Source: Roseovarius halotolerans (GTDB taxonomy: Bacteria > Pseudomonadota > Alphaproteobacteria > Rhodobacterales > Rhodobacteraceae). From it: a stretch of 64,000 bases of DNA. This document shows, one piece after another, positions 1 to 64,000 of the stretch. How positions within the stretch are numbered: the first letter of the stretch is position 1; each line of letters starts with the position of its first letter. The DNA lies in NCBI RefSeq assembly GCF_900172255.1, contig NZ_FWFU01000004.1:62001-126000 (forward strand). The letters run 5' to 3'. The notes under the pieces were generated by a model. The model saw only the letters and a list, made by a program, of their open reading frames with translations. It ran no database searches and was not told the origin of the DNA. The translations under genes were made by a program, and so were the position numbers.

Positions 1-1
1 C

Positions 2-919
2 CTGGTCCTCGTCGAGGGGGTCTACCTGACGATTTTCGGGCGCTCTATCAGCCTGAACAGCCGGGTAAACCGCCGTCTCGAGATGCTGGACAAGTCCGGC
101 AACCGCGAAGAGGTGATGGAAAAGCTGCGCAAGGAGATGCAACAGCATCTCAAGGCGCGCAACATCCCGATCTATGCGATCCTGTCGGAAAAGGCGCAAA
201 AGGCGGCCATCGCCTTTACGCCCAGACAACTGATCATGCTGATGGTCGCGGTGACCGGGCTCGCCTTTGTGGGCCTGTCCATCGGCACCGATACCAGCGT
301 CCCGGTCCGTGTCCTGCTGGCCGTGGTGATCGGCGTCGGGGGTGTCTTTACCTGGATCAACATGAAGGCCAACAAGCGCATGGCCATGTTCGAGGAGCAA
401 CTGCCTGACGCCATCGAACTGATGGTGCGCAGCCTGCGCGTGGGGCATCCGTTCGCCTCGGCGATCTCGATCGTTTCCAACGAGGTGGCAGATCCGCTGG
501 CGACCGAATTCGGTATCATCGCGGACGAAGCCGCCTATGGGCGCGACATGGGCGAAGCGCTCAAGGACCTGGCCGAACGGCTGGACATGCAGGATCTCCG
601 CTTCCTTGCGGTCGCAGTCACGATCCAGCAGCAATCGGGCGGTAACCTGGCCGAAATCCTCGACGGCCTCGCCAAGGTGATCCGCGCCCGCTTTCGCCTG
701 TTTCGCCGTGTCAAGGCGATCACCGCCGAGGCGAAATGGTCCGGCAAGTTCCTGTCGGGCTTTCCCATCCTGGCGCTGATCGGCATCCAGCTGATCGACC
801 CGAACTACTACGACGAAGCGATGGAACATCCATACTTCATCCCCGCATGTCTGATCGTGGGCACCTTCCTGGTCGCCAACCTCTTCGTCATGCGCGCGCT
901 CGTGAACATCAAGGTCTGA
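2..919 (+). CDS. tadB: Tad pilus inner-membrane platform protein TadB (5' truncated)
   Basis: Type II secretion F-family platform protein of the Tad (tight adherence) pilus. With TadC it forms the inner-membrane base on which the pilus is assembled. The open frame runs in from the left window edge with no stop, so 305 codons of the C-terminal part are visible. Two hydrophobic segments are followed by the T2SSF domain (DAIELMVRSLRVG is typical), and hydrophobic segments close the C-terminus. tadC follows 16 bp later and pilus TPR and peptidase genes after it, which fixes the assignment. The ATG at 83 is internal, because the frame upstream of it codes and reads through. Confidence 0.93.
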   Translation: MVLVEGVYLTIFGRSISLNSRVNRRLEMLDKSGNREEVMEKLRKEMQQHLKARNIPIYAILSEKAQKAAIAFTPRQLIMLMVAVTGLAFVGLSIGTDTSVPVRVLLAVVIGVGGVFTWINMKANKRMAMFEEQLPDAIELMVRSLRVGHPFASAISIVSNEVADPLATEFGIIADEAAYGRDMGEALKDLAERLDMQDLRFLAVAVTIQQQSGGNLAEILDGLAKVIRARFRLFRRVKAITAEAKWSGKFLSGFPILALIGIQLIDPNYYDEAMEHPYFIPACLIVGTFLVANLFVMRALVNIKV

Positions 920-935
920 AAAGGAATCCGACAAG

Positions 936-1922
936 ATGGAAATCTTCGACCAGATCCAGGGCGGCCTGATCAGCGCTCTTGGCCCGTTCGGCCCCCTGAT
1001 CGTTGTCGGCACGCTGGGCGTCGTCCTCGTGGCGTTGATGATCCCGGTGCTGATCCGCGATTCCAAGGACCCGCTGGAGAAGCTCAAGAAGGACCAGCGC
1101 GGACAGTCGCGCCCGACCGGATCGGAAACCGTTCATCTGCGGACCAACCGGCGCAACGAGAAGCTGGACAAATACGCCAACTTCCTCGAACCGCAGGACG
1201 CCAAGGCGCTGTCGCAGATGCGCCTGACCCTGATGCAGGCCGGCTATCGCAACCGCGACGCAGTGCGCTATTTCCATTTTGCGCAGCTTGCGCTGGCACT
1301 GGGGCTTCTGACCGCTGGCGTGATCTATTTCCTGTTGTTCGTATCGAACGACCAAACCAGCGCGCAAGAAGCCGTCATGTATATCCTCGGTCCCGGCGCC
1401 GTGGGCTATCTCATGCCCAAATACTGGGTCACCAAGCGCCAGCAAAAGCGCCAGGAGGAGATCACGGACGGGTTCCCCGACAGTCTCGACATGATGCTGA
1501 CCTGCGTCGAGGCCGGACAGTCGCTTGACCAGTCGATCATCCGCGTCGCCAAGGAGATCGCCGCCTCCTATCCCGCGCTGGCCGAGGAATACCAGATCGT
1601 GTCCCAGCAGGTGAAAGCGGGTCGGGACAAGGCCTCGGTGCTCAACGAGATGGCCGAACGCTGTGGCGTGCAGGATATTTCCAGCTTCGTGACCGTGCTG
1701 GTTCAGTCGCAGACCTTCGGCACCTCGATCGCTGATGCTTTGCGGGTCTATGCGGGCGAGATGCGTGACAAACGAGTCATGCGGGCCGAAGAAAAGGCCA
1801 ACAAGCTGCCGACAAAGATGACATTGGCGACGATGATGCTTACAGTTCCGCCACTGCTTATCATCCTGGTCGGCCCTTCGATTCTCGGTATCATGGAACT
1901 GTTCACGATGGCCGGCCAATAA
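936..1922 (+). CDS. tadC: Tad pilus inner-membrane platform protein TadC
   Basis: 328-aa T2SSF-family protein, the second half of the Tad platform. An N-terminal membrane segment (about residues 18-38) precedes a charged cytoplasmic stretch, a membrane pair near 110-160, the T2SSF domain (about 180-300, with DGFPDSLDMMLTCVEAG) and a C-terminal hydrophobic helix. AAGGA lies ahead of the ATG, supporting this start. It belongs to one operon with tadB and the following TPR genes. Family knowledge: TadB and TadC are paralogous half-size GspF-like proteins. Confidence 0.94.
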   Translation: MEIFDQIQGGLISALGPFGPLIVVGTLGVVLVALMIPVLIRDSKDPLEKLKKDQRGQSRPTGSETVHLRTNRRNEKLDKYANFLEPQDAKALSQMRLTLMQAGYRNRDAVRYFHFAQLALALGLLTAGVIYFLLFVSNDQTSAQEAVMYILGPGAVGYLMPKYWVTKRQQKRQEEITDGFPDSLDMMLTCVEAGQSLDQSIIRVAKEIAASYPALAEEYQIVSQQVKAGRDKASVLNEMAERCGVQDISSFVTVLVQSQTFGTSIADALRVYAGEMRDKRVMRAEEKANKLPTKMTLATMMLTVPPLLIILVGPSILGIMELFTMAGQ

Positions 1923-1934
1923 CGGCGAGGCGAC

Positions 1935-2486
1935 ATGATACGGGCAGGGGCAACTCTGGCATTGGTGACCGCCCTGGCTGCTTGCAGCCCGGGCGTTTCG
2001 CATGAAGGACCTTATGCGCCGGGCGTGGCGCGCAACGGCGAAACGGTCGACGGCCTTCTGGTGGGACATCGCCTGATGGATGCGGGCGAACACGAACTGG
2101 CGCTCGACGCCTATTCGCGCGCCGCATTGCAACATGGCATGACCGCGGATGTCCTGGCCGGGCTCGGCAGCGCCAATCTCGGCCTTGGCCGTCTTGGCAC
2201 CGCCGAACGCCTGCTGCGCGACGCCATCGAGAAGGACGCGGACTCCCCCGAGATCTGGAACAACCTGGGCGTGGTCCTGATGGAAAAGGGCGAGATAAAC
2301 GAAGCAGCGCAGGTGTTTCGCCGCGCATATGGATTCGACAATGGCGCAAGTGACGCAATCCGCGACAATCTGCGCTTAGCTCTCGCAAAATCGGAAGAAA
2401 ACTATTATGCTGGTGTGCAAGAACAAGACTATAAACTGGTTCGGCGTGGCAGTAGCGACTATCTGATCCGCCGCATACCGGGATAA
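1935..2486 (+). CDS. TPR lipoprotein of the Tad cluster (TadD-like)
   Basis: 183-aa protein with an N-terminal lipoprotein signal: a hydrophobic stretch ends in the lipobox LAAC (Cys about residue 17). Two to three tetratricopeptide repeats follow (about residues 40-145, including the WNNLGVVLMEKGEINEA-type repeat). It probably sits at the inner face of the outer membrane as a Tad assembly factor, a pilotin-like role known for TadD-type proteins. It starts 12 bp after tadC and is followed by a second TPR lipoprotein, so the cluster has two TadD-like genes. Which one matches classical TadD cannot be decided here. Confidence 0.85.
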   Translation: MIRAGATLALVTALAACSPGVSHEGPYAPGVARNGETVDGLLVGHRLMDAGEHELALDAYSRAALQHGMTADVLAGLGSANLGLGRLGTAERLLRDAIEKDADSPEIWNNLGVVLMEKGEINEAAQVFRRAYGFDNGASDAIRDNLRLALAKSEENYYAGVQEQDYKLVRRGSSDYLIRRIPG

Positions 2487-2519
2487 GGCAGAGGCAGAGG
2501 CAGTAAAAGGACGCAAAAA

Positions 2520-3377
2520 ATGCGCCGACCTATCTTTATTTCCCTGTGCATGACAGGCGCTATCGCCCTTGCGGGCTGCGGAGAGTCAAAGGATGCCGAC
2601 GTTGATCGCGCATTCCAGAGCGTCAATGTCGTGGATGAAAGCAACCTCAACGACGTGATGCTGAACGTGGCCGATGCCAACGAGGCGGTCTCGTATTTCC
2701 AGCGCGCCACCGGCGAGAAACCCGACCGGATCGACCTCAGGCGTGGCCTTGCCAAATCGCTGGTGCGCGCCAAGCGCAGCACCGAGGCGGTCTCGGCCTG
2801 GAAATCCGTGGTCGCGCATGAAGATGTCACCAACGAAGACCGGGTCGAATACGCCGACGCGCTGATCCGCAACAACGAATGGAAACGCGCTGACGAGGTG
2901 CTGGATTCCATCCCCCCGACCCATGAGACCTTCAAGCGTTATCGCCTCGAGGCGATGATCGCCGACAGCAACCAGGACTGGAAGAAAGCCGACAGCTTTT
3001 ACGAAACCGCCGTGGGCCTGACCACGCGCCCGGCGGGCGTGATGAACAACTGGGGCTATTCCAAGCTGACGCGCGGCGATTACAGCGGCGCCGAGCGGCT
3101 GTTCTCGGATGCGATCCGCCAGGACAACGCGTTGTTCACCGCCAAGAACAACCTCGTTCTCGCGCGCGGTGCGCAGAAGAAATACGTGCTGCCGGTCATC
3201 CCGACCAGCCAGGAAGAACGCGCCCAGCTGATGTATACGCTTGGCCTTTCGGCGATCAAGCAGGGCGACACCGAGATCGGCAAGGGGTTGCTGCGCGACG
3301 CGATCGAAACTCATCCCCAGCATTTCGAGGCCGCCGCGCGCAGCCTGAACGCCCTTGAGGGCAATGTCAGCAACTGA
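2520..3377 (+). CDS. TPR lipoprotein of the Tad cluster (TadD)
   Basis: 285-aa protein with a lipoprotein signal peptide ending in LAGC (Cys about residue 20) and several TPR units over roughly residues 50-270, including a canonical one near MNNWGYSKLTRGDYSGAE. Family knowledge: TadD lipoproteins are needed for assembly of the Tad secretin and pilus. An AGGA-type ribosome site precedes the ATG. It is the larger of two adjacent TPR lipoproteins and lies directly upstream of the prepilin peptidase. This one is the better TadD candidate by length. Confidence 0.86.
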   Translation: MRRPIFISLCMTGAIALAGCGESKDADVDRAFQSVNVVDESNLNDVMLNVADANEAVSYFQRATGEKPDRIDLRRGLAKSLVRAKRSTEAVSAWKSVVAHEDVTNEDRVEYADALIRNNEWKRADEVLDSIPPTHETFKRYRLEAMIADSNQDWKKADSFYETAVGLTTRPAGVMNNWGYSKLTRGDYSGAERLFSDAIRQDNALFTAKNNLVLARGAQKKYVLPVIPTSQEERAQLMYTLGLSAIKQGDTEIGKGLLRDAIETHPQHFEAAARSLNALEGNVSN

Positions 3378-3404
3378 TCCGGACCCGAGCTTCACGAGAC
3401 GCCC

Positions 3405-3905
3405 ATGTCGCTTCATATCACTGTTCAGCAGGCCCTGTGGTTTCTGCCTCTCGCGTTACCGATCTGCCTCTGGGTGATCTGGAGCGACCTGCGCGCCATG
3501 CGCATCCCCAACAAGGCTGTCCTGTCGCTGGCGGGGGTATTCCTCGTGGTCGGGCTCTTCGTGGTGCCGCAGCCGGAATATCTGTGGCGGCTGGTTGCGC
3601 TGGTGGTCATGCTGGTGATCGGCATGCTGGCCAATGCGGCGGGCATGATGGGGGCCGGGGATTCCAAGTTCCTCGCCGCCGCCGCGCCCTTTGTCGCCCT
3701 GGGCGACTTCACCTTGATGATGATCATCCTCGCCACCAACATGATCGCCTGCTACGCCACCCATCGGCTGGTCAGGGCAAGCCCTCTCAGTCAGTTGGCG
3801 CCGGACTGGGCAAGCTGGTCGAGCGGGCCGAAATTTCCGATGGGATTCGCGCTTGGCAGCACCTTGGTGATCTATCTCGGACTGGGCATCGCCTTCGGCA
3901 GCTGA
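3405..3905 (+). CDS. cpaA: Prepilin peptidase CpaA/TadV (A24 family)
   Basis: 166-aa polytopic membrane aspartyl protease that processes Flp prepilins and pseudopilins. Both catalytic aspartates are visible: Asp28 in the WSDLRAMRIPN motif and Asp86 in the GAGDSKF motif (the GxGD signature). It lacks the N-terminal methylase domain of PilD-type enzymes, as expected for the short CpaA/TadV class. About four to five membrane helices span the length. It lies 27 bp after the TPR gene in the Tad operon. Confidence 0.94.
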   Translation: MSLHITVQQALWFLPLALPICLWVIWSDLRAMRIPNKAVLSLAGVFLVVGLFVVPQPEYLWRLVALVVMLVIGMLANAAGMMGAGDSKFLAAAAPFVALGDFTLMMIILATNMIACYATHRLVRASPLSQLAPDWASWSSGPKFPMGFALGSTLVIYLGLGIAFGS

Positions 3906-4041
3906 GCCGCCCGGCCCCCTGCCCCGCACCTGCCCGACCCTCTCCTTAATTTCTGCATCTTTGCGCGCCATGTTCGCACCATGGCCCCGCCGCTGCGCGG
4001 GGCACATTTGACGTGCAACACCAATCCGCGGGCAGAGACCG

Positions 4042-5355
4042 ATGAACATGCAACCCACCCAGACGGGCGTCCAGCCGCCTCCTCCCCCGAGCGGCCTTCA
4101 GGAGATGCAGCTGCCGATCGTCATGATGCGCGACATCCTGATCAAGACCATGTTCCGCAAGAACGTGGATACCGCCAGCGAGCTGTCCGAGGCAATCTGC
4201 CTGCCGCGCGCCGTGACGCAGGAACTGATCGACCTTGCACGCGAACAGAAACTGGTCGAGGCGACAGGCACGCTGAACGCCAATTCGGGCGGCGAGATGG
4301 GGTTCCAGCTGACGGATGCGGGCAAGTCCCGCGCACTTGATGCCCTGTCCCAGTCGGAATATTACGGCGCCATGCCGGTGCCGCTGGCTGCCTATCGCGA
4401 ACAGGTCAAACGCCAGTCGATCCGCAACATCCAGATCACCCGCAACGAACTGACCGCCGCCATGGGCCATCTGGTGCTGCCCGACAGCCTGCTGGATCAC
4501 CTTGGGCCGGCGGTGTCGGCCGGCCGCTCGATCCTGATGTATGGCCCGCCGGGCAACGGTAAATCGAGCATCTCGAACGGGATCCGCGACGCCATGGGCG
4601 ACCGGGTCTATGTGCCCCGCGCCATCGAATATTCCGGCCAGGTCATCACGGTCTACGACCCGATCGTGCATTCCAAGGCCGAGGTGGAAAAGGACGATCC
4701 CAACAGCCTGCGCCGCAAACGCACCTTCGACACCCGATATGTGCAATGCGAGCGCCCCACCGTGGTCACCGGCGGCGAACTGAGCCTCAACATGCTGGAC
4801 CTGGTCTATAACCCCACGGCACGCACCTATCAGGCGCCATTGCAGCTGAAATCCACCGGCGGCATCTTCATCGTCGACGACCTTGGCCGCCAGGCCGAAC
4901 CGCCCCAGGCGCTGGTCAACCGCTGGATCGTGCCGCTCGAGGAATCCAAGGATATTCTCGCGCTGCAATCGGGCGAGAAGTTCGAGGTGCCTTTCGACAC
5001 GCTGGTGATCTTCTCGACCAACTTTCACCCCAACGAGATCTTCGACCAGGCCGCGCTGCGCCGGATCTTCTTCAAGATCAAGATCGACGGGCCGAACCAG
5101 GAAAACTTCCTCAAGATCTTCGCGATGGTCGCCAAGAAAAAGCAGATGCCCCTGGACGAAGCCGCGCTGGTCCACCTGCTCAAGGTCAAGTACCCCACCA
5201 TCGACAACATCTATGCCAATTATCAGCCGGTCTTCCTGATCGACCAGATGATCTCGATCTGCGAATTCGAGGGCATCCCCTATCAGATGAGCCCCGAACT
5301 GATCGACAGGGCCTGGGCGAACATGTTCGTCAAGGACGAGAAAATCGTGAAATAG
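4042..5355 (+). CDS. Tad-associated AAA+ ATPase with N-terminal winged-helix-like region
   Basis: 437-aa AAA+ family protein. A short Pro-rich leader is followed by a roughly 80-residue helical segment resembling a winged helix (about 25-110), then the ATPase core. The Walker A motif GPPGNGKS starts at residue 168 with Lys174, and the Walker B motif GGIFIVDD ends at Asp279-Asp280. The sensor-1 region includes IFSTN. This is not TadA/CpaF, the secretion ATPase, which lies outside the window. It follows cpaA by 136 bp in the same direction, and such an ATPase commonly accompanies tad clusters in Rhodobacteraceae (recollection, not searched). Its exact role is unknown to me; remodelling of pilus components is an inference. 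Confidence 0.8.
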   Translation: MNMQPTQTGVQPPPPPSGLQEMQLPIVMMRDILIKTMFRKNVDTASELSEAICLPRAVTQELIDLAREQKLVEATGTLNANSGGEMGFQLTDAGKSRALDALSQSEYYGAMPVPLAAYREQVKRQSIRNIQITRNELTAAMGHLVLPDSLLDHLGPAVSAGRSILMYGPPGNGKSSISNGIRDAMGDRVYVPRAIEYSGQVITVYDPIVHSKAEVEKDDPNSLRRKRTFDTRYVQCERPTVVTGGELSLNMLDLVYNPTARTYQAPLQLKSTGGIFIVDDLGRQAEPPQALVNRWIVPLEESKDILALQSGEKFEVPFDTLVIFSTNFHPNEIFDQAALRRIFFKIKIDGPNQENFLKIFAMVAKKKQMPLDEAALVHLLKVKYPTIDNIYANYQPVFLIDQMISICEFEGIPYQMSPELIDRAWANMFVKDEKIVK

Positions 5356-5372
5356 GCGCGCCCGCGCCGCCC

Positions 5373-5858
5373 TTATGGGGCGAAGATCGCCTTCAGGATC
5401 ACCGCCTCGGCCGCACGGTCGCCGCCCGACAGGCTCGAAAGGGTCTGGCCCGGCGCCATCTCGTATCCCGCCGCGGCGAGCCGGTCATGCACCATTGCCG
5501 GATCATCCTGCGACAGCGCGATGATCCGCGCGACCGGGGCCTCGGCCAACCCCTGCATTACAGCCTTGACCGGGCTGCCGCCCGCGCCACCCGCGAGCGG
5601 GAGGAAAGAGGCCGCCAGAACCAGCACGAAACCGGCGATCACGCCACGCGCAAGCGGTCGCTTGAGATAGGTGCGAAAGGCACGGAAATTGACCGCGAGA
5701 TGCAGCCCCACGCCCAGAACCAGCGCCCAACTCAGCCATTCATGCGCCGGTTTGTTCAAGGCGGTATCGAAGTGAAAGAACATGAGCACCCCGGTCACGG
5801 CGCTGAGAAGGAACGCCCCGATGGTGATCGGGGTTGCGAATTGGCGCAAACTGGGCAT
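5373..5858 (-). CDS. DUF4405-like small membrane protein, possible heme binder
   Basis: 161-aa protein with about three membrane helices (residues 12-28, 40-57, 66-85) and a soluble tail of about 70 residues. His29, His39 and His53 sit at or near helix ends, as in DUF4405 or cytochrome b561-like bundles that bind heme; heme binding is inference. I chose the ATG at 5858 because AAGAGAG lies 9 nt upstream. The frame is open further upstream but without a recognisable signal. It is convergent with the Tad ATPase gene, and its function is unknown. Confidence 0.65.
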   Translation of the reverse strand: MPSLRQFATPITIGAFLLSAVTGVLMFFHFDTALNKPAHEWLSWALVLGVGLHLAVNFRAFRTYLKRPLARGVIAGFVLVLAASFLPLAGGAGGSPVKAVMQGLAEAPVARIIALSQDDPAMVHDRLAAAGYEMAPGQTLSSLSGGDRAAEAVILKAIFAP

Positions 5859-5986
5859 TGGCTGGCTCTCTTTATCAGGGACATATCGTTCCTGAAACGT
5901 GCCGGGCCGCGATTTCCGGCGCGCGCACCGCGCAAGGCCGCCATGCATCCGCCGTTCGGCTGACCCCGGCCCGGATGGAGCGGCGC

Positions 5987-6829
5987 TCAGTTGCGTCCGG
6001 CGACCATCACCCCATTCTGCGCCTGTTGCGCAATGATACCCATGTCCTCGAGGTTGCCGCGATAGGTACGGCTGACCGGCACCCGGTCACCGTTCTTCAG
6101 CAACAGGAACATCTTGTGCGCGTTCTCTCGCTCGACCCGTTCGATCGCGTCGCGGGCCACCCAATGCGAGCGGTGAACACAACACCCCTCGGCCGGTTCC
6201 ATCTCGTCGATTGCATCCGAAAGACGCAGCCGCAGGATTTGCGCGCCGCGTGTCGTCACCACGTCGACGTAATGATCATTGGCACTGAGCCGCAACACCG
6301 GCGCACGGACATCTTCCTCCAGACGCCGCAACAGGCGCGGGCCCGGAAACGTGTTGGCCCCAAGCGTGTCCCGCAAGCCCGAACGCAGGGGGACCGGGGT
6401 CAACCGGCAAATCTGGCGCCGCAGCGCCAGCACGCCGAAGGAAATCACGAACGTATTGAACACGACCCCCCTGAGGTTGATCAGCCCCGTGGGTGCATCC
6501 GGTTGGAGGCTGGTGCGCAACAGCCAGATCATCGGCCCCAGAATGACAGCGATCAGAAACGCGACGAAAGGATCGAAGAGGAAGGGATGTTTCTCGCCCA
6601 GGATCATCAGGGCAGTGGCATACATCGCATAGCCGAAAAGGATGCCCCCGGTCGTCACCAGCCCCCAGTAGAATGCGCGCTCTAACAGATCCATCCCCAG
6701 GAATGTGCCAAACGGGCCTGCAACCGTCGCGACGACAACGCAGGTGATCCAGATGAACACCGTGGTTGGCGCGCCGATCGTGCTGAATGTCTCCGAAAAG
6801 ACGAAACGAAGTTTAGCGAAATCAATCAT
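5987..6829 (-). CDS. Membrane-anchored LytTR-family DNA-binding regulator
   Basis: 280-aa protein. The N-terminal half holds about four hydrophobic helices (roughly 20-40, 50-75, 85-108, 122-142). The C-terminal half (about 178-275) is a LytTR DNA-binding domain, with the ANDHYVDVVT strand and the VSRTYRGNLE end typical of the fold. There is no receiver domain, so it belongs to the one-component membrane LytTR type; the signal sensed is unknown. It is transcribed alone, divergent from the thioesterase at 6936. Direct regulation of a neighbouring gene is possible but not shown by the sequence. Confidence 0.82.
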   Translation of the reverse strand: MIDFAKLRFVFSETFSTIGAPTTVFIWITCVVVATVAGPFGTFLGMDLLERAFYWGLVTTGGILFGYAMYATALMILGEKHPFLFDPFVAFLIAVILGPMIWLLRTSLQPDAPTGLINLRGVVFNTFVISFGVLALRRQICRLTPVPLRSGLRDTLGANTFPGPRLLRRLEEDVRAPVLRLSANDHYVDVVTTRGAQILRLRLSDAIDEMEPAEGCCVHRSHWVARDAIERVERENAHKMFLLLKNGDRVPVSRTYRGNLEDMGIIAQQAQNGVMVAGRN

Positions 6830-6935
6830 CTGGACCCGATTTGTGTTGCGGCATCATCCTATAGAGGTTTTGATCGCGTGCCAACGGTGCACACGGTGGC
6901 GCCGCCCTGCCACAGCAAAAGGCTCTCGCCGTCAG

Positions 6936-7376
6936 ATGAACGACTTCAGACCGGTTTCCCCCGCCGTGGATCAAAGGATCCGCAACAGTTTCGCCACGCA
7001 ATCCATGATGACGACGCTGGGTGCGGAACTTGTGCATGTCGCGGCTGGCGCCACGGAGATCCACGCCCCGATCCTGCCCGGCAGCCGCCAACAGCACGGT
7101 TTCGCCCATGCAGGCCTGACCTTTGCAATCGGAGACAGTGCGGCAGGCTATGCGGCGTTATCGGTCATGCCCGAGGATCACGAGGTTCTGACCACCGAGA
7201 TGAAGATCCACCTTCTGGCGCCGGGCAAAGGCGACCTCTTGATCGCTCGCGGTAAAGTGATCAAGCCCGGTCGCCGTCTGGTCATCGTTCAGGCCGATGT
7301 CTTTGCCCGTATCGAGGGCAAGGACACCCATATCGCGATGATGACCGGCACGATGATTCCCCTCGCGCCGGCCTGA
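6936..7376 (+). CDS. PaaI-family hotdog-fold thioesterase
   Basis: 146-aa single hotdog domain. The segment HGFAHAGLTFAIGD carries the central helix and acidic catalytic residue typical of the PaaI/YdiI group that hydrolyses acyl-CoA thioesters. The ATG at 6936 gives a normal family length. The frame extends upstream to 6705, but that part overlaps the start region of the divergent LytTR gene and does not look like a hotdog protein. Substrate is unknown. Confidence 0.83.
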   Translation: MNDFRPVSPAVDQRIRNSFATQSMMTTLGAELVHVAAGATEIHAPILPGSRQQHGFAHAGLTFAIGDSAAGYAALSVMPEDHEVLTTEMKIHLLAPGKGDLLIARGKVIKPGRRLVIVQADVFARIEGKDTHIAMMTGTMIPLAPA

Positions 7377-7397
7377 AACGCGCCGTATGCCGCCTGT

Positions 7398-8300
7398 TCA
7401 GGCGGTCAGCCCCTCGGGTTCGCTCAGCCCGTTGGCGCGGCAGCAGGCGGTCACCGTATTGGCCAGAAGGCAGGCGATGGTCATCGGCCCGACCCCGCCG
7501 GGAACCGGGGTGATCGCCCCCGCCACCTCGGCGCAGCTCTCGTAATCGCAATCGCCCACGAGCCGGGTCTTGCCCTCGCCCTTTTCCGGGGCGTCGATAC
7601 GGTTGATGCCGACATCGATCACGGTTGCGCCGGGTTTGATCCAGGCGCCGGTCACCATCTCGGGGCGGCCAACGGCGGCGATCACGATATCGGCGCGCCC
7701 TGTGACCTCCTGGATATCCCTCGTGCGGCTGTGGGCGATCGTCACGGTGCAGCTGTCACCCAGCAGAAGCTGTGCCATCGGCTTGCCCACGATGTTCGAG
7801 CGCCCGATCACCACGGCATTCAGTCCCGACAGGCTGCCAAGGTGGTCGCGCAGCATCATCAGGCACCCAAGCGGCGTGCAGGGCACCATGGATTTCTGCC
7901 CGGTGCCCAACAGGCCCACATTCGAGATATGGAACCCGTCCACATCCTTGGCCGGGTCGATCGCGTTGATCACCAGATCCTCGTCGAGATGCCCCGGCAA
8001 CGGCAGTTGCACCAGTATCCCATGCACGGCGGGATCGTTGTTGAGCTGCTCGATCAAGCCCAGAAGATCCTCCTGCGCGGCATCGGCATCCAGTTTGTGC
8101 TCGTAGGAATTCATCCCGACCTCGACGGTCTGCTTGCCCTTCGAGCGCACATAGACCTGGCTCGCCGGGTCTTCGCCCACCAGCACCACAGCAAGGCCGG
8201 GAACGATCCCGTGCTCTTCCTTCAGCCGCGCCACATGGCCCGCCACCTTCTCGCGCACCCTGGCCGCGAATGCCTTGCCGTCGATGATCTGCGCCGTCAT
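7398..8300 (-). CDS. folD: Bifunctional methylene-THF dehydrogenase / methenyl-THF cyclohydrolase FolD
   Basis: 300-aa cytosolic enzyme interconverting 5,10-methylene-THF and 10-formyl-THF. Family motifs are visible: YVRSKGKQ near residue 50 with the catalytic Lys, the QLPLPGHLD stretch, the GRSNIVGKP dinucleotide-binding motif and the C-terminal [11 protein letters not shown] chose the ATG at 8300 because AAAGGAAC precedes it and MTAQIIDGK is the usual FolD N-terminus. It lies 76 bp downstream of fhs in the same direction, so the pair probably forms a one-carbon operon. Confidence 0.96.
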
Positions 8301-8376
8301 CGCTGTTCCTTTCGCAAATGGATCGCACTCGCGCCCCGCATACATAGACGGGGCGCGGGACTTCAAGCGTCGTCGT

Positions 8377-10053
8377 TCAGAACAGGCCCTCGATATCGCC
8401 ATCCGCATTGAGCTTGATCATTTCGGCGGCGGGTTTGCTGGGCAGGCCCGGCATGGTCATGATCTCGCCGCAGATCACCACGACGAAACCCGCACCCGCG
8501 CTCAGGCGCACTTCGCGGATCGGCACCGAATGGCCGACCGGCGCGCCGCGGCGGTTGGGATCGGTGGTGAAGCTGTATTGCGTCTTGGCCATGCAGACCG
8601 GCAGATCGCCATAGCCTGCGTCTTCCCATTCCTTGAGCTGGTTGCGGATCTTCTGATCGGCCAGCACCTCGTCGGCGCGATAGATGCGCTTGGCGATGGT
8701 GTCGATCTTTTGCAGCAAGGGCATGCTGTCGGCGTAAAGCGGCGCGAAATTGGCCTGGTCGGCATCGGCGATCTGCGCGACGCGGGTCGCCAGTTCCTCG
8801 GTCCCTTCCGAGCCCTTGGCCCAGTGCTGACACAGGATCGCTTCGCTGCCCTGCTCGGCGACGTAATCCTTGACCGCCTGCACCTCGGCATCGGTGTCGG
8901 TGACGAAATGGTTGATCGCCACGACAACCGGCACGCCGAAGGATTTGACGTTCTCGATATGGCGGCCGAGGTTTGGGCAGCCCTTCTTGACCGCATCGAC
9001 GTTCTCATCACCCAGATCGGCCTTGGCGACGCCGCCATTCATCTTCATGGCGCGAACCGTGGCCACGACCACCACGGCCGAGGGTGCAAGCCCCGCCTTG
9101 CGGCACTTGATGTTCATGAACTTCTCGGCGCCCAGGTCGGCACCGAAACCCGCCTCGGTCACCACGTAATCGGCCAGTTTCAACGCCGTCGTCGTCGCCA
9201 TGACCGAGTTGCAGCCATGCGCGATATTGGCGAAGGGACCGCCATGCACGAAGGCGGGGTTGTTCTCCAGCGTCTGCACCAGGTTGGGCTGCATCGCGTC
9301 CTTGAGCAGCACCGTCATCGCGCCATCGGCCTTGATATCGCGGCAGGTGATCGGCTCGCGCTTGCGGGTATAGGCGACGATGATGTTGCCCAGACGACGC
9401 TCGAGGTCGGCAAGATCGGTGGCAAGGCACAGGATCGCCATCACCTCGGACGCGACCGTGATGTCGAACCCGGTCTGGCGCGGGAAGCCGTTCGAGACCC
9501 CGCCAAGCGAGGTAACGATATCGCGCAATGCGCGGTCGTTCATGTCCAGCACCCGGCGCCAGACGACGCGGCGCTCGTCGATGCCCAACTCGTTGCCCCA
9601 GTAGATATGATTGTCGATCATCGCGCTCAGCAAGTTATGCGCGGTGGTGATCGCATGGAAATCGCCGGTGAAATGCAGGTTCATCTCTTCCATCGGGACA
9701 ACCTGCGCATAGCCGCCGCCAGCCGCGCCACCCTTCATGCCAAAGCACGGCCCGAGGCTGGCTTCGCGGATGCAGATCGCCGCTTTCTTGCCGATCCGGT
9801 TCAGCCCGTCGCCAAGACCCACGGTGGTCGTGGTCTTGCCCTCGCCCGCCGGTGTGGGGTTGATCGCGGTCACCAGGATCAGTTTTCCGTTCTCGTTGCC
9901 CTGGACGGAATTGATGAAATCCTGGCTGATCTTGGCCTTGTCATGGCCATAGGGCAAAAGGTGGTCGCTGTGGATGCCGAGTTTCTCGCCGATCTCCTGG
10001 ATCGGCTTCTTGTTGGCTTCGCGGGCGATCTCGATGTCGGACTTGTAGCTCAT
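8377..10053 (-). CDS. fhs: Formate-tetrahydrofolate ligase
   Basis: 558-aa enzyme making 10-formyl-THF from formate, ATP and THF. The P-loop-like segment [10 protein letters not shown] and the length match the family. The ATG at 10053 has GAGGAAAC upstream and starts with [13 protein letters not shown], a standard Fhs beginning; the longer open frame to 10287 is not coding-like. With folD it forms a reversible formate/methylene-THF route. In roseobacters this can also oxidise one-carbon units from DMSP demethylation, which is context inference. Confidence 0.96.
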
Positions 10054-10152
10054 GATGTTTCCTCGCACGGGCAAAAGGCGGTGAAGTTTCCCTATCTCGC
10101 ACATAGCGGCTTTGCCCAATCGCACAGCACGCAATTCCGACATATTCGGTGC

Positions 10153-10177
10153 GTGTTGCGGCGGCTCGCCGCAGCAC
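10153..10177. repeat. Hairpin between the MOSC gene and fhs
   Basis: Inverted repeat with 11-bp arms (one G-T pair) and a 3-nt loop in the 200-bp gap between the MOSC gene stop and the fhs start. There is no good T-run on the minus strand side, so it may be a weak terminator or a leader structure of fhs. Confidence 0.45.
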
Positions 10178-10253
10178 GGTTTCTGATCGGAAACAGCGTT
10201 GCCGCTCAAGCACCCTGGTATCGCAAGGGAATTCCGACTGTCCGAAAGCGCGC

Positions 10254-10853
10254 CTAGCGACCGGTTGCCTCGGAGATATGCGCCCAAGGGCGTTGGTCTG
10301 GAACATGCAGGCGCATGATGTCGCCCAGTCGCAAGATGCCTTCGCGCTCGACCCAGGCGGTCACGCCGCGCCGCCCCTCCGCCGCCGCCTTGAAGCCACG
10401 CCCCTTGCCGGGCAAATGTTCGTCAATCGGCTTTGCGGGCAGATGGCAGGGCCGGTTCTCCATGTCCACGACCAGCGTCGTGCCGCTCTCCGACTGCAGG
10501 CGCGACGAAGGCGGCAGATGGGTGAGATCCGCGATTCCCTCCAGCACGATGGACGCTCCGACCCAGGCGGGATCAAGGCGCTCGATCCCCATATCGGCGG
10601 CGATCTGCGCCAGTTCCTCGGCCGAGAGGACCGAGAATTGCCGAACATTGCGGATTTCGGTGTCGCGCGGATATTGCGCGATCACCCGGCTGCATGAAGG
10701 CCGCGTGAGCCCCGCATGTTCCTCGCCCTCGACCCCGGCATATGTCGCCATGATCTCGGTCAGCGGTTCAGCGCAAAGGCTCGCCTCGCGATTCGACACA
10801 CGGCCAAGCCATGTGATGCGTCCGGTGAAGTCGGTCGGCAATAGCGCGGGCAT
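10254..10853 (-). CDS. MOSC domain-containing protein
   Basis: 199-aa protein with a MOSC (molybdenum cofactor sulfurase C-terminal) domain across most of its length. Typical elements are the N-terminal GRITWLGRV, the central [10 protein letters not shown] and the C-terminal [23 protein letters not shown] proteins handle sulfur or molybdenum-cofactor-linked reductions; the specific substrate here is unknown. It precedes fhs by 200 bp in the same direction. Confidence 0.82.
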
Positions 10854-10947
10854 GACGCCTCCTTGTCAAACTGGTCCCGGCGCGACTTTCCCGCGCCGCG
10901 CGCAGCCGGTCAAATGACAAGATGTGCGCCGTTGCATCAGCAGCTGT

Positions 10948-11729
10948 TCACACCGTCAGCGTGAAGAACATCCGCCGGAACGGGAACAGCACCGACCCGT
11001 CCGCCCGGACGGGATAGGCGGCATGCATGACCTCTTCGTAGCGGCGGATCAGATCGGCCTTCTCGTCCTTGTCCAGCGCCTCGAGAACCGGGCGCGCATA
11101 GGTGCTTTCGGTGAAACGGCGCACCGGATGGCTGCCTGCCTCGGCGACGAGGCGCTGGTAATACTCGGTCTCCCACAGGCGGAACTGCCCGCGCCGCGAC
11201 AAGAGCTCTTCGTATTTCACCGGCGCCATGACACCGGGCGTGCCCATCTTTTCGATGCGGCCGGGAAACAGTTCCTCGGCGAGGCTCAGCCAGACGCGAT
11301 GCGAAGGCGCCTTGTTCTGGTGCGGCATCTGCACCGCCAGCGTGCCCCCCTTGCCCAACAACCCGGCAAGGCGCGGCATCAGGTCTTCGTGGTTGCCCAC
11401 CCAGTGCAGCACGGCATTGGAAAAGATCAGCCCCGGCGCGCGGCGCGGGTGCCAGTCCATGATATCGGCGCGTTGCAGGCTGTCGTAACCGGGCATCTGC
11501 CCCGCCTTCTCCAGCATCGCCGGAGAGCCGTCGACCCCGATCACCTCGCGCCCGCCAGCCCGCGCCTTGAGCGCCTCGCCAAGCGCGCCGTTGCCGCAGC
11601 CAAGGTCGATCAGATCGCCCGCACCCATCCGGCTGACCGCGTTCAGCAGGTCGAGACCGGGACGCAACCGCAAATCCCTGAACCGCGCATAGGCTCCGGG
11701 GTTCCAGTCGGAAGAGGCGGCCGCGCCGC

Positions 11730-11733
<4 letters not shown>
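10948..11733 (-). CDS. tam: Trans-aconitate 2-methyltransferase-like SAM methyltransferase
   Basis: 261-aa class I methyltransferase. The SAM-binding motif [13 protein letters not shown] lies near residue 42, and the [12 protein letters not shown] and SNAVLHWV segments match Tam. The C-terminal half, with WETEYYQ, also fits the trans-aconitate methyltransferase family, though specificity cannot be proven. The start is GTG at 11733 and overlaps the ftsH stop by 3 bp (GTGA), implying translational coupling to ftsH. Confidence 0.82.
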
Positions 11734-13658
<1,925 letters not shown>

Positions 13659-13737
13659 GGAAATTCTCCTCAAAATTCGGATGGCGGGGGCCTATCACGA
13701 AACCCACCCGTCTAAAATAGAGATCACGCCCGTATCT

Positions 13738-15000
13738 TCAATGAGATAAATAGGACGCAAGGTACGCTTCTTCGTCGCGGATCAGCCGCGCATGCCACGG
13801 CCCGCCCGGCTGCACCAGCGGCGCAGCCAGCAAATCCGCCCCCTGCCACAGCGCCGGAGACGCCATCAGGGACGCCGTAGGCAGACCACCTTGCGCCCGT
13901 TCGTCGCAGGCCGTCAGCCCTTCGGGACCAAGCGCCGCGATTTCGGTGCCGGGGGGGCAGTCCGGGCCTTCAATGCGCCAGCGCCCGTCCCAGACCTCTG
14001 CGGCGGGAACGCGCAGCCCCTCGACCGCCTTCCATTCGCGCGTGATCCGGACCCCGCTCTTGCGCGGGCAGATGAGGCAGCCATGCAAGGTCATGTCACG
14101 CCCCTCACCGATCGCCTGCATGAGGTCATCCATCGCCCGCCCGCGCGGGCCATAGCCTGCACCGCTGATCCAGTCGAGCGCCCCCAAGAGCAACCGGCGC
14201 GCCACTTCGGGGGGCAATGTGGCAAGGCCGGCAGGGTTGATCACCAGATCGCCCGTTTGCACCTCTACCAGGTCGCGCGCGGCTTGGGACGCATATGTAT
14301 AAAGGGTTTCACGCACATCTCCCAGACGCCGCGCCACGCGCGACAACCCCTCTTGCGTGATCCCGAGCGGCGCCAGCTCGGCCAGAACGGCGCGCGCGCG
14401 CACCCGTTCATAGGCTGTATCCTCGTTGCTTGGATCATCGCTCCAGCCGACATTGCGCGCGCGCAGTTCGGCACGCAGGGCGGCACGGGTGACCGCCAGC
14501 AGCGGTCGGCAAAAAGCGATGCCCGCGATCACGCGGCAGGGCGCCATCGCCGCCAAGCCGTCGACCCCGGCCTCGCGCGCAAGGCGCATGAGGAACGTCT
14601 CGGCCTGATCATCCGCCGTATGGCCCAGCGCCACATGTGTGATTCCCTTTGCCTGCGCCCACTCCGCCATCAGCTCGTAACGCGCGCGCCGCGCCCGGTC
14701 CTGCAGGTTGCCTCGCCCGTCCCAGCCCGTCCATTTCAGCACGTCATGCGGCAGGCCCAGATCCGCGCAGATCCGCGCCACCCTGACCGCTTCGTCGGCG
14801 GCTTCAGGCCGCAGCCCGTGATCCACCGTCACCGCGCAAAGATCAGGTCCACCGGCGCGGCGCCAATCCGCCAGCAAGACCAGGAGCGCAAGCGAATCAC
14901 TGCCCCCCGACACCGCGACACCCAGGATTTCGGGCGCCTGGGGGGCGAAATGGGCCTGAATCTGTGCCAGCAATGCCGAGGCGTCGCCGCTCACTGACAT
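13738..15000 (-). CDS. tilS: tRNA(Ile)-lysidine synthase TilS
   Basis: 420-aa PP-loop ATPase that puts lysidine on C34 of tRNA-Ile(CAU). The PP-loop motif SGGSDSLAL is at about residue 31, and family segments VDHGLR and HVALGHTADDQAETFLMRL follow. Its start overlaps the cpoB stop by 10 bp, so it is translated with the tol-pal genes. tilS next to ftsH is a widespread order. Confidence 0.95.
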   Translation of the reverse strand: MSVSGDASALLAQIQAHFAPQAPEILGVAVSGGSDSLALLVLLADWRRAGGPDLCAVTVDHGLRPEAADEAVRVARICADLGLPHDVLKWTGWDGRGNLQDRARRARYELMAEWAQAKGITHVALGHTADDQAETFLMRLAREAGVDGLAAMAPCRVIAGIAFCRPLLAVTRAALRAELRARNVGWSDDPSNEDTAYERVRARAVLAELAPLGITQEGLSRVARRLGDVRETLYTYASQAARDLVEVQTGDLVINPAGLATLPPEVARRLLLGALDWISGAGYGPRGRAMDDLMQAIGEGRDMTLHGCLICPRKSGVRITREWKAVEGLRVPAAEVWDGRWRIEGPDCPPGTEIAALGPEGLTACDERAQGGLPTASLMASPALWQGADLLAAPLVQPGGPWHARLIRDEEAYLASYLSH

Positions 15001-15857
15001 CCCAGGTCGGACATGGTCGCGCGTGCTTCGGACACCGCCGCGGCATCGGGAAAGCGGTTCCCGACCTCACTCAGCGTCACGCAGGCCTGTTCGACCTGCC
15101 CCAGCTGTCCCAGCGCCCAGCCCAGCCGCGACAGCGCCTTGGGCGCGTCGGGTCCGGCCTGATCGGCGCTGAACGTGTCAAGATAGGCGCGCGCGGCCTC
15201 CTTCAGCTGGCCGGACTTCTCAAGCGCCTCCCCGCGCATCAAACCGGCGCGCGCGGTTAGCGGCCCGCCGGGATAACTGCGCTGGAAGGTGGCGAACTGC
15301 TCTGCTGCTTCGGCGAAGTTTCCCGCATCCAGCTCGGCTTTGGCCCGCTCGAAATCAGCCTCTTCGCTGACCGCAAGCTGCGGCATGTCGGCATCGCCAC
15401 CACTGGCCGCATCCTGTCCGGTTCCGTCGCCCGCCCCTTCGCCAGCGGCCATCTCGGCCGAGGGGCCGGTTTCGATCCCGCCCAGCGTGCTGCCCTCGCC
15501 CAGCGCGCCGATATCGCAGTCCGCTTCCAGCTCACAGAGCCGGAATTCCAGATCGCTGACCCGGTTCGCGCCATCCTCGGCAACGCTCTGGACACGATGT
15601 TCCAGCTGTTCGGTCTTCGCCGTCAGGCGCTGCAGCTCGCTTTCGATCGCATTGACCCGATCCAGCAAGGTGCCGCCGGCACTCAGTTGCCCGGCGGACC
15701 CCGTGGTGTTCAGCTCACGCTTGAGCTTGCGCAGTTCGACATAGAGCACCGACAGCTCCTGACGGATATCGGCAAGGGTCTCGTCATTGGCCTGCGCCCC
15801 CGAAACCGTGGGAAAACTCAGCGTCACAAGGGTCAGAACGGCGATGAACCGGCGCAT
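14991..15857 (-). CDS. cpoB: Cell division coordinator CpoB (YbgF)
   Basis: 288-aa periplasmic protein. A signal peptide (about residues 1-23) is followed by a coiled coil (about 27-110, with two Cys near its end), a low-complexity Gly/Ala/Asp linker and C-terminal TPRs (about 165-285). Family role: links Tol-Pal to peptidoglycan synthesis at the division site. GAAGGAGAG precedes the ATG. It lies 22 bp after pal in the Tol-Pal operon. Confidence 0.92.
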   Translation of the reverse strand: MRRFIAVLTLVTLSFPTVSGAQANDETLADIRQELSVLYVELRKLKRELNTTGSAGQLSAGGTLLDRVNAIESELQRLTAKTEQLEHRVQSVAEDGANRVSDLEFRLCELEADCDIGALGEGSTLGGIETGPSAEMAAGEGAGDGTGQDAASGGDADMPQLAVSEEADFERAKAELDAGNFAEAAEQFATFQRSYPGGPLTARAGLMRGEALEKSGQLKEAARAYLDTFSADQAGPDAPKALSRLGWALGQLGQVEQACVTLSEVGNRFPDAAAVSEARATMSDLGCQ

Positions 15858-15879
15858 CCGATGCTCTCCTTCAAAAGGG

Positions 15880-16398
15880 TCAGCTGCTCGGCACGGCCGA
15901 GATCACCGTCACCGCGCGGCGGTTCTTGGAATAGCACGCCTCGTCGGCACAGAGCTCGATCGGGCGTTCCTTGCCATAGCTCACCACCTTCAGGCGGTTA
16001 CCGGCAACGCCGCGGCTGACAAGATACTCATGCACCGAATTCGCGCGCCGCGCGCCCAGCGCGAGGTTGTATTCGCGCGTGCCTTGCTCGTCGGCATGGC
16101 CCTCGATCACGGCCGAATAATCGCTGTTGGTCATCAGCCACTGCGCCTGCCCGTTCAACGTCGCTTGCGCCTCGGAGGACAAGGTCGACTGATCGACCGC
16201 GAACAGCACCCGGTCACCGACCGTCTGCTGGAAATATACCGGCGATGCCGGATCTTGTGCCGAACCGGCCATACCGGCCCCGGCGCCATTATACATGCCT
16301 CCTGCACCGCCGCTGCCATCTGCGAACCGGTCAGGGTTCGAACAGGCGGCCAGCGCCATGCCTGCGCATAGCAGGATCGTCTTACTCAGATAATTCAT
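15880..16398 (-). CDS. pal: Peptidoglycan-associated lipoprotein Pal
   Basis: 172-aa outer-membrane lipoprotein. The lipobox LAAC is at about residues 16-19, followed by a Gly-rich linker and an OmpA-like peptidoglycan-binding domain (about 60-168) with GHADEQGTREYN. It anchors the outer membrane to peptidoglycan and is positioned by TolB. The ATG at 16398 gives the expected signal peptide. The frame stays open upstream into tolB, but that part overlaps the tolB coding region. Confidence 0.96.
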   Translation of the reverse strand: MNYLSKTILLCAGMALAACSNPDRFADGSGGAGGMYNGAGAGMAGSAQDPASPVYFQQTVGDRVLFAVDQSTLSSEAQATLNGQAQWLMTNSDYSAVIEGHADEQGTREYNLALGARRANSVHEYLVSRGVAGNRLKVVSYGKERPIELCADEACYSKNRRAVTVISAVPSS

Positions 16399-16489
16399 TC
16401 CATTGCCCCACTCGTTTATGGTGTCATGCCCGTGTCTGATCCTACCACAGCGCCAGCGCATTGGAAATGCGCGCAGCACTGCGGATCGT

Positions 16490-17812
16490 CTAATCCTGCA
16501 GCGGCGACCACGACGGATCGCTCGCCCCCGTGCCGGTCGGCACTTCGCGCAGGTTTCGTCCCGTGATGTCCACCGAATAGAGGCTCGCACTGCCCTGCGC
16601 ACCCTGGGTTTCGCGGGTGAACATGATGACGCGCCCGTTCGGGGACCATGTCGGCCCCTCTTCCAGGAAGGATGCCGTCAACAGGCGCTCTTCGCTGCCG
16701 TCAACGCGCATCACCCCGATATGAAAACGCCCCTTGGATTGCTTGGTGAAGGCGATCAGGTCGCCGCGCGGCGACCAGACCGGCGTGCCGTAACGCCCCT
16801 GTCCGAAGCTGATGCGCTGCGCCTCGCCGCCACCTGCCGGCATCACATAAAGCTGCTGGTTGCCCGAACGGTCCGATTCGAACACGATCCGGCTTCCATC
16901 GGGGCTGAAACTGGGTGCGGTCTCGATCGAGGGCGCCGTGGTCAGGCGCGTGCCGGCCCCGCTGTTGATATCCATGCTGTAAAGGTCGGTATTGCCGCCG
17001 CGCGTCATCGAATAGACCACGGTGCGCCCGTCCGGCGCAAAGCGCGGCGCGAAACTCATCGAGCCTTCCTGCTGCTCAAGCGCCCGACGCTGCGCCGAAC
17101 CCACATCCATCACGTAGATGCGCGGAAAGCCGCTTTCATAGCTGGTATAAAGAATGCGGTCGCCATTGGGCGAAAAGCGCGGCGCCAGCACGATCGACGA
17201 ACTGCCGGTCAGATAGCTGACATTCGCGCCGTCGTAATCCATGATCGCCAGCCGCTTTGCGCGCTGGTCCTTGGGGCCGGATTCCGAGACGAAGACCACG
17301 CGGCTGTCGAAATAGGGCGCCTCGCCGGTGATCCGGCTGTAAACCTGATCGGCCACCTTGTGCGCGATGCGCCGCCAGCCGTCCTGCGTCCCCACCAGTT
17401 GCAGCCCGTCGCCCAGCTCCTGCCCGGCGAAAACGTCATAAAGGCGGAACCGCACCACCAGCTTGCCGGAGCTGTCCATCGTCACCGCCCCGGTGACCAG
17501 CGCCTGCGCATTGATCGCTTTCCAGTCGGCGAATTGCACGGGGCTGGAAAAGCTGGTCACCCGGCTGATGAAGGCATCCTGCGGGATCTCCCGGAACAGC
17601 CCGGTCCCGGTCAGGTCGGCCGCTACAACCTCTGCGATCCGGCGGCCCAATTCGGCCCCTGCCGAATCGTCCGAAACGAATTCCGGCACTGCAAAGGGCA
17701 AGGGCTCGATCACGCCCTCGGTCAGTTCAAGCCGGAGCGGCCCGTTCTGGGCCGCAGCAGGATGGGTCCACAGCATCAGGGCCGCAAGGAGGGTCATTAC
17801 ATAACGCATCAT
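16490..17812 (-). CDS. tolB: Tol-Pal system periplasmic protein TolB
   Basis: 440-aa periplasmic protein. A signal peptide (about 1-21) precedes the TolB N-terminal domain (about 25-150) and a beta-propeller of repeated WD40-like blades, several with the FSPDG or SPNG motif ([30 protein letters not shown]). It docks on Pal and on TolA. Its ATG overlaps the tolA stop (ATGA). Confidence 0.96.
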
Positions 17813-18951
17813 TTGATCCTCATTCTCTCCGGATTGAACGTCATTTCAATATCACGCCAGTGATCATACTTCTCTTTCGGCAGATTAAAGCCACTTGAAC
17901 CGCACCGTATAATCGCCCGCCGCGCCGCCTCGAAGGCTTGTTTGGCCGCGCTGCCGCTGCCGCCCGAGGCGCTCAGCATCTCGATCGAACTGACCACCGG
18001 GCGGGAATCCTCGCTCATGGTAACACCGACGACCACGGTGGTGCGCAGCGCCTCGGAACTGAGCGAACCCACGTTCCAGCAGTTCTGCACCGCCACGCGC
18101 AGCGCATCCTTTTCGCCCGCTGTCATCGGCGGCCCCGAGGGCGCGCCCTGATCAGTGCCGCCTGTTGCCGGCTGACCCTGCCCTAACGCCTCGGCCAGCG
18201 CATTGTTCACCGCGTTCTCGTCGGTTTCCGGCTCGCTTGGCTCCCGGGCGTCCTCCGCGGCTTCGGCAGCGGGTGTCGGCGCGGGCGCTTCAGGCCGCGT
18301 GCGGGGCCGGGGCGAGCGCGTTGGCGCGGCGCTGGCCAGGTCGTTTTCCTCGGCTTCGGTCACGATCTCGGTCGTGGCTTCCTCGCGGGCGGTCTCGCGG
18401 GTGTCCTCCTCGACGGTCTCGGCGGCCTCGGCATCGGGGGTGGTCTCCCGCTGCTCGACCTCGTCGATCTCGACATCGGGTTCGGGCGGCGCCACCGGCT
18501 CGGGCGCGACGCGGGGCGCGGGGCGCGGCTGCGGGCGCGGCGATATCTCGGGGACCAGCGCCGTCACATCTTCCTGCGGCGGAGTCAGGACCGGGGGCGC
18601 ATCGCTCACCTCGGCCTCTGGCAGCGGTGCGGGCGGCTCCTGCGGTTCGGGCACGCTATCGGCAGGGGGCGTCTCACTTGCCTCGGGCTGACTCGTGTCG
18701 GGTGTCACGTCCTCGGTCGCGCTCACCTCGGGCACGCCTTCGCCTTCGGCGGGCGGTTCGGGCGTATCAACATTCGCAACCGCCTCGGGGTTGTTGGGCG
18801 CATTGCTAAGCGCTGCGAACTCCTCGGCGGATATGGCCGTGACCTCGGTCACCTGGAACGGCAACGGCTCGGACTGAAAGGCACCGCCGAACAGCGCCCA
18901 GCCGATCAGAGCCAGATGCCCTGCCCCGGATATGATCTGCCCGGTGTTCAC
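17809..18951 (-). CDS. tolA: TolA-like energy-transducing protein
   Basis: 380-aa protein with one N-terminal membrane helix (about 5-25), a long Pro/Glu/Ala/Thr-rich periplasmic spacer (about 50-260) and a C-terminal TonB/TolA domain (about 280-375, with a Cys near 292 and another near 349). It couples the TolQR motor to TolB-Pal. The start codon is GTG, 10 bp after tolR. The spacer is compositionally extreme, rich in PEP, PRP and EE runs, unlike the Ala/Lys-rich helix of enteric TolA. Confidence 0.9.
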
Positions 18952-18961
18952 GCCAGCGCCT

Positions 18962-19435
18962 TCAGCCGCCCTGATTGTCCAGATCGGGCCCGCCGGTATC
19001 CGTCACCAGCCCGATATTGGAAAAACCGCCACGGTTCAGTGCACCCATCACCTGCATCACGTCGGCATAGGGAACCGCACCATCGGCCCGCAGGTAGACC
19101 CGCGTGCTGTCACGCTCGGCGGCAATCGCGCGCAACCGCCCGATCAATTCGTCCCGCGCCACTTCCGAGGTCTGGATCATCACCACGCCCTCGCCGGTGA
19201 TAGTCACCGACAGAGGCTCTTCCTCTTCGCCCGGCAGGGCGTTGGCGGCGGTCTTGGGCAGTTCCACGGGAACCCCCACCGTCATCAGCGGCGCCGCCAC
19301 CATGAAGATGATCAGAAGCACCAGCATCACGTCGACAAAGGGCGTGACGTTGATCTCGGCCATCGGGCGCGAACGCCCGCGCCCGCGCCGCCTGCGCCCG
19401 TTGTCGCCCGTTTTCTGAATGACACCTGCGCCCAT
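18962..19435 (-). CDS. tolR: Tol-Pal motor subunit TolR
   Basis: 157-aa ExbD/TolR-family inner-membrane protein. A basic N-terminus is followed by the conserved INVTPFVDVMLVLLIIFMV helix, whose Asp is the proton-carrying residue of the family, then a periplasmic domain. It starts 3 bp after the tolQ stop. Confidence 0.96.
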   Translation of the reverse strand: MGAGVIQKTGDNGRRRRGRGRSRPMAEINVTPFVDVMLVLLIIFMVAAPLMTVGVPVELPKTAANALPGEEEEPLSVTITGEGVVMIQTSEVARDELIGRLRAIAAERDSTRVYLRADGAVPYADVMQVMGALNRGGFSNIGLVTDTGGPDLDNQGG

Positions 19436-19438
19436 TGC

Positions 19439-20134
<696 letters not shown>

Positions 20135-20283
20135 ATTGCCTGCTCTTTTCTCTCGGTGGCCTTGTTTTCCGGCCTTATTGAGGGAGAAACTATCCGAATT
20201 CCAAGGGGAAAGCCAACAACATCCGCGTTACCGGTGCCGTTTTTCGCCAATCCGCCGCGTTCCGGCGGATAATCGCCGGGTGT

Positions 20284-20721
20284 TCAGTGCAGCAGCAGCC
20301 GGACATTGGCGGGCAGGCGCGCAGGCTGGCCCGCCTCGTTGATGCAGACGACCGTCACCACCGCGCTGAACAGCGTTTCTTCGCCGCGCATCACCGCCTG
20401 CTCCATGATCAACCGCGCGCCGGTCACCGCCAGGGTGCGGGTGCGCACTTCGAGCAGGTCGTCAAAATGCGCCGACATCAGGTAATCGGCCTCGACGCGG
20501 CGCACCGCAAAGACAATGCCGTCCTCGTCGCGCATCGCGTTCTGATCGACCCCCATCTCGCGCACCCAATCGCTGCGTGCCCGCTCTATGTATTTGAGGT
20601 AATTGGCATAATACACGATGCCGGCCATGTCGGTGTCTTCGTAATAGACCCGGATCGGAAAGACATGCACGCCACCCTGCGACTTAGAAAAGTCGATGTG
20701 TTCGCCGCTTTTCTTCGCCAT
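20284..20721 (-). CDS. ybgC: Tol-Pal associated acyl-CoA thioesterase YbgC
   Basis: 145-aa hotdog thioesterase. The active-site motif YEDTDMAGIVYYANYLKY with its catalytic Asp lies near residue 30. The family hydrolyses short or long acyl-CoA and is associated with phospholipid metabolism at the Tol complex. It is the most upstream gene of this Tol-Pal run. Confidence 0.94.
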   Translation of the reverse strand: MAKKSGEHIDFSKSQGGVHVFPIRVYYEDTDMAGIVYYANYLKYIERARSDWVREMGVDQNAMRDEDGIVFAVRRVEADYLMSAHFDDLLEVRTRTLAVTGARLIMEQAVMRGEETLFSAVVTVVCINEAGQPARLPANVRLLLH

Positions 20722-20807
20722 ATCGTGCCCCGCAATGTTCTGGCGGGCGCCTCATGCGCCCGGCCTTGCCCGTTCTGGCGACAGAGGGCCGCAAAGCGGC
20801 GCATGGG

Positions 20808-21356
20808 TCAAGGCGTTTTCAGCTCATATGCCGCAAGGCGTTCGTGAACCGCGCCATCCGGCCCGAGGATCGAGCGATACAGCCCGAACTCGGTGACCTC
20901 GAACGGTTCGAGACCGAAAGCGCCATGCGCCTCGAGGAACGCGCCCAACCGGTCCAGATCATGGCGTGGCATCTCGCGGGGAAAACGCGCCAGCGTCACA
21001 TGCGGGCGAAACCTCTGGCGTTGCAGCGCGATCCCGGCCTCCATCGCCGCGCCACGCACCTTGCGATGCAAGGCAACCAGCGGATCGCTGCGCTCGACCC
21101 CCGCAAAGACAAGCCGCGGGCGCGCCCGGTCGAAAACGTCGACCCCTTTGATACGCAGCGCGAATTCCGGCATGTCGATCTCGGACAGAGCCTCGTGGAC
21201 GGCCTCGGCGACGGGCAGGTCCTGTTCATCCAGAAACGCCAGCGTGACATGCAGCGTGTCGGCGTCCGCATGACGCCCGACGCGCAGATCGCCCTGCAAC
21301 CGCGTCAGCGCGGCGCGCGCGACAGGCGGCAAGTCGATCGCGACGAACAGCCTCAT
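20808..21356 (-). CDS. thpR: RNA 2',3'-cyclic phosphodiesterase ThpR (LigT family)
   Basis: 182-aa 2H phosphoesterase. The two catalytic HxT motifs are at His36-Val-Thr38 and His119-Val-Thr121. It hydrolyses 2',3'-cyclic phosphate ends of RNA in the cytosol. It starts 8 bp after the hypothetical gene at 21365, so the two are probably co-transcribed. Confidence 0.93.
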   Translation of the reverse strand: MRLFVAIDLPPVARAALTRLQGDLRVGRHADADTLHVTLAFLDEQDLPVAEAVHEALSEIDMPEFALRIKGVDVFDRARPRLVFAGVERSDPLVALHRKVRGAAMEAGIALQRQRFRPHVTLARFPREMPRHDLDRLGAFLEAHGAFGLEPFEVTEFGLYRSILGPDGAVHERLAAYELKTP

Positions 21357-21364
21357 CGCGCGCC

Positions 21365-22003
21365 CTAGCGCTGCGCGACCCGTGCGGCAAGGCGCAGGGC
21401 ATGGCTGGCATCGCGGCTGACAGAAGGCATGGCTGGATCATAGGCGGCACGGATCAGCGCGGCGATATCCGGCCGCAGGATCACACTGCCGCTATCGGGC
21501 ATCTTCGCCAGCGGCGAGGCGTCGGCAAAGGCGGTTTCCGACCACAAGAGCGCGCATTGCACCACCTGGCTCAATGCCAGCGTCTCGGCAGGCAGCGCGG
21601 ACATCTCCTTGTCCATGCGAAGGAACACGAAACAGGCCTTGATCGCCCCATCCGCATCGAAACGGAAAATGCGATACTGGTTCGCCCCCGCCGCCTCCAG
21701 CCGCCCCACAAGCGGCACCAGATCAGGCACCAGCCGGTCAAGATCGCGCAGCTCGGTCAGCTCTTGCCAGTCGCGAAAGAAAAAGAACATCAGGTTGACG
21801 CCTAGTTCCGGGTCGGTCTCGGACATCTGGTGACCGGCCAGCGCAACCACCGCCTCGATCGCGCCCTTGACCACGTCCAGCGTGCTGTCCTCGACCCCGA
21901 AAACGATAGGTGCGATGGGGCGGCCCCAGCGGGCAAAGGCATAGCTGCCATCGGCGCCGGTGAACATCCGCTCGATCGCGTCTGGTGTCAGTTGCGTGCT
22001 CAT
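21365..22003 (-). CDS. Conserved hypothetical protein
   Basis: 212-aa soluble protein that I do not recognise. It has no signal peptide or membrane helix, a mixed alpha/beta composition and a FFFF run near residue 73. The ATG at 22003 is preferred because the frame upstream carries a hydrophobic, Arg-rich stretch unlike the rest. Its stop is 8 bp from thpR, suggesting co-expression with an RNA-end processing enzyme. Confidence 0.7.
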   Translation of the reverse strand: MSTQLTPDAIERMFTGADGSYAFARWGRPIAPIVFGVEDSTLDVVKGAIEAVVALAGHQMSETDPELGVNLMFFFFRDWQELTELRDLDRLVPDLVPLVGRLEAAGANQYRIFRFDADGAIKACFVFLRMDKEMSALPAETLALSQVVQCALLWSETAFADASPLAKMPDSGSVILRPDIAALIRAAYDPAMPSVSRDASHALRLAARVAQR

Positions 22004-22123
22004 GGCGCCCGAATACCAGAGCCGCGCGGCAAGGCAAACACCTGCCGCAAACACAGATCCGCCGCGCGGAGCATGCGCGCGGCGGATCATCATTGCGTCG
22101 GGCCTTATGCAAGCCGGGGACGT

Positions 22124-22639
22124 TTATTCCTCGAGGCGCTCGACCACTTCCATCGCATAGGCATTGATCAGCACGTCGTAAAAGTCACCTTCCGTGGGCG
22201 GAATCACGACCCAGCCTTCGGGCGCTTCGCCACCGGCCGCCTTGGCGCTCACCGTCAGCGCATAGCTGCCCATCGGAGGCAGGTTCGCATCGGTCTCGGT
22301 ATTGCCGCCCGCAGTATTGGCGGGATGCAAGGCGATGGTGCCTTCGATCTGGTTGAACTCACCCGATTCCGGCAGGACCGGCTCGCCGTTGATGGCGATC
22401 TTGTTGATCTCGACCACCATGCGCGGCGCTTCGGCCTGATCGTCGATATTGACATGCGTGGCGATGGCCTTGCCCAAGTCCTGCGTCAGGTCTGGCCAGA
22501 ATTCCAGCGCGTTGCTGTCCTCGAATGCGCTCAGATCCGATTTGACCTCGACATTCGACAGTGTCTTTTCCTGTGCGCTCACCGGTGCGATACCCAGCGC
22601 CAGACCGGCGCAGATTGCCGTGCTCCAGAGAAGTTTCAT
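22124..22639 (-). CDS. Secreted hypothetical protein under an EcfG-type promoter
   Basis: 171-aa protein with a clear Sec signal peptide (MKLLWSTAICAGLALGI, cleavage near AQA/E at about residue 22), predicted periplasmic. The mature part is acidic (many Asp/Glu) with no Cys or obvious domain. It includes the segment MVVEINKIAINGEPVL. An AGGAGACTGAC-type ribosome site precedes the ATG. An exact EcfG promoter element lies 75 bp upstream, so stress induction is likely. Function is unknown. Confidence 0.8.
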   Translation of the reverse strand: MKLLWSTAICAGLALGIAPVSAQEKTLSNVEVKSDLSAFEDSNALEFWPDLTQDLGKAIATHVNIDDQAEAPRMVVEINKIAINGEPVLPESGEFNQIEGTIALHPANTAGGNTETDANLPPMGSYALTVSAKAAGGEAPEGWVVIPPTEGDFYDVLINAYAMEVVERLEE

Positions 22640-22713
22640 GTCAGTCTCCTTTCATTCCGGAAAAGGGTGCGGCGCTGCGCGGCGCATGCCCTCGTCCAAT
22701 GGTGCGGGTCTCC

Positions 22714-22738
22714 AACGCGGCCTCTCGGCTTTGGTTCC
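22714..22738 (-). promoter_or_regulatory. EcfG promoter for the secreted protein gene
   Basis: On the minus strand, GGAAC (22738-22734), 16-bp spacer, CGTT (22717-22714). It exactly matches the consensus of alphaproteobacterial EcfG sigma factors. Predicted transcription start is near 22706, giving a leader of about 67 nt. Confidence 0.8.
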
Positions 22739-22854
22739 TCGCACCAAGCGGCCCGGCACGGCTGGGCAGCGGATTGCCGCCTCGCGCAAGGATCCTGCGC
22801 CACGAAATCAACGCGAACACTCGACGCGGTTCAACGATCCGCAACATGACAGAA

Positions 22855-22879
22855 GGAACCCTTGCGCGATTTGCACGTT
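22855..22879 (+). promoter_or_regulatory. EcfG promoter of exoD-like gene (leaderless arrangement)
   Basis: GGAAC (22855-22859), 16-bp spacer, CGTT (22876-22879). The ATG of the ExoD gene begins 8 nt after the -10, about where transcription should start. This also argues that the ATG at 22846, upstream of the promoter, is not the start under stress. Confidence 0.8.
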
Positions 22880-22887
22880 GGCGTTCG

Positions 22888-23484
22888 ATGAACACGCCGA
22901 ATTCAACCCACAACGCTCCATTGCGGGCCAACGACGTGGTCGATTCCGCCGAACGCGCACTTGACGGCGAACGCGCCAGCCTCGGCGAGGTGATCGATGC
23001 CATCGGGTATGCCAGCTATACACCGCTGCTGATGGTGCCTGCGCTGGCGCTGGTCTCGCCTCTCAGCGGCGTGCCCGGCTTCAGCGCGGTCTGCGGCATC
23101 CTCATCGCGTCGGTCTCGGCGCAGATGATGCTGAACCGCCAGACACTCTGGCTGCCGCAATGGCTGCGCCGTCGCAGCATGAGCGCGCATCGCGTTCAGC
23201 AGGTCATGAAGTGGTTCCGCGTTCCCGCGCGGTGGCTTGACACCTTCACCCGTCAAAGGCTGGGCGCTCTGGTCTCGACGCCGTTCTCGATACTGCCGCA
23301 AGCGGTCTGTTTCTCGCTCGGTGCAATTATTCCGCTGCTGGAACTCGTTCCGTTCTCCTCTTCCGCCGCTGGCGCGGTGATCGTGGTGCTAGCTGCGGGG
23401 ATGTTCGCACGCGACGGCCTGCTGGTGCTGGTGGGCATGTTGCTGGCAGCCTTGGCCGTAGGCACTTTGCTCACCTTCATCTGA
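22888..23484 (+). CDS. ExoD family membrane protein
   Basis: 198-aa protein of the ExoD (exopolysaccharide synthesis) family. A soluble N-terminal part contains the SLGEVIDAIGYASYTPLLMVPALALVSPLSGVPG-type core (residues about 35-68), and hydrophobic helices make up the remainder, including two at the C-terminus. ExoD was named from Sinorhizobium, where it affects polysaccharide and alkali tolerance. The start at 22888 is chosen because the EcfG -10 element ends 8 nt before it; neither this ATG nor the one at 22846 has a convincing Shine-Dalgarno. Confidence 0.85.
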   Translation: MNTPNSTHNAPLRANDVVDSAERALDGERASLGEVIDAIGYASYTPLLMVPALALVSPLSGVPGFSAVCGILIASVSAQMMLNRQTLWLPQWLRRRSMSAHRVQQVMKWFRVPARWLDTFTRQRLGALVSTPFSILPQAVCFSLGAIIPLLELVPFSSSAAGAVIVVLAAGMFARDGLLVLVGMLLAALAVGTLLTFI

Positions 23485-23506
23485 CCTCAGCAGCGCCAGA
23501 AAGGTG

Positions 23507-23536
23507 CCAGCCGCCCGCACTCTTCGGGGCGGCTGG
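23507..23536. terminator. Bidirectional terminator between exoD-like and entericidin genes
   Basis: Perfect 10-bp GC-rich stem (23507-23516 with 23527-23536), 10-nt loop, followed on the plus strand by CTGTTTGT. It lies between two convergent genes. The T-run is short, so efficiency is uncertain. Confidence 0.55.
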
Positions 23537-23546
23537 CTGTTTGTCG

Positions 23547-23696
23547 TCAATCCTCGGCGTCTTCGGCCGCGTCTTCGACTGCGCGCCCGGCGCTTTCGAT
23601 GTCCTGGCCTGCGCCCTGAACGGTCTCACAGGCGGCAAGCGCTCCGATCATCGTCAGTGCGATCACGGGCAGAAGGGAAATGCGTTTCAGTGTCAT
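23547..23696 (-). CDS. Entericidin-family small lipoprotein
   Basis: 49-aa lipoprotein. The basic N-terminus MTLKRIS is followed by a hydrophobic stretch, the lipobox LAAC (Cys23) and a short acidic, Ala-rich helical tail starting ETVQGAGQDIE. This is the entericidin A/B pattern (EcnAB), whose members are membrane-active stress lipoproteins. GGAGAG precedes the ATG. An exact EcfG promoter lies 31 bp upstream. Confidence 0.88.
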   Translation of the reverse strand: MTLKRISLLPVIALTMIGALAACETVQGAGQDIESAGRAVEDAAEDAED

Positions 23697-23726
23697 CAGT
23701 CTCTCCGATCATTGTTGCACCGTCTC

Positions 23727-23751
23727 AACGCGGCGATCGGACTGAAGTTCC
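23727..23751 (-). promoter_or_regulatory. EcfG promoter of the entericidin gene
   Basis: Minus strand GGAAC (23751-23747), 16-bp spacer, CGTT (23730-23727). Thirty nucleotides separate the -10 from the ATG, leaving room for the visible ribosome-binding site. Confidence 0.82.
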
Positions 23752-23774
23752 TGCGCATTTCAGCGCGCGGAAGG

Positions 23775-25517
23775 TCACTCGTCGTTCTTGCGAATATCAG
23801 GCCAGACGCGCGGGAAGGTGACATGCAGCTCGAACCGCGTCGGCAGATCGTCGATGTCCAGCGTGCCGTTCAATTGCGACACGAAGGACTCGATCAGCCG
23901 CGAGCCAAGCCCCGACCCGTCAGGATCGCCCTCTGCATCCTCTTCCCCGGCGGGGGCGCGCGAATTCACCACGCTCAGGCACAGCTCGTCATTCTCGACC
24001 TTTTTCAGGGCGATGTTGATCCAGGCATCGTCGCCCTTGACGACGCCGCTGTATTTCACGGCATTCATCGCCGCCTCCGCCGCCAGAAGCGACAGCGGGA
24101 CCGATTGATCCGGGTCGACTTCGACGGGGTCGAACTCGGTCGATACGTTGATCTGCTGTCCGGTCTCGTCCAGCGTGCCGACGATCACCAGCTGCTGGAT
24201 GATCTCGTCCAACAGCTTGTCGGCGCGCACCATCGACAGCTTGCGCGCCAGGTACAGGTAGCGGTGGATCGCCGACAGCGCCATCACCCGGTCCTGAACG
24301 CGGCGCAGAAGATGCTTGGCCTCGCCACTGCGCGCGGCGCGGATCTGCATGTTCATGATACTGGAAATCAGCTGAAGATTGTTCTTCACGCGGTGATGGA
24401 CCTCGCGCAACAGAACCGTCTTTTCCTGCAGATCCTCTTCGCGGCGGCGATCCTGTTCATCCAGCCGCCGGGTCATCGCGCGAAACGCTTCGGCCACGAC
24501 TTCCAGTTCCTCGGGCGCATTGTTCAGCCGTGCATGTTCAAGGTCCGCGCGCCCCGCCGCATAAAGACGCATCCACGAGCGCAGCCGCCTGATATGGCGG
24601 ATCACCAGACGATGCACACCCACATAGGCCACGCCGATGGCGGTCACCCACATGATGATCGGGAAATACAGCGCGAACGCCTCTTCATAGCCCGGCAGGA
24701 TCAGGCTGCGGCTGCGAGGCGCCCAGCTGCCCAGCGCGAAAACGCTGCCATCGACAATCGCCACCACGGCGAAATCGCGGGTCATGCCTGCGCGGTTTAC
24801 CTCGCGAAACGTGTGGCGTGGCCGCTCGGCCAGCTCTTCGAGCGTCGTTCGTTGCGGCAGCACCGCGCGCCGGTCATCGGTGAAATCCTCTGTGGCGATG
24901 ATCTCGCCATGCGATTGAAACAGCACCAGATCGACATCCGGCGCGCGCCCGGTCAGTGACCTGTTGAGCGCGGTGATCGGAACGGCGATCAGAACCTTGC
25001 CCATGAACTGCGCCTCGTCGAAGACCGGCACCATCACGTTGACCGAGGCCGGCCCGCCGAGAAAGGACAGCGGCTGCATCTGGATTTCGGTGTCGGGGCT
25101 GGTCAGCTGCGTGCGGATAATATCGAGACCGCTCAGGTCGCGCTCCTCGCCGCGCGAGGTGCAGACCAGTTGCAGCTCGTCATCGACGAACCCGGCGAAC
25201 ATGTAATTGGGGGATTGCTCTACAATGCGCCGCATGACCTTGTCGCACGGCCCGTCGATCCCGCGAAAGGCCGATACCGTCAGCGCCAGCGCCTCGGCCG
25301 CACTGACGGCCGATCCGATCACCTCACGGCTGGCCGACGCGGCCTGCTGCGTCTGCTCCAGAAGCGCGGTTTCCGACAGCGAGCGGCGCTCTTCCAGAAC
25401 CTTGAGCGTCTGGTAGACCGATATCAGGCCAAGCGGCAGGATCGCGATGCTCAGCACCAGCGCCAGGAGCACGGCAAGACCCGGCTTGAACTTCCGGCGC
25501 GGTGGCGGCTCGCTCAT
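23775..25517 (-). CDS. HisKA_2 sensor histidine kinase of the general stress response
   Basis: 580-aa membrane kinase. A first helix (about 14-36) and a second (about 285-307) enclose an extracytoplasmic Cache-like sensor. A HAMP-like linker follows, then a HisKA_2 dimerisation domain with [14 protein letters not shown] near residue 388 (phospho-His in the HHRVKNN motif) and a C-terminal ATPase domain ending before the acidic [15 protein letters not shown] segment. Its ATG overlaps the ecfG stop (ATGA), so it is translated with nepR-ecfG. By position and type it is the best candidate for the PhyR phosphodonor (PhyK-like). Confidence 0.9.
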
Positions 25518-26068
25518 GCAGCCGGATTTCCCTGTACCACCGCCAGTGTCGCTGCATCGGTCATGTCGAGCCCCTCATCCTCGTCCAGATGCATGAGTTC
25601 CGCCAGCCGCTTGCGGGCGCGATTGGTGCGGCTCTTGACCGTCCCCACCGCACAACCGCACATCTCGGCGGCATCCTCATAGGAAAATCCTTCGGCCCCC
25701 ACCAGGATCAGCACTTCGCGTTGCTCGTCGCTCAACTGCGCAAAGGCCTCGCGGAAATCGGTCATCACCAGATGCCCGTCATGGGCCGGCTTCTCGGACA
25801 TCGCGCCCGCCATCTGGCCCTCGGGGTCCTCGACCTCGCGGCGGCGCTTGCGGTAGAGCGAGTAATAGGTGTTGCGCAGGATCGTGAACAGCCAGGCGCG
25901 CAGGTTTGTGCCCGGCTTGAAGCGGTCGAAATTGCTCCAGGCCTTGACGATCGTGTCCTGCACCAGGTCATCCGCCGTCGCCGGATTGCGCGTCAGGCTC
26001 ATTGCGAAGGCGCGCATCGCGGGCAGATGCTCGATCAGTTCTTCTCTGGGGTCGGGTGTATTGGTCAA
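25514..26068 (-). CDS. ecfG: EcfG-family sigma factor (general stress response)
   Basis: 184-aa ECF sigma factor. Region 2 (about 12-80, with [19 protein letters not shown] and the [11 protein letters not shown] segment) and region 4 (about 110-165, with [23 protein letters not shown] and the recognition helix ending [13 protein letters not shown]) are clear. It recognises GGAAC/CGTT promoters, several of which occur around it. It overlaps nepR upstream by 4 bp and the kinase gene downstream by 4 bp. Confidence 0.95.
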
Positions 26069-26277
26069 TGCTTGTCATCCCCGGACGCCGCCCGGTGATC
26101 TTTGCCATCATCTTCACTCTGATCCTCGGCACAAGCGCCCGTCTCCTGCTGGCGAAGTTGCTCCAGCAGCTTGGTGAACCGCTCGGGAACCGGTTCGCTG
26201 GACGCGTCCGAGTAGACGCGTCTGAGATTGTCGTCTATCTGCTGGTTCAACTTTGAGGTCCTGCTGTTTTCTGCCAT
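26065..26277 (-). CDS. nepR: Anti-sigma factor NepR
   Basis: 70-aa protein with the two-helix NepR core (about residues 12-45: IDDNLRRVYSDA and PERFTKLLEQLR) and an acidic, disordered C-terminal tail. It holds EcfG inactive until phosphorylated PhyR binds it. It is first in the nepR-ecfG-kinase operon, divergent from phyR. Confidence 0.93.
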   Translation of the reverse strand: MAENSRTSKLNQQIDDNLRRVYSDASSEPVPERFTKLLEQLRQQETGACAEDQSEDDGKDHRAASGDDKH

Positions 26278-26333
26278 GTTACTATGTTCTAACGTCCATT
26301 ACGCGGCCTGACGCATTTTTACGCCCTAACCGT

Positions 26334-26358
26334 GGAACCTAACACGCTTGGCGGCGTT
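26334..26358 (+). promoter_or_regulatory. EcfG promoter of phyR
   Basis: GGAAC (26334-26338), 16-bp spacer, CGTT (26355-26358), 36 bp before the phyR ATG. An exact match to the consensus means phyR is autoregulated by the sigma factor it releases. Confidence 0.85.
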
Positions 26359-26365
26359 TGGTTCC
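26341..26365 (-). promoter_or_regulatory. Probable EcfG promoter of nepR-ecfG (one mismatch)
   Basis: Minus strand GGAAC (26365-26361), 16-bp spacer, TGTT (26344-26341), one base off CGTT. It overlaps the phyR promoter head to head, so the two predicted transcripts would overlap at their 5' ends by about 30 nt. nepR-ecfG autoregulation by EcfG is common in related bacteria. Confidence 0.55.
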
Positions 26366-26394
26366 CTGCAAACAAAAATTTTTTCGAGGAAACC

Positions 26395-27213
26395 ATGACC
26401 GAAACAACCAGTCAGCGCGACATGTCTGCAGAGATCGCCCAGGACCTGCCCTTTCTGCGGCGCTATGCCCGCGCCCTGACCGGCAGCCAGCAAAGCGGCG
26501 ACCACTACGCCGCCGCCACGCTCGAGGCCCTGCTTGAGGATCAGGAGATCTTTCATTCCGGCCTGTCACCCAAGGTGGCGCTGTTCAAGGCATTCAACCG
26601 GATCTGGGTATCTTCGGGATCGCCCGTGGATGACGCGGGCGAAGACGGCTCGCCCGAGGCGCGCGCGCAGATGCGCCTCTCGGGCCTGACCCGCAACACC
26701 CGCGAGGCGCTGCTGCTGCACAGCATTGAAGGCTTCACCACCGCCGATATCGCCAAGATCGTCGATGTCGAACCCGCCGAGGCCGAAGAACTGATCGCCA
26801 TCGCCCGCAAGGAAATGGCGCAATCCATCCGCGGGCGCATCATGCTGATCGAGGACGAGGCGATCATCGCGATGGATATCCGCGCCATCGTCGAAGGCAG
26901 CGGCCATTCCGTCACCGGCGTCGCCCGCACCCGCGACGAGGCGGTGCAGCTCGCGCGTCACGACCCGCCCGACATGATCCTGGCCGATATCCAGCTGGCC
27001 GATAAATCCTCGGGCATCGACGCGGTGAATCATATTCTCGAGGAAATGGGCGAAATGCCGGTGGTGTTCATCACCGCCTTCCCAGAACGCCTCCTGACCG
27101 GCGAACGCCCCGAACCCGCCTTTCTCATCACCAAGCCCTATTCCGAGGAGCAGGTGCAATCGGCGGTCAGTCAGGCGATGTTCTTCACCAGCACCGAGAC
27201 GCTTCAGGCCTGA
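26395..27213 (+). CDS. phyR: General stress response regulator PhyR
   Basis: 272-aa anti-anti-sigma response regulator. The N-terminal half is a sigma-like domain (about 10-140) that mimics EcfG to capture NepR. The C-terminal half is a receiver (about 143-265), beginning IMLIEDEAIIAMDI, with phospho-acceptor Asp in LADIQLADKSSG and the conserved Lys in ITKPYSEEQ. GAGGA precedes the ATG at 26395. It is divergent from nepR, with its own EcfG promoter. Confidence 0.95.
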   Translation: MTETTSQRDMSAEIAQDLPFLRRYARALTGSQQSGDHYAAATLEALLEDQEIFHSGLSPKVALFKAFNRIWVSSGSPVDDAGEDGSPEARAQMRLSGLTRNTREALLLHSIEGFTTADIAKIVDVEPAEAEELIAIARKEMAQSIRGRIMLIEDEAIIAMDIRAIVEGSGHSVTGVARTRDEAVQLARHDPPDMILADIQLADKSSGIDAVNHILEEMGEMPVVFITAFPERLLTGERPEPAFLITKPYSEEQVQSAVSQAMFFTSTETLQA

Positions 27214-27234
27214 AAAAGCCCGGCGCGGAACAAA

Positions 27235-27275
27235 CGAAAAAGCCCTGCACGCGGTCGCGTGCAGGGCTCTTGATT
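27235..27275. terminator. Bidirectional terminator after phyR
   Basis: Perfect 12-bp stem (27241-27252 with 27257-27268), GGTC loop, with A-rich sequence to the left and CTTGATTT to the right. It can stop both phyR and the convergent DUF1328 transcript. Confidence 0.8.
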
Positions 27276-27299
27276 TCTGTGTCATCGCTCGCGCGCCCT

Positions 27300-27470
27300 T
27301 CAGGGCGCACGGCCCCGCACCGCACGCGCAACCAGCGCGACGACGAACAGGACCAGGAAGATCACGAACAGGATTTGTGCGATCCCGGCCGAAGCCGAAG
27401 CGATCCCGCCAAATCCGAAAACGCCCGCGACCAGCGCGACGATGAAAAACAGCAGTGCCCAGTAAAGCAT
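27300..27470 (-). CDS. DUF1328 small membrane protein (YtjA-like)
   Basis: 56-aa protein of two hydrophobic helices separated by a Gly-rich turn ([13 protein letters not shown]), the DUF1328 pattern. GAAAAGGAG lies upstream of the ATG. Function is unknown; the family is often stress-induced. An exact EcfG promoter lies 43 bp upstream. Confidence 0.9.
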
Positions 27471-27512
27471 CGGTATTCTCCTTTTCAGGCAATCATGTTG
27501 CTCTGGACCTGA

Positions 27513-27538
27513 AACGACCGACACTGCCGCATGGTTCC
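27513..27538 (-). promoter_or_regulatory. EcfG promoter of the DUF1328 gene
   Basis: Minus strand GGAAC (27538-27534), 17-bp spacer, CGTT (27516-27513). It faces left, back to back with the DUF883 promoter on the plus strand. Confidence 0.82.
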
Positions 27539-27586
27539 GAAAAATCCGTTCTTTCCTCCGCTTCCGGCATTTGCGCAACGCCGCAT

Positions 27587-27611
27587 GGAACACAATGGCC
27601 CGACGCGCGTT
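27587..27611 (+). promoter_or_regulatory. EcfG promoter of the DUF883-DUF1469 operon
   Basis: GGAAC (27587-27591), 16-bp spacer, CGTT (27608-27611), 34 bp before the ATG, with AGAAAGGA as ribosome site in between. Confidence 0.84.
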
Positions 27612-27645
27612 AAACCCCGAACGCAAATCAAGAAAGGATATCGCA

Positions 27646-27969
27646 ATGGCACAAGCGAAGAACACCTCATCGGACGCGGATATCGAGCAACTCTCCGAGC
27701 AGATCGCAACGCTGCGCTCTGACATCTCGACCATTTCGCAAACCCTCTATGACCTTGGCCGCCAGTCCGGGGATTCGGCTGTGAACGGCGCACGCCGCAA
27801 AGCCGCCGACCTGCGCGATGCGGGCCAGCAGCATCTGCACTCCGCCCAGCACCAGGCCGAGGAAATGGGCCATCAGGCAGCCGACGCCGTGCGCGCGCAA
27901 CCCGCCGCCGCGATGGGCCTTGCTGTGGGCATGGGCTTTCTTCTGGGTTTCATCACCGGACGGAAGTAA
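27646..27969 (+). CDS. DUF883/YqjD-ElaB family membrane-anchored protein
   Basis: 107-aa protein. A long amphipathic helical part (about 10-80) is followed by a C-terminal membrane anchor with [17 protein letters not shown], the hallmark of the YqjD/ElaB family. E. coli members bind ribosomes at the membrane in stationary phase. AAAGGA precedes the ATG at 27646. It is followed 3 bp later by the DUF1469 gene, forming a yqjD-yqjE-type pair. Confidence 0.88.
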
Positions 27970-27972
27970 CCC

Positions 27973-28332
27973 ATGACGGGTCTTTTGAACGGTATCGAAG
28001 CACGGGCGCGCCAGGCGGCGCGCTCGGCTGCGTTTGCGACGATCGGCGTGATCTTCGCGATGATCGGGCTCGGTTTCCTGACGGCCGGGCTGTGGATTCT
28101 GATCGCCGCCTATGAGGGCGCGCTCATCGCTTTCGTGGCGATCGGGGCGCTCTACCTGATCCTCGGCCTCTGCTTTCTGGCGCTGGGGCGCCAGCCCGGC
28201 GGAACGCCCCCCGCTGCGGATCGTCCGGCTGCCGCGGAACCGCCTGCGCAAAAAGATATTTTCGTGCAGATCGCCGAAGGTTTCGCCACCGGCATGCAGG
28301 CCGGCCGCGCCGCGCGCGATCCGCGCACATGA
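27973..28332 (+). CDS. Phage holin superfamily III / DUF1469 membrane protein (YqjE-like)
   Basis: 119-aa protein with two membrane helices (about 22-45 and 48-72), a Pro/Ala-rich linker and a short C-terminal helix. It matches the YqjE/DUF1469 group, which is not an actual phage holin. It is co-transcribed with the DUF883 gene from an EcfG promoter, so probably an envelope stress pair. Confidence 0.83.
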   Translation: MTGLLNGIEARARQAARSAAFATIGVIFAMIGLGFLTAGLWILIAAYEGALIAFVAIGALYLILGLCFLALGRQPGGTPPAADRPAAAEPPAQKDIFVQIAEGFATGMQAGRAARDPRT

Positions 28333-28337
28333 AAAAG

Positions 28338-28371
28338 CGGGCGCGGCGGCCAGCCCCGCCCGCCGCCGCGC
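28338..28371 (-). terminator. Probable terminator for the receiver-like gene
   Basis: GC-rich stem (28341-28349 with 28363-28371) directly after the stop of the minus-strand gene. On the minus strand it is followed by CCGC then five T residues. Confidence 0.5.
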
Positions 28372-28758
28372 TCAATGCGAATCGGCATCCCGCCGCGGGG
28401 TCAGCGCCTCGCGGATCATCTGTTCGGTGAAGGGACGCACCAGCATCCCCCAACCTTGCTGGAGCACGACGCTCTCGTCATCCTCGCCGATCGTCAGGAT
28501 GATCCGGGCACCGCTATCGGCAAGACTCTGATGCAGATCGGACTGCACCAGCTCGCGATAGGGCATTTCAAGGAACGCCGCCGTCACCGCCGGTTCCGTG
28601 TGCAGGCTCGGGACAAGCATCTCCGGACGTTCGACACGGATTACCCGGCACGGGCCGGTCGCCCTGAGCGATCCGATGATGTCCTCGGCGATCAGGGCGT
28701 TGCTTTCCAGAACGATATAAACCGGCAGCGCCGGCTGAAGTGTATCACTATAAGGCAT
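28372..28758 (-). CDS. Degenerate receiver-domain protein (pseudo-receiver)
   Basis: 128-aa stand-alone receiver-like protein. The first strand and helix VYIVLESNALIAEDIIGSL resemble a receiver, and so does the end LVRPFTEQMIREAL. The acceptor strand reads AAFLEM, with Glu64 where Asp is expected; Arg108 replaces the conserved Lys, and the acidic pair near residue 18 is reduced to Glu-Ser. It therefore should not accept phosphate and may be locked in one state. I chose the ATG at 28758, but a longer start at 28836 cannot be excluded. It lies between stress genes and a Crp-type regulator, and its target is unknown. Confidence 0.72.
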   Translation of the reverse strand: MPYSDTLQPALPVYIVLESNALIAEDIIGSLRATGPCRVIRVERPEMLVPSLHTEPAVTAAFLEMPYRELVQSDLHQSLADSGARIILTIGEDDESVVLQQGWGMLVRPFTEQMIREALTPRRDADSH

Positions 28759-28799
28759 GTATGGATTCGGTCTTTTGGTCAACAAGTCCCGGCCAACAT

Positions 28800-28824
28800 G
28801 GAACCTGTGGCACGAACACGCATT
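28800..28824 (+). promoter_or_regulatory. Possible EcfG promoter of the Crp-family gene (one mismatch)
   Basis: GGAAC (28800-28804), 16-bp spacer, CATT (28821-28824) instead of CGTT, 29 bp before the ATG. Position is good but the -10 mismatch lowers confidence. Confidence 0.4.
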
Positions 28825-28853
28825 AAGATATGACATAGCAGAGGGAAATTTTC

Positions 28854-29585
28854 ATGACCACCGATTGCCTGAATTGCCCGCTGCGCCAACGCCCGGTCTT
28901 TGAACCCATGAAGGGCAACGAACTTGATTTCATGCGGAAATTCAAGACGGGCGAGCTGGAGATCAACGCCGGAACCACCCTCATGCTGGAAGGCACCAAC
29001 AGCCCCCAGCTCTACACCGCGCTCAAGGGCATGGGGCTGCGCTACAAGACGCTCAAATCGGGCGAGCGGCAGGTGATCAACTTCGTCCTGCCCGGCGATT
29101 TCATCGGCCTTCAGGCCGGGGTGATGCAGGAAATGCAGCATTCCGTCGAAGCAACCACCGACATGAAACTCTGCGTGTTCGACCGCAAGAACCTCTGGCG
29201 GCTGTTTCGCGACTGCCCCGAACGCGCCTATGACCTCACCTGGCTCGCAGCCGTCGAAGAGCACCTACTGGGCGAGAACCTCGCCATCCTCGGTCATATG
29301 AACGGGCTCCGCCGGATCGCCTCGGCATTCGTTCGCCTGCATGACAGGGGCGCGGCGCTGGGGCTGGCGCATAATGGGCGCATGCCCCTGCCCTACAAGC
29401 AACAGGATCTGGCCGATGCGCTCGGCCTGTCGCTGGTGCATACCAACAAGACCCTGCGCCACCTGCGCAAGGGCGGCGCAGTGCGCTGGATGAACGGACA
29501 GCTCGAAGTGCTGGATTACGACCTGCTCTGCGGGATTGCCGGGCTCGATCCCGGGCGTCGTGCGATACTCAGACCCCTGATCTGA
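28854..29585 (+). CDS. Crp/Fnr-family transcriptional regulator
   Basis: 243-aa protein with an N-terminal CLNCPLR (Cys5, Cys8), a cyclic-nucleotide-binding-like beta-roll (about 25-145) and a C-terminal winged helix (about 165-235, recognition region LGLSLVHTNKTLRHL). Unlike true FNR it lacks the full four-Cys set at the N-terminus, so an FNR-type iron-sulfur cluster is uncertain. AGAGGG precedes the ATG. Its ligand and targets are unknown. Confidence 0.88.
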   Translation: MTTDCLNCPLRQRPVFEPMKGNELDFMRKFKTGELEINAGTTLMLEGTNSPQLYTALKGMGLRYKTLKSGERQVINFVLPGDFIGLQAGVMQEMQHSVEATTDMKLCVFDRKNLWRLFRDCPERAYDLTWLAAVEEHLLGENLAILGHMNGLRRIASAFVRLHDRGAALGLAHNGRMPLPYKQQDLADALGLSLVHTNKTLRHLRKGGAVRWMNGQLEVLDYDLLCGIAGLDPGRRAILRPLI

Positions 29586-29625
29586 CCGTTGGCGTGAACC
29601 GGTGCACATAAGACGCGCACGGGCG

Positions 29626-29651
29626 GGAACCTTGTGCGCCCGCCACGCGTT
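29626..29651 (+). promoter_or_regulatory. EcfG promoter of the AI-2E family gene (leaderless arrangement)
   Basis: GGAAC (29626-29630), 17-bp spacer, CGTT (29648-29651). The ATG begins 8 nt after the -10, the same distance as in the exoD-like gene, so the mRNA would have little or no 5' leader. Confidence 0.82.
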
Positions 29652-29659
29652 GGTGATCC

Positions 29660-30724
29660 ATGTATAACCCTGCTTCGCCCCGCGACCCGGTCCTTCGCGC
29701 CGCGGCCTTTTTCGTGATCGTCACTCTCGGCTTCGCCATTCTCAGGACCGGCGGCGACATTCTTGCGCCGATGGTGCTGGGGTTGGTGACCGGCGTGATC
29801 CTCGCGCCCGTGACCGATTTCCTTGAACGCATCGGCCTGCCGCGCGGGCTTTCGGCGGCGGCGGTTTTGGTGCTGGGGGTGATGGCGATCGCATCGCTGG
29901 TCTTTCTGGCCGAACCGCTGATCTGGCGCATCGCCGAGGAACTCCCGCGCATCAAGTTTGAGCTTCGCTCGCTGGTCAACGAATTCCGCGGCCTGGTCCA
30001 GGGCCTCGCCGAAATGAACCGCGAAGTCGAAGAGGCGCTCGGCGCAAGCTCGCAGGATGGAGAGGCGGACGATGCCCCGGCCATGCCCGGCTTTACGCAG
30101 GCGCTGTTCCTCGCCCCCCTGATTCTCACCCAGATCCTGATCTTCGGCGGCGTGCTGTTCTTCTTCCTGCTGACGCGCAAGGGGATCTACAGCTGGCTCG
30201 CGCGCTTCATCGGCGACCGGGCGGATACCGAAATCCTCCTGCAACGCTTCACCCAGGCCGAACGGCTGGTGTCGCGCTATTTCCTCACCATCACGGTGAT
30301 CAACGCAGCGCTCGGCACCGCGCTCGCCGGGGCTCTGGCGCTGATCGGGCTGCCGGGGCCGTTCATCTGGGGCCTGACGGCGGCGCTCGCGAATTTCATC
30401 CTCTACATGGGGCCGATGATGGTGACGGGCGGCCTCCTGATCGCGGGACTGGTGGCCTTCGACGGGCTCATGACATTCCTGCCGGCCGTGATCTTCCTCA
30501 GCCTCAACATGATCGAGGCACAATTCGCGACGCCCGCCTTTCTGGGCCGGCATATCTCGGTCAATCCCTTGCTCATCTTCGTGTCACTGGTGGTCTGGCT
30601 CTGGTTGTGGGGGCCGATCGGCGGGATCATCGCCATCCCGGTATTGGTGATCGCGCTGGTGATGCTCAACATCTTCGAACCGGCCTCGGACGACGACCAG
30701 GACAGCGACCGCACCGCGCGTTAA
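29660..30724 (+). CDS. AI-2E family (PerM-like) transporter
   Basis: 354-aa polytopic membrane protein with about eight helices: a pair near the N-terminus (15-35, 38-60), one near 65-85, then a cluster from 150 to the C-terminus. A soluble helical insertion (about 90-145) is typical of the AI-2E exporter/UPF0118 family. No Shine-Dalgarno is visible and the EcfG -10 ends 8 nt before the ATG. The substrate is unknown. Its TAA stop shares bases with the stop of the convergent PLD gene. Confidence 0.88.
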   Translation: MYNPASPRDPVLRAAAFFVIVTLGFAILRTGGDILAPMVLGLVTGVILAPVTDFLERIGLPRGLSAAAVLVLGVMAIASLVFLAEPLIWRIAEELPRIKFELRSLVNEFRGLVQGLAEMNREVEEALGASSQDGEADDAPAMPGFTQALFLAPLILTQILIFGGVLFFFLLTRKGIYSWLARFIGDRADTEILLQRFTQAERLVSRYFLTITVINAALGTALAGALALIGLPGPFIWGLTAALANFILYMGPMMVTGGLLIAGLVAFDGLMTFLPAVIFLSLNMIEAQFATPAFLGRHISVNPLLIFVSLVVWLWLWGPIGGIIAIPVLVIALVMLNIFEPASDDDQDSDRTAR

Positions 30725-32313
30725 ACCATCTCCTCTGGAATGCCCGGCACCGGGGCGGCGATCTCTCGCGCCGCACCGGATTCGTAGCTCACGAGGAAGC
30801 CGCGCCTGACATGCGGCGGCGAGGCACTGTTGAACTCGACCAGTTGCCGCCAGTTGTCAAAGGCTGTCTCGGGGTCAAGATACTCCGCCCCGGCATCCTC
30901 TGGCAGCCAATGGCCCATCACCCTGCGGCGCAGCTCGCCGATCTGCTCGGGTCGCGTCAGGTGCAGCCCCGCCTCGCTGTCCCAGCGCAGGCTGCGCCCG
31001 TTGAGATTGGCCGAGGACACGATCGCCTCGCTGTCATCGAAGATCGACACTTTTGAATGCACATAGATCAGCGGCGCGTGCTTGAGCGTATCGCGCTCCT
31101 CGCTCTCGCGGCTGCGGCTCTGCACCGGCGAGGCGATCAACAGGCGATCCGGCCCGAACGCCGCCTTCAGGCGGTCGATACAGCGCAATTGCAGGTGCTC
31201 CCCGAACCGCGCATCCAGCCCTCGGCTGCTCGCAAAGGCCACGTCATCGGGCGCGGCGGGCAGCACCACGATCAGCCGCAGATCCGGACAGCGGCGCGCC
31301 CGCCGCGCCAGCGCGCGGGCCAGCGGCAGATGCCTCAGGAACTGGGTTTCAAGGTAGATCAACCGACTGGCCCCGCGCACGCCCGTCATGTGCTGGTCCT
31401 CGATCTCGCGCAGGATCGTGCGCGGCGCGACCCGCATCACCGTCCCCGGACAGACCCGCGAGAGAGTGCGCAGGAAACCGTTGGCGGCGGGCTTCGGCGG
31501 AGACGCCACATCGGCGACATTTTCGAGAAACCCGTCCAGATGCGCCTGCGCCGCCGCGGCCACCGGCCCGGTCGCCATGAGCTGGATATCATGCCACGTA
31601 TGGCGCGCCGCGCGGTCATGGCTCTTGGTGTCGAACCGCCGCTCATTCAGGTCGAGCCCGCCGATATAGACCTTGCTGCGATCGAACACCGCCAGCTTCT
31701 GATGATGCGTCGCCGGGGTCAAATCGACCAGCCGCGTGCGAAACGTCAGCTCGCCGTTCTCGTCCACCTCGCAGATACCGCGCAGGCGCGGCGTTTCTTG
31801 CCGGAACCGCTCGCGCTGCGCCAGGGTCATGTCGCGCCATGACTGCGCCAGCGCATTGAGCTTGCGCCGGACCAGCGGATAGAACAGCAGCCTCGGCACC
31901 ATTCCGGTGCGCCCGCTATGCAACGCCACCACGAATGACAGCCGCACATCGGCGCGGCACAACTCGCGCACCGTCGCGATCTGGCGCTGCGTGCGCCACG
32001 CCTTCTGGTGGAGGTCGGGCGCCGCCACCGGATCGAAATCCGACACCACCAGCCGGATCGCCACACCGCGCTCAAGCGTGTGGATGAACAGATCGAACCA
32101 GGTCTCGCCCAGCGCCCGCGCCTCCTTCGAGCGCAGCCGCGTCGACAGGTCGAAAATACGGAAGCTGGCCGAAATCTCCTCGCGCGCCGCCAGAAAGGCC
32201 CGCTCCAGCGCCGGATAGGCCTCTTGCGCGGTCACCAGCACGTCAAGCCCGGCAATCGCCTCGCCGCCGTCCGTTCCGTCGGCTGCATCATCTGGATCGA
32301 GGCCTGCTGTCAT
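30721..32313 (-). CDS. Phospholipase D-like protein with two HKD motifs
   Basis: 530-aa phospholipase D/cardiolipin synthase superfamily member. Two HxKxxxxD motifs are present: HQKLAVFD (about residue 216) and HSKVSIFD (about residue 417), the latter followed by SSANLNGRSL. There are no clear membrane helices, unlike classical Cls, so it may be a soluble or peripheral phosphatidyltransferase or phospholipase. A GGGAGA site lies 11 nt before the ATG. A terminator hairpin lies upstream in the same direction, so expression may depend on its read-through or on an unseen promoter. Confidence 0.86.
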   Translation of the reverse strand: MTAGLDPDDAADGTDGGEAIAGLDVLVTAQEAYPALERAFLAAREEISASFRIFDLSTRLRSKEARALGETWFDLFIHTLERGVAIRLVVSDFDPVAAPDLHQKAWRTQRQIATVRELCRADVRLSFVVALHSGRTGMVPRLLFYPLVRRKLNALAQSWRDMTLAQRERFRQETPRLRGICEVDENGELTFRTRLVDLTPATHHQKLAVFDRSKVYIGGLDLNERRFDTKSHDRAARHTWHDIQLMATGPVAAAAQAHLDGFLENVADVASPPKPAANGFLRTLSRVCPGTVMRVAPRTILREIEDQHMTGVRGASRLIYLETQFLRHLPLARALARRARRCPDLRLIVVLPAAPDDVAFASSRGLDARFGEHLQLRCIDRLKAAFGPDRLLIASPVQSRSRESEERDTLKHAPLIYVHSKVSIFDDSEAIVSSANLNGRSLRWDSEAGLHLTRPEQIGELRRRVMGHWLPEDAGAEYLDPETAFDNWRQLVEFNSASPPHVRRGFLVSYESGAAREIAAPVPGIPEEMV

Positions 32314-32384
32314 GGCTTCGCTGGTCTCCCTGCTGGGGCGTGGCGATCCACCCGCTCTGCAATCGAAATCCGCCGACGCCCCTT

Positions 32385-32416
32385 AAAAAAGCCCCCGCCA
32401 TGTTTCAGACGGGGGC
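32385..32416 (-). terminator. Rho-independent terminator of the candidate sRNA
   Basis: Minus strand 7-bp stem GCCCCCG/CGGGGGC (32416-32410 with 32397-32391), 12-nt loop, followed by six T residues (32390-32385). It is a classic intrinsic terminator. Confidence 0.88.
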
Positions 32417-32515
32417 AGGCACCCGAGGGACAGTTGGGGTGCGATTGGGCCCGCCTGCACTTGGGATGTGGCAGGGCCCGGAAGAGGCAGCGAAAGCATC
32501 GAACGCTGGCTTCAT
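32385..32515 (-). ncRNA. Candidate EcfG-dependent small RNA (about 130 nt)
   Basis: Between an exact EcfG promoter and an intrinsic terminator lies a region of about 130 nt with no gene on this strand. Its RNA folds into four consecutive hairpins: CAGCG/CGCUG (32508-32488), a 6+3 bp stem (32479-32447) with loop CACAUCCCAAGU, GCACCC/GGGUGC (32442-32419) with loop CAACUGUCCCUC, and the terminator. Exposed UCCC/CCUCUUCC stretches could pair with Shine-Dalgarno sequences, as in GsrN-type stress sRNAs (analogy only). A 36-codon ORF (32515-32405) fits inside, but it is Pro-rich, lacks a transcribed ribosome site and ends within the terminator, so a coding role is less likely. Confidence 0.65.
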
Positions 32516-32521
32516 CCTCTC

Positions 32522-32546
32522 AACGCCCGGGCGGGCGACCGGTTCC
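32522..32546 (-). promoter_or_regulatory. EcfG promoter of the candidate sRNA
   Basis: Minus strand GGAAC (32546-32542), 16-bp spacer, CGTT (32525-32522), starting 31 bp beyond the stop of the PLDc_N gene. Predicted start is near 32515. Confidence 0.8.
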
Positions 32547-32576
32547 CTTGCCGCGCGATTTTTTTCTCGCCGCGCC

Positions 32577-32762
32577 TCAGGCCGCTGCCGAGCGCGGCCC
32601 GGCGATCAGCCAGATCAGGAAGCCAAGCAATGGCAGGAGCAGGATCAACAGGACCCAAAGCACCTTCTTTCCTGTCGACGCCGCCGAACCGACCACCGAC
32701 ACGATGGCCCAGATATCCAGGATCAGAATGATGATCCCGCCGATTCCACTGATCTCAAGCAT
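32577..32762 (-). CDS. PLDc_N domain small membrane protein
   Basis: 61-aa protein of two membrane helices (about 5-27 and 35-55). The pattern GKKVLWVLLILLLPLLG and the WLIAGPR end are characteristic of the phospholipase D N-terminal (PLDc_N) domain, here as a free-standing protein. AAGGAG sits 9 nt before the ATG. The separate PLD protein encoded downstream on the same strand lacks this membrane part, so the two may work together (inference). Confidence 0.86.
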   Translation of the reverse strand: MLEISGIGGIIILILDIWAIVSVVGSAASTGKKVLWVLLILLLPLLGFLIWLIAGPRSAAA

Positions 32763-32773
32763 GGTGCTACTCC

Positions 32774-32831
32774 TTCTTGTTTCCGACCATCCGCATCGCT
32801 CGTTCTTGTTTCCGACCATCCGCATCGCTCG
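32774..32831. repeat. 29-bp perfect tandem duplication in the PLDc_N leader
   Basis: Two identical 29-bp units (32774-32802 and 32803-32831), beginning TTCTTGTTTCCGACC. They lie between the EcfG promoter and the ribosome site of the PLDc_N gene, lengthening its 5' leader to about 120 nt. Confidence 0.95.
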
Positions 32832-32890
32832 GCGCGACTGCGGACATGGCCCGCGCCGCCGCACCACAATGCTCGGGCCCGCGCATGAAG

Positions 32891-32915
32891 AACGCTTCCC
32901 GCCTCTCAGAGTTCC
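32891..32915 (-). promoter_or_regulatory. EcfG promoter of the PLDc_N gene
   Basis: Minus strand GGAAC (32915-32911), 16-bp spacer, CGTT (32894-32891). The predicted start near 32883 gives a leader of about 120 nt containing the tandem duplication. Confidence 0.8.
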
Positions 32916-33032
32916 GCAGTAAATTTCACGGTTTTTTCGTGAACCGAAGAAACCTTTCGCCGCTCGCAATGTTGATAGGTCACGACGCCGCGAACCGCGG
33001 TGCCGACAAGACACTTGCACAGGAGACTGAAC

Positions 33033-33653
33033 ATGAAACGCATTCTCGCAACGACGGCAATCGTCGCACTGGCCGCGTCTCCGGTTCTTGCTCAATCGGA
33101 GAGCACCGACAAAGAGACCACCGACCAGACCCAGATCGAGGGCACGGCCGACAGCAACGCAACCGCGACCGAAGAGTCCGCGACCGGCACAGCCGATACC
33201 GGCTCCACCGACATGGACGCAGCCGACAGCGGTACTGCCGATAGCGGCTCCGCCGACATGGGCACGGCCGATACCGGCGCGGCTGACGCGGACACCTCCG
33301 ACAGCGCGATGGACACCACCGAGACCGACATGACAGAAGGCTCGATGGATGCCAGCGAACTGACAGCCGATGACCGTGCCGCCCTTACCGCCGAGGATCT
33401 GGAAGGCCTTGCCGTTCACGGTCCCACGGGCGAAAGCCTGGGCGAAATCGCGGATCTCGTGGTCAGCGACGACGGTGAAATCACCAAGGTCGTGATCGAC
33501 GTCGGCGGCTTCCTCGGCATCGGTGAAAAACCCGTCGCCGTGGAGTTCAGCGAGGTCACCTTCAGCCGTGGAGAGACCGAGGATGCGCTGCATGCCTCGA
33601 CCTCCCTCAGCGAGGAAGAGCTCGAGAACATGGAAGCTTGGGAAGCAAGCTAA
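33033..33653 (+). CDS. Secreted PRC-barrel protein with Asp/Ser/Thr/Ala repeat region
   Basis: 206-aa protein. A signal peptide (about 1-20, ending VLAQS) is followed by a low-complexity acidic stretch (about 22-110) of repeated short units such as ADSGTADSGSAD, then a PRC-barrel domain (about 125-195, with GESLGEIADLVVSDDGEITKVVI). AGGAGA precedes the ATG. PRC-barrel proteins of this type are often stress-induced, though no EcfG element is visible here. Confidence 0.87.
   Translation: MKRILATTAIVALAASPVLAQSESTDKETTDQTQIEGTADSNATATEESATGTADTGSTDMDAADSGTADSGSADMGTADTGAADADTSDSAMDTTETDMTEGSMDASELTADDRAALTAEDLEGLAVHGPTGESLGEIADLVVSDDGEITKVVIDVGGFLGIGEKPVAVEFSEVTFSRGETEDALHASTSLSEEELENMEAWEAS
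33090..33360 (+). repeat. Low-complexity coding repeat in the PRC-barrel gene
   Basis: Degenerate 9-18 bp repeats encoding short Asp/Ser/Thr/Ala units. This is likely an unstructured linker whose length could vary between strains. Confidence 0.6.
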
Positions 33654-33679
33654 CGCCCCGGCGACCCCTCGACAAATCT

Positions 33680-33712
33680 ACGCCCCCGCATTCACCTGCG
33701 GGGGCGTTTTTC
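33680..33712 (+). terminator. Terminator of the PRC-barrel gene
   Basis: Perfect 11-bp stem (33680-33690 with 33697-33707), 6-nt loop, then a T-run. It is 27 bp after the stop codon. Confidence 0.88.
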
Positions 33713-33725
33713 GTTTTGCCGCTTG

Positions 33726-33772
33726 ATCTGGCCGGAAATACCTCGGGGGGTCCGGGGGCTGGCCCCCCGGCC
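33726..33772. repeat. Dispersed intergenic palindromic repeat, copy 1
   Basis: Sequence of about 47 bp with core AAATACCTCGGGGGGTCC followed by a G-run and CTGGCCCCCCGGCC. It is near-identical to 58169-58216. The G-run and C-run can form a strong hairpin. It lies between convergent gene ends, just after a terminator. Confidence 0.85.
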
Positions 33773-33796
33773 CTCGCCCGCGAAACTCCAGGCCGC

Positions 33797-34825
33797 TCAT
33801 TTCCCGAACAGACTGGTCTGCCCCTGCGCATTGGGCGCGGCCATGCCCAGGTGGTGCCACCCCCCCTGCGCCAGCATCCGCCCGCGCGGCGTGCGCTGGA
33901 TCAGCCCCTGTTGCAGCAGGAACGGCTCGATCACCTCTTCCAGCGCATCGCGGCTCTCGCTCAGCGCCGCGCTCAGCGTCTCGATGCCCACCGGCCCGCC
34001 CTGGTAGGCTTCGGCGATCAGGCGCAGGTAACGCCGGTCCGCGCCGTCCAACCCCAGATGATCCACCCCCAGCCGGGTCAGCGCATTGTCGGCCAGGGCG
34101 CGGGTGATGCGCCCGTCGCCCTCGACCACGGCGAAGTCCACCACCCGGCGCAGCAAGCGCCCGGCGATACGCGGCGTGCCGCGCGCCCGGCGCGCGATCT
34201 CGCGCGCGCCCTCGTCCTCGGCGGGGGCCTTCATCAGCGTGGCGTTGCGGGTGACGATCTCGTGCAGCTCGTCCTCGGTATAGAATTGCAGCCGCGTCGG
34301 GATGCCGAACCGGTCGCGCAGGGGCGTGGTCAGCAGGCCCAGCCGCGTCGTCGCCCCGACCAGCGTGAAGGGCTGCAACTCGATGCGCACCGTGCGCGCC
34401 GCCGGCCCCTCGCCGATCACGAGGTCCAGCTCGAAATCCTCCATCGCCGGATACAGCACCTCTTCCACCGCCGGATTCAGCCGGTGAATCTCGTCGATGA
34501 ACAGCACGTCGTTTCGTTCGAGATTGGTCAGGATCGCGGCCAGGTCGCCCGCCTTCGCAAGGACCGGCCCCGATGTCATCCGGAACCCCACCCCCAATTC
34601 GCGCGACATGATCTGAGCCAGCGTCGTCTTGCCCAGACCGGGCGGCCCGTGAAACAGCGTGTGATCCATCGCCTCGCCGCGCTGGCGCGCCGACTGGATG
34701 AAGACGCGCAGATTGGCGCGCGCTTCGGCCTGGCCGATGAACTCGCTCAACGCCTGCGGGCGCAGGCTGCGATCGCCATCCTCGGGCAGCGGGTCGGGGC
34801 GCAGCGTGGGATCCGGGCTTTCCAT
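33797..34825 (-). CDS. ruvB: Holliday junction branch migration ATPase RuvB
   Basis: 342-aa AAA+ motor. Walker [13 protein letters not shown] is near residue 60, Walker [11 protein letters not shown] near 108, and a C-terminal winged helix follows ([13 protein letters not shown]). With RuvA it drives branch migration during recombinational repair. It starts 3 bp after the ruvA stop. The run is ruvC-ruvA-ruvB. Confidence 0.97.
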
Positions 34826-34828
34826 GAT

Positions 34829-35511
34829 CTACCCTTTCGGCGCCAGCAGCTTGAGCGCAGCGCGGATCATCGCGGCGGTTTCGGCCTGCGGATCGTCGCC
34901 CGCCGCCTGCGCCACGGCACCCGCCGCCTCGCCCGGCGCATAGCCCAGATTGGTCAGCGCCGACAGCGCCTCGGCCTGCGCGTCCGAACGCGGGCGCGCC
35001 GCTTTGGGCGCGGGTGCACTGGCCGCCTCGATCACCTCGCCGTCGTCATCCGGCGCGGCGGCGGACGGCGCAGGAGATGCCTGCGGCGCGGCGGCCATAC
35101 CCATCGCCATCACCTCGGGCACCTTGTCCTTCAATTCGTTGACCACGCGCTGCGCGGTCTTGGGGCCGATCCCCTTCGCGGCCTTCACCGCATTCCAGTC
35201 GCCCAGCGCAATCGCGCGCCCCACGCCATCCGGGCCAAGCGCGCCCAGAATGGCCAGCGACGCCTTGGCGCCCACGCCCTGCACGCTCATCAGCAGGCGA
35301 TGCCATTCCTTTTCCAGAAGCGTCGGAAAGCCGTAAAGCTGCATCAGGTCATCGCGCACCAGCAGATCGGTATAAAGCGCCACATGCTCGCCCGCCCCCG
35401 GCAGCGCGCGCAGCGTGCGCTCAGAACAATAGACAAGGTAGCCCACGCCGCGCACATCGATCAGAACGTGATCGCCCGCGGCATAATCGATCCGCCCCGC
35501 AACGCGCCCGA

Positions 35512-35515
<4 letters not shown>
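34829..35515 (-). CDS. ruvA: Holliday junction DNA-binding protein RuvA
   Basis: 228-aa protein with an N-terminal OB fold (MIGRVAGRI start), two helix-hairpin-helix motifs ([14 protein letters not shown] and [14 protein letters not shown]) and a C-terminal RuvB-binding domain after an Ala/Pro-rich linker. Its ATG overlaps the ruvC stop by 3 bp. Confidence 0.97.
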
Positions 35516-36556
<1,041 letters not shown>

Positions 36557-36721
36557 CAACACCGGCTTGCGCGCGCCTGCCGGAACGGCCCGCGAACCGA
36601 CCCATGCAAAAGACGCATAAGGATTATGCAGAAATGGTCGCTTGTCAGCGCCATATGCCTGCCATACGTGCAGTTTCAGAAAACAGACACACGCATATAC
36701 GCCGTATTGAGGATCAAGATC

Positions 36722-36913
36722 ATGGCCGTCATCACATCCAACCGCTCGCATGTTTCGGGTTTCCGGGGCTTTTTCGCACCCTTCGTCGCAGCCGTCATCG
36801 CCTGGAACGACCAGCGCGCAACCCGTGCCGCACTGTCGCAACTCAGCGACCGCGAACTTGACGATATCGGGCTGAGCCGCGGCGAAATCGACCATGTGTC
36901 GCGCAGCCTCTGA
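36722..36913 (+). CDS. DUF1127 small protein
   Basis: 63-aa protein ending in the DUF1127 motif LSDRELDDIGLSRGEID, preceded by an Arg/Trp helical segment. Small DUF1127 proteins in alphaproteobacteria affect RNA turnover and phosphate or carbon metabolism. The ATG at 36722 is the usual start of the family, although the frame is open upstream. It is followed by a strong terminator. Confidence 0.85.
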   Translation: MAVITSNRSHVSGFRGFFAPFVAAVIAWNDQRATRAALSQLSDRELDDIGLSRGEIDHVSRSL

Positions 36914-36938
36914 AACGAAAGACCACCACTCAAGAGAA

Positions 36939-36974
36939 AGCCCCGCGTCAGGTCACCTGCGCGGGGCTTTTTCG
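36939..36974. terminator. Bidirectional terminator between DUF1127 and a hypothetical gene
   Basis: Perfect 9-bp GC stem (36939-36947 with 36960-36968) plus an inner CAGGT/ACCTG pairing, and a T-run on the plus side. Confidence 0.88.
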
Positions 36975-36996
36975 TTCTGGTTGATCCGTTGGGAAT

Positions 36997-37341
36997 TCAG
37001 CGGAAGTAGGGGCGCATCTTGGCGGCGGCCCATTGCGTCGCCGGGTCCGGCTGCATGATGAAGGCGCCGGCCTGTTCGACCATCGTGCCATCCTGCAGCG
37101 CCGCGATGCGCTCGCTATAGGTTTCAAGACCCAGATGCGCCACGATCACCGACTTGAAGAAGACGAAGCCGATCGCCACCAGCGCCAGACCGCGTGGAGA
37201 GAGGCTCAGCCTGCGCCGCTTGGGGCGGAACACGATCAACCCGTCGCGTGTGATCTGACCGACATAGCCGCGTTGCAGCTTTTCATGCTTGGCCGAAAGG
37301 CGGCTTATGCGCTCATCAAAATCTCTGAAGACATCCGACAT
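36997..37341 (-). CDS. Conserved hypothetical single-helix membrane protein
   Basis: 114-aa protein. A charged N-terminal helical part with RPKRRR (about 40) is followed by one membrane helix (about 50-68) and a C-terminal periplasmic segment. I do not recognise the family. It is convergent with DUF1127 and lies 111 bp upstream of, and on the same strand as, no other gene that overlaps it; prmA is transcribed toward it. Confidence 0.7.
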   Translation of the reverse strand: MSDVFRDFDERISRLSAKHEKLQRGYVGQITRDGLIVFRPKRRRLSLSPRGLALVAIGFVFFKSVIVAHLGLETYSERIAALQDGTMVEQAGAFIMQPDPATQWAAAKMRPYFR

Positions 37342-37452
37342 GGCAATTTCCCACCGGGGGTGGGCCTCGAATATAATGATCGGTTAACGTAGATGCGAAT
37401 TACAGCCATACTATGGCAGATGCCACAATTCGGCCAAATTCATTCAACGATT

Positions 37453-38337
37453 TCAGCTGTTTCGCTGCAGCGTTGTCGTCGTCCAGTCGCCAATCTCTTC
37501 GCGATATTCAAGACTGTTTCCCGCCCGGCGATAAACCTCGATCAGCTCATCCGCCTGCTCATTCAGAATCCCCGAGAGAATCAGTCGCCCCCCCGGCGCC
37601 AATAGCCCCGTCAGGTCGCCCGCCATGTCGATTAGCGGCCCCTTCAGGATATTGGCGAAGATCAGGTCAAAGGGCGCAGCGGCTGCGATTTCGGGATGAT
37701 CCACGCCAGTGGCCTCGATGCAGCGCACGCGCCCGTCCAGCCCATTGGCGGTCACATTCGCCTTCGCGACCTCGACCGCAACCTCGTCGATATCGCTGGC
37801 CAGCACGCTGTGCAGGGTCTCACGCGGCCAGACCCTTGCCGCGCCCATCGCCAGAACCGCGGTGCCGCAACCCACATCGATCACCGAACGCGCGCCCAAA
37901 CCCTGCTCCGCCAGCCGGTCCAGCGCCCGCAGACACCCCTGCGTCGTGCCGTGATGCCCGGTGCCAAAGGCCATCGCCGCCTCGATCAGCAACGGCTCTG
38001 CGCCAGCGGGCAGCTTGTCGGCGTCATGACTGCCATAGACGAAAAACCGCCCCGCCTCGACCGGCACCAGTTCGCGCCGCACCTTGGCGACCCAATCCAT
38101 CTCGGGCAGTTCCGACACCGCAAAGGGGCGCGCCCCGTGCATCGCCGCCAACAGCTCGAGCCCCGCACGGTCGGGCGCCTCATCGAAATAGCCGCCCACC
38201 TCCCAGCGCCCCGCGCCGTCCTCGATCTCGAAGATGCCAACACCCGTGGGCGCGGGCTCCAGCGTCTCGAGATCGGCGGCAAGCGCCTCGGCGGCGTCCT
38301 GGCCTGCAAGGGTGGTGAGCGCGGTAAAGGTGGTCAT
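37453..38337 (-). CDS. prmA: Ribosomal protein L11 methyltransferase PrmA
   Basis: 294-aa SAM methyltransferase. The central AFGTGHHGTTQGCLRALD and the SAM motif VIDVGCGTAVLAMGA (about 150-165), followed by FANILKGPL, are PrmA hallmarks. It trimethylates ribosomal protein L11. It starts 23 bp after the MFS gene stop on the same strand. Confidence 0.95.
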   Translation of the reverse strand: MTTFTALTTLAGQDAAEALAADLETLEPAPTGVGIFEIEDGAGRWEVGGYFDEAPDRAGLELLAAMHGARPFAVSELPEMDWVAKVRRELVPVEAGRFFVYGSHDADKLPAGAEPLLIEAAMAFGTGHHGTTQGCLRALDRLAEQGLGARSVIDVGCGTAVLAMGAARVWPRETLHSVLASDIDEVAVEVAKANVTANGLDGRVRCIEATGVDHPEIAAAAPFDLIFANILKGPLIDMAGDLTGLLAPGGRLILSGILNEQADELIEVYRRAGNSLEYREEIGDWTTTTLQRNS

Positions 38338-38360
38338 GGACGTATCCGTTCAGCTTTGGG

Positions 38361-39593
38361 TTATTCGGCAGGTGCCGGCGCGGCCGGGCTCAGGATGGTC
38401 TCATGTCCCGGCACCGGGTGGCGCGGGATCAGCAGCGCCAGCATGAACGACAATGTCGCCATCCCCGCCGCCAGCACGAAAACCGACGCCGGCGAGACCA
38501 GCCAAAGATAACCCAGCAGCGCCGGCAGGAACACCGCCGCGATGTGGTTGATGGTAAAGGCCACCGCCGCCGTCGGCGCGATGTCGCCCGGATCGGCGAT
38601 CTTCTGGAAATAGGTCTTCAGCGCCAGCGCAAGCGAGAACAGCAGATGGTCGACCACGTAAAGCGTCGCCGCCAGCGCCACACCCCAGCCGAACATGTAG
38701 ATGCCGCCATAGGCCAGGAACACCACGACCAGCCCGGCATACTCGAACAGCAATGTGCGCCGCTCGCCATAAGCATGGACCGCCCGCCCGAACAGCGGTG
38801 CGCAGATCATGTTGGCCACCAGATTGATCAGGAACAGCGCCGTCACCTCATGCACCTCGAAGCCGAAGCGCTCGACCATCATGAACCCGGCAAAGACGAC
38901 AAAGATCTGCCGCCGCGCCCCGGCCATGAACTGCAACGCGTAATACAGCCAGTAGCGCCGCCGCAGCACCATCCGCTTGATCTGCGGATTGGGCGCCTCG
39001 AATTGCGGATATGCGAAAAGGCAGAACAACGCGACCGCCGCCGTGAACCCGCCCGAGGCCAGGTAAACGGCGTTGTAATTCAGCCCGAAGGATTCCCAGG
39101 TCATCACGATCAGCACATAGGCGATCAGTGTCGCCCCCGACCCGGCGGCGATCAGCCAGCCCAGCACCTGCGGCGCACGCAGCTTGTCGATCCATTGCAG
39201 CTGCAGCGACTGGTTCACTGTCTCGTAATAGTGAAACCCGATCGAACTCAGCATGGTGATGGTCAGGATTCCGCCAAGGCTCGGGAACCACGCCGTGACC
39301 GCCGTCGCCACGCCCAACAGTGTCAGCGACACCAGCCCCAGAACCTGTTCGCGCATGAAGATGATGATCGCGATCACCCCGACCGCCAGAAAGCCCGGAA
39401 TCTCGCGCACCGTATGCAGCCAGCCGATATCCGACCCGTCGAACCCTGCCGCCTCGATCACGAAGTTGTTGAGCAGCGCAGACCACGTGGCAAAGGCCAC
39501 CGGCATCGCGGCCGCCATCAGGAAAAGAAGCGTCACCGGACGCCGCCACAGCGGCAAATCGCGCGCATCGGCCAGGGGAAATGTCTTCGTCAT
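38361..39593 (-). CDS. MFS transporter
   Basis: 410-aa protein with about 12 membrane helices, and a central cytoplasmic loop (about 195-215, FEAPNPQIKRMVLRRR). It fits the major facilitator superfamily, but no substrate-specific motif is evident. It is followed by prmA on the same strand. Confidence 0.85.
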   Translation of the reverse strand: MTKTFPLADARDLPLWRRPVTLLFLMAAAMPVAFATWSALLNNFVIEAAGFDGSDIGWLHTVREIPGFLAVGVIAIIIFMREQVLGLVSLTLLGVATAVTAWFPSLGGILTITMLSSIGFHYYETVNQSLQLQWIDKLRAPQVLGWLIAAGSGATLIAYVLIVMTWESFGLNYNAVYLASGGFTAAVALFCLFAYPQFEAPNPQIKRMVLRRRYWLYYALQFMAGARRQIFVVFAGFMMVERFGFEVHEVTALFLINLVANMICAPLFGRAVHAYGERRTLLFEYAGLVVVFLAYGGIYMFGWGVALAATLYVVDHLLFSLALALKTYFQKIADPGDIAPTAAVAFTINHIAAVFLPALLGYLWLVSPASVFVLAAGMATLSFMLALLIPRHPVPGHETILSPAAPAPAE

Positions 39594-39733
39594 GCGAATC
39601 CTTTACGCCCAACGACTCGCCTTGGCGAGAGGATGGGCGGGATTTTTCCTGTTGTCCGGCGCGATGATCTGGATCAAAGACATTCGCATCCCTGCATGCG
39701 ATGCCCCCTGCCCAGATACGAAAGGCGCGCGAA

Positions 39734-40795
39734 ATGGATATTCTTGCATTGGTCGAACGCATCGGCGAGGCCCCGGCTGCCGCTCTTCTGGGCCTGCTGA
39801 CCGGCGTGATCTTCGGCGTAGCCGCTCAGCGGTCACGGTTCTGCCTGCGGGCGGCAACCGTGGAATTCGCCCGTGGCCGCATGGGCGACAAGGTGGCGGT
39901 GTGGCTGCTGACCTTCTCGACCGCCGTGGTCTGGGTGCAGGGCGCGCAGTATCTGGGCCTGTTCCGCGCCCAGGATGCGCGCATCATGGCCATTCCCGGC
40001 AGCTGGTCCGGTGCGGTGATCGGCGGGCTGATCTTCGGCGTCGGCATGGTGCTGGCGCGTGGCTGTTCGGGTCGGCTTCTGGTGCTGGCGGCCACCGGCA
40101 ACCTGCGCTCGGTGGTCTCCGGGCTGGTCTTCGCCGTGGTCGCACAGATGAGCCTCTCGGGCTGGCTTGCCTCGACACGGGATTCGCTGGCCGCGCTCTG
40201 GGTCACCTCGGGCGGACAGAACATGGACCTTCTGGCCTTCCTCGGCCTGCCCAACATGGCCGGGCTCGTTTTCGGGATCATCGTTGCGGGCATCGCACTG
40301 GCGGTCTCGGCCCATAACCGCATCGGCATCTGGCGCATGATCTTCGCCTCCGGCGTCGGTTTCGCCGTGGCCGTCGGCTGGGTGTCGACCTACGCGCTCT
40401 CGCAGGTCGCCTTCGACCCGCTGCCGGTCGAAAGCGCAACCTTCACCGGCCCTTCGGCCAGCACGCTGATGTTCTTCCTCGACCACACCGCGATCCTCGA
40501 ATTCGATGTCGGCCTGGTGCCGGGCGTGTTCCTCGGATCGTTCCTGGCCGCATGGCTCGCGGGCGAGTTCCGCTTCCAGGGGTTCGAGGACGAGGCCAAC
40601 ATGCGCCGCTCGCTCACTGGCGCGGCGCTGATGGGCTTTGGCGGGATGCTGGCGGGCGGCTGCGCCATCGGCAACGGCGTCACCGGCGGCTCGGTCTTCG
40701 CGGGCACCGCATGGCTTGCGCTCCTGTGTATGTGGATCGGCGCCATGATGACCGACCTCACCGTCGATCAACGCGGCGTGCGCCAACCGGCCTGA
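39734..40795 (+). CDS. YeeE/YedE family sulfur-compound transporter
   Basis: 353-aa membrane protein with about nine to ten helices. Cys-containing family motifs are visible: LARGCSGRLLVL (about residue 115) and AGGCAIGNGVTGGSVF (about 320), which line the thiosulfate path in YeeE. AAAGG precedes the ATG at 39734. It is divergent from the MFS gene. Thiosulfate or related sulfur uptake is family-based inference. Confidence 0.9.
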   Translation: MDILALVERIGEAPAAALLGLLTGVIFGVAAQRSRFCLRAATVEFARGRMGDKVAVWLLTFSTAVVWVQGAQYLGLFRAQDARIMAIPGSWSGAVIGGLIFGVGMVLARGCSGRLLVLAATGNLRSVVSGLVFAVVAQMSLSGWLASTRDSLAALWVTSGGQNMDLLAFLGLPNMAGLVFGIIVAGIALAVSAHNRIGIWRMIFASGVGFAVAVGWVSTYALSQVAFDPLPVESATFTGPSASTLMFFLDHTAILEFDVGLVPGVFLGSFLAAWLAGEFRFQGFEDEANMRRSLTGAALMGFGGMLAGGCAIGNGVTGGSVFAGTAWLALLCMWIGAMMTDLTVDQRGVRQPA

Positions 40796-40817
40796 ACCAG
40801 GCCACCCCGCGCACCCC

Positions 40818-41615
40818 TTACTTCAGGCGCGGCGGGCGGTCCGGATCCATCCCCGGCGAAGCGCCGGGGGTCTGCGCCGCCTCCTGCGCCTTTGGCAGAT
40901 CAAAGCGCAATCCCACCCGCGCCAGCCGCGCCGCCACCGGGTCGGAGCCGCGAAAGAACGCCACGTCCAGCGCCGCCGCCTCAAGCCCCGAAAAGCTCAG
41001 CACATCCGCCACCGCCCGCGCCAGCGCGCCCTCGGCACCCGGCACCGCATCGACAATGCCCAGCATGTGCCCCTTCGCGCCGCCCTCATATGTGACGCCC
41101 ACAAGGTAAACCAGCTCCGCCAGCCCTGCCGCCGACGCCAGCCGCGCATCGAGCGCCCCAAGGAGGCTTTCGGGCAGACCGGCGGGCGCATGAAAGGACT
41201 GCGCGCGCGCCTCGGTCTCATCGGGCGCCTGCGACAGCGTGCCATGCAGCCACGCCACCGCCTCGGGCGGCAGCAGGATGGCCGAAGGCGCCACCTCGAG
41301 GTTGACCCCCATGCCGAGCCCCTCAGGCGCCAGTATCCCGGCGATTACGCGCCCCGACAGCGCCGCATAAGGCGCCGGGCCTTCGGCGAAACGCGCCAGC
41401 CGCTCCTCGCGGTCGAAAGCCAGCACATAGCCCTGCCCCTCGATCGTGAAGACCCTGGGCGAAACCGTTCCCTCCTCGCCCTCGTCCTCGCTTTCCAGCA
41501 ACAGGAACAACTCGCCCGCCGCCAGCCTTTCGTAGAATGCGAGCCTTGCCTGCCCGTCCTCGGGCGCGGCCTCCATCGCCTGATGCGCCGCATCCAGCAG
41601 CGTTTCCTCAGCCAT
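40818..41615 (-). CDS. SseB family protein
   Basis: 265-aa soluble protein with an N-terminal SseB domain (about 5-125) and a C-terminal SseB-like domain (about 140-245). It is the last gene of a pncA/UDG/sseB run and overlaps the UDG gene by 8 bp. In bacteria SseB is linked to serine sensitivity in E. coli; the molecular role is unclear. Confidence 0.8.
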   Translation of the reverse strand: MAEETLLDAAHQAMEAAPEDGQARLAFYERLAAGELFLLLESEDEGEEGTVSPRVFTIEGQGYVLAFDREERLARFAEGPAPYAALSGRVIAGILAPEGLGMGVNLEVAPSAILLPPEAVAWLHGTLSQAPDETEARAQSFHAPAGLPESLLGALDARLASAAGLAELVYLVGVTYEGGAKGHMLGIVDAVPGAEGALARAVADVLSFSGLEAAALDVAFFRGSDPVAARLARVGLRFDLPKAQEAAQTPGASPGMDPDRPPRLK

Positions 41616-42195
41616 CCAGAACCTCTCTTACGCGGGCGCGCAGCACCGGCAGCAGTTCGGCCTCGAACCACGGGTTGCGCCTCAGCCATGCCGTATTGCG
41701 CCAGGACGGGTGCGGCAAGGGAAAGAGCCGCGGCGCATGGTCCCGCCATTTGCGCACCGTCTCGGTGACACTGTCGCGCGTCCCCAGATGATAGCGCTGC
41801 GCATGGCCGCCCACGATCACCCGCAACCGCACCCGGTCAAGCCGCCCCATCACCCGATCATGCCAGGTCTGCCCGCAGATCGCGGGCGGCGGCAGGTCGC
41901 TGCCCTTGGCATCATACCCCGGAAAGCAGAACGCCATCGGCACGATCGCCACCTGTTCCTTGTCATAGAACGCGGCCTCGCTCAGCCCCAGCCAGTCGCG
42001 CAGACGATCCCCCGACGGGTCGTCAAAGGGCTTTCCCGAGCGATGCACCCGCGCCCCCGGCGCCTGCCCCGCGATCAGGATCCGGGCCGAGGGGCGAAAC
42101 CAGACCACCGGGCGCGGCGCATGGGCGGTCTCGGTCTGCTCGAATCGCGCCGCGCATAACCGGCAGGCTTCGATCTCGTCGATCAGGCCCGGCAT
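41608..42195 (-). CDS. Uracil-DNA glycosylase family protein
   Basis: 195-aa UDG superfamily protein. Motif GQAPGARVHRSGKPFDDPSG (about 45-64) and the C-terminal HPSWRN form the uracil-binding pocket elements. Cys11 and Cys14 (CRLC) suggest an iron-sulfur cluster as in type 4/5 enzymes, although the other two ligands are not obvious. I chose the ATG at 42195; an in-frame ATG at 42219 overlaps pncA. The operon context is pncA upstream and sseB downstream. Confidence 0.82.
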   Translation of the reverse strand: MPGLIDEIEACRLCAARFEQTETAHAPRPVVWFRPSARILIAGQAPGARVHRSGKPFDDPSGDRLRDWLGLSEAAFYDKEQVAIVPMAFCFPGYDAKGSDLPPPAICGQTWHDRVMGRLDRVRLRVIVGGHAQRYHLGTRDSVTETVRKWRDHAPRLFPLPHPSWRNTAWLRRNPWFEAELLPVLRARVREVLDG

Positions 42196-42196
42196 C

Positions 42197-42793
42197 TCAG
42201 GCGATCCGCACACCGGCATCCTTCATCGCGTCCATCGCCGCCTCGAGCGAACCGTCAAGGTCGATCGCCCGGCACAGCCCCTCGCGCACCACCACGTCAT
42301 AGCCCAGCCGCGCACCGTCCATCGCCGAATAGGCAACGCAGAAATCCGTCGCCAGCCCGGCCATCGTCAAATGGCTGATCCCACGCTCCTGAAGATAGCC
42401 GTGCAGGCCGGTCGGGGTCTCCCGGTCATTCTCGAAAAACGCCGAATAACTGTCGATCTGCGCGCGATACCCCTTGCGCAGGATCATGTCGGCGCGCGTG
42501 GTGTCCAGATCGGCGTGGAACGCCGCGCCCGTGCTGCCCTGCACGCAATGGTCCGGCCACAGCACCTGCGCGCCGTATGGCATCTCGATCATCTCGAACG
42601 GCTCCATCCCCTCGTGGCCCGAAGCGAATGATGAATGCCCCGCCGGGTGCCAGTCCTGCGTCAGGATCACCGAAGCGAAATCATCCATCAGGGCGTTGAT
42701 GCCCGCCACGATACCGTCGCCCTCGGGCACCGCCAATGCGCCGCCGGGGCAGAAATCGTTCTGCATGTCGATCACGATCAGGGCCTGGGTCAT
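42197..42793 (-). CDS. pncA: Nicotinamidase/pyrazinamidase PncA
   Basis: 198-aa isochorismatase-fold hydrolase turning nicotinamide into nicotinate in NAD salvage. The catalytic Asp is in IVIDMQNDFCPGG (about residue 9) and the nucleophilic Cys in ATDFCVAYSAMDG (about 160). Metal ligands lie in QDWHPAGHSSF. AAAGGAGA precedes the ATG at 42793. Confidence 0.95.
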   Translation of the reverse strand: MTQALIVIDMQNDFCPGGALAVPEGDGIVAGINALMDDFASVILTQDWHPAGHSSFASGHEGMEPFEMIEMPYGAQVLWPDHCVQGSTGAAFHADLDTTRADMILRKGYRAQIDSYSAFFENDRETPTGLHGYLQERGISHLTMAGLATDFCVAYSAMDGARLGYDVVVREGLCRAIDLDGSLEAAMDAMKDAGVRIA

Positions 42794-42897
42794 GGGACAT
42801 CTCCTTTCCTTCAAGGGGTAGGCAGCACCGCGCCCCGCGTCAATGGCGCCACTTTACGCACTTGCCCAAATGCGCGGCGCCGCTTACATCGCGGCGC

Positions 42898-43812
42898 ATG
42901 TATACCATCGCCGCGCTTTACCACTTCACCCGCTTTGCCGATCCCGCGGCCATCCGTGGCCCGCTCCTCGACCTGTGCGAGGCACAGCGCATCTCCGGCT
43001 CGCTTCTGCTGGCACATGAGGGGATCAACGGCACCATCGCGGGGCCACGCGCCGGGATCGACGCGGTGCTTGACCATATCCGCGCCCTGCCCGGCTGCGC
43101 CGATCTGGAGTGGAAGGAAAGCACCAGCGCCGACCAGCCCTTCCGCCGCCTCAAGGTTCGGCTGAAGAAAGAGATCGTCACGATGGGCCAGCCCGACGTG
43201 GACCCGCGCGCGCGCGTTGGCCATTACGTTGAACCCGCTGACTGGAACGACCTCATTCGCGCGCCGGATGTGGCGGTGATCGACACGCGCAACGACTACG
43301 AAGTGGCCATCGGCACATTCGAGGGCGCCATCGACCCCGGCACCGAATCCTTCCGCGATTTTCCCGCATGGTGGGAGGCCAACAAGCACCGCTTTCACAA
43401 CAAGCGCATCGCGATGTTCTGCACCGGCGGCATCCGCTGCGAGAAATCCACCAACTTCCTGCTGGGTCAGGGGGTGGAGGATGTCTATCACCTCAAGGGC
43501 GGCATTCTGAAATATCTCGAGGACATGCCCGCCAGCGACAGCACATGGCAGGGCGAATGCTTCGTCTTCGACGGGCGCGTCTCGGTCGGGCACGGGCTGG
43601 CCGAAGGGCCGCATGAACTCTGCTTTGCCTGCCGCCGCCCGATCCTGCCTGCCGACAGGTCGCGCCCCGAATACGAACACGGCGTGTCCTGCCATCTTTG
43701 CATCGATGAAACCGACGACGACGCCAAGGACCGCTTTCGCGAACGCCAGAAGCAGATCGCCCTCGCCGAAGCGCGCGGCGAGCGCCATATCAGGATCGTT
43801 CACGAAGGCTGA
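42898..43812 (+). CDS. trhO: tRNA uridine(34) hydroxylase TrhO (rhodanese-type)
   Basis: 304-aa protein. The N-terminal acylphosphatase-like part (GSLLLAHEGINGTIAG) and the rhodanese domain (about 125-220) with active Cys175 in FCTGGIRCEKS identify TrhO (YceA), which hydroxylates U34 of tRNA. Cys pairs CFAC and CHLC near the C-terminus may bind metal. It is divergent from pncA by 104 bp. Confidence 0.93.
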   Translation: MYTIAALYHFTRFADPAAIRGPLLDLCEAQRISGSLLLAHEGINGTIAGPRAGIDAVLDHIRALPGCADLEWKESTSADQPFRRLKVRLKKEIVTMGQPDVDPRARVGHYVEPADWNDLIRAPDVAVIDTRNDYEVAIGTFEGAIDPGTESFRDFPAWWEANKHRFHNKRIAMFCTGGIRCEKSTNFLLGQGVEDVYHLKGGILKYLEDMPASDSTWQGECFVFDGRVSVGHGLAEGPHELCFACRRPILPADRSRPEYEHGVSCHLCIDETDDDAKDRFRERQKQIALAEARGERHIRIVHEG

Positions 43813-43824
43813 CGGCCGACGGTC

Positions 43825-45045
43825 TCAGGCCGCGACCGCCACCTCGCGGCGCGGCCGCGTGCGCAACAGGATCATAACCATGATCCCGATATTGAGGAAA
43901 TTCCACGCGATCCCGTTCACGAAGGCCATCGTGTAGCTGCCGGTCACGTCATAGATCCAGCCCGACATCCAGCCCCCCAGCGCCATGCCCAGTATCGTCG
44001 CCATCAGCACGAATCCCACGCGCCGGCCCGCCTCCTGGCTCGGCATGTATTCGCGCACCACCAGCGCGTAGCTCGGCACGATCCCGCCCTGTGCCAGCCC
44101 GAAAACAAGGCTGACCATGTAAAGCGACACAAGCCCCCCCGAGGGCAGGTAAAGAAACAGCGCAAGGCATTGCAGGCCCGATCCGATCAGCAACGTGCGC
44201 ACCCCGCCCAGCCGGTCGGCGATCAGTCCCGATACCAGCCGCGACGCGACGCCCCCCAGCAGCATCAGCGACAACATCTGCCCGCCCACCGCCGGGCCGT
44301 AGCCCAGGTCGACACAGAAACTGACGATATGGACCTGCGGCATCGACATCGCCACGCAGCACCCCACACCCGCCAGCCCCAGCATCAGCATCAGCGTCCG
44401 CGGCGGGAACCCCGCCGCCTTCGCGCGCAGCGACGCCGCCGCGTCGGCGCGCTCGCGCGCCGCCAGCGGCAGGCGGCGGCGCAGCAACAGCACCAGCGGC
44501 AGCATCGTCGTCACCGTGACCGCCGCCAGCACCATGTAGACCGCTCGCCATCCCTGTTCCGCCAGCACCCCCGCCAGGATCACCGGCCAGATCGCGCCCG
44601 ACAGGTAATTGCCGCTGGCCGCGATGGCCACGGCGATCCCGCGCCGCTCGAGGAACCACAGCGAGATATCGGCGATCAGCGGGCCGAAACAGGCTGCCGT
44701 GCCGAAACCGATGACGAATTGCAGCACCGTCAGCACCAGCACCGAAGGACTCAGCGCCGCCAGCCCGGTCGAGGCCCCGATCAGCACCGCCGCCGCGCCC
44801 AGCGCCGCCGCCACGCCGAACCGGTCCACCACCCGCCCGATCAAGAGGTTGCCCAGCGCGAAACCGACCATCGTCAGCGTATAAGGCAGCGAGGCATCGG
44901 CCCGGTCGATCCCGAACTCGGCCTGCACCGCTGGCATGATCACGATGATCGCCCACATCCCGACATTGCCGATCGTGGCGATCAGCAGCGAGATGGCCAG
45001 CCGTGCCCAGGCGTGGCGGCTGTCAAGGATATCGGCATCACTCAT
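43825..45045 (-). CDS. MFS transporter
   Basis: 406-aa protein with about 12 membrane helices and an Arg-rich middle loop (about 185-205). It resembles the oxalate/formate antiporter-like MFS group, but no firm substrate is evident. It is convergent with trhO and divergent from kdsD by 114 bp. Confidence 0.82.
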   Translation of the reverse strand: MSDADILDSRHAWARLAISLLIATIGNVGMWAIIVIMPAVQAEFGIDRADASLPYTLTMVGFALGNLLIGRVVDRFGVAAALGAAAVLIGASTGLAALSPSVLVLTVLQFVIGFGTAACFGPLIADISLWFLERRGIAVAIAASGNYLSGAIWPVILAGVLAEQGWRAVYMVLAAVTVTTMLPLVLLLRRRLPLAARERADAAASLRAKAAGFPPRTLMLMLGLAGVGCCVAMSMPQVHIVSFCVDLGYGPAVGGQMLSLMLLGGVASRLVSGLIADRLGGVRTLLIGSGLQCLALFLYLPSGGLVSLYMVSLVFGLAQGGIVPSYALVVREYMPSQEAGRRVGFVLMATILGMALGGWMSGWIYDVTGSYTMAFVNGIAWNFLNIGIMVMILLRTRPRREVAVAA

Positions 45046-45159
45046 GGGGGCGACGTTAGTGTCGCGCGGGCGCGGATGCCAGCGCGTTTCACAGCTTGGG
45101 CTTGGCCTTGAGCGATGCGCGCGCTATGACCTCGGGCAACCCAACCGGAGCCGGCCTTC

Positions 45160-46119
45160 ATGACCTCCTCGCCCCGCCCCACCGATATCGCCCGCGATGT
45201 CCTGGATATCGAGCGCGCCGCGCTCGCCACCATGCGCGACGCGCTGCCGCCCGCCTTCGACCCTGTCGTCGATCTCCTGCTGGCGGTGCCGGGGCGGGTG
45301 ATCGTGTCGGGCATGGGCAAATCGGGCCATGTGGCCGCCAAGATCGCCGCCACCATGGCCAGCACCGGCACGCCTGCGCAATATGTCCACCCCGGCGAGG
45401 CCAGCCACGGCGACCTTGGCATGATCACCGCACAGGATGCGGTGATCCTGATCTCGAATTCCGGCGAAACCCGCGAACTCGCGGATATCATCGCCCATAC
45501 ACGGCGCTTCTCGATCCCGCTGATCGGCATCACCAAAAAGGCGGGCAGCACGCTCGCGCTGCAGTCCGATCACCTGCTGCAACTGCCCGACGCCCCCGAG
45601 GCCTGCGCCATCGGCATGGCGCCGACCACGTCGACCACCTGCACGATGGCGCTCGGCGATGCGCTGGCGGTGGCGCTGATGCGCCTGCGCGGCTTCGAGC
45701 GCGAGAACTTCCTCGCCTTCCACCCCGGCGGCACGCTCGGCGCGCAGCTGCTCAAGGTCTCCTCGGTGATGCATACCGGCGACGCCCTGCCCATCGTGGC
45801 CGAAGACACGGCAATGGGCGACACGCTTCTGGAAATGACGGCCAAGGGCTTCGGCGTCGCCGCCGTGGTTACCGACGGCCGCCTCACCGGGGTCATCACC
45901 GATGGCGACCTGCGGCGCAACCTCGACGACCTGATGCAGCGCAAGGCCGGCGAGGTCGCCACCCGCGGCCCGCGCACCATCGCGCCCGAGGCCCTGCTCT
46001 CCGAGGCGCTCGGCGTGATGAACGCCAACAAGATCAGCGCCCTCTTCGCCGTCGACGACTCCGGCACGCTGCGCGGCCTCGTCCACATCCACGACGCCCT
46101 GCGCGCCGGCGTGGCCTGA
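45160..46119 (+). CDS. kdsD: D-arabinose 5-phosphate isomerase KdsD/KpsF
   Basis: 319-aa enzyme. An N-terminal SIS sugar-phosphate domain (about 35-170, with SGMGKSGHVAAKIAATMASTG and SNSGET) and two C-terminal CBS domains (about 200-315) are present. It makes arabinose 5-phosphate for Kdo in LPS or capsule. It stands alone; no kds or lpx gene is adjacent in the window. Confidence 0.92.
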   Translation: MTSSPRPTDIARDVLDIERAALATMRDALPPAFDPVVDLLLAVPGRVIVSGMGKSGHVAAKIAATMASTGTPAQYVHPGEASHGDLGMITAQDAVILISNSGETRELADIIAHTRRFSIPLIGITKKAGSTLALQSDHLLQLPDAPEACAIGMAPTTSTTCTMALGDALAVALMRLRGFERENFLAFHPGGTLGAQLLKVSSVMHTGDALPIVAEDTAMGDTLLEMTAKGFGVAAVVTDGRLTGVITDGDLRRNLDDLMQRKAGEVATRGPRTIAPEALLSEALGVMNANKISALFAVDDSGTLRGLVHIHDALRAGVA

Positions 46120-46165
46120 TCGACACCGGGCGGCCACGGGCCCCCGCGTCACGCAATGCCGCCGG

Positions 46166-46843
46166 TCAGTTGCCAGCAAACCCCTCGGGCCGGAAGCGGA
46201 CCATCGCACCCGGCCCGCGCGGACCGATCTCGTAAAGCTTGGGTCTCGCCGTCAGGTAACCGCGCCAGTTCTTCTCGGGATAATTGCTGATCTGCGTGCC
46301 ATGCTCGGAACGCATCTTGGCGCTGAGTCCCTCGATCTTCATGCCACAGCCATTCGTGCTGTGCTTGGCGATCACGGCGCGAATTTTCTGGTCCAGCTCC
46401 GACACTGCGTTCGCCTTCACCGCCGGAGCCGCGCTTCCCGTGTTGCAGGGCAAGGTCACGAAAGCGCTACAGGCAAGGCGGAAGCTCTCGGGCGTCTTGT
46501 CCTCGCCAAGCGCCAGAACATGCCGCCCATGTTCGCGCAACCGATGCGCCAGATGGGTGTAATCCCGGTCGGATGCCGCAACGACGAAAGCGTCGATCTC
46601 GCCCACCAGCGCCAGCTCCATCGCATCGATACTCAGCAGCAGATCCGTCGCGTTCTTGCCGGCACCGGAATGCATCGCGCGAAAACCCGGCGTCGCAAGC
46701 CAATCGGAACTCTGGCAGCCCGCGCAATAGACCCGCGCGACATCGACACGACCCAGTGCAGCAGAGGCGGACAGTATCCGTGCCGCGTGTTTCGCGCTGA
46801 TATTGTCACCATCGACCATGACAGCGATACGTTGGTTGTTCAT
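46166..46843 (-). CDS. NYN-domain RNase-like protein with C-terminal OST-HTH/LOTUS region
   Basis: 225-aa protein. The N-terminal NYN (PIN-like) nuclease domain (about 1-125) shows acidic residues in VMVDGDNIS, NATDLLLSIDAM and AASDRDYTHLA. The C-terminal part (about 150-215, LDQKIRAVIAKHSTNGCG to FRPEGFAG) resembles an OST-HTH/LOTUS RNA-binding domain. I chose the ATG at 46843, the standard NYN beginning MNNQRIAVMVDGDN. It probably acts on RNA; the target is unknown. Confidence 0.84.
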   Translation of the reverse strand: MNNQRIAVMVDGDNISAKHAARILSASAALGRVDVARVYCAGCQSSDWLATPGFRAMHSGAGKNATDLLLSIDAMELALVGEIDAFVVAASDRDYTHLAHRLREHGRHVLALGEDKTPESFRLACSAFVTLPCNTGSAAPAVKANAVSELDQKIRAVIAKHSTNGCGMKIEGLSAKMRSEHGTQISNYPEKNWRGYLTARPKLYEIGPRGPGAMVRFRPEGFAGN

Positions 46844-46957
46844 GTGATTTCCACAGCATTCAGTGTGACCGCATTTGAATATGACCCACCCGCTGTGGCC
46901 GAAACTGGGCACCATCAAGAAACTGCTGTGGCACAGGCGTTTACCCCGCCAACCCCT

Positions 46958-48127
46958 TCAGCCCGGTCGCGGCACGTTCCAGTCGATCCGCGCGATCCCG
47001 GCAAGGCGCGCGAACCGCACCAGTTCCGCATCCAGCCGCGCCACGCGTCCCTGACCCCAGCGCGATCCCGGCTCGCTCCAGAACCCGCTGACGCGCATCA
47101 CACCCTCGCGCCGGTCGGCCTTGAGCTCGATGCGCCCGACGAAACGCACACCCTCCAGCAGCGGATAGACGTAATAGCCCCAGCGCCGGTTGGCGGGGGG
47201 CACGAACATCTCGTTGCGATACTCGAACCCGAACAGCCGTTGCAGCCGCGCCCGGTCGCGGATCGCCGGATCGAACGGATTGAGCAGCCGCATCCGCGAC
47301 CCGGACCCGCCCGCGGCATCCCCCGCACGCGCCAGCCGTTCCTCGATATCGGGCGTGCCCCAGCCGTCCTGCCAGCGCCCGTCCGCGCCCTCGACCCGCA
47401 ATGGTACGAGGCGCGCACGCGCCAGCCAGTCGCGCGTCTCCGCAGCACTTACCGCGTCCCAGAACCGCTGCACCTCACCACCTGTCGCAAGGCTCAGCCG
47501 CTCCAGCGCCCCCTCGCACAGCGCGTCGATCGCCTCGTGGTCAGGCAGCGCCTCGATGCGCGGAAACACCCGCTCACCCAGATCGTAGAACTTCACGAAA
47601 TTCTCGCGGTGACTGGTCGCCAGATCGCCCGCATACCACATCTGATCCAGCGCCTTCTTGTGCGCCGGGCGTGCCCACATCTGCCGCCCCGGCGCGGCGC
47701 TGTCGAACGCATGGGTCGAAAGCGGCCCCTCCCGCGCGATCCGCGCATGGATGGCGCGGATCTCCTCCTGCCCCAGCCCCGAACGATACCAGTCCGCGCG
47801 CGCCACCTTCTCGCCAAGACGACGGAACTGGCGCTGCCAGAGCGGCAGCACCTCCATCGGCAGAAGCGAGGCATCATGGGTGAAGTGCTCGAACAGGTCA
47901 CGCTTGCGCAGCAGCGGCCACAGCATCCCCTCGCGATAGGACTGGTTGCGCGACCACACGATATGATGATGCGCGCGCGTCACGTTGCGGATCGTGTCGA
48001 TCTGCACGAAGCCCAGCGCGCGGATGATCCCCATCACATCGGGCTTCCCGCCCGGCGCGCCCGTCAGCCCGTTGCTCCAGAGCCATAATCGGCGCGCATC
48101 GCCATTCGGGATCGCCAGCGCGCTCAT
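46958..48127 (-). CDS. YcaQ/AlkX-like DNA glycosylase (winged-helix family)
   Basis: 389-aa HTH_42 family protein. The catalytic-type motif QID (Gln42-Ile-Asp44 in FVQIDTIRNV) is the YcaQ signature; E. coli YcaQ unhooks DNA interstrand cross-links. Winged-helix segments follow, and a C-terminal beta part includes YVYPLLEGVRFVGRIELKADRR. Its ATG overlaps the stop of the ABC ATPase by 3 bp, so it is the last gene of the transporter operon. Confidence 0.88.
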   Translation of the reverse strand: MSALAIPNGDARRLWLWSNGLTGAPGGKPDVMGIIRALGFVQIDTIRNVTRAHHHIVWSRNQSYREGMLWPLLRKRDLFEHFTHDASLLPMEVLPLWQRQFRRLGEKVARADWYRSGLGQEEIRAIHARIAREGPLSTHAFDSAAPGRQMWARPAHKKALDQMWYAGDLATSHRENFVKFYDLGERVFPRIEALPDHEAIDALCEGALERLSLATGGEVQRFWDAVSAAETRDWLARARLVPLRVEGADGRWQDGWGTPDIEERLARAGDAAGGSGSRMRLLNPFDPAIRDRARLQRLFGFEYRNEMFVPPANRRWGYYVYPLLEGVRFVGRIELKADRREGVMRVSGFWSEPGSRWGQGRVARLDAELVRFARLAGIARIDWNVPRPG

Positions 48128-49698
48128 GCCGACACCGGCAAGCGCGGCGTCGCCGCGATCAGGCGGCGCGTATAGGGATGGCGCGGTGCCTCGAATACCT
48201 GCGCCGTCGCGCCCTCTTCCACGATGCGTCCGTCCTGCATCACCAGCACCCGGTCGGTGACATTGCGCACCACGCTCAGATCATGGCTGATGAACAGATA
48301 GGTCAGCCCCAGCCGCGTGCTCAGATCGGCCAGCAGGTCCAGCATCTGCGCGCGGATCGACACATCCAGCGCGCTCACCGCCTCGTCCAGCACGATCAGA
48401 TCGGGGCGGATGATCAACGCGCGCGCCAGCGCGATGCGCTGCCTTTGCCCGCCGCTGAACTCGTGGATATAGCGCGCACCATCCTCGGGCTTCAGCCCGA
48501 CACTGGTCAGCGCCTCGGCCACGGCGGCCTTGCGCGCAGCGTCCTTCGGGGGATCATCCAGCAGGTAAAGCGGCTCGGCCACAAGCCGCGCGACGCTCCA
48601 GCGCGGGTTGAAACTGCCATAGGGGTCCTGGAACACCACCTGCATCCGCCGCCGCACCGCGCGGTTCACGCCATGCCCGTCGAAAACCGGCTGGCCGTCC
48701 AGTTCGATCCGCCCGTCCTCGACAGGCTCAAGACCAAGGATCGCGCGCGCCAATGTCGATTTCCCGCAGCCCGATTCACCGACCAGCCCAAGGTTCTCGC
48801 CCTGCCTGATGTCGAAACTCACGCCATCGACGGCCCGGACCGGGGCCGCGCGCCCGCGCCAGCCGCTCCGCTTTCCGGGATATGCGCGCACCACCTCGGA
48901 AACCCGCAACAGCGGCGCCTGCCCCTCGTGGGCCGGGCGCGCGGGCACATGGTCGGATGCTTCCAGAAGCGCGCGCGAATAGGGATGCGCCAGCGTGCCG
49001 AAACGCCCCTGTTCGACGACGCGACCCTGCCGCATGATGACGATCCGCTCGGCCATGCCCGCCACCACACCAAGGTCGTGACTGATCAGCATCAGCCCCA
49101 TGCCATCCTCCTGCACCAGCCGCTTCAGCAGCTTCAGAACCTCGGCCTGCGTGGTCACATCGAGCGCGGTTGTGGGCTCGTCCGCGATCAACAGGCGCGG
49201 GCGCAGCGCGATGGCCATCGCAAGGCCGACGCGCTGGCGCTGCCCGCCGCTCAGTTCATGGGGATAGCGCGACAGCGCCACCCGTTCGGGGGGCAGTTCG
49301 ACCCGCTCCAGCGCCTCGGCGGCGCGCATCATCGCCTCGCGCCGCCCGACGCGCTCGTGGATCAGGATGGTCTCCGCCACCTGCGCGCCGATGGTCTGCA
49401 ACGGGTTGAGCGCGCTCATCGGCTCCTGGAATACCATGCCCACCGCCTGCCCGCGCAGCCCGCAAAGCGCGCGTTCGCGCAGGCTCAGCACATCCTGCCC
49501 CGCCAGCATCACGCGCCCCTCGCAGCGCGCGCCCCGCGGCAAGAGCTGCATCACCGACAGCGCCGTCATCGACTTGCCCGAGCCGCTCTCGCCGATCACC
49601 CCGACGATCTCGCCGGGATCGACATGCAGCGACACATCGCGCAGCACCTCGTGCCCGTGAATGGACAGGCCCAGCGCCTCGATCCGCAACAGGCTCAT
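48124..49698 (-). CDS. Peptide-type ABC transporter, fused dual ATPase
   Basis: 524-aa protein with two complete ABC ATPase domains in one chain, equivalent to DppD plus DppF. Domain 1 has Walker A GESGSGKS (about residue 37) and signature LSGGQRQRV; domain 2 has GESGCGKS (about 315) and FSGGQRQRI. It powers import of oligopeptides or similar solutes through the two permeases upstream. The ATG overlaps the permease stop (ATGA). Confidence 0.93.
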
Positions 49699-50513
49699 CG
49701 CGCATCCCTCCGCAGGCGCGGGTCCAGCCAGTCGCGCAGCCCGTCGCCCATCAGGTTCAGCCCCAGCACCGTCAGCAGGATCGCCAGCCCCGGAAACAGC
49801 GCCATATGCGGTGCCATCGAGATCATCGTCTGGCTGTCCGCCAGCATCCGCCCCCAGCTCGGGATCGGCGGCTGCGCGCCCAGACCCACGTAACTCAGCC
49901 CCGCCTCGGCGAGGATCCCAAGGCTGAACTGGATCGTCCCCTGCACGATCAGCAGGTTGGCGAGGTTGGGCAGGATATGCTCGGCGCTGATCCGCAGCCG
50001 CCCCTTGCCCGCCACCCGCGCCGCCAGCACGAAATCGCGTGTCCACAGGCTCAGCGCTGCACCGCGTGCCAGCCGGGCAAAGACCGGGATGTTGAAGATC
50101 CCGATGGCGATGATCGCATTCACCGCGCCCGCGCCGAACACGGCCGTGATCATCACCGCGATCAACAGGCTGGGAAAGGCGAAGATCAGGTCATTGCCGC
50201 GCATGATGATCTCGTCCAGCCAGCCGCCCCGCCGCGCCGCCGCCAGCAGGCCCAGCGGCACGCCCAGCCCCATGCCGATCCCCACCGCCACCAGCGCCAC
50301 CGCGATCGAGGTGCGCGCACCCACCATGATCATGCTCAGGATGTCACGCCCGAAATGATCCGTGCCCAGCGGATGCGCCGCGCCGGGCGGCTGCATCCGC
50401 TCGGCGATACGCATCGCCTCGATGTCGTAAGGCACCCAGACCAGCGACAGGATTGCCGCGCCGGTGAACAGCAGCGTCAACACCGCGCCCAGGATCAGCC
50501 CGGTCCGGCTCAT
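49695..50513 (-). CDS. ABC transporter permease (DppC/OppC-like)
   Basis: 272-aa inner-membrane permease with about six helices. The EAA loop is near HILPNLANLLIVQ, and the binding-protein-dependent transport domain covers about 70-265. The N-terminal DppC-type helix is followed by GTDHFGRDILS. Its ATG overlaps the upstream permease stop by 4 bp. Confidence 0.92.
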   Translation of the reverse strand: MSRTGLILGAVLTLLFTGAAILSLVWVPYDIEAMRIAERMQPPGAAHPLGTDHFGRDILSMIMVGARTSIAVALVAVGIGMGLGVPLGLLAAARRGGWLDEIIMRGNDLIFAFPSLLIAVMITAVFGAGAVNAIIAIGIFNIPVFARLARGAALSLWTRDFVLAARVAGKGRLRISAEHILPNLANLLIVQGTIQFSLGILAEAGLSYVGLGAQPPIPSWGRMLADSQTMISMAPHMALFPGLAILLTVLGLNLMGDGLRDWLDPRLRRDAR

Positions 50514-51457
50514 CGCTGCCCCCTCAGCCGCGGATCGACCCAGGCATAGGCCATATCGACCGCGAAATTCACCACGATCACCGCAAAGACCAGCAGCATC
50601 ACCACCGATTCCACCACGATGAGGTCGCGCGCGCTGATCGCCTGAAACACCAGCCGCCCCAGCCCCGGCAGGAAAAAGACATTCTCGATGATGATCGCCC
50701 CCGCCAGCAGGAACGAGAACTGCAAGCCGATGATCGTCAGCACCGGGATCATCGCATTGCGCAGCGCATGCCCGCGCAACGCCTGCCCGCGCGTCAGCCC
50801 CTTGGCACGCGCGGTGCGGATATAATCCTCGCCCAGCGTCTCAAGCAGGGCCGAGCGCATCACCCGCGTCAGGATCGACGCCTGCGGCAGCGCCAGCGCC
50901 ACCGCGGGCAGGGTCAGGCTTTTCAGGCCTGCGCCGATGCCCGCCTCCCAGCCAGCGAACCCCCCGGCGCTGAACCAGCGCAGGTTGATGGCAAATACCA
51001 GCACCATCAGCATGGCGAACCAGAAATTCGGAATTGCCACGCCCAGCTGCGTGACCCCCATCACCCCCAGATCCACCGCCGATCCGCGCCTCTGCGCGGC
51101 CCATATCCCGGCAGGAAAAGCGATCAGCGTGCTCAGCCCCAACGCATAGAGCGCCAGCGGCAGGCTCACCTTCAGCCGCTCGGCGATCATGTCCGCCACC
51201 GGCGTGCGATAGGTATGGGAAATCCCGAAATCGCCCTGCATCATCCCGCCGATCCAATCGAGATAGCGCAGCGGCGCCGCCCGATCGAGGCCCAGCTCCG
51301 CGCGCAGCGCCGCCAGCGTGTCGGGTTCGGCATTGATGCCCAGCATATAGGCCGCCGGATCGCCCGGCACGATCTCGAGCGCGAAAAAGATCACGAGACT
51401 CGCCACCAACAGCGAAACCATCAGGGACATCGCGCGCCGCGCGCCATATTGCAGCAT
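50510..51457 (-). CDS. ABC transporter permease (DppB/OppB-like)
   Basis: 315-aa permease with six helices and the DppB N-terminal motif VPGDPAAYMLG. The EAA-like segment is ALRNAMIPVLTIIG. I chose the ATG at 51457, preceded by GGCGGGGCAAG; a longer start at 51493 is possible. It lies between the substrate-binding protein gene and the DppC-like permease gene. Confidence 0.92.
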   Translation of the reverse strand: MLQYGARRAMSLMVSLLVASLVIFFALEIVPGDPAAYMLGINAEPDTLAALRAELGLDRAAPLRYLDWIGGMMQGDFGISHTYRTPVADMIAERLKVSLPLALYALGLSTLIAFPAGIWAAQRRGSAVDLGVMGVTQLGVAIPNFWFAMLMVLVFAINLRWFSAGGFAGWEAGIGAGLKSLTLPAVALALPQASILTRVMRSALLETLGEDYIRTARAKGLTRGQALRGHALRNAMIPVLTIIGLQFSFLLAGAIIIENVFFLPGLGRLVFQAISARDLIVVESVVMLLVFAVIVVNFAVDMAYAWVDPRLRGQR

Positions 51458-51515
51458 CACTTGCCCCGCCGTTCCATCGCGCCGAAAAGACAACCGCCCC
51501 GAAGCGCTCTTGCGC

Positions 51516-52991
51516 TCACTCCTCCCAATAGACGCCGGTCAGGTCGGTCGCCTGCGTCGGCGCATCCGCCCAGAGCCCGCGCAGCCGGGCATCGGCCACG
51601 GTCGGCACCGCCAGCTGGAAAAGGTAGGCGTTGACGTGATCCTCGGCGATCCGGGTCTGCATCTGAACCAGAAGCTCCGAACGCTTCTCGGGGTCGGTCT
51701 CGGTGCTCAGCGCCGCATTCAGCGCCTGGAAGTCCGGGCTGTCATACTGGAAATAATACTCCGGGCGCGCATAGATGCCGATATCCATCGGCTCGGTGTG
51801 GCTCACGATGGTCAGGCCGAAATCCTTGCCGCGAAACACCTCTTCCAGCCACTGCGCCCATTCCAGGTTAGTGATCTCGGTCTCGATCCCCACATTGCGC
51901 AGCTGCGCCGCGACGATCTCGCCGCCGCGCCGCGCATAGGATGGCGGCGGCAGCTTGAGCGTGGTTGTGAAACCCTCCGCCATCCCCGCCTCGGCCAGCA
52001 ACTGGCGCGACAATTCGGGATCGTAATCGGACAGATACATCAGATCGACGTAATCGGGATGATGGGGTGCGAAATGCGTGCCGATCGCCGTGCCAAGGCC
52101 GAACATGGCCCCCTCCATGATCGCCTTGCGGTCGATTGCATGGGCCACCGCGCGGCGCACCATCGGATTGTCCAACGGCGGCAGCGCGTTGTTCATCGCC
52201 AGGATCGTCTCGCCCTCGGTCGATCCGACCAGCACCTGGAAACGCGGATCGGCCTCGAATTGCGGCAGGTTCTCGGGTGCGGGATAGAACGGAAACGCCT
52301 GCACATCCTCGGCCATCACCGCCGCAAAGGCCGCCGTGGGGTCGCTGATGAACTTGAAGGTCGCACTGTCCAGCCGCGCCGCCTCGCCCCAGTAATCGGG
52401 ATTGCGTTCAAGCGTGATCCGGTCGCCCTGCACCCAGCCCTTGAACCGGAACGCGCCGGTGCCCACCGGGCTTTGCTTGATGCTCTCGATGCTTTCGGGC
52501 GCCACGATCACCGCATCGCCCCAGGCCATGTTGAACAGGAACCCGCCATCGGGCTGCGCCAGCGTCACCCTGGCCGTGAGATCGTCCAGCGCCTCCACGC
52601 TTTCGATCCCGGCGAACAGCGCCTTTTGCGCGTTCTGGCTGTCCTCGGCGCGGGCGCGGTCCAGCGTGAACACCACGTCCCCGGCATCCAGCGCGCTGCC
52701 ATCGTGAAACGTCACGCCCTTTCGCAGGTGAAACGTATAGACCCGCCCGTCATCCGATATGTCCCAGCTTTCCGCGAGGCCGGGATTGACCGAACCGTCC
52801 GGCCCGAACCGCGTCAGACCCTCGAAGACATTGGCATATAGCACCTGGTCGATCGCCCCCGCCGCGGCGCTCGTCGGGTCCAGATGCGGCGGCTCCAGCT
52901 GCAGCCCGACCACCAGATCGCTCTTTGCCTGCGCAACCGGGGCCACAAACGTCATCGCGCCCACAAGCGCAGTCATCGCCAGCACCTTCAT
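51516..52991 (-). CDS. ABC transporter periplasmic substrate-binding protein (SBP_bac_5)
   Basis: 491-aa solute-binding protein. A signal peptide (about 1-22, ending AQA) precedes the family-5 core with LEPPHLDPTSAA and the typical HLRKGVTFHDGSALDAGDVVFT segment. It likely binds oligopeptides or related ligands. GGAAGGAGA precedes the ATG at 52991. It is the first gene of the transporter-ycaQ operon. Confidence 0.93.
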   Translation of the reverse strand: MKVLAMTALVGAMTFVAPVAQAKSDLVVGLQLEPPHLDPTSAAAGAIDQVLYANVFEGLTRFGPDGSVNPGLAESWDISDDGRVYTFHLRKGVTFHDGSALDAGDVVFTLDRARAEDSQNAQKALFAGIESVEALDDLTARVTLAQPDGGFLFNMAWGDAVIVAPESIESIKQSPVGTGAFRFKGWVQGDRITLERNPDYWGEAARLDSATFKFISDPTAAFAAVMAEDVQAFPFYPAPENLPQFEADPRFQVLVGSTEGETILAMNNALPPLDNPMVRRAVAHAIDRKAIMEGAMFGLGTAIGTHFAPHHPDYVDLMYLSDYDPELSRQLLAEAGMAEGFTTTLKLPPPSYARRGGEIVAAQLRNVGIETEITNLEWAQWLEEVFRGKDFGLTIVSHTEPMDIGIYARPEYYFQYDSPDFQALNAALSTETDPEKRSELLVQMQTRIAEDHVNAYLFQLAVPTVADARLRGLWADAPTQATDLTGVYWEE

Positions 52992-53151
52992 CGCATGTCT
53001 CCTTCCCTCGGCGGAACCACGCGAGGCCCCGCGCCCGCAGTGAACCCGCATTTGCCCGCGCAATCAAGCACCCTGCGGCCAGAACGCAGTGGCGTTTTCA
53101 CCGGCGAGTTGATATTTGACGCCGCAACGCAGCAAGCTCCGGTGACCAGAC

Positions 53152-53979
53152 ATGAGCGCGACAGCCCGCAAGACCGCCCCCCTCCCCGACGATATCCGCG
53201 CCATGAAAGGCGCCGCCCCGATCGTCAGCCTGACCGCCTATACCACTCCGATGGCGCGAATGATGGACGGGGTCTGCGACTTCGCGCTGGTGGGCGATTC
53301 CGTAGGCATGGTGCTGCATGGACTCAATTCCACCCTCGGCGTCACGATGGAGATGATGATCCTGCACGGTCAGGCGGTGGCGCGTGGACTGACGAAAACC
53401 ATGCTGGTGATCGACATGCCCTTCGGCAGCTACGAGGAAAGCCCCGCGCAGGCCTTCGCCAATGCCGCGCGCCTCATGCGTGAAACCGGCGCAGCGGCCG
53501 TCAAGCTCGAAGGCGGGCGGCACATGGCCGAAACCATCGCCTTTCTCGTGGCGCGCGGCGTGCCGGTGATGGCCCATATCGGCCTCACCCCGCAATCCAT
53601 CAACACGCTTGGCGGCTACAAGGTTCAGGGCCGCGCCGAACAGGGGGATGCACTGATGGCCGATGCCAAGGCCGTGGCCGATGCCGGCGCCTTTTCCGTG
53701 GTGCTCGAAAAACTGCCCGCCAGCCTGGCCGACCGCATCACCGCCGCCATTCCCATCCCCACCATCGGCATCGGCGCTTCGGTCGATTGCGACGGTCAGA
53801 TCCTGGTGGTCGATGACATGCTGGGCCTCTTCACCGCCTTCAAGCCGAAATTCGTCAAACGCTACGCCACCCTCGGCGAGGACGGCGAAGCCGCGATCCG
53901 CGCCTATGCCGATGATGTCCGCGCCCGCCGCTTTCCCGGTCCCGAACATATCTTCGCCGACAAGGCACCGGGCCAATGA
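53152..53979 (+). CDS. panB: 3-methyl-2-oxobutanoate hydroxymethyltransferase PanB
   Basis: 275-aa TIM-barrel enzyme giving ketopantoate, using methylene-THF. Metal and substrate motifs are visible: [22 protein letters not shown] (split over residues 42-63) and the [15 protein letters not shown] end segment. It is first in the panBC pair. It is divergent from the ABC operon. Confidence 0.96.
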
Positions 53980-54827
53980 GCGCGGCCCCTGCCCCCATCA
54001 TTCGCACCCTGCCCGAACTGCGCGCCGCCACCGCGCCCTGGCAGCGGGCGGGCGAAACCATCGGCGTCGTGCCCACGATGGGTGCGCTGCATGACGGCCA
54101 CCTGTCGCTGGTCGAGGCCGCCAAGCGCAGCTGCGACCGCGTGATCGTCACGATCTTCGTCAATCCCAAGCAGTTCAACAATCCCGACGACCTCAAGAAC
54201 TATCCGCGCACCGAAGAAGAGGACGCCCGCAAGCTGGCGCGCTTCTCGGTCGATGCCCTCTATGTGCCCGACGCCGATCAGATCTATCCCGACCGCTTCG
54301 CCACCACCGTCTCGGTCGCCGGACTGACCGACGTGATGGAAGGCGCCCACCGCCCCGGCCATTTCGACGGGGTCGCGACCGTCGTGACCAAGCTCTTCCT
54401 GCAAAGCGCGGCCACCGATGCATTCTTTGGCGAGAAGGATTTTCAGCAGTTGCAGGTGGTGCGCCGGATGGCGGCGGATCTGGACATTCCCATCACCGTG
54501 CATGGCTGCCCCACCATCCGCGAGATCGACGGCCTCGCCATGGCCTCGCGCAATCTGCTCCTCTCGGACCGCGCCCGCACCCTCGCGCCGCGCCTCCACG
54601 AGGAAATGGAAACCCTGGCGCAGGGCGTCGCTTCGGGCGGGGCGTTTGACGCCCTGCAACGCGCCGCGATCGAGCGGCTGGAAAAGACCGGCTTCACCGG
54701 CGTCGATTACCTCGAGATCCGCGCCAATGACGATCTGTCGCTCATTGACCGCCCCGACCGCCCCGCGCGGCTCTTCGCGGCCGCATGGCTCGCCGGGGTG
54801 CGCCTGATCGACAATATCGCAGTGTGA
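53976..54827 (+). CDS. panC: Pantothenate synthetase PanC
   Basis: 283-aa ligase joining pantoate and beta-alanine. Motifs [14 protein letters not shown] (about 31-44, with the HxGH ATP site) and [12 protein letters not shown] are typical. Its ATG overlaps the panB stop by 4 bp. Confidence 0.97.
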
Positions 54828-54849
54828 ACGCCGCCCGCTCCGGCGCGCC

Positions 54850-55662
54850 TCACGCCCATTCCAGGAACCGCAGCACTTCCGATCCCACCTGCTTGGGATG
54901 CGTAAGCGGCGCCATATGCCCCGCGCCGCCGATCATCGTGCGCTCCGCGCGCGGCAGCCGCGCCGCCAGCGCCTCGTGGATCGCCGCCACGATGGGCGGC
55001 GATTCGCTGCCCTCGACCAGCAGCACCGGCACATCGACGGCCCCCAGCACGCCGGGCGCCAACAGCCCCGCCTCGTCCTCGTAGAGCGTCGGTTCCGCCG
55101 CCTTGATCAGCGGCATCCGCTCGGCCATCGCTTCGCGTTGCGCAGGCGGGATCGCATCCCAGGGCATCCCCGCCCCCCAGATCGTCGCAAAGGCCTGCGC
55201 CGCGCCCATCAGGTCGCCCGCGGCCATCGCCCCTGCATACCCCATCATCATGCTGTCGAATGTCGCGCGCGCCCCCGGCGCATCGGCGAAACCGGCGGCA
55301 AAGAAGACCGGCTCGATCAGGATCAGGCTGCGCACCAGCTCCGGGCGCTCCACCGCCAGCCGCAACGCCACCGTCGCGCCAAAGGAATGCCCGATCAGGT
55401 CGGCAGGCGCCCCGCTGTCCAGGAAATCCGCCGCGATGGCGACGCTCAGCGCCTGGATATCGCCCTGCCCGTGCCACGCGCCACTGCGCCCATGCCCCGG
55501 CAGATCGAACGCGGTCAGCGTCATCTCGCTCGCGATCCGCTTGGCCAGCCCGGCCCAGCTCCCGCTATGCGCCAACGAGCAATGCAATGCCAGCGCCGCG
55601 CGCGGCCCGTGCCCGTAACTTGTCCAATAGGTCGGGAACCCCGCCCGCTCACCGCTTGGCAT
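54850..55662 (-). CDS. Alpha/beta hydrolase
   Basis: 270-aa alpha/beta hydrolase-fold protein. The nucleophile elbow GHSFG places Ser93, and the catalytic His is in GGAGHMAPLTHP near the C-terminus; the Asp is probably the one in LLVEGSESP or nearby. The oxyanion region is LALHCSLAHSGSW. The substrate is unknown. It is convergent with panC. Confidence 0.86.
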   Translation of the reverse strand: MPSGERAGFPTYWTSYGHGPRAALALHCSLAHSGSWAGLAKRIASEMTLTAFDLPGHGRSGAWHGQGDIQALSVAIAADFLDSGAPADLIGHSFGATVALRLAVERPELVRSLILIEPVFFAAGFADAPGARATFDSMMMGYAGAMAAGDLMGAAQAFATIWGAGMPWDAIPPAQREAMAERMPLIKAAEPTLYEDEAGLLAPGVLGAVDVPVLLVEGSESPPIVAAIHEALAARLPRAERTMIGGAGHMAPLTHPKQVGSEVLRFLEWA

Positions 55663-55832
55663 GTTTCAGCCCTGCCCCCGCGCGCAAACGCCTCTGGTGC
55701 CTCTCAAACGCTCATCCTGCGCCATTTTGGCCCGTTCCCCCTAGCCTTAGCTTTGCCCGACGCTAAGCGCATGCTAAGCGAAGTTCAACTTAACGAATCT
55801 GTAACACGCCGCCATCCCGGGGACTTTGCACC

Positions 55833-56849
55833 ATGCCGACCACGCCTGAACCCAAACTGATCACCGGCAACGCCAACAAGCCGCTTTCGCAGGCGATCGC
55901 CCGCCGCATGTCGATGCATCGCGGCGTCAATGTCGGGCTGGTCGATGCCCGCGTCGAACGCTTCAACGATCAGGAGGTCTTCGTCGAGGTCTATGAGAAC
56001 GTCCGCGGCGAGGACATGTTCATCATCCAGTCCACCTCGAACCCGGCCAATGACAACCTGATGGAACTGCTCATCATGTCCGACGCGCTGCGCCGCTCCT
56101 CGGCCAAGCGCATCACCGCCGTGATCCCCTATTTCGGCTATGCCCGACAGGACCGCCGGTCCAAGGCGCGCACCCCGATCTCGGCCAAGCTGGTCGCCAA
56201 CATGCTGGTCGGCGCCGGGATCGAGCGGATCCTCACGATGGATCTGCACGCCACCCAGATCCAGGGCTTCTTCGACATTCCCGTCGACAACCTCTATGCC
56301 GCACCGGTCTTCGCGCTCGACATCAAGTCACAGTTCAAGGACACGATCGATGACGTGATGATCGTCTCGCCCGATGTCGGCGGCGTGGCGCGGGCGCGCG
56401 AACTCGCCAAGCGAATCGAAGCGCCCCTCTCCATCGTCGACAAGCGCCGCGAAAAGGCCGGCGAAATCGCGGAAATGACCGTGATCGGCGACGTTTCGGG
56501 CAAGAAATGCGTGATCGTCGACGACATCTGCGACACCGCCGGGACGCTCTGCAAGGCCGCCCAGGTGCTGATGGACAACGGCGCCTCCGAGGTCCACGCC
56601 TATATCACCCACGGCGTGCTTTCCGGCCCCGCGGTCGAACGCATCACCAAATCGGTGATGAAGTCGCTGGTCATCACCGACACGATTCAGCCCACCCCCG
56701 AAATCAAGGCCGCGCCCAATATCCGCATCATCCCGACCGCCCAGATCTTCGCCCAGGCGATCCTGAACATCTGGAACGGCACATCGGTGTCCTCGCTGTT
56801 CGAGACCGAAACCCTCGAACCCATCTACGAAGGCCAGTTCGGCAGCTGA
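55833..56849 (+). CDS. prs: Ribose-phosphate pyrophosphokinase Prs
   Basis: 338-aa PRPP synthetase. The ATP region carries [18 protein letters not shown], the [11 protein letters not shown] ribose-5-phosphate site, and the PRPP loop [13 protein letters not shown] (about 225-240). It supplies PRPP for nucleotide, NAD and His synthesis. The 170 bp upstream are AT-richer than average and may carry the promoter. Confidence 0.96.
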
Positions 56850-56870
56850 CGCGCCGCGCGCGCGAACGCC

Positions 56871-57221
56871 TCAGTAAAGCTGCCAGTCATCCTCATGCGC
56901 GACCTCGCCGATGGCGATCCAGCGGATGCGCGCGCGTGCCACGCGGGTGTCGCCCCAGGTGCGGAACACCACGTCAAACCCCTTTTCAGTGATCTTTTCG
57001 GCGGCCACGTCGGCGCGGGCATTGGTGGCGCTGTCCATGTCCCACATCGACAGCGACACATGCACCATCGGCGCGCCCCGGAACGGTTCCCTGAACAAGA
57101 GCGCCTTGCGCCGCTCACGCGCACCCTCACCCGTCCACATCTCGCCGCCATCCTCGAAATCCGAGAACAGCACGTCATCGCCCTGCGCGACACCTATGGA
57201 CTGACTGGTTAAATATTTCAT
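56871..57221 (-). CDS. H-type lectin domain protein
   Basis: 116-aa protein that consists largely of an H-type lectin domain (about 45-108, VHVSLSMWDMDSATNARADV to RIRWIAIGEV). H-type lectins were first described in snail agglutinin and Dictyostelium discoidin and bind GalNAc-like sugars as hexamers or trimers. No signal peptide is visible, so it may be cytosolic or exported by another route. The ATG at 57221 is preferred because the upstream frame is Arg/Pro-rich. Confidence 0.75.
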   Translation of the reverse strand: MKYLTSQSIGVAQGDDVLFSDFEDGGEMWTGEGARERRKALLFREPFRGAPMVHVSLSMWDMDSATNARADVAAEKITEKGFDVVFRTWGDTRVARARIRWIAIGEVAHEDDWQLY

Positions 57222-57403
57222 TGGCAAGATCCCGGCGTTCCGGCCAACCGTAATAGGGCTTTTGGGCGGGATTGAGAAGGCGAAAAGGAAAATCCGTGAA
57301 CGCACCGCCCGCCGCCCTGGCGCCGACCCTCGAAATCCCTGTTGCATTCGCCCCGCCGCACGGCCCAAGGTCAGCACGCGCCTGACAGGGATTGGACAGC
57401 CAC

Positions 57404-58147
57404 ATGCCGGATATCGACACCCAACGTACATTGCTTCTGACCGGGGCCAGCCGCGGAATCGGTCATGCCACCGTGCGCACCTTCGCCGCCCGCGGCTGGC
57501 GCGTCATCAGCTGCTCACGACAGCCGTTCTCCAGCGAATGTCCCTGGCCCAATGGCGAACGCGACCACATCCAGGTCGATCTCTCCGACCCCCGCCAGAC
57601 CATCGCGGCGGTCGAGGAAATCCGCACCCGCCTCCCCGGCGGCAGGCTCGACGCGCTGGTGAACAATGCCGGCATCTCGCCCAAGGGCGATGCGGGCGCG
57701 CGGCTCAACACGATCGACACCGGACTCGATGTCTGGGGGCAGGTCTTCCACGTCAATTTCTTCGCCCCCGTGGTGCTGGCGCGCGGACTGATAGATGAAC
57801 TCTCGGCCGCAAAGGGCGCGGTGGTCAATGTCACCTCGATCGCAGGATCGCGCGTGCATCCCTTCGCCGGGGCGGCCTATGCCACGTCAAAGGCGGCCCT
57901 GGCGGCGCTCACCCGCGAAATGGCGCATGATTTCGGCCCCGCCGGGGTGCGGGTCAACGCCATCGCACCGGGCGAGGTGGAAACCGGCATCCTCAGCGAA
58001 GGCACCGACAAGATCGTCGAAACCCTGCCCCTGCGCCGCCTCGGCCAACCCTCGGAAGTGGCCGAAGCGATCTATTTCCTCTGCACCGAAGCCAGCTCCT
58101 ATGTCTCCGGTACCGAGATCGAGGTGAACGGCGCACAACACGTCTGA
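57404..58147 (+). CDS. SDR family oxidoreductase
   Basis: 247-aa short-chain dehydrogenase/reductase. The NAD(P) motif TGASRGIGHA (about residue 15), the NNAG motif (about 85) and the catalytic Ser-Tyr-Lys with YATSK are present. The PGxVxT-like end reads APGEVETGI. The substrate is unknown. It is divergent from the H-type lectin gene. Confidence 0.88.
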   Translation: MPDIDTQRTLLLTGASRGIGHATVRTFAARGWRVISCSRQPFSSECPWPNGERDHIQVDLSDPRQTIAAVEEIRTRLPGGRLDALVNNAGISPKGDAGARLNTIDTGLDVWGQVFHVNFFAPVVLARGLIDELSAAKGAVVNVTSIAGSRVHPFAGAAYATSKAALAALTREMAHDFGPAGVRVNAIAPGEVETGILSEGTDKIVETLPLRRLGQPSEVAEAIYFLCTEASSYVSGTEIEVNGAQHV

Positions 58148-58168
58148 CCGGCGCGCCGTCGCCCCTTC

Positions 58169-58216
58169 ATCTGGCCTCAAATACCTCGGGGGGTCCGGGG
58201 GGCTGGCCCCCCGGCC
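58169..58216. repeat. Dispersed intergenic palindromic repeat, copy 2
   Basis: Near-identical to 33726-33772 (one extra G in the central run). It sits between the SDR stop and the atp terminator. Confidence 0.85.
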
Positions 58217-58241
58217 TTGTCCCCGAAAGGCTGAAACGTCA

Positions 58242-58267
58242 AAAGGCCCGCCATCCGGCGGGCCTTT
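58242..58267. terminator. Bidirectional terminator of the atp operon and SDR gene
   Basis: Perfect 11-bp stem AAAGGCCCGCC/GGCGGGCCTTT with a 4-nt loop. It lies between convergent atpC and the SDR gene. Confidence 0.86.
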
Positions 58268-58293
58268 CCTGTAACGTCCGGCGGCGCGTCGCC

Positions 58294-58719
58294 TCAGTTC
58301 GGCGACAGGCCGATATGGTCGCCCATCGCCACCATGTCCGCCAGCAGCTTGGCGGCATCGTCCACCGGGCCGGGCTCGTTGACAAAGACCTCTTGCGCCT
58401 TGGCCAGCTTGTCGGTTGCCTCGTCCACGAGCGACTTGAAGTGCTCCTGGGTGATCTCTTCGCGCGGGATCGCGCGCTCGGCCAGGACCGACACGGTCTC
58501 GCCGTCGATCTCGGCGAAGCCGCCGGTCACGACATAGTCGGTGCTGCCCTCGGCGCTCGTCACCGTGACGATGCCGGGACGCAGCGTGGTGATCAGCGGG
58601 CTGTGCTGCGCCATCGCCGTCAGGTCGCCCTCGGCGCCCGGAATACGCACTTCGCGCGCTTCCATCGACACCAGGCGACGCTCGGGCGACACCAGATCGA
58701 ATTGCACTGTATCAGCCAT
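58294..58719 (-). CDS. atpC: F1 ATP synthase epsilon subunit
   Basis: 141-aa epsilon subunit with the N-terminal beta-sandwich ([12 protein letters not shown] start, [17 protein letters not shown]) and a short C-terminal helical part. It regulates and couples rotation. CAAGGAGG precedes the ATG at 58719. It is last in the F1 operon. Confidence 0.95.
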
Positions 58720-58782
58720 GCTTGGCCTCCTTGTCATGCCCGCACCCCGGATCGAAGCGATCCGGGGCCGGACAGGCGTTCA

Positions 58783-60228
<1,446 letters not shown>

Positions 60229-61113
60229 TTAGAGCGCCTCGGCGCCCGAAATGATTTCAATAAGCTCGTTGGTGATGACGGCCTGACGCGAACGGTTGTA
60301 TTCGATCGTCAGCTTGTCGATCATCTCGCCGGCGTTGCGGGTGGCGTTGTCCATCGCCGACATCCGCGCGCCCTGCTCCGAAGCGCCGTTCTCCAGCAGC
60401 GCGCTGAAGATCGCCGTCGCCACGCCGCGCGGCAGAAGATCGGCCAGGATGGCCTCCTCGTCCGGCTCGTAATCGTAGACGACACCGGCCTCGGGCGCAT
60501 CGGCGGCGGCATCCTCGTCCACCTGGAACGGGATCACCTGCTGCATGGTCGGGATCTGGCTGACCACATTCTCGAACCGCGAGAAGAAGATCTTGGCCAC
60601 ATCGAACTCGCCCGCATCGAACCGGCCGAGAACCTCCGCCGCGATCGCCTGCGCATCGCTGTAGCTCAGGTGCTTCACATCGCTCAGGTCGACATGGTGG
60701 ACAAAATGCTTGCCGAAGTCGCGCTTCAGCGAATCCCGGCCCTTCTTGCCCACGGTGATGATCTTCACCGTCTTGCCCTTGGCCAGCAGCTCGTTGGCCT
60801 CGGCGCGGGCTTTCTTTGCGATATTGGCGTTGAAGCCACCGCACAGACCCCGCTCGGCGGTCATCACGACCAGCAGATGCACGTCATCGGCGCCGGTGCC
60901 CCGCAGCAGGCGGGGGGCGCTGTCGCTGTCCCCGACCGATGCGGCCAGCTTGCCCATGACGGCATTGAACCGCTCGGTATAGGGACGCGACTGCTCCGCC
61001 GCGTCCTGCGCCCGACGCAATTTCGCCGCGGCCACCATCTGCATGGCCTTGGTGATCTTGCGGGTCGATTTGACCGACGCGATCCTGTTTTTCAGGTCCT
61101 TGAGATTCGGCAT
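60229..61113 (-). CDS. atpG: F1 ATP synthase gamma subunit
   Basis: 294-aa central stalk subunit, with the N-terminal [22 protein letters not shown] coiled coil (residues about 12-33) and the conserved C-terminal [22 protein letters not shown] helix. It starts 15 bp after the atpA stop. Confidence 0.97.
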
Positions 61114-61128
61114 TGCCTTATCTCCCCC

Positions 61129-62667
<1,539 letters not shown>

Positions 62668-63228
62668 TTATCCGACCTCTTTCATTGCATTCTGGAGGGA
62701 ATCGAGGCGCGAACGGATCGAGGTATCGATCATCTTCGAGCCCACCTTGACGACAAGACCGCCGATGAGACTCTCATCGACGGTCGCATTGATCTTGACA
62801 GTCTTGCCGACGCGCGCCTTGAGCGTCTTCGCCAGCTTGTCGGATTGTGCCTTGGTCAGCGCCTTTGCGCTGGTCACGTCGGCGGTCACTTCGCCCTTGT
62901 GATCGGCAATCATGGCGCGCAGCTGCTTCAGAAGCTGCGGCAGCACGAACAGGCGGCGCTTGGAGGCCATCACGGCCAGGCCGTTGGACATGGCCGGTTC
63001 AAGCCCCATCTTTGCGGCCAGCGCCTCCATCACCTTGCCCTGGTCTGCACGCGACAGGACCGGCGATGCAATCACCTCGCGCAGTTCGCTGCTCTCATCG
63101 AGGGCGGCGGACAGGTCGGCGATGTTGGATTCCAGTTTGGCCAGAGATTTGCTTTCCGTCGCAATCTCGAAAATGGCGGTGGCATAGCGCTCGGCAATGC
63201 CGGATGAGATCGAAGCTGGTTCGGACAC
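62668..63228 (-). CDS. atpH: F1 ATP synthase delta subunit
   Basis: 186-aa peripheral stalk subunit (OSCP-like), with GIAERYATAIFEIA at the N-terminus and the conserved DESLIGGLVVKVGSKMIDTSIRSRL C-terminal part (about 155-178). I chose the GTG at 63228 because GGAAGGGTGG lies directly upstream and VSEPASIS matches the family start. It is first in the F1 operon. Confidence 0.94.
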   Translation of the reverse strand: MSEPASISSGIAERYATAIFEIATESKSLAKLESNIADLSAALDESSELREVIASPVLSRADQGKVMEALAAKMGLEPAMSNGLAVMASKRRLFVLPQLLKQLRAMIADHKGEVTADVTSAKALTKAQSDKLAKTLKARVGKTVKINATVDESLIGGLVVKVGSKMIDTSIRSRLDSLQNAMKEVG

Positions 63229-63622
63229 GTCCACCCTTCCGATTTTCTGGCCCCGGTCTTGACGCAGAGGTATCATCTGCTGCCGGGGGCGTTGACAGGC
63301 GTTGAAGATTTTCAAAGCACCGAAATTCGGCAGGGGTGTAGCAGAGCCTTGCGCACCTAGCAAGCTGCACGCAAAGCGATGTATACCATTGAATACCGCT
63401 TGTTTTCAATGACTTGCCCCAAGTGCGACCGTTTGCGCGCATTTTCCCGAATTAAAAAGTTATGATTTTCCCTTCATTTGGCGATTCCTTGACGCGTTTG
63501 TCGCGCAAATGCCGCTTGCGGACGTTAACGCTATCAGCGCGGCGCCGGGCTTTGCGGTGCCACGCCAAGGGTGTATCGCAGGGGCGGGCGCAACCTTGGG
63601 CGCCTCTTTTGCGGGCGCGCTC
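63229..63622. other. 394-bp intergenic region upstream of atpH and VanZ-like gene
   Basis: The only gap over 300 bp. It holds the probable atp promoter (63380-63409, minus strand) in an AT-richer stretch, and no open frame with coding character. The rightmost part precedes the VanZ-like gene, where I see no clear promoter or ribosome site. Confidence 0.6.
63380..63409 (-). promoter_or_regulatory. Probable housekeeping promoter of atpHAGDC
   Basis: Minus strand TTGAAA (63409-63404), 18-bp spacer, TATACA (63385-63380). It lies about 150 bp before atpH. Confidence 0.55.
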
Positions 63623-63955
63623 ATGAAGCATCCATATGCCATTCTGTTAACCCTTTTCGTGGCGCTGCTGATCGGCTGGGGTACGCTTTCGCCGCCGGGT
63701 GCGCCCGGCCCGGCGCTGCCGCTGACCGACAAGCAGATCCACGCGCTCGCCTTCGCGCTCCTCGTCCTCCCGCTCGGCTGGCTGCGCCCAAGCGCCGCAC
63801 TCTGGTTCGCGCCGCTGGCGCTGGCCTATGGCGGCGCGATCGAACTGATCCAGCCCTCGGTCGGGCGCAGCGCCGAATGGGGCGACTTTCTCGCTGACGC
63901 CATCGGCATCGCCCTCGGCCTCCTCCCCGGCCAGCTCCGCGCGCGGCTGGGCTGA
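63623..63955 (+). CDS. VanZ-like membrane protein
   Basis: 110-aa protein with about four membrane helices, containing the VanZ-type segments DKQIHALAFALLVLPLG and GRSAEWGDFLADAIGIALG. The ATG at 63623 gives the first helix directly; the open frame upstream from 63509 looks non-coding. Function is unclear; VanZ proteins are named from teicoplanin resistance but most homologues are uncharacterised. Confidence 0.75.
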   Translation: MKHPYAILLTLFVALLIGWGTLSPPGAPGPALPLTDKQIHALAFALLVLPLGWLRPSAALWFAPLALAYGGAIELIQPSVGRSAEWGDFLADAIGIALGLLPGQLRARLG

Positions 63956-64000
63956 GGGACGGCATGGGCCGAACATCCGGCCTCGTCAGCAGGATTCGAG

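Follow-up and report, generated by a model that had tools for sequence, protein, structure and literature searches.

Between the gene for a small PLDc_N membrane protein and that for a PLD-like protein, inside the general stress response island of Roseovarius halotolerans, lies a short intergenic stretch that raises the question of whether it holds a gene in its own right or only a part of its neighbours. Within the window (the whole stretch of DNA analysed, 64 kb in length), the minus strand of 32384..32515 is very probably the gene of a small RNA (sRNA), and the features needed to follow the argument are listed below.

23775..25517, minus strand: HWE-type kinase gene
25514..26068, minus strand: ecfG-type sigma factor of the general stress response (Pfam Sigma70_r2/r4; adjoins nepR and phyR)
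26065..26277, minus strand: nepR anti-sigma factor (Pfam PF18557)
26332..27213, plus strand: phyR open reading frame (Pfam PhyR_sigma2 and Response_reg; the true start may be further in)
28372..28836: open reading frame without a Pfam name
29660..30724, plus strand: AI-2E family transporter gene, convergent with the PLD gene (Pfam PF01594)
30721..32313, minus strand: PLD-like (phospholipase D family) gene, downstream of the sRNA and in the same direction (Pfam PF13091/PF00614)
32384..32515, minus strand: predicted sRNA body, ending in a U tract (start approximate, 6-8 nt after the -10 element)
32385..32416, minus strand: intrinsic terminator hairpin (GC) followed by six U
32419..32442, minus strand: hairpin 3, with the most conserved loop, UGUCCCUC (32425..32432)
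32447..32479, minus strand: hairpin 2, with AUCCCAA in its loop (UCCC at 32463..32466)
32481..32513, minus strand: hairpin 1, the stem sequence of which varies among members
32522..32546, minus strand: EcfG-type promoter of the sRNA, GGAAC-N17-GTT (exact motif match)
32577..32762, minus strand: PLDc_N small membrane protein gene, upstream of the sRNA (Pfam PF13396)

Promoter, fold and coding potential of the locus

The island spans 23775..34825 of the window, in the order kinase, ecfG, nepR, phyR, Crp/Fnr, AI-2E transporter, PLD-like, RNA, PLDc_N and PRC-barrel, the sigma factor at 25514..26068 being named EcfG from its Pfam domains and its position beside nepR and phyR. The exact EcfG promoter that the sequence-only reading had placed 31 bp past the PLDc_N stop was found at 32546..32522 of the minus strand, beginning 31 bp beyond the end of the PLDc_N reading frame (32577). 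On both strands of the window, GGAAC-N16..18-GTT occurs at 16 sites against 3.2 expected from shuffles, a number reached by none of 100 shuffled windows. PLDc_N has an EcfG-type site of its own (32915..32891), and a 29-bp direct repeat (ttcttgtttccgaccatccgcatcgctcg) lies immediately upstream of this gene at 32774..32831. Two further EcfG-type sites overlap on opposite strands at 26334..26365, between nepR and phyR, an arrangement that would suit divergent autoregulation of the two genes.

The transcript read from 32515 to 32384 on the minus strand folds with a predicted energy of -58.6 kcal/mol (z = -3.73; none of 200 shuffles was equally stable), whereas the plus strand of 32385..32560 is ordinary in this respect (z = -0.50). 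Three hairpins and the terminator are predicted, in agreement with the earlier description of about 130 nt in four consecutive hairpins, the last an intrinsic terminator with six U. The same description had pointed to three single-stranded C-rich stretches. Two of these hold, the CCC being unpaired in AUCCC of the AUCCCAA stretch (p about 0.98) and in UGUCCCUC (p about 1.0); the third, CCUCUUCC, is half paired in the minimum free energy (MFE) structure (CUUC/GAAG) and is kept in the nearest relatives L114 and L110 only, being absent from L109.

An internal reading frame is the first competing explanation, according to which the locus encodes a peptide of 36 codons starting at 32515 on the minus strand. 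The frame is uninterrupted, with its start 6 nt past the GTT of the -10 element, yet the same start yields 19 residues in L114, runs to the end of the RNA without a stop in L110, and is a GTG followed by a different sequence in L109, because indels in hairpin 2 break the frame in these nearest relatives. Some of the other members have no reading frame of at least 15 codons, and those of the rest agree neither in start position nor in frame or sequence. This frame had been named beforehand as the feature that could overturn an RNA gene; since its conservation fails, such a peptide is extremely improbable, and a coding role for 32384..32515 is, as judged from the sequences compared, unlikely.

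Homologues, sampling and covariation

The search for homologues across the Rhodobacteraceae that had been called for recovered an RNA family that is well supported by sequence comparison, with members accepted in 24 of the 84 genus genomes (counting G320, which is near-identical to G321), in one genome of another genus (G436) and in a Marivita record (L114). At Rfam gathering thresholds, the window gave no match and 20 loci with homologues and candidates gave no sRNA, only a tRNA. A blastn search of the genus with 32384-32515, the promoter thus being excluded, returned 11 places besides its own at E < 1e-4 in 9 genomes; near full-length copies are present in G325 (89%) and G319 (79%), and elsewhere the 3' part was matched. 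In 295 family genomes the same approach found, apart from the locus itself, pieces of 22-33 nt only (14 places in 13 genomes), and the five matches in plasmid records all fall on the PLDc_N gene.

The first 21 aligned members were collected by reading the DNA upstream of PLD homologues and further loci and then filtering by script for the promoter and GUCCC, such that the apparent constancy of both is inflated; L020 passed the GUCCC filter through hairpin 2 and not hairpin 3. A promoter-free model, R1, was built from 20 sequences of hairpin 3 plus terminator, and a second, R2, includes the promoter. R1 added G329, G313, G358, G369 and G373 within the genus and G436 outside it. At E <= 0.05, R1 matched 53 of the 84 genus genomes, 24 of which hold the accepted members. 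Six loci from the other 29 genomes (L137, L143-L147) have no exact EcfG site at the right place and were set aside by eye as ordinary terminators; the matches of 23 genomes and a 36-bit second match in G319 lie outside the loci examined. G345 alone carries 14 R1 matches, several of 35-41 bits; an exact EcfG site is missing at L137, the one locus among them that was examined, and the matches may represent a terminator-like repeat in dispersed copies. Among 394 family genomes, R1 gave 10 matches at E <= 0.001, of which the eight other than the own genome and G436 lack an EcfG site at the right place and were rejected; a strong match came from only 1 of 392 other genera. R2 matched 128 of the 394 genomes at E <= 0.05, and nearly all loci opened were unconvincing by eye. 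The absence from 60 of the 84 genus genomes, many of which have R1 matches outside the examined loci, together with the single occurrence among the 392, indicates that the RNA is dispensable or replaced elsewhere. A decayed copy was observed in G369 (L021, G369:C53), with an EcfG promoter and no good terminator, beside PLD; this genome holds an intact copy elsewhere (L141).

An exact GGAAC-N16..18-GTT precedes 26 of the 27 aligned members, L107 having GGAAAC, although the promoter filter had been applied to most of them and the unbiased figures are those from the two promoter-free searches. All 11 places found by blastn have an EcfG-type site before them, ten with the exact GGAAC and one with GGAAAC. 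From the R1 matches that were not part of its training set, 22 were fetched, and in eight an exact EcfG site stands 96-111 nt upstream (six of these loci are new, G321 and G320 being known already) as against a chance expectation of about 0.009 per locus; in the other 14, no site was found in the stretch searched. The promoter that marks the EcfG regulon is present in the window and before homologues of the RNA.

The architecture is shared more widely than the sequence of the stems. The z-score lies between -2.0 and -8.1 in all 27 aligned members (60 shuffles each), and the distance from promoter to terminator is 152-172 nt, the ends having been placed by hand. Folded on its own, the region 5' of hairpin 3 gives two hairpins, no more and no fewer, in each of the 27, their stems differing greatly, and 19 of the 27 have at least one UCCC there with all three C unpaired in the MFE structure. 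GUCCC stands in the hairpin 3 loop of 25 of the 27 according to the alignment; L020 and L022 have another loop, and hence a hairpin 3 without UCCC, and the U tract is short in L023 and L025-L028.

Compensatory base changes, set beforehand as a test of the four-hairpin fold, do exist but are few. Since MAFFT aligned hairpin 2 poorly over full transcripts and RNAalifold on alignment A1 mixed its pairs, hairpin 2 was compared by sequence instead. A1 and A4 omit L021, with its decayed terminator, and L034, which is near-identical to L033; A2 omits L033 as well. In A2 (19 distinct rows), every cell of the nine terminator pairs is a standard pair, and over hairpin 3 and terminator together 97.1% of cells are standard pairs against at most 52.7% when the strands are slid. 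Three pairs in A2 show double changes and the covariation score lies above all 500 shuffles; the number of pair types (5) is fewer than the shuffled mean of 5.8, whereas the other measures exceed the shuffles. In A5, which comprises the four nearest sequences, 94.4% of cells pair against at most 52.8% when slid, and there are again three double-change pairs, a count that 47 of 500 shuffles equal; in hairpin 2 of A5 only 82.6% of cells pair. Covariation therefore appears to be present, yet modest, where the stems can be aligned.

Relation to the flanking genes

A structured RNA between two genes of one strand might be a 5' leader of the downstream PLD mRNA, whereby EcfG would transcribe into PLD and the terminator would act as an attenuator tuning the read-through. 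A PLD coding sequence does lie downstream in the same direction in 18 of the 27 members, with 69-266 nt between the terminator and its first aligned residue, and PLD homologues occur close to general stress response genes in the window and, by eye, elsewhere. The RNA is nevertheless not always upstream of PLD: no such gene follows in 9 of the 27, and in G319, G358, G369 and G373 an AI-2E transporter gene (by eye) converges on it instead. In G325 (L110, G325:C62) the PLD gene is truncated, lacking residues about 72-307 in query numbering, and the adjoining sRNA is kept at 89% identity. Past the terminator, G321 and G320 have another EcfG-type promoter for the PLD gene, and conservation covers the loop motifs rather than the terminator alone. 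On these grounds a PLD leader is quite unlikely. PLD loci without the sRNA were also seen in several genomes (L035-L042), where PLD follows a nepR-like reading frame (by eye) and EcfG-type sites are present.

Alternatively, the RNA could be the terminator region of PLDc_N with chance hairpins, or a by-product of transcription, given that it follows directly after PLDc_N, which has its own EcfG-type site, and that stable folds are to be expected from strong terminators. Such an origin is very improbable in view of the EcfG-type site before 11 of 11 homologues found without it, the repetition of UCCC beyond shuffles outside hairpin 3 and terminator (see below), and the copies in other contexts, including second copies in G310 and G355 beside Crp/Fnr and a homologue (by eye) of the window reading frame 28372..28836. 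Conservation, dispersed copies, the EcfG-type promoter before homologues collected without it and the failure of the peptide thus bear out the original proposal of a stress-induced sRNA candidate.

Loop motif, mode of action and wider class

The statistics of UCCC were taken from 18 hand-picked representatives of the 27 members (L114, L110, L108, L030, L025-L028 and L022 being omitted). Over the whole RNA, 59 copies of UCCC stand against 29.4 in shuffles, and 52 of them are unpaired. The test was then restricted to the part 5' of hairpin 3, outside R1, to avoid conditioning on the modelled hairpin: UCCC occurs 34 times there against 15.3 +- 3.1, a count that none of 500 shuffles reaches, with 29 of the 34 unpaired and at least one unpaired copy in 17 of the 18 representatives. 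GUCCC (15 against 4.3; 0 of 500 shuffles) and AUCCC (9 against 3.2; 1 of 500) share the excess, as opposed to CCCC (24 against 23.1), GCCC (8 against 17.5) and ACCC (6 against 9.0); the enrichment is one of U-CCC and not of C-richness. The RNA of the window carries two unpaired copies, in hairpins 2 and 3, and shows in this respect the multi-loop design of more than one unpaired loop UCCC per RNA. The term repeated loop UCCC suits the motif better than the anti-Shine-Dalgarno-like stretches of the earlier description.

RNAs that sequester proteins typically repeat one short loop motif over a number of rigid hairpins, and a competing explanation has the RNA act mainly on a protein or as a sponge of other RNAs, with UCCC as the binding motif; no conserved mRNA target was found for the one candidate checked, which would fit this. 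The best known sequestering RNAs use GGA loops, not CCC. UCCC is described as a proven target-binding motif of several sRNAs (PMC4132741), and action mainly on a protein or as a sponge is, on balance, rather doubtful. Action through the UCCC loops on mRNAs is, by analogy, the somewhat likelier mode.

Three described systems provide the analogy. GsrN of Caulobacter crescentus is reported as a sigma-T/EcfG-dependent sRNA, the C-rich loop of which pairs with the G-rich katG leader and activates katG (eLife 2018, PMC5869019); its homologues are given there as confined by BLAST to the Caulobacteraceae, with candidates by position and expression in other alphaproteobacteria, and the main text contains no word starting with 'rhodobacter'. 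Compared through this published description, the RNA resembles GsrN in its general-stress sigma promoter, its exposed C-rich loop and its place, preceded by an EcfG site, in the ecfG-nepR-phyR neighbourhood, where GsrN homologues typically lie as well (the distance to phyR is 5.2 kb in the window and about 0.7 kb in G436, L155); it differs in that GsrN has six tandem C in one 5' loop, whereas no six unpaired C are found here and UCCC stands in hairpins 2 and 3. The suggestion of a functional analogue of GsrN, made without any sign of homology in the sequence, is reasonable and is helped by this neighbourhood. LhrC1-5 of Listeria monocytogenes are described as binding lapB mRNA via three redundant UCCC sites, located in loops and a single-stranded stretch, and as induced by cell envelope stress (NAR 2014, PMC4132741); UCCC is assumed by these authors to be characteristic of initiation-blocking sRNAs of low-GC bacteria. 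Several UCCC per RNA, redundant sites and several copies per genome are shared with LhrC as described, but LhrC belongs to a low-GC Gram-positive and is controlled by LisRK; the likeness is one of working manner and not of a homology family. RsaA of Staphylococcus aureus, reported to be sigma-B-dependent and to mask a Shine-Dalgarno sequence by a C-rich motif (PLoS Pathog 2014, PMC3961350), shares the promoter of a general stress sigma factor and an unpaired C-rich motif of the UCCC group; it differs in sigma system and organism, and in a second, loop-loop contact described with mgrA.

No membership of a catalogued family emerged, the best sub-threshold covariance matches in Rfam being RF02837 anti-hemB (18.8 bits against a gathering score of 49.5) and RF02278 Betaproteobacteria toxic sRNA (14.6 bits against 50), both rejected. 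The C-rich stress sRNAs of alphaproteobacteria also include CcsR/CcaF and the alpha-r14 'CCUCCUCCC' sRNAs, which carry the CCUCCUCCC motif under RpoH control in place of the UCCC loops and EcfG promoter found here. Among the matches listed (titles and abstract starts) for EcfG or PhyR-NepR together with small RNA in open-access literature on Rhodobacteraceae or Alphaproteobacteria, no such RNA appeared, and 'EcfG' and 'PhyR' are absent from the main text of the Ruegeria pomeroyi sRNA paper (PMC4809877).

The computations cover promoter match, fold and terminator, conservation, dispersed copies, the repetition of unpaired UCCC and the position at the general stress response locus; transcription by EcfG, action in trans, pairing at ribosome-binding sites and the direction of regulation are what we infer beyond them. 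The reading that we favour, with somewhat better than even confidence, is a free-standing, trans-acting sRNA of the PhyR-NepR-EcfG general stress response with its UCCC loops as mRNA seeds. Stress would release EcfG, which would initiate at GGAAC-N17-GTT, the RNA ending about 130 nt later at the intrinsic terminator. Two or more rigid hairpins would then display loop UCCC, often GUCCC, as redundant seeds that pair with G-rich (GGGA) sequence in or close to ribosome-binding sites, a multi-seed pairing drawn by analogy from the modes of action of LhrC, RsaA and GsrN. Several mRNAs may thereby be altered in their translation or stability, a block of initiation being the simplest means, and the effect could be repressive or, like that of GsrN on katG, activating. 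What the literature consulted shows of post-transcriptional control in the alphaproteobacterial general stress response comes mainly from Caulobacter GsrN and from candidates picked by position; a second EcfG-type sRNA family, distinct in structure and with a clear loop motif, would offer a testable case for marine Rhodobacteraceae. It would also show a loop seed described as characteristic of low-GC bacterial sRNAs at work in GC-rich bacteria, where the stress sigma factor is an unrelated one.

In the window, GGGA precedes the starts of crp/fnr, ecfG, PLD, AI-2E and the kinase; the copy before Crp/Fnr, the one candidate checked for conservation, is absent in the nearest relative. Across the own genome, GRGGGACA-N-ATG occurs at 16 sites against one for the reversed pattern, an excess that is at least partly Shine-Dalgarno bias. 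The sites include possible starts of a TonB receptor, a NuoK-like subunit, a cobalamin adenosyltransferase and SLT, SPOR, DctM and META proteins; several of these candidate genes have other in-frame starts upstream, and the sites serve as leads only.

More tentatively, and with somewhat less than even confidence, the EcfG-controlled RNAs of the Rhodobacteraceae may form a class by design (EcfG promoter, rigid UCCC hairpins, terminator) and not by sequence, in which all but the promoter and loop motif turns over fast. If so, the class would be a convergent, high-GC alphaproteobacterial counterpart of the Gram-positive UCCC sRNAs, the sigma-B-dependent RsaA included. A descriptor of EcfG site, terminator and UCCC was run on 40 of 89 other family genomes with phyR, using one region of 4.6-16.8 kb each. 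From 268 promoter-like sites, 25 have a terminator, three of which have at least two UCCC and one (G039) at least three; ten control motifs, with 27-133 sites each and thus fewer than the test, gave 0 or 1 case with at least two UCCC. The sole control case with at least three may coincide with the G039 site, at which the shifted motif has a match too. As there is no excess over the controls apart from G039, the class, if it exists, is not generally found around phyR.

R2, together with inspection by eye, points to designs of this kind in G039, G088, G107, G217 and G065 (L059), the last from a descriptor run that is biased because many of its loci were chosen by the models. Candidates without alignable sequence in other genera comprise L166 (beside PLDc_N and phyR), L168 (with six UCCC), L176 (near phyR), L186 and L059, and the G039 candidate, which scores 46 bits with R2, lies directly after PLDc_N and 1.7 kb from phyR.
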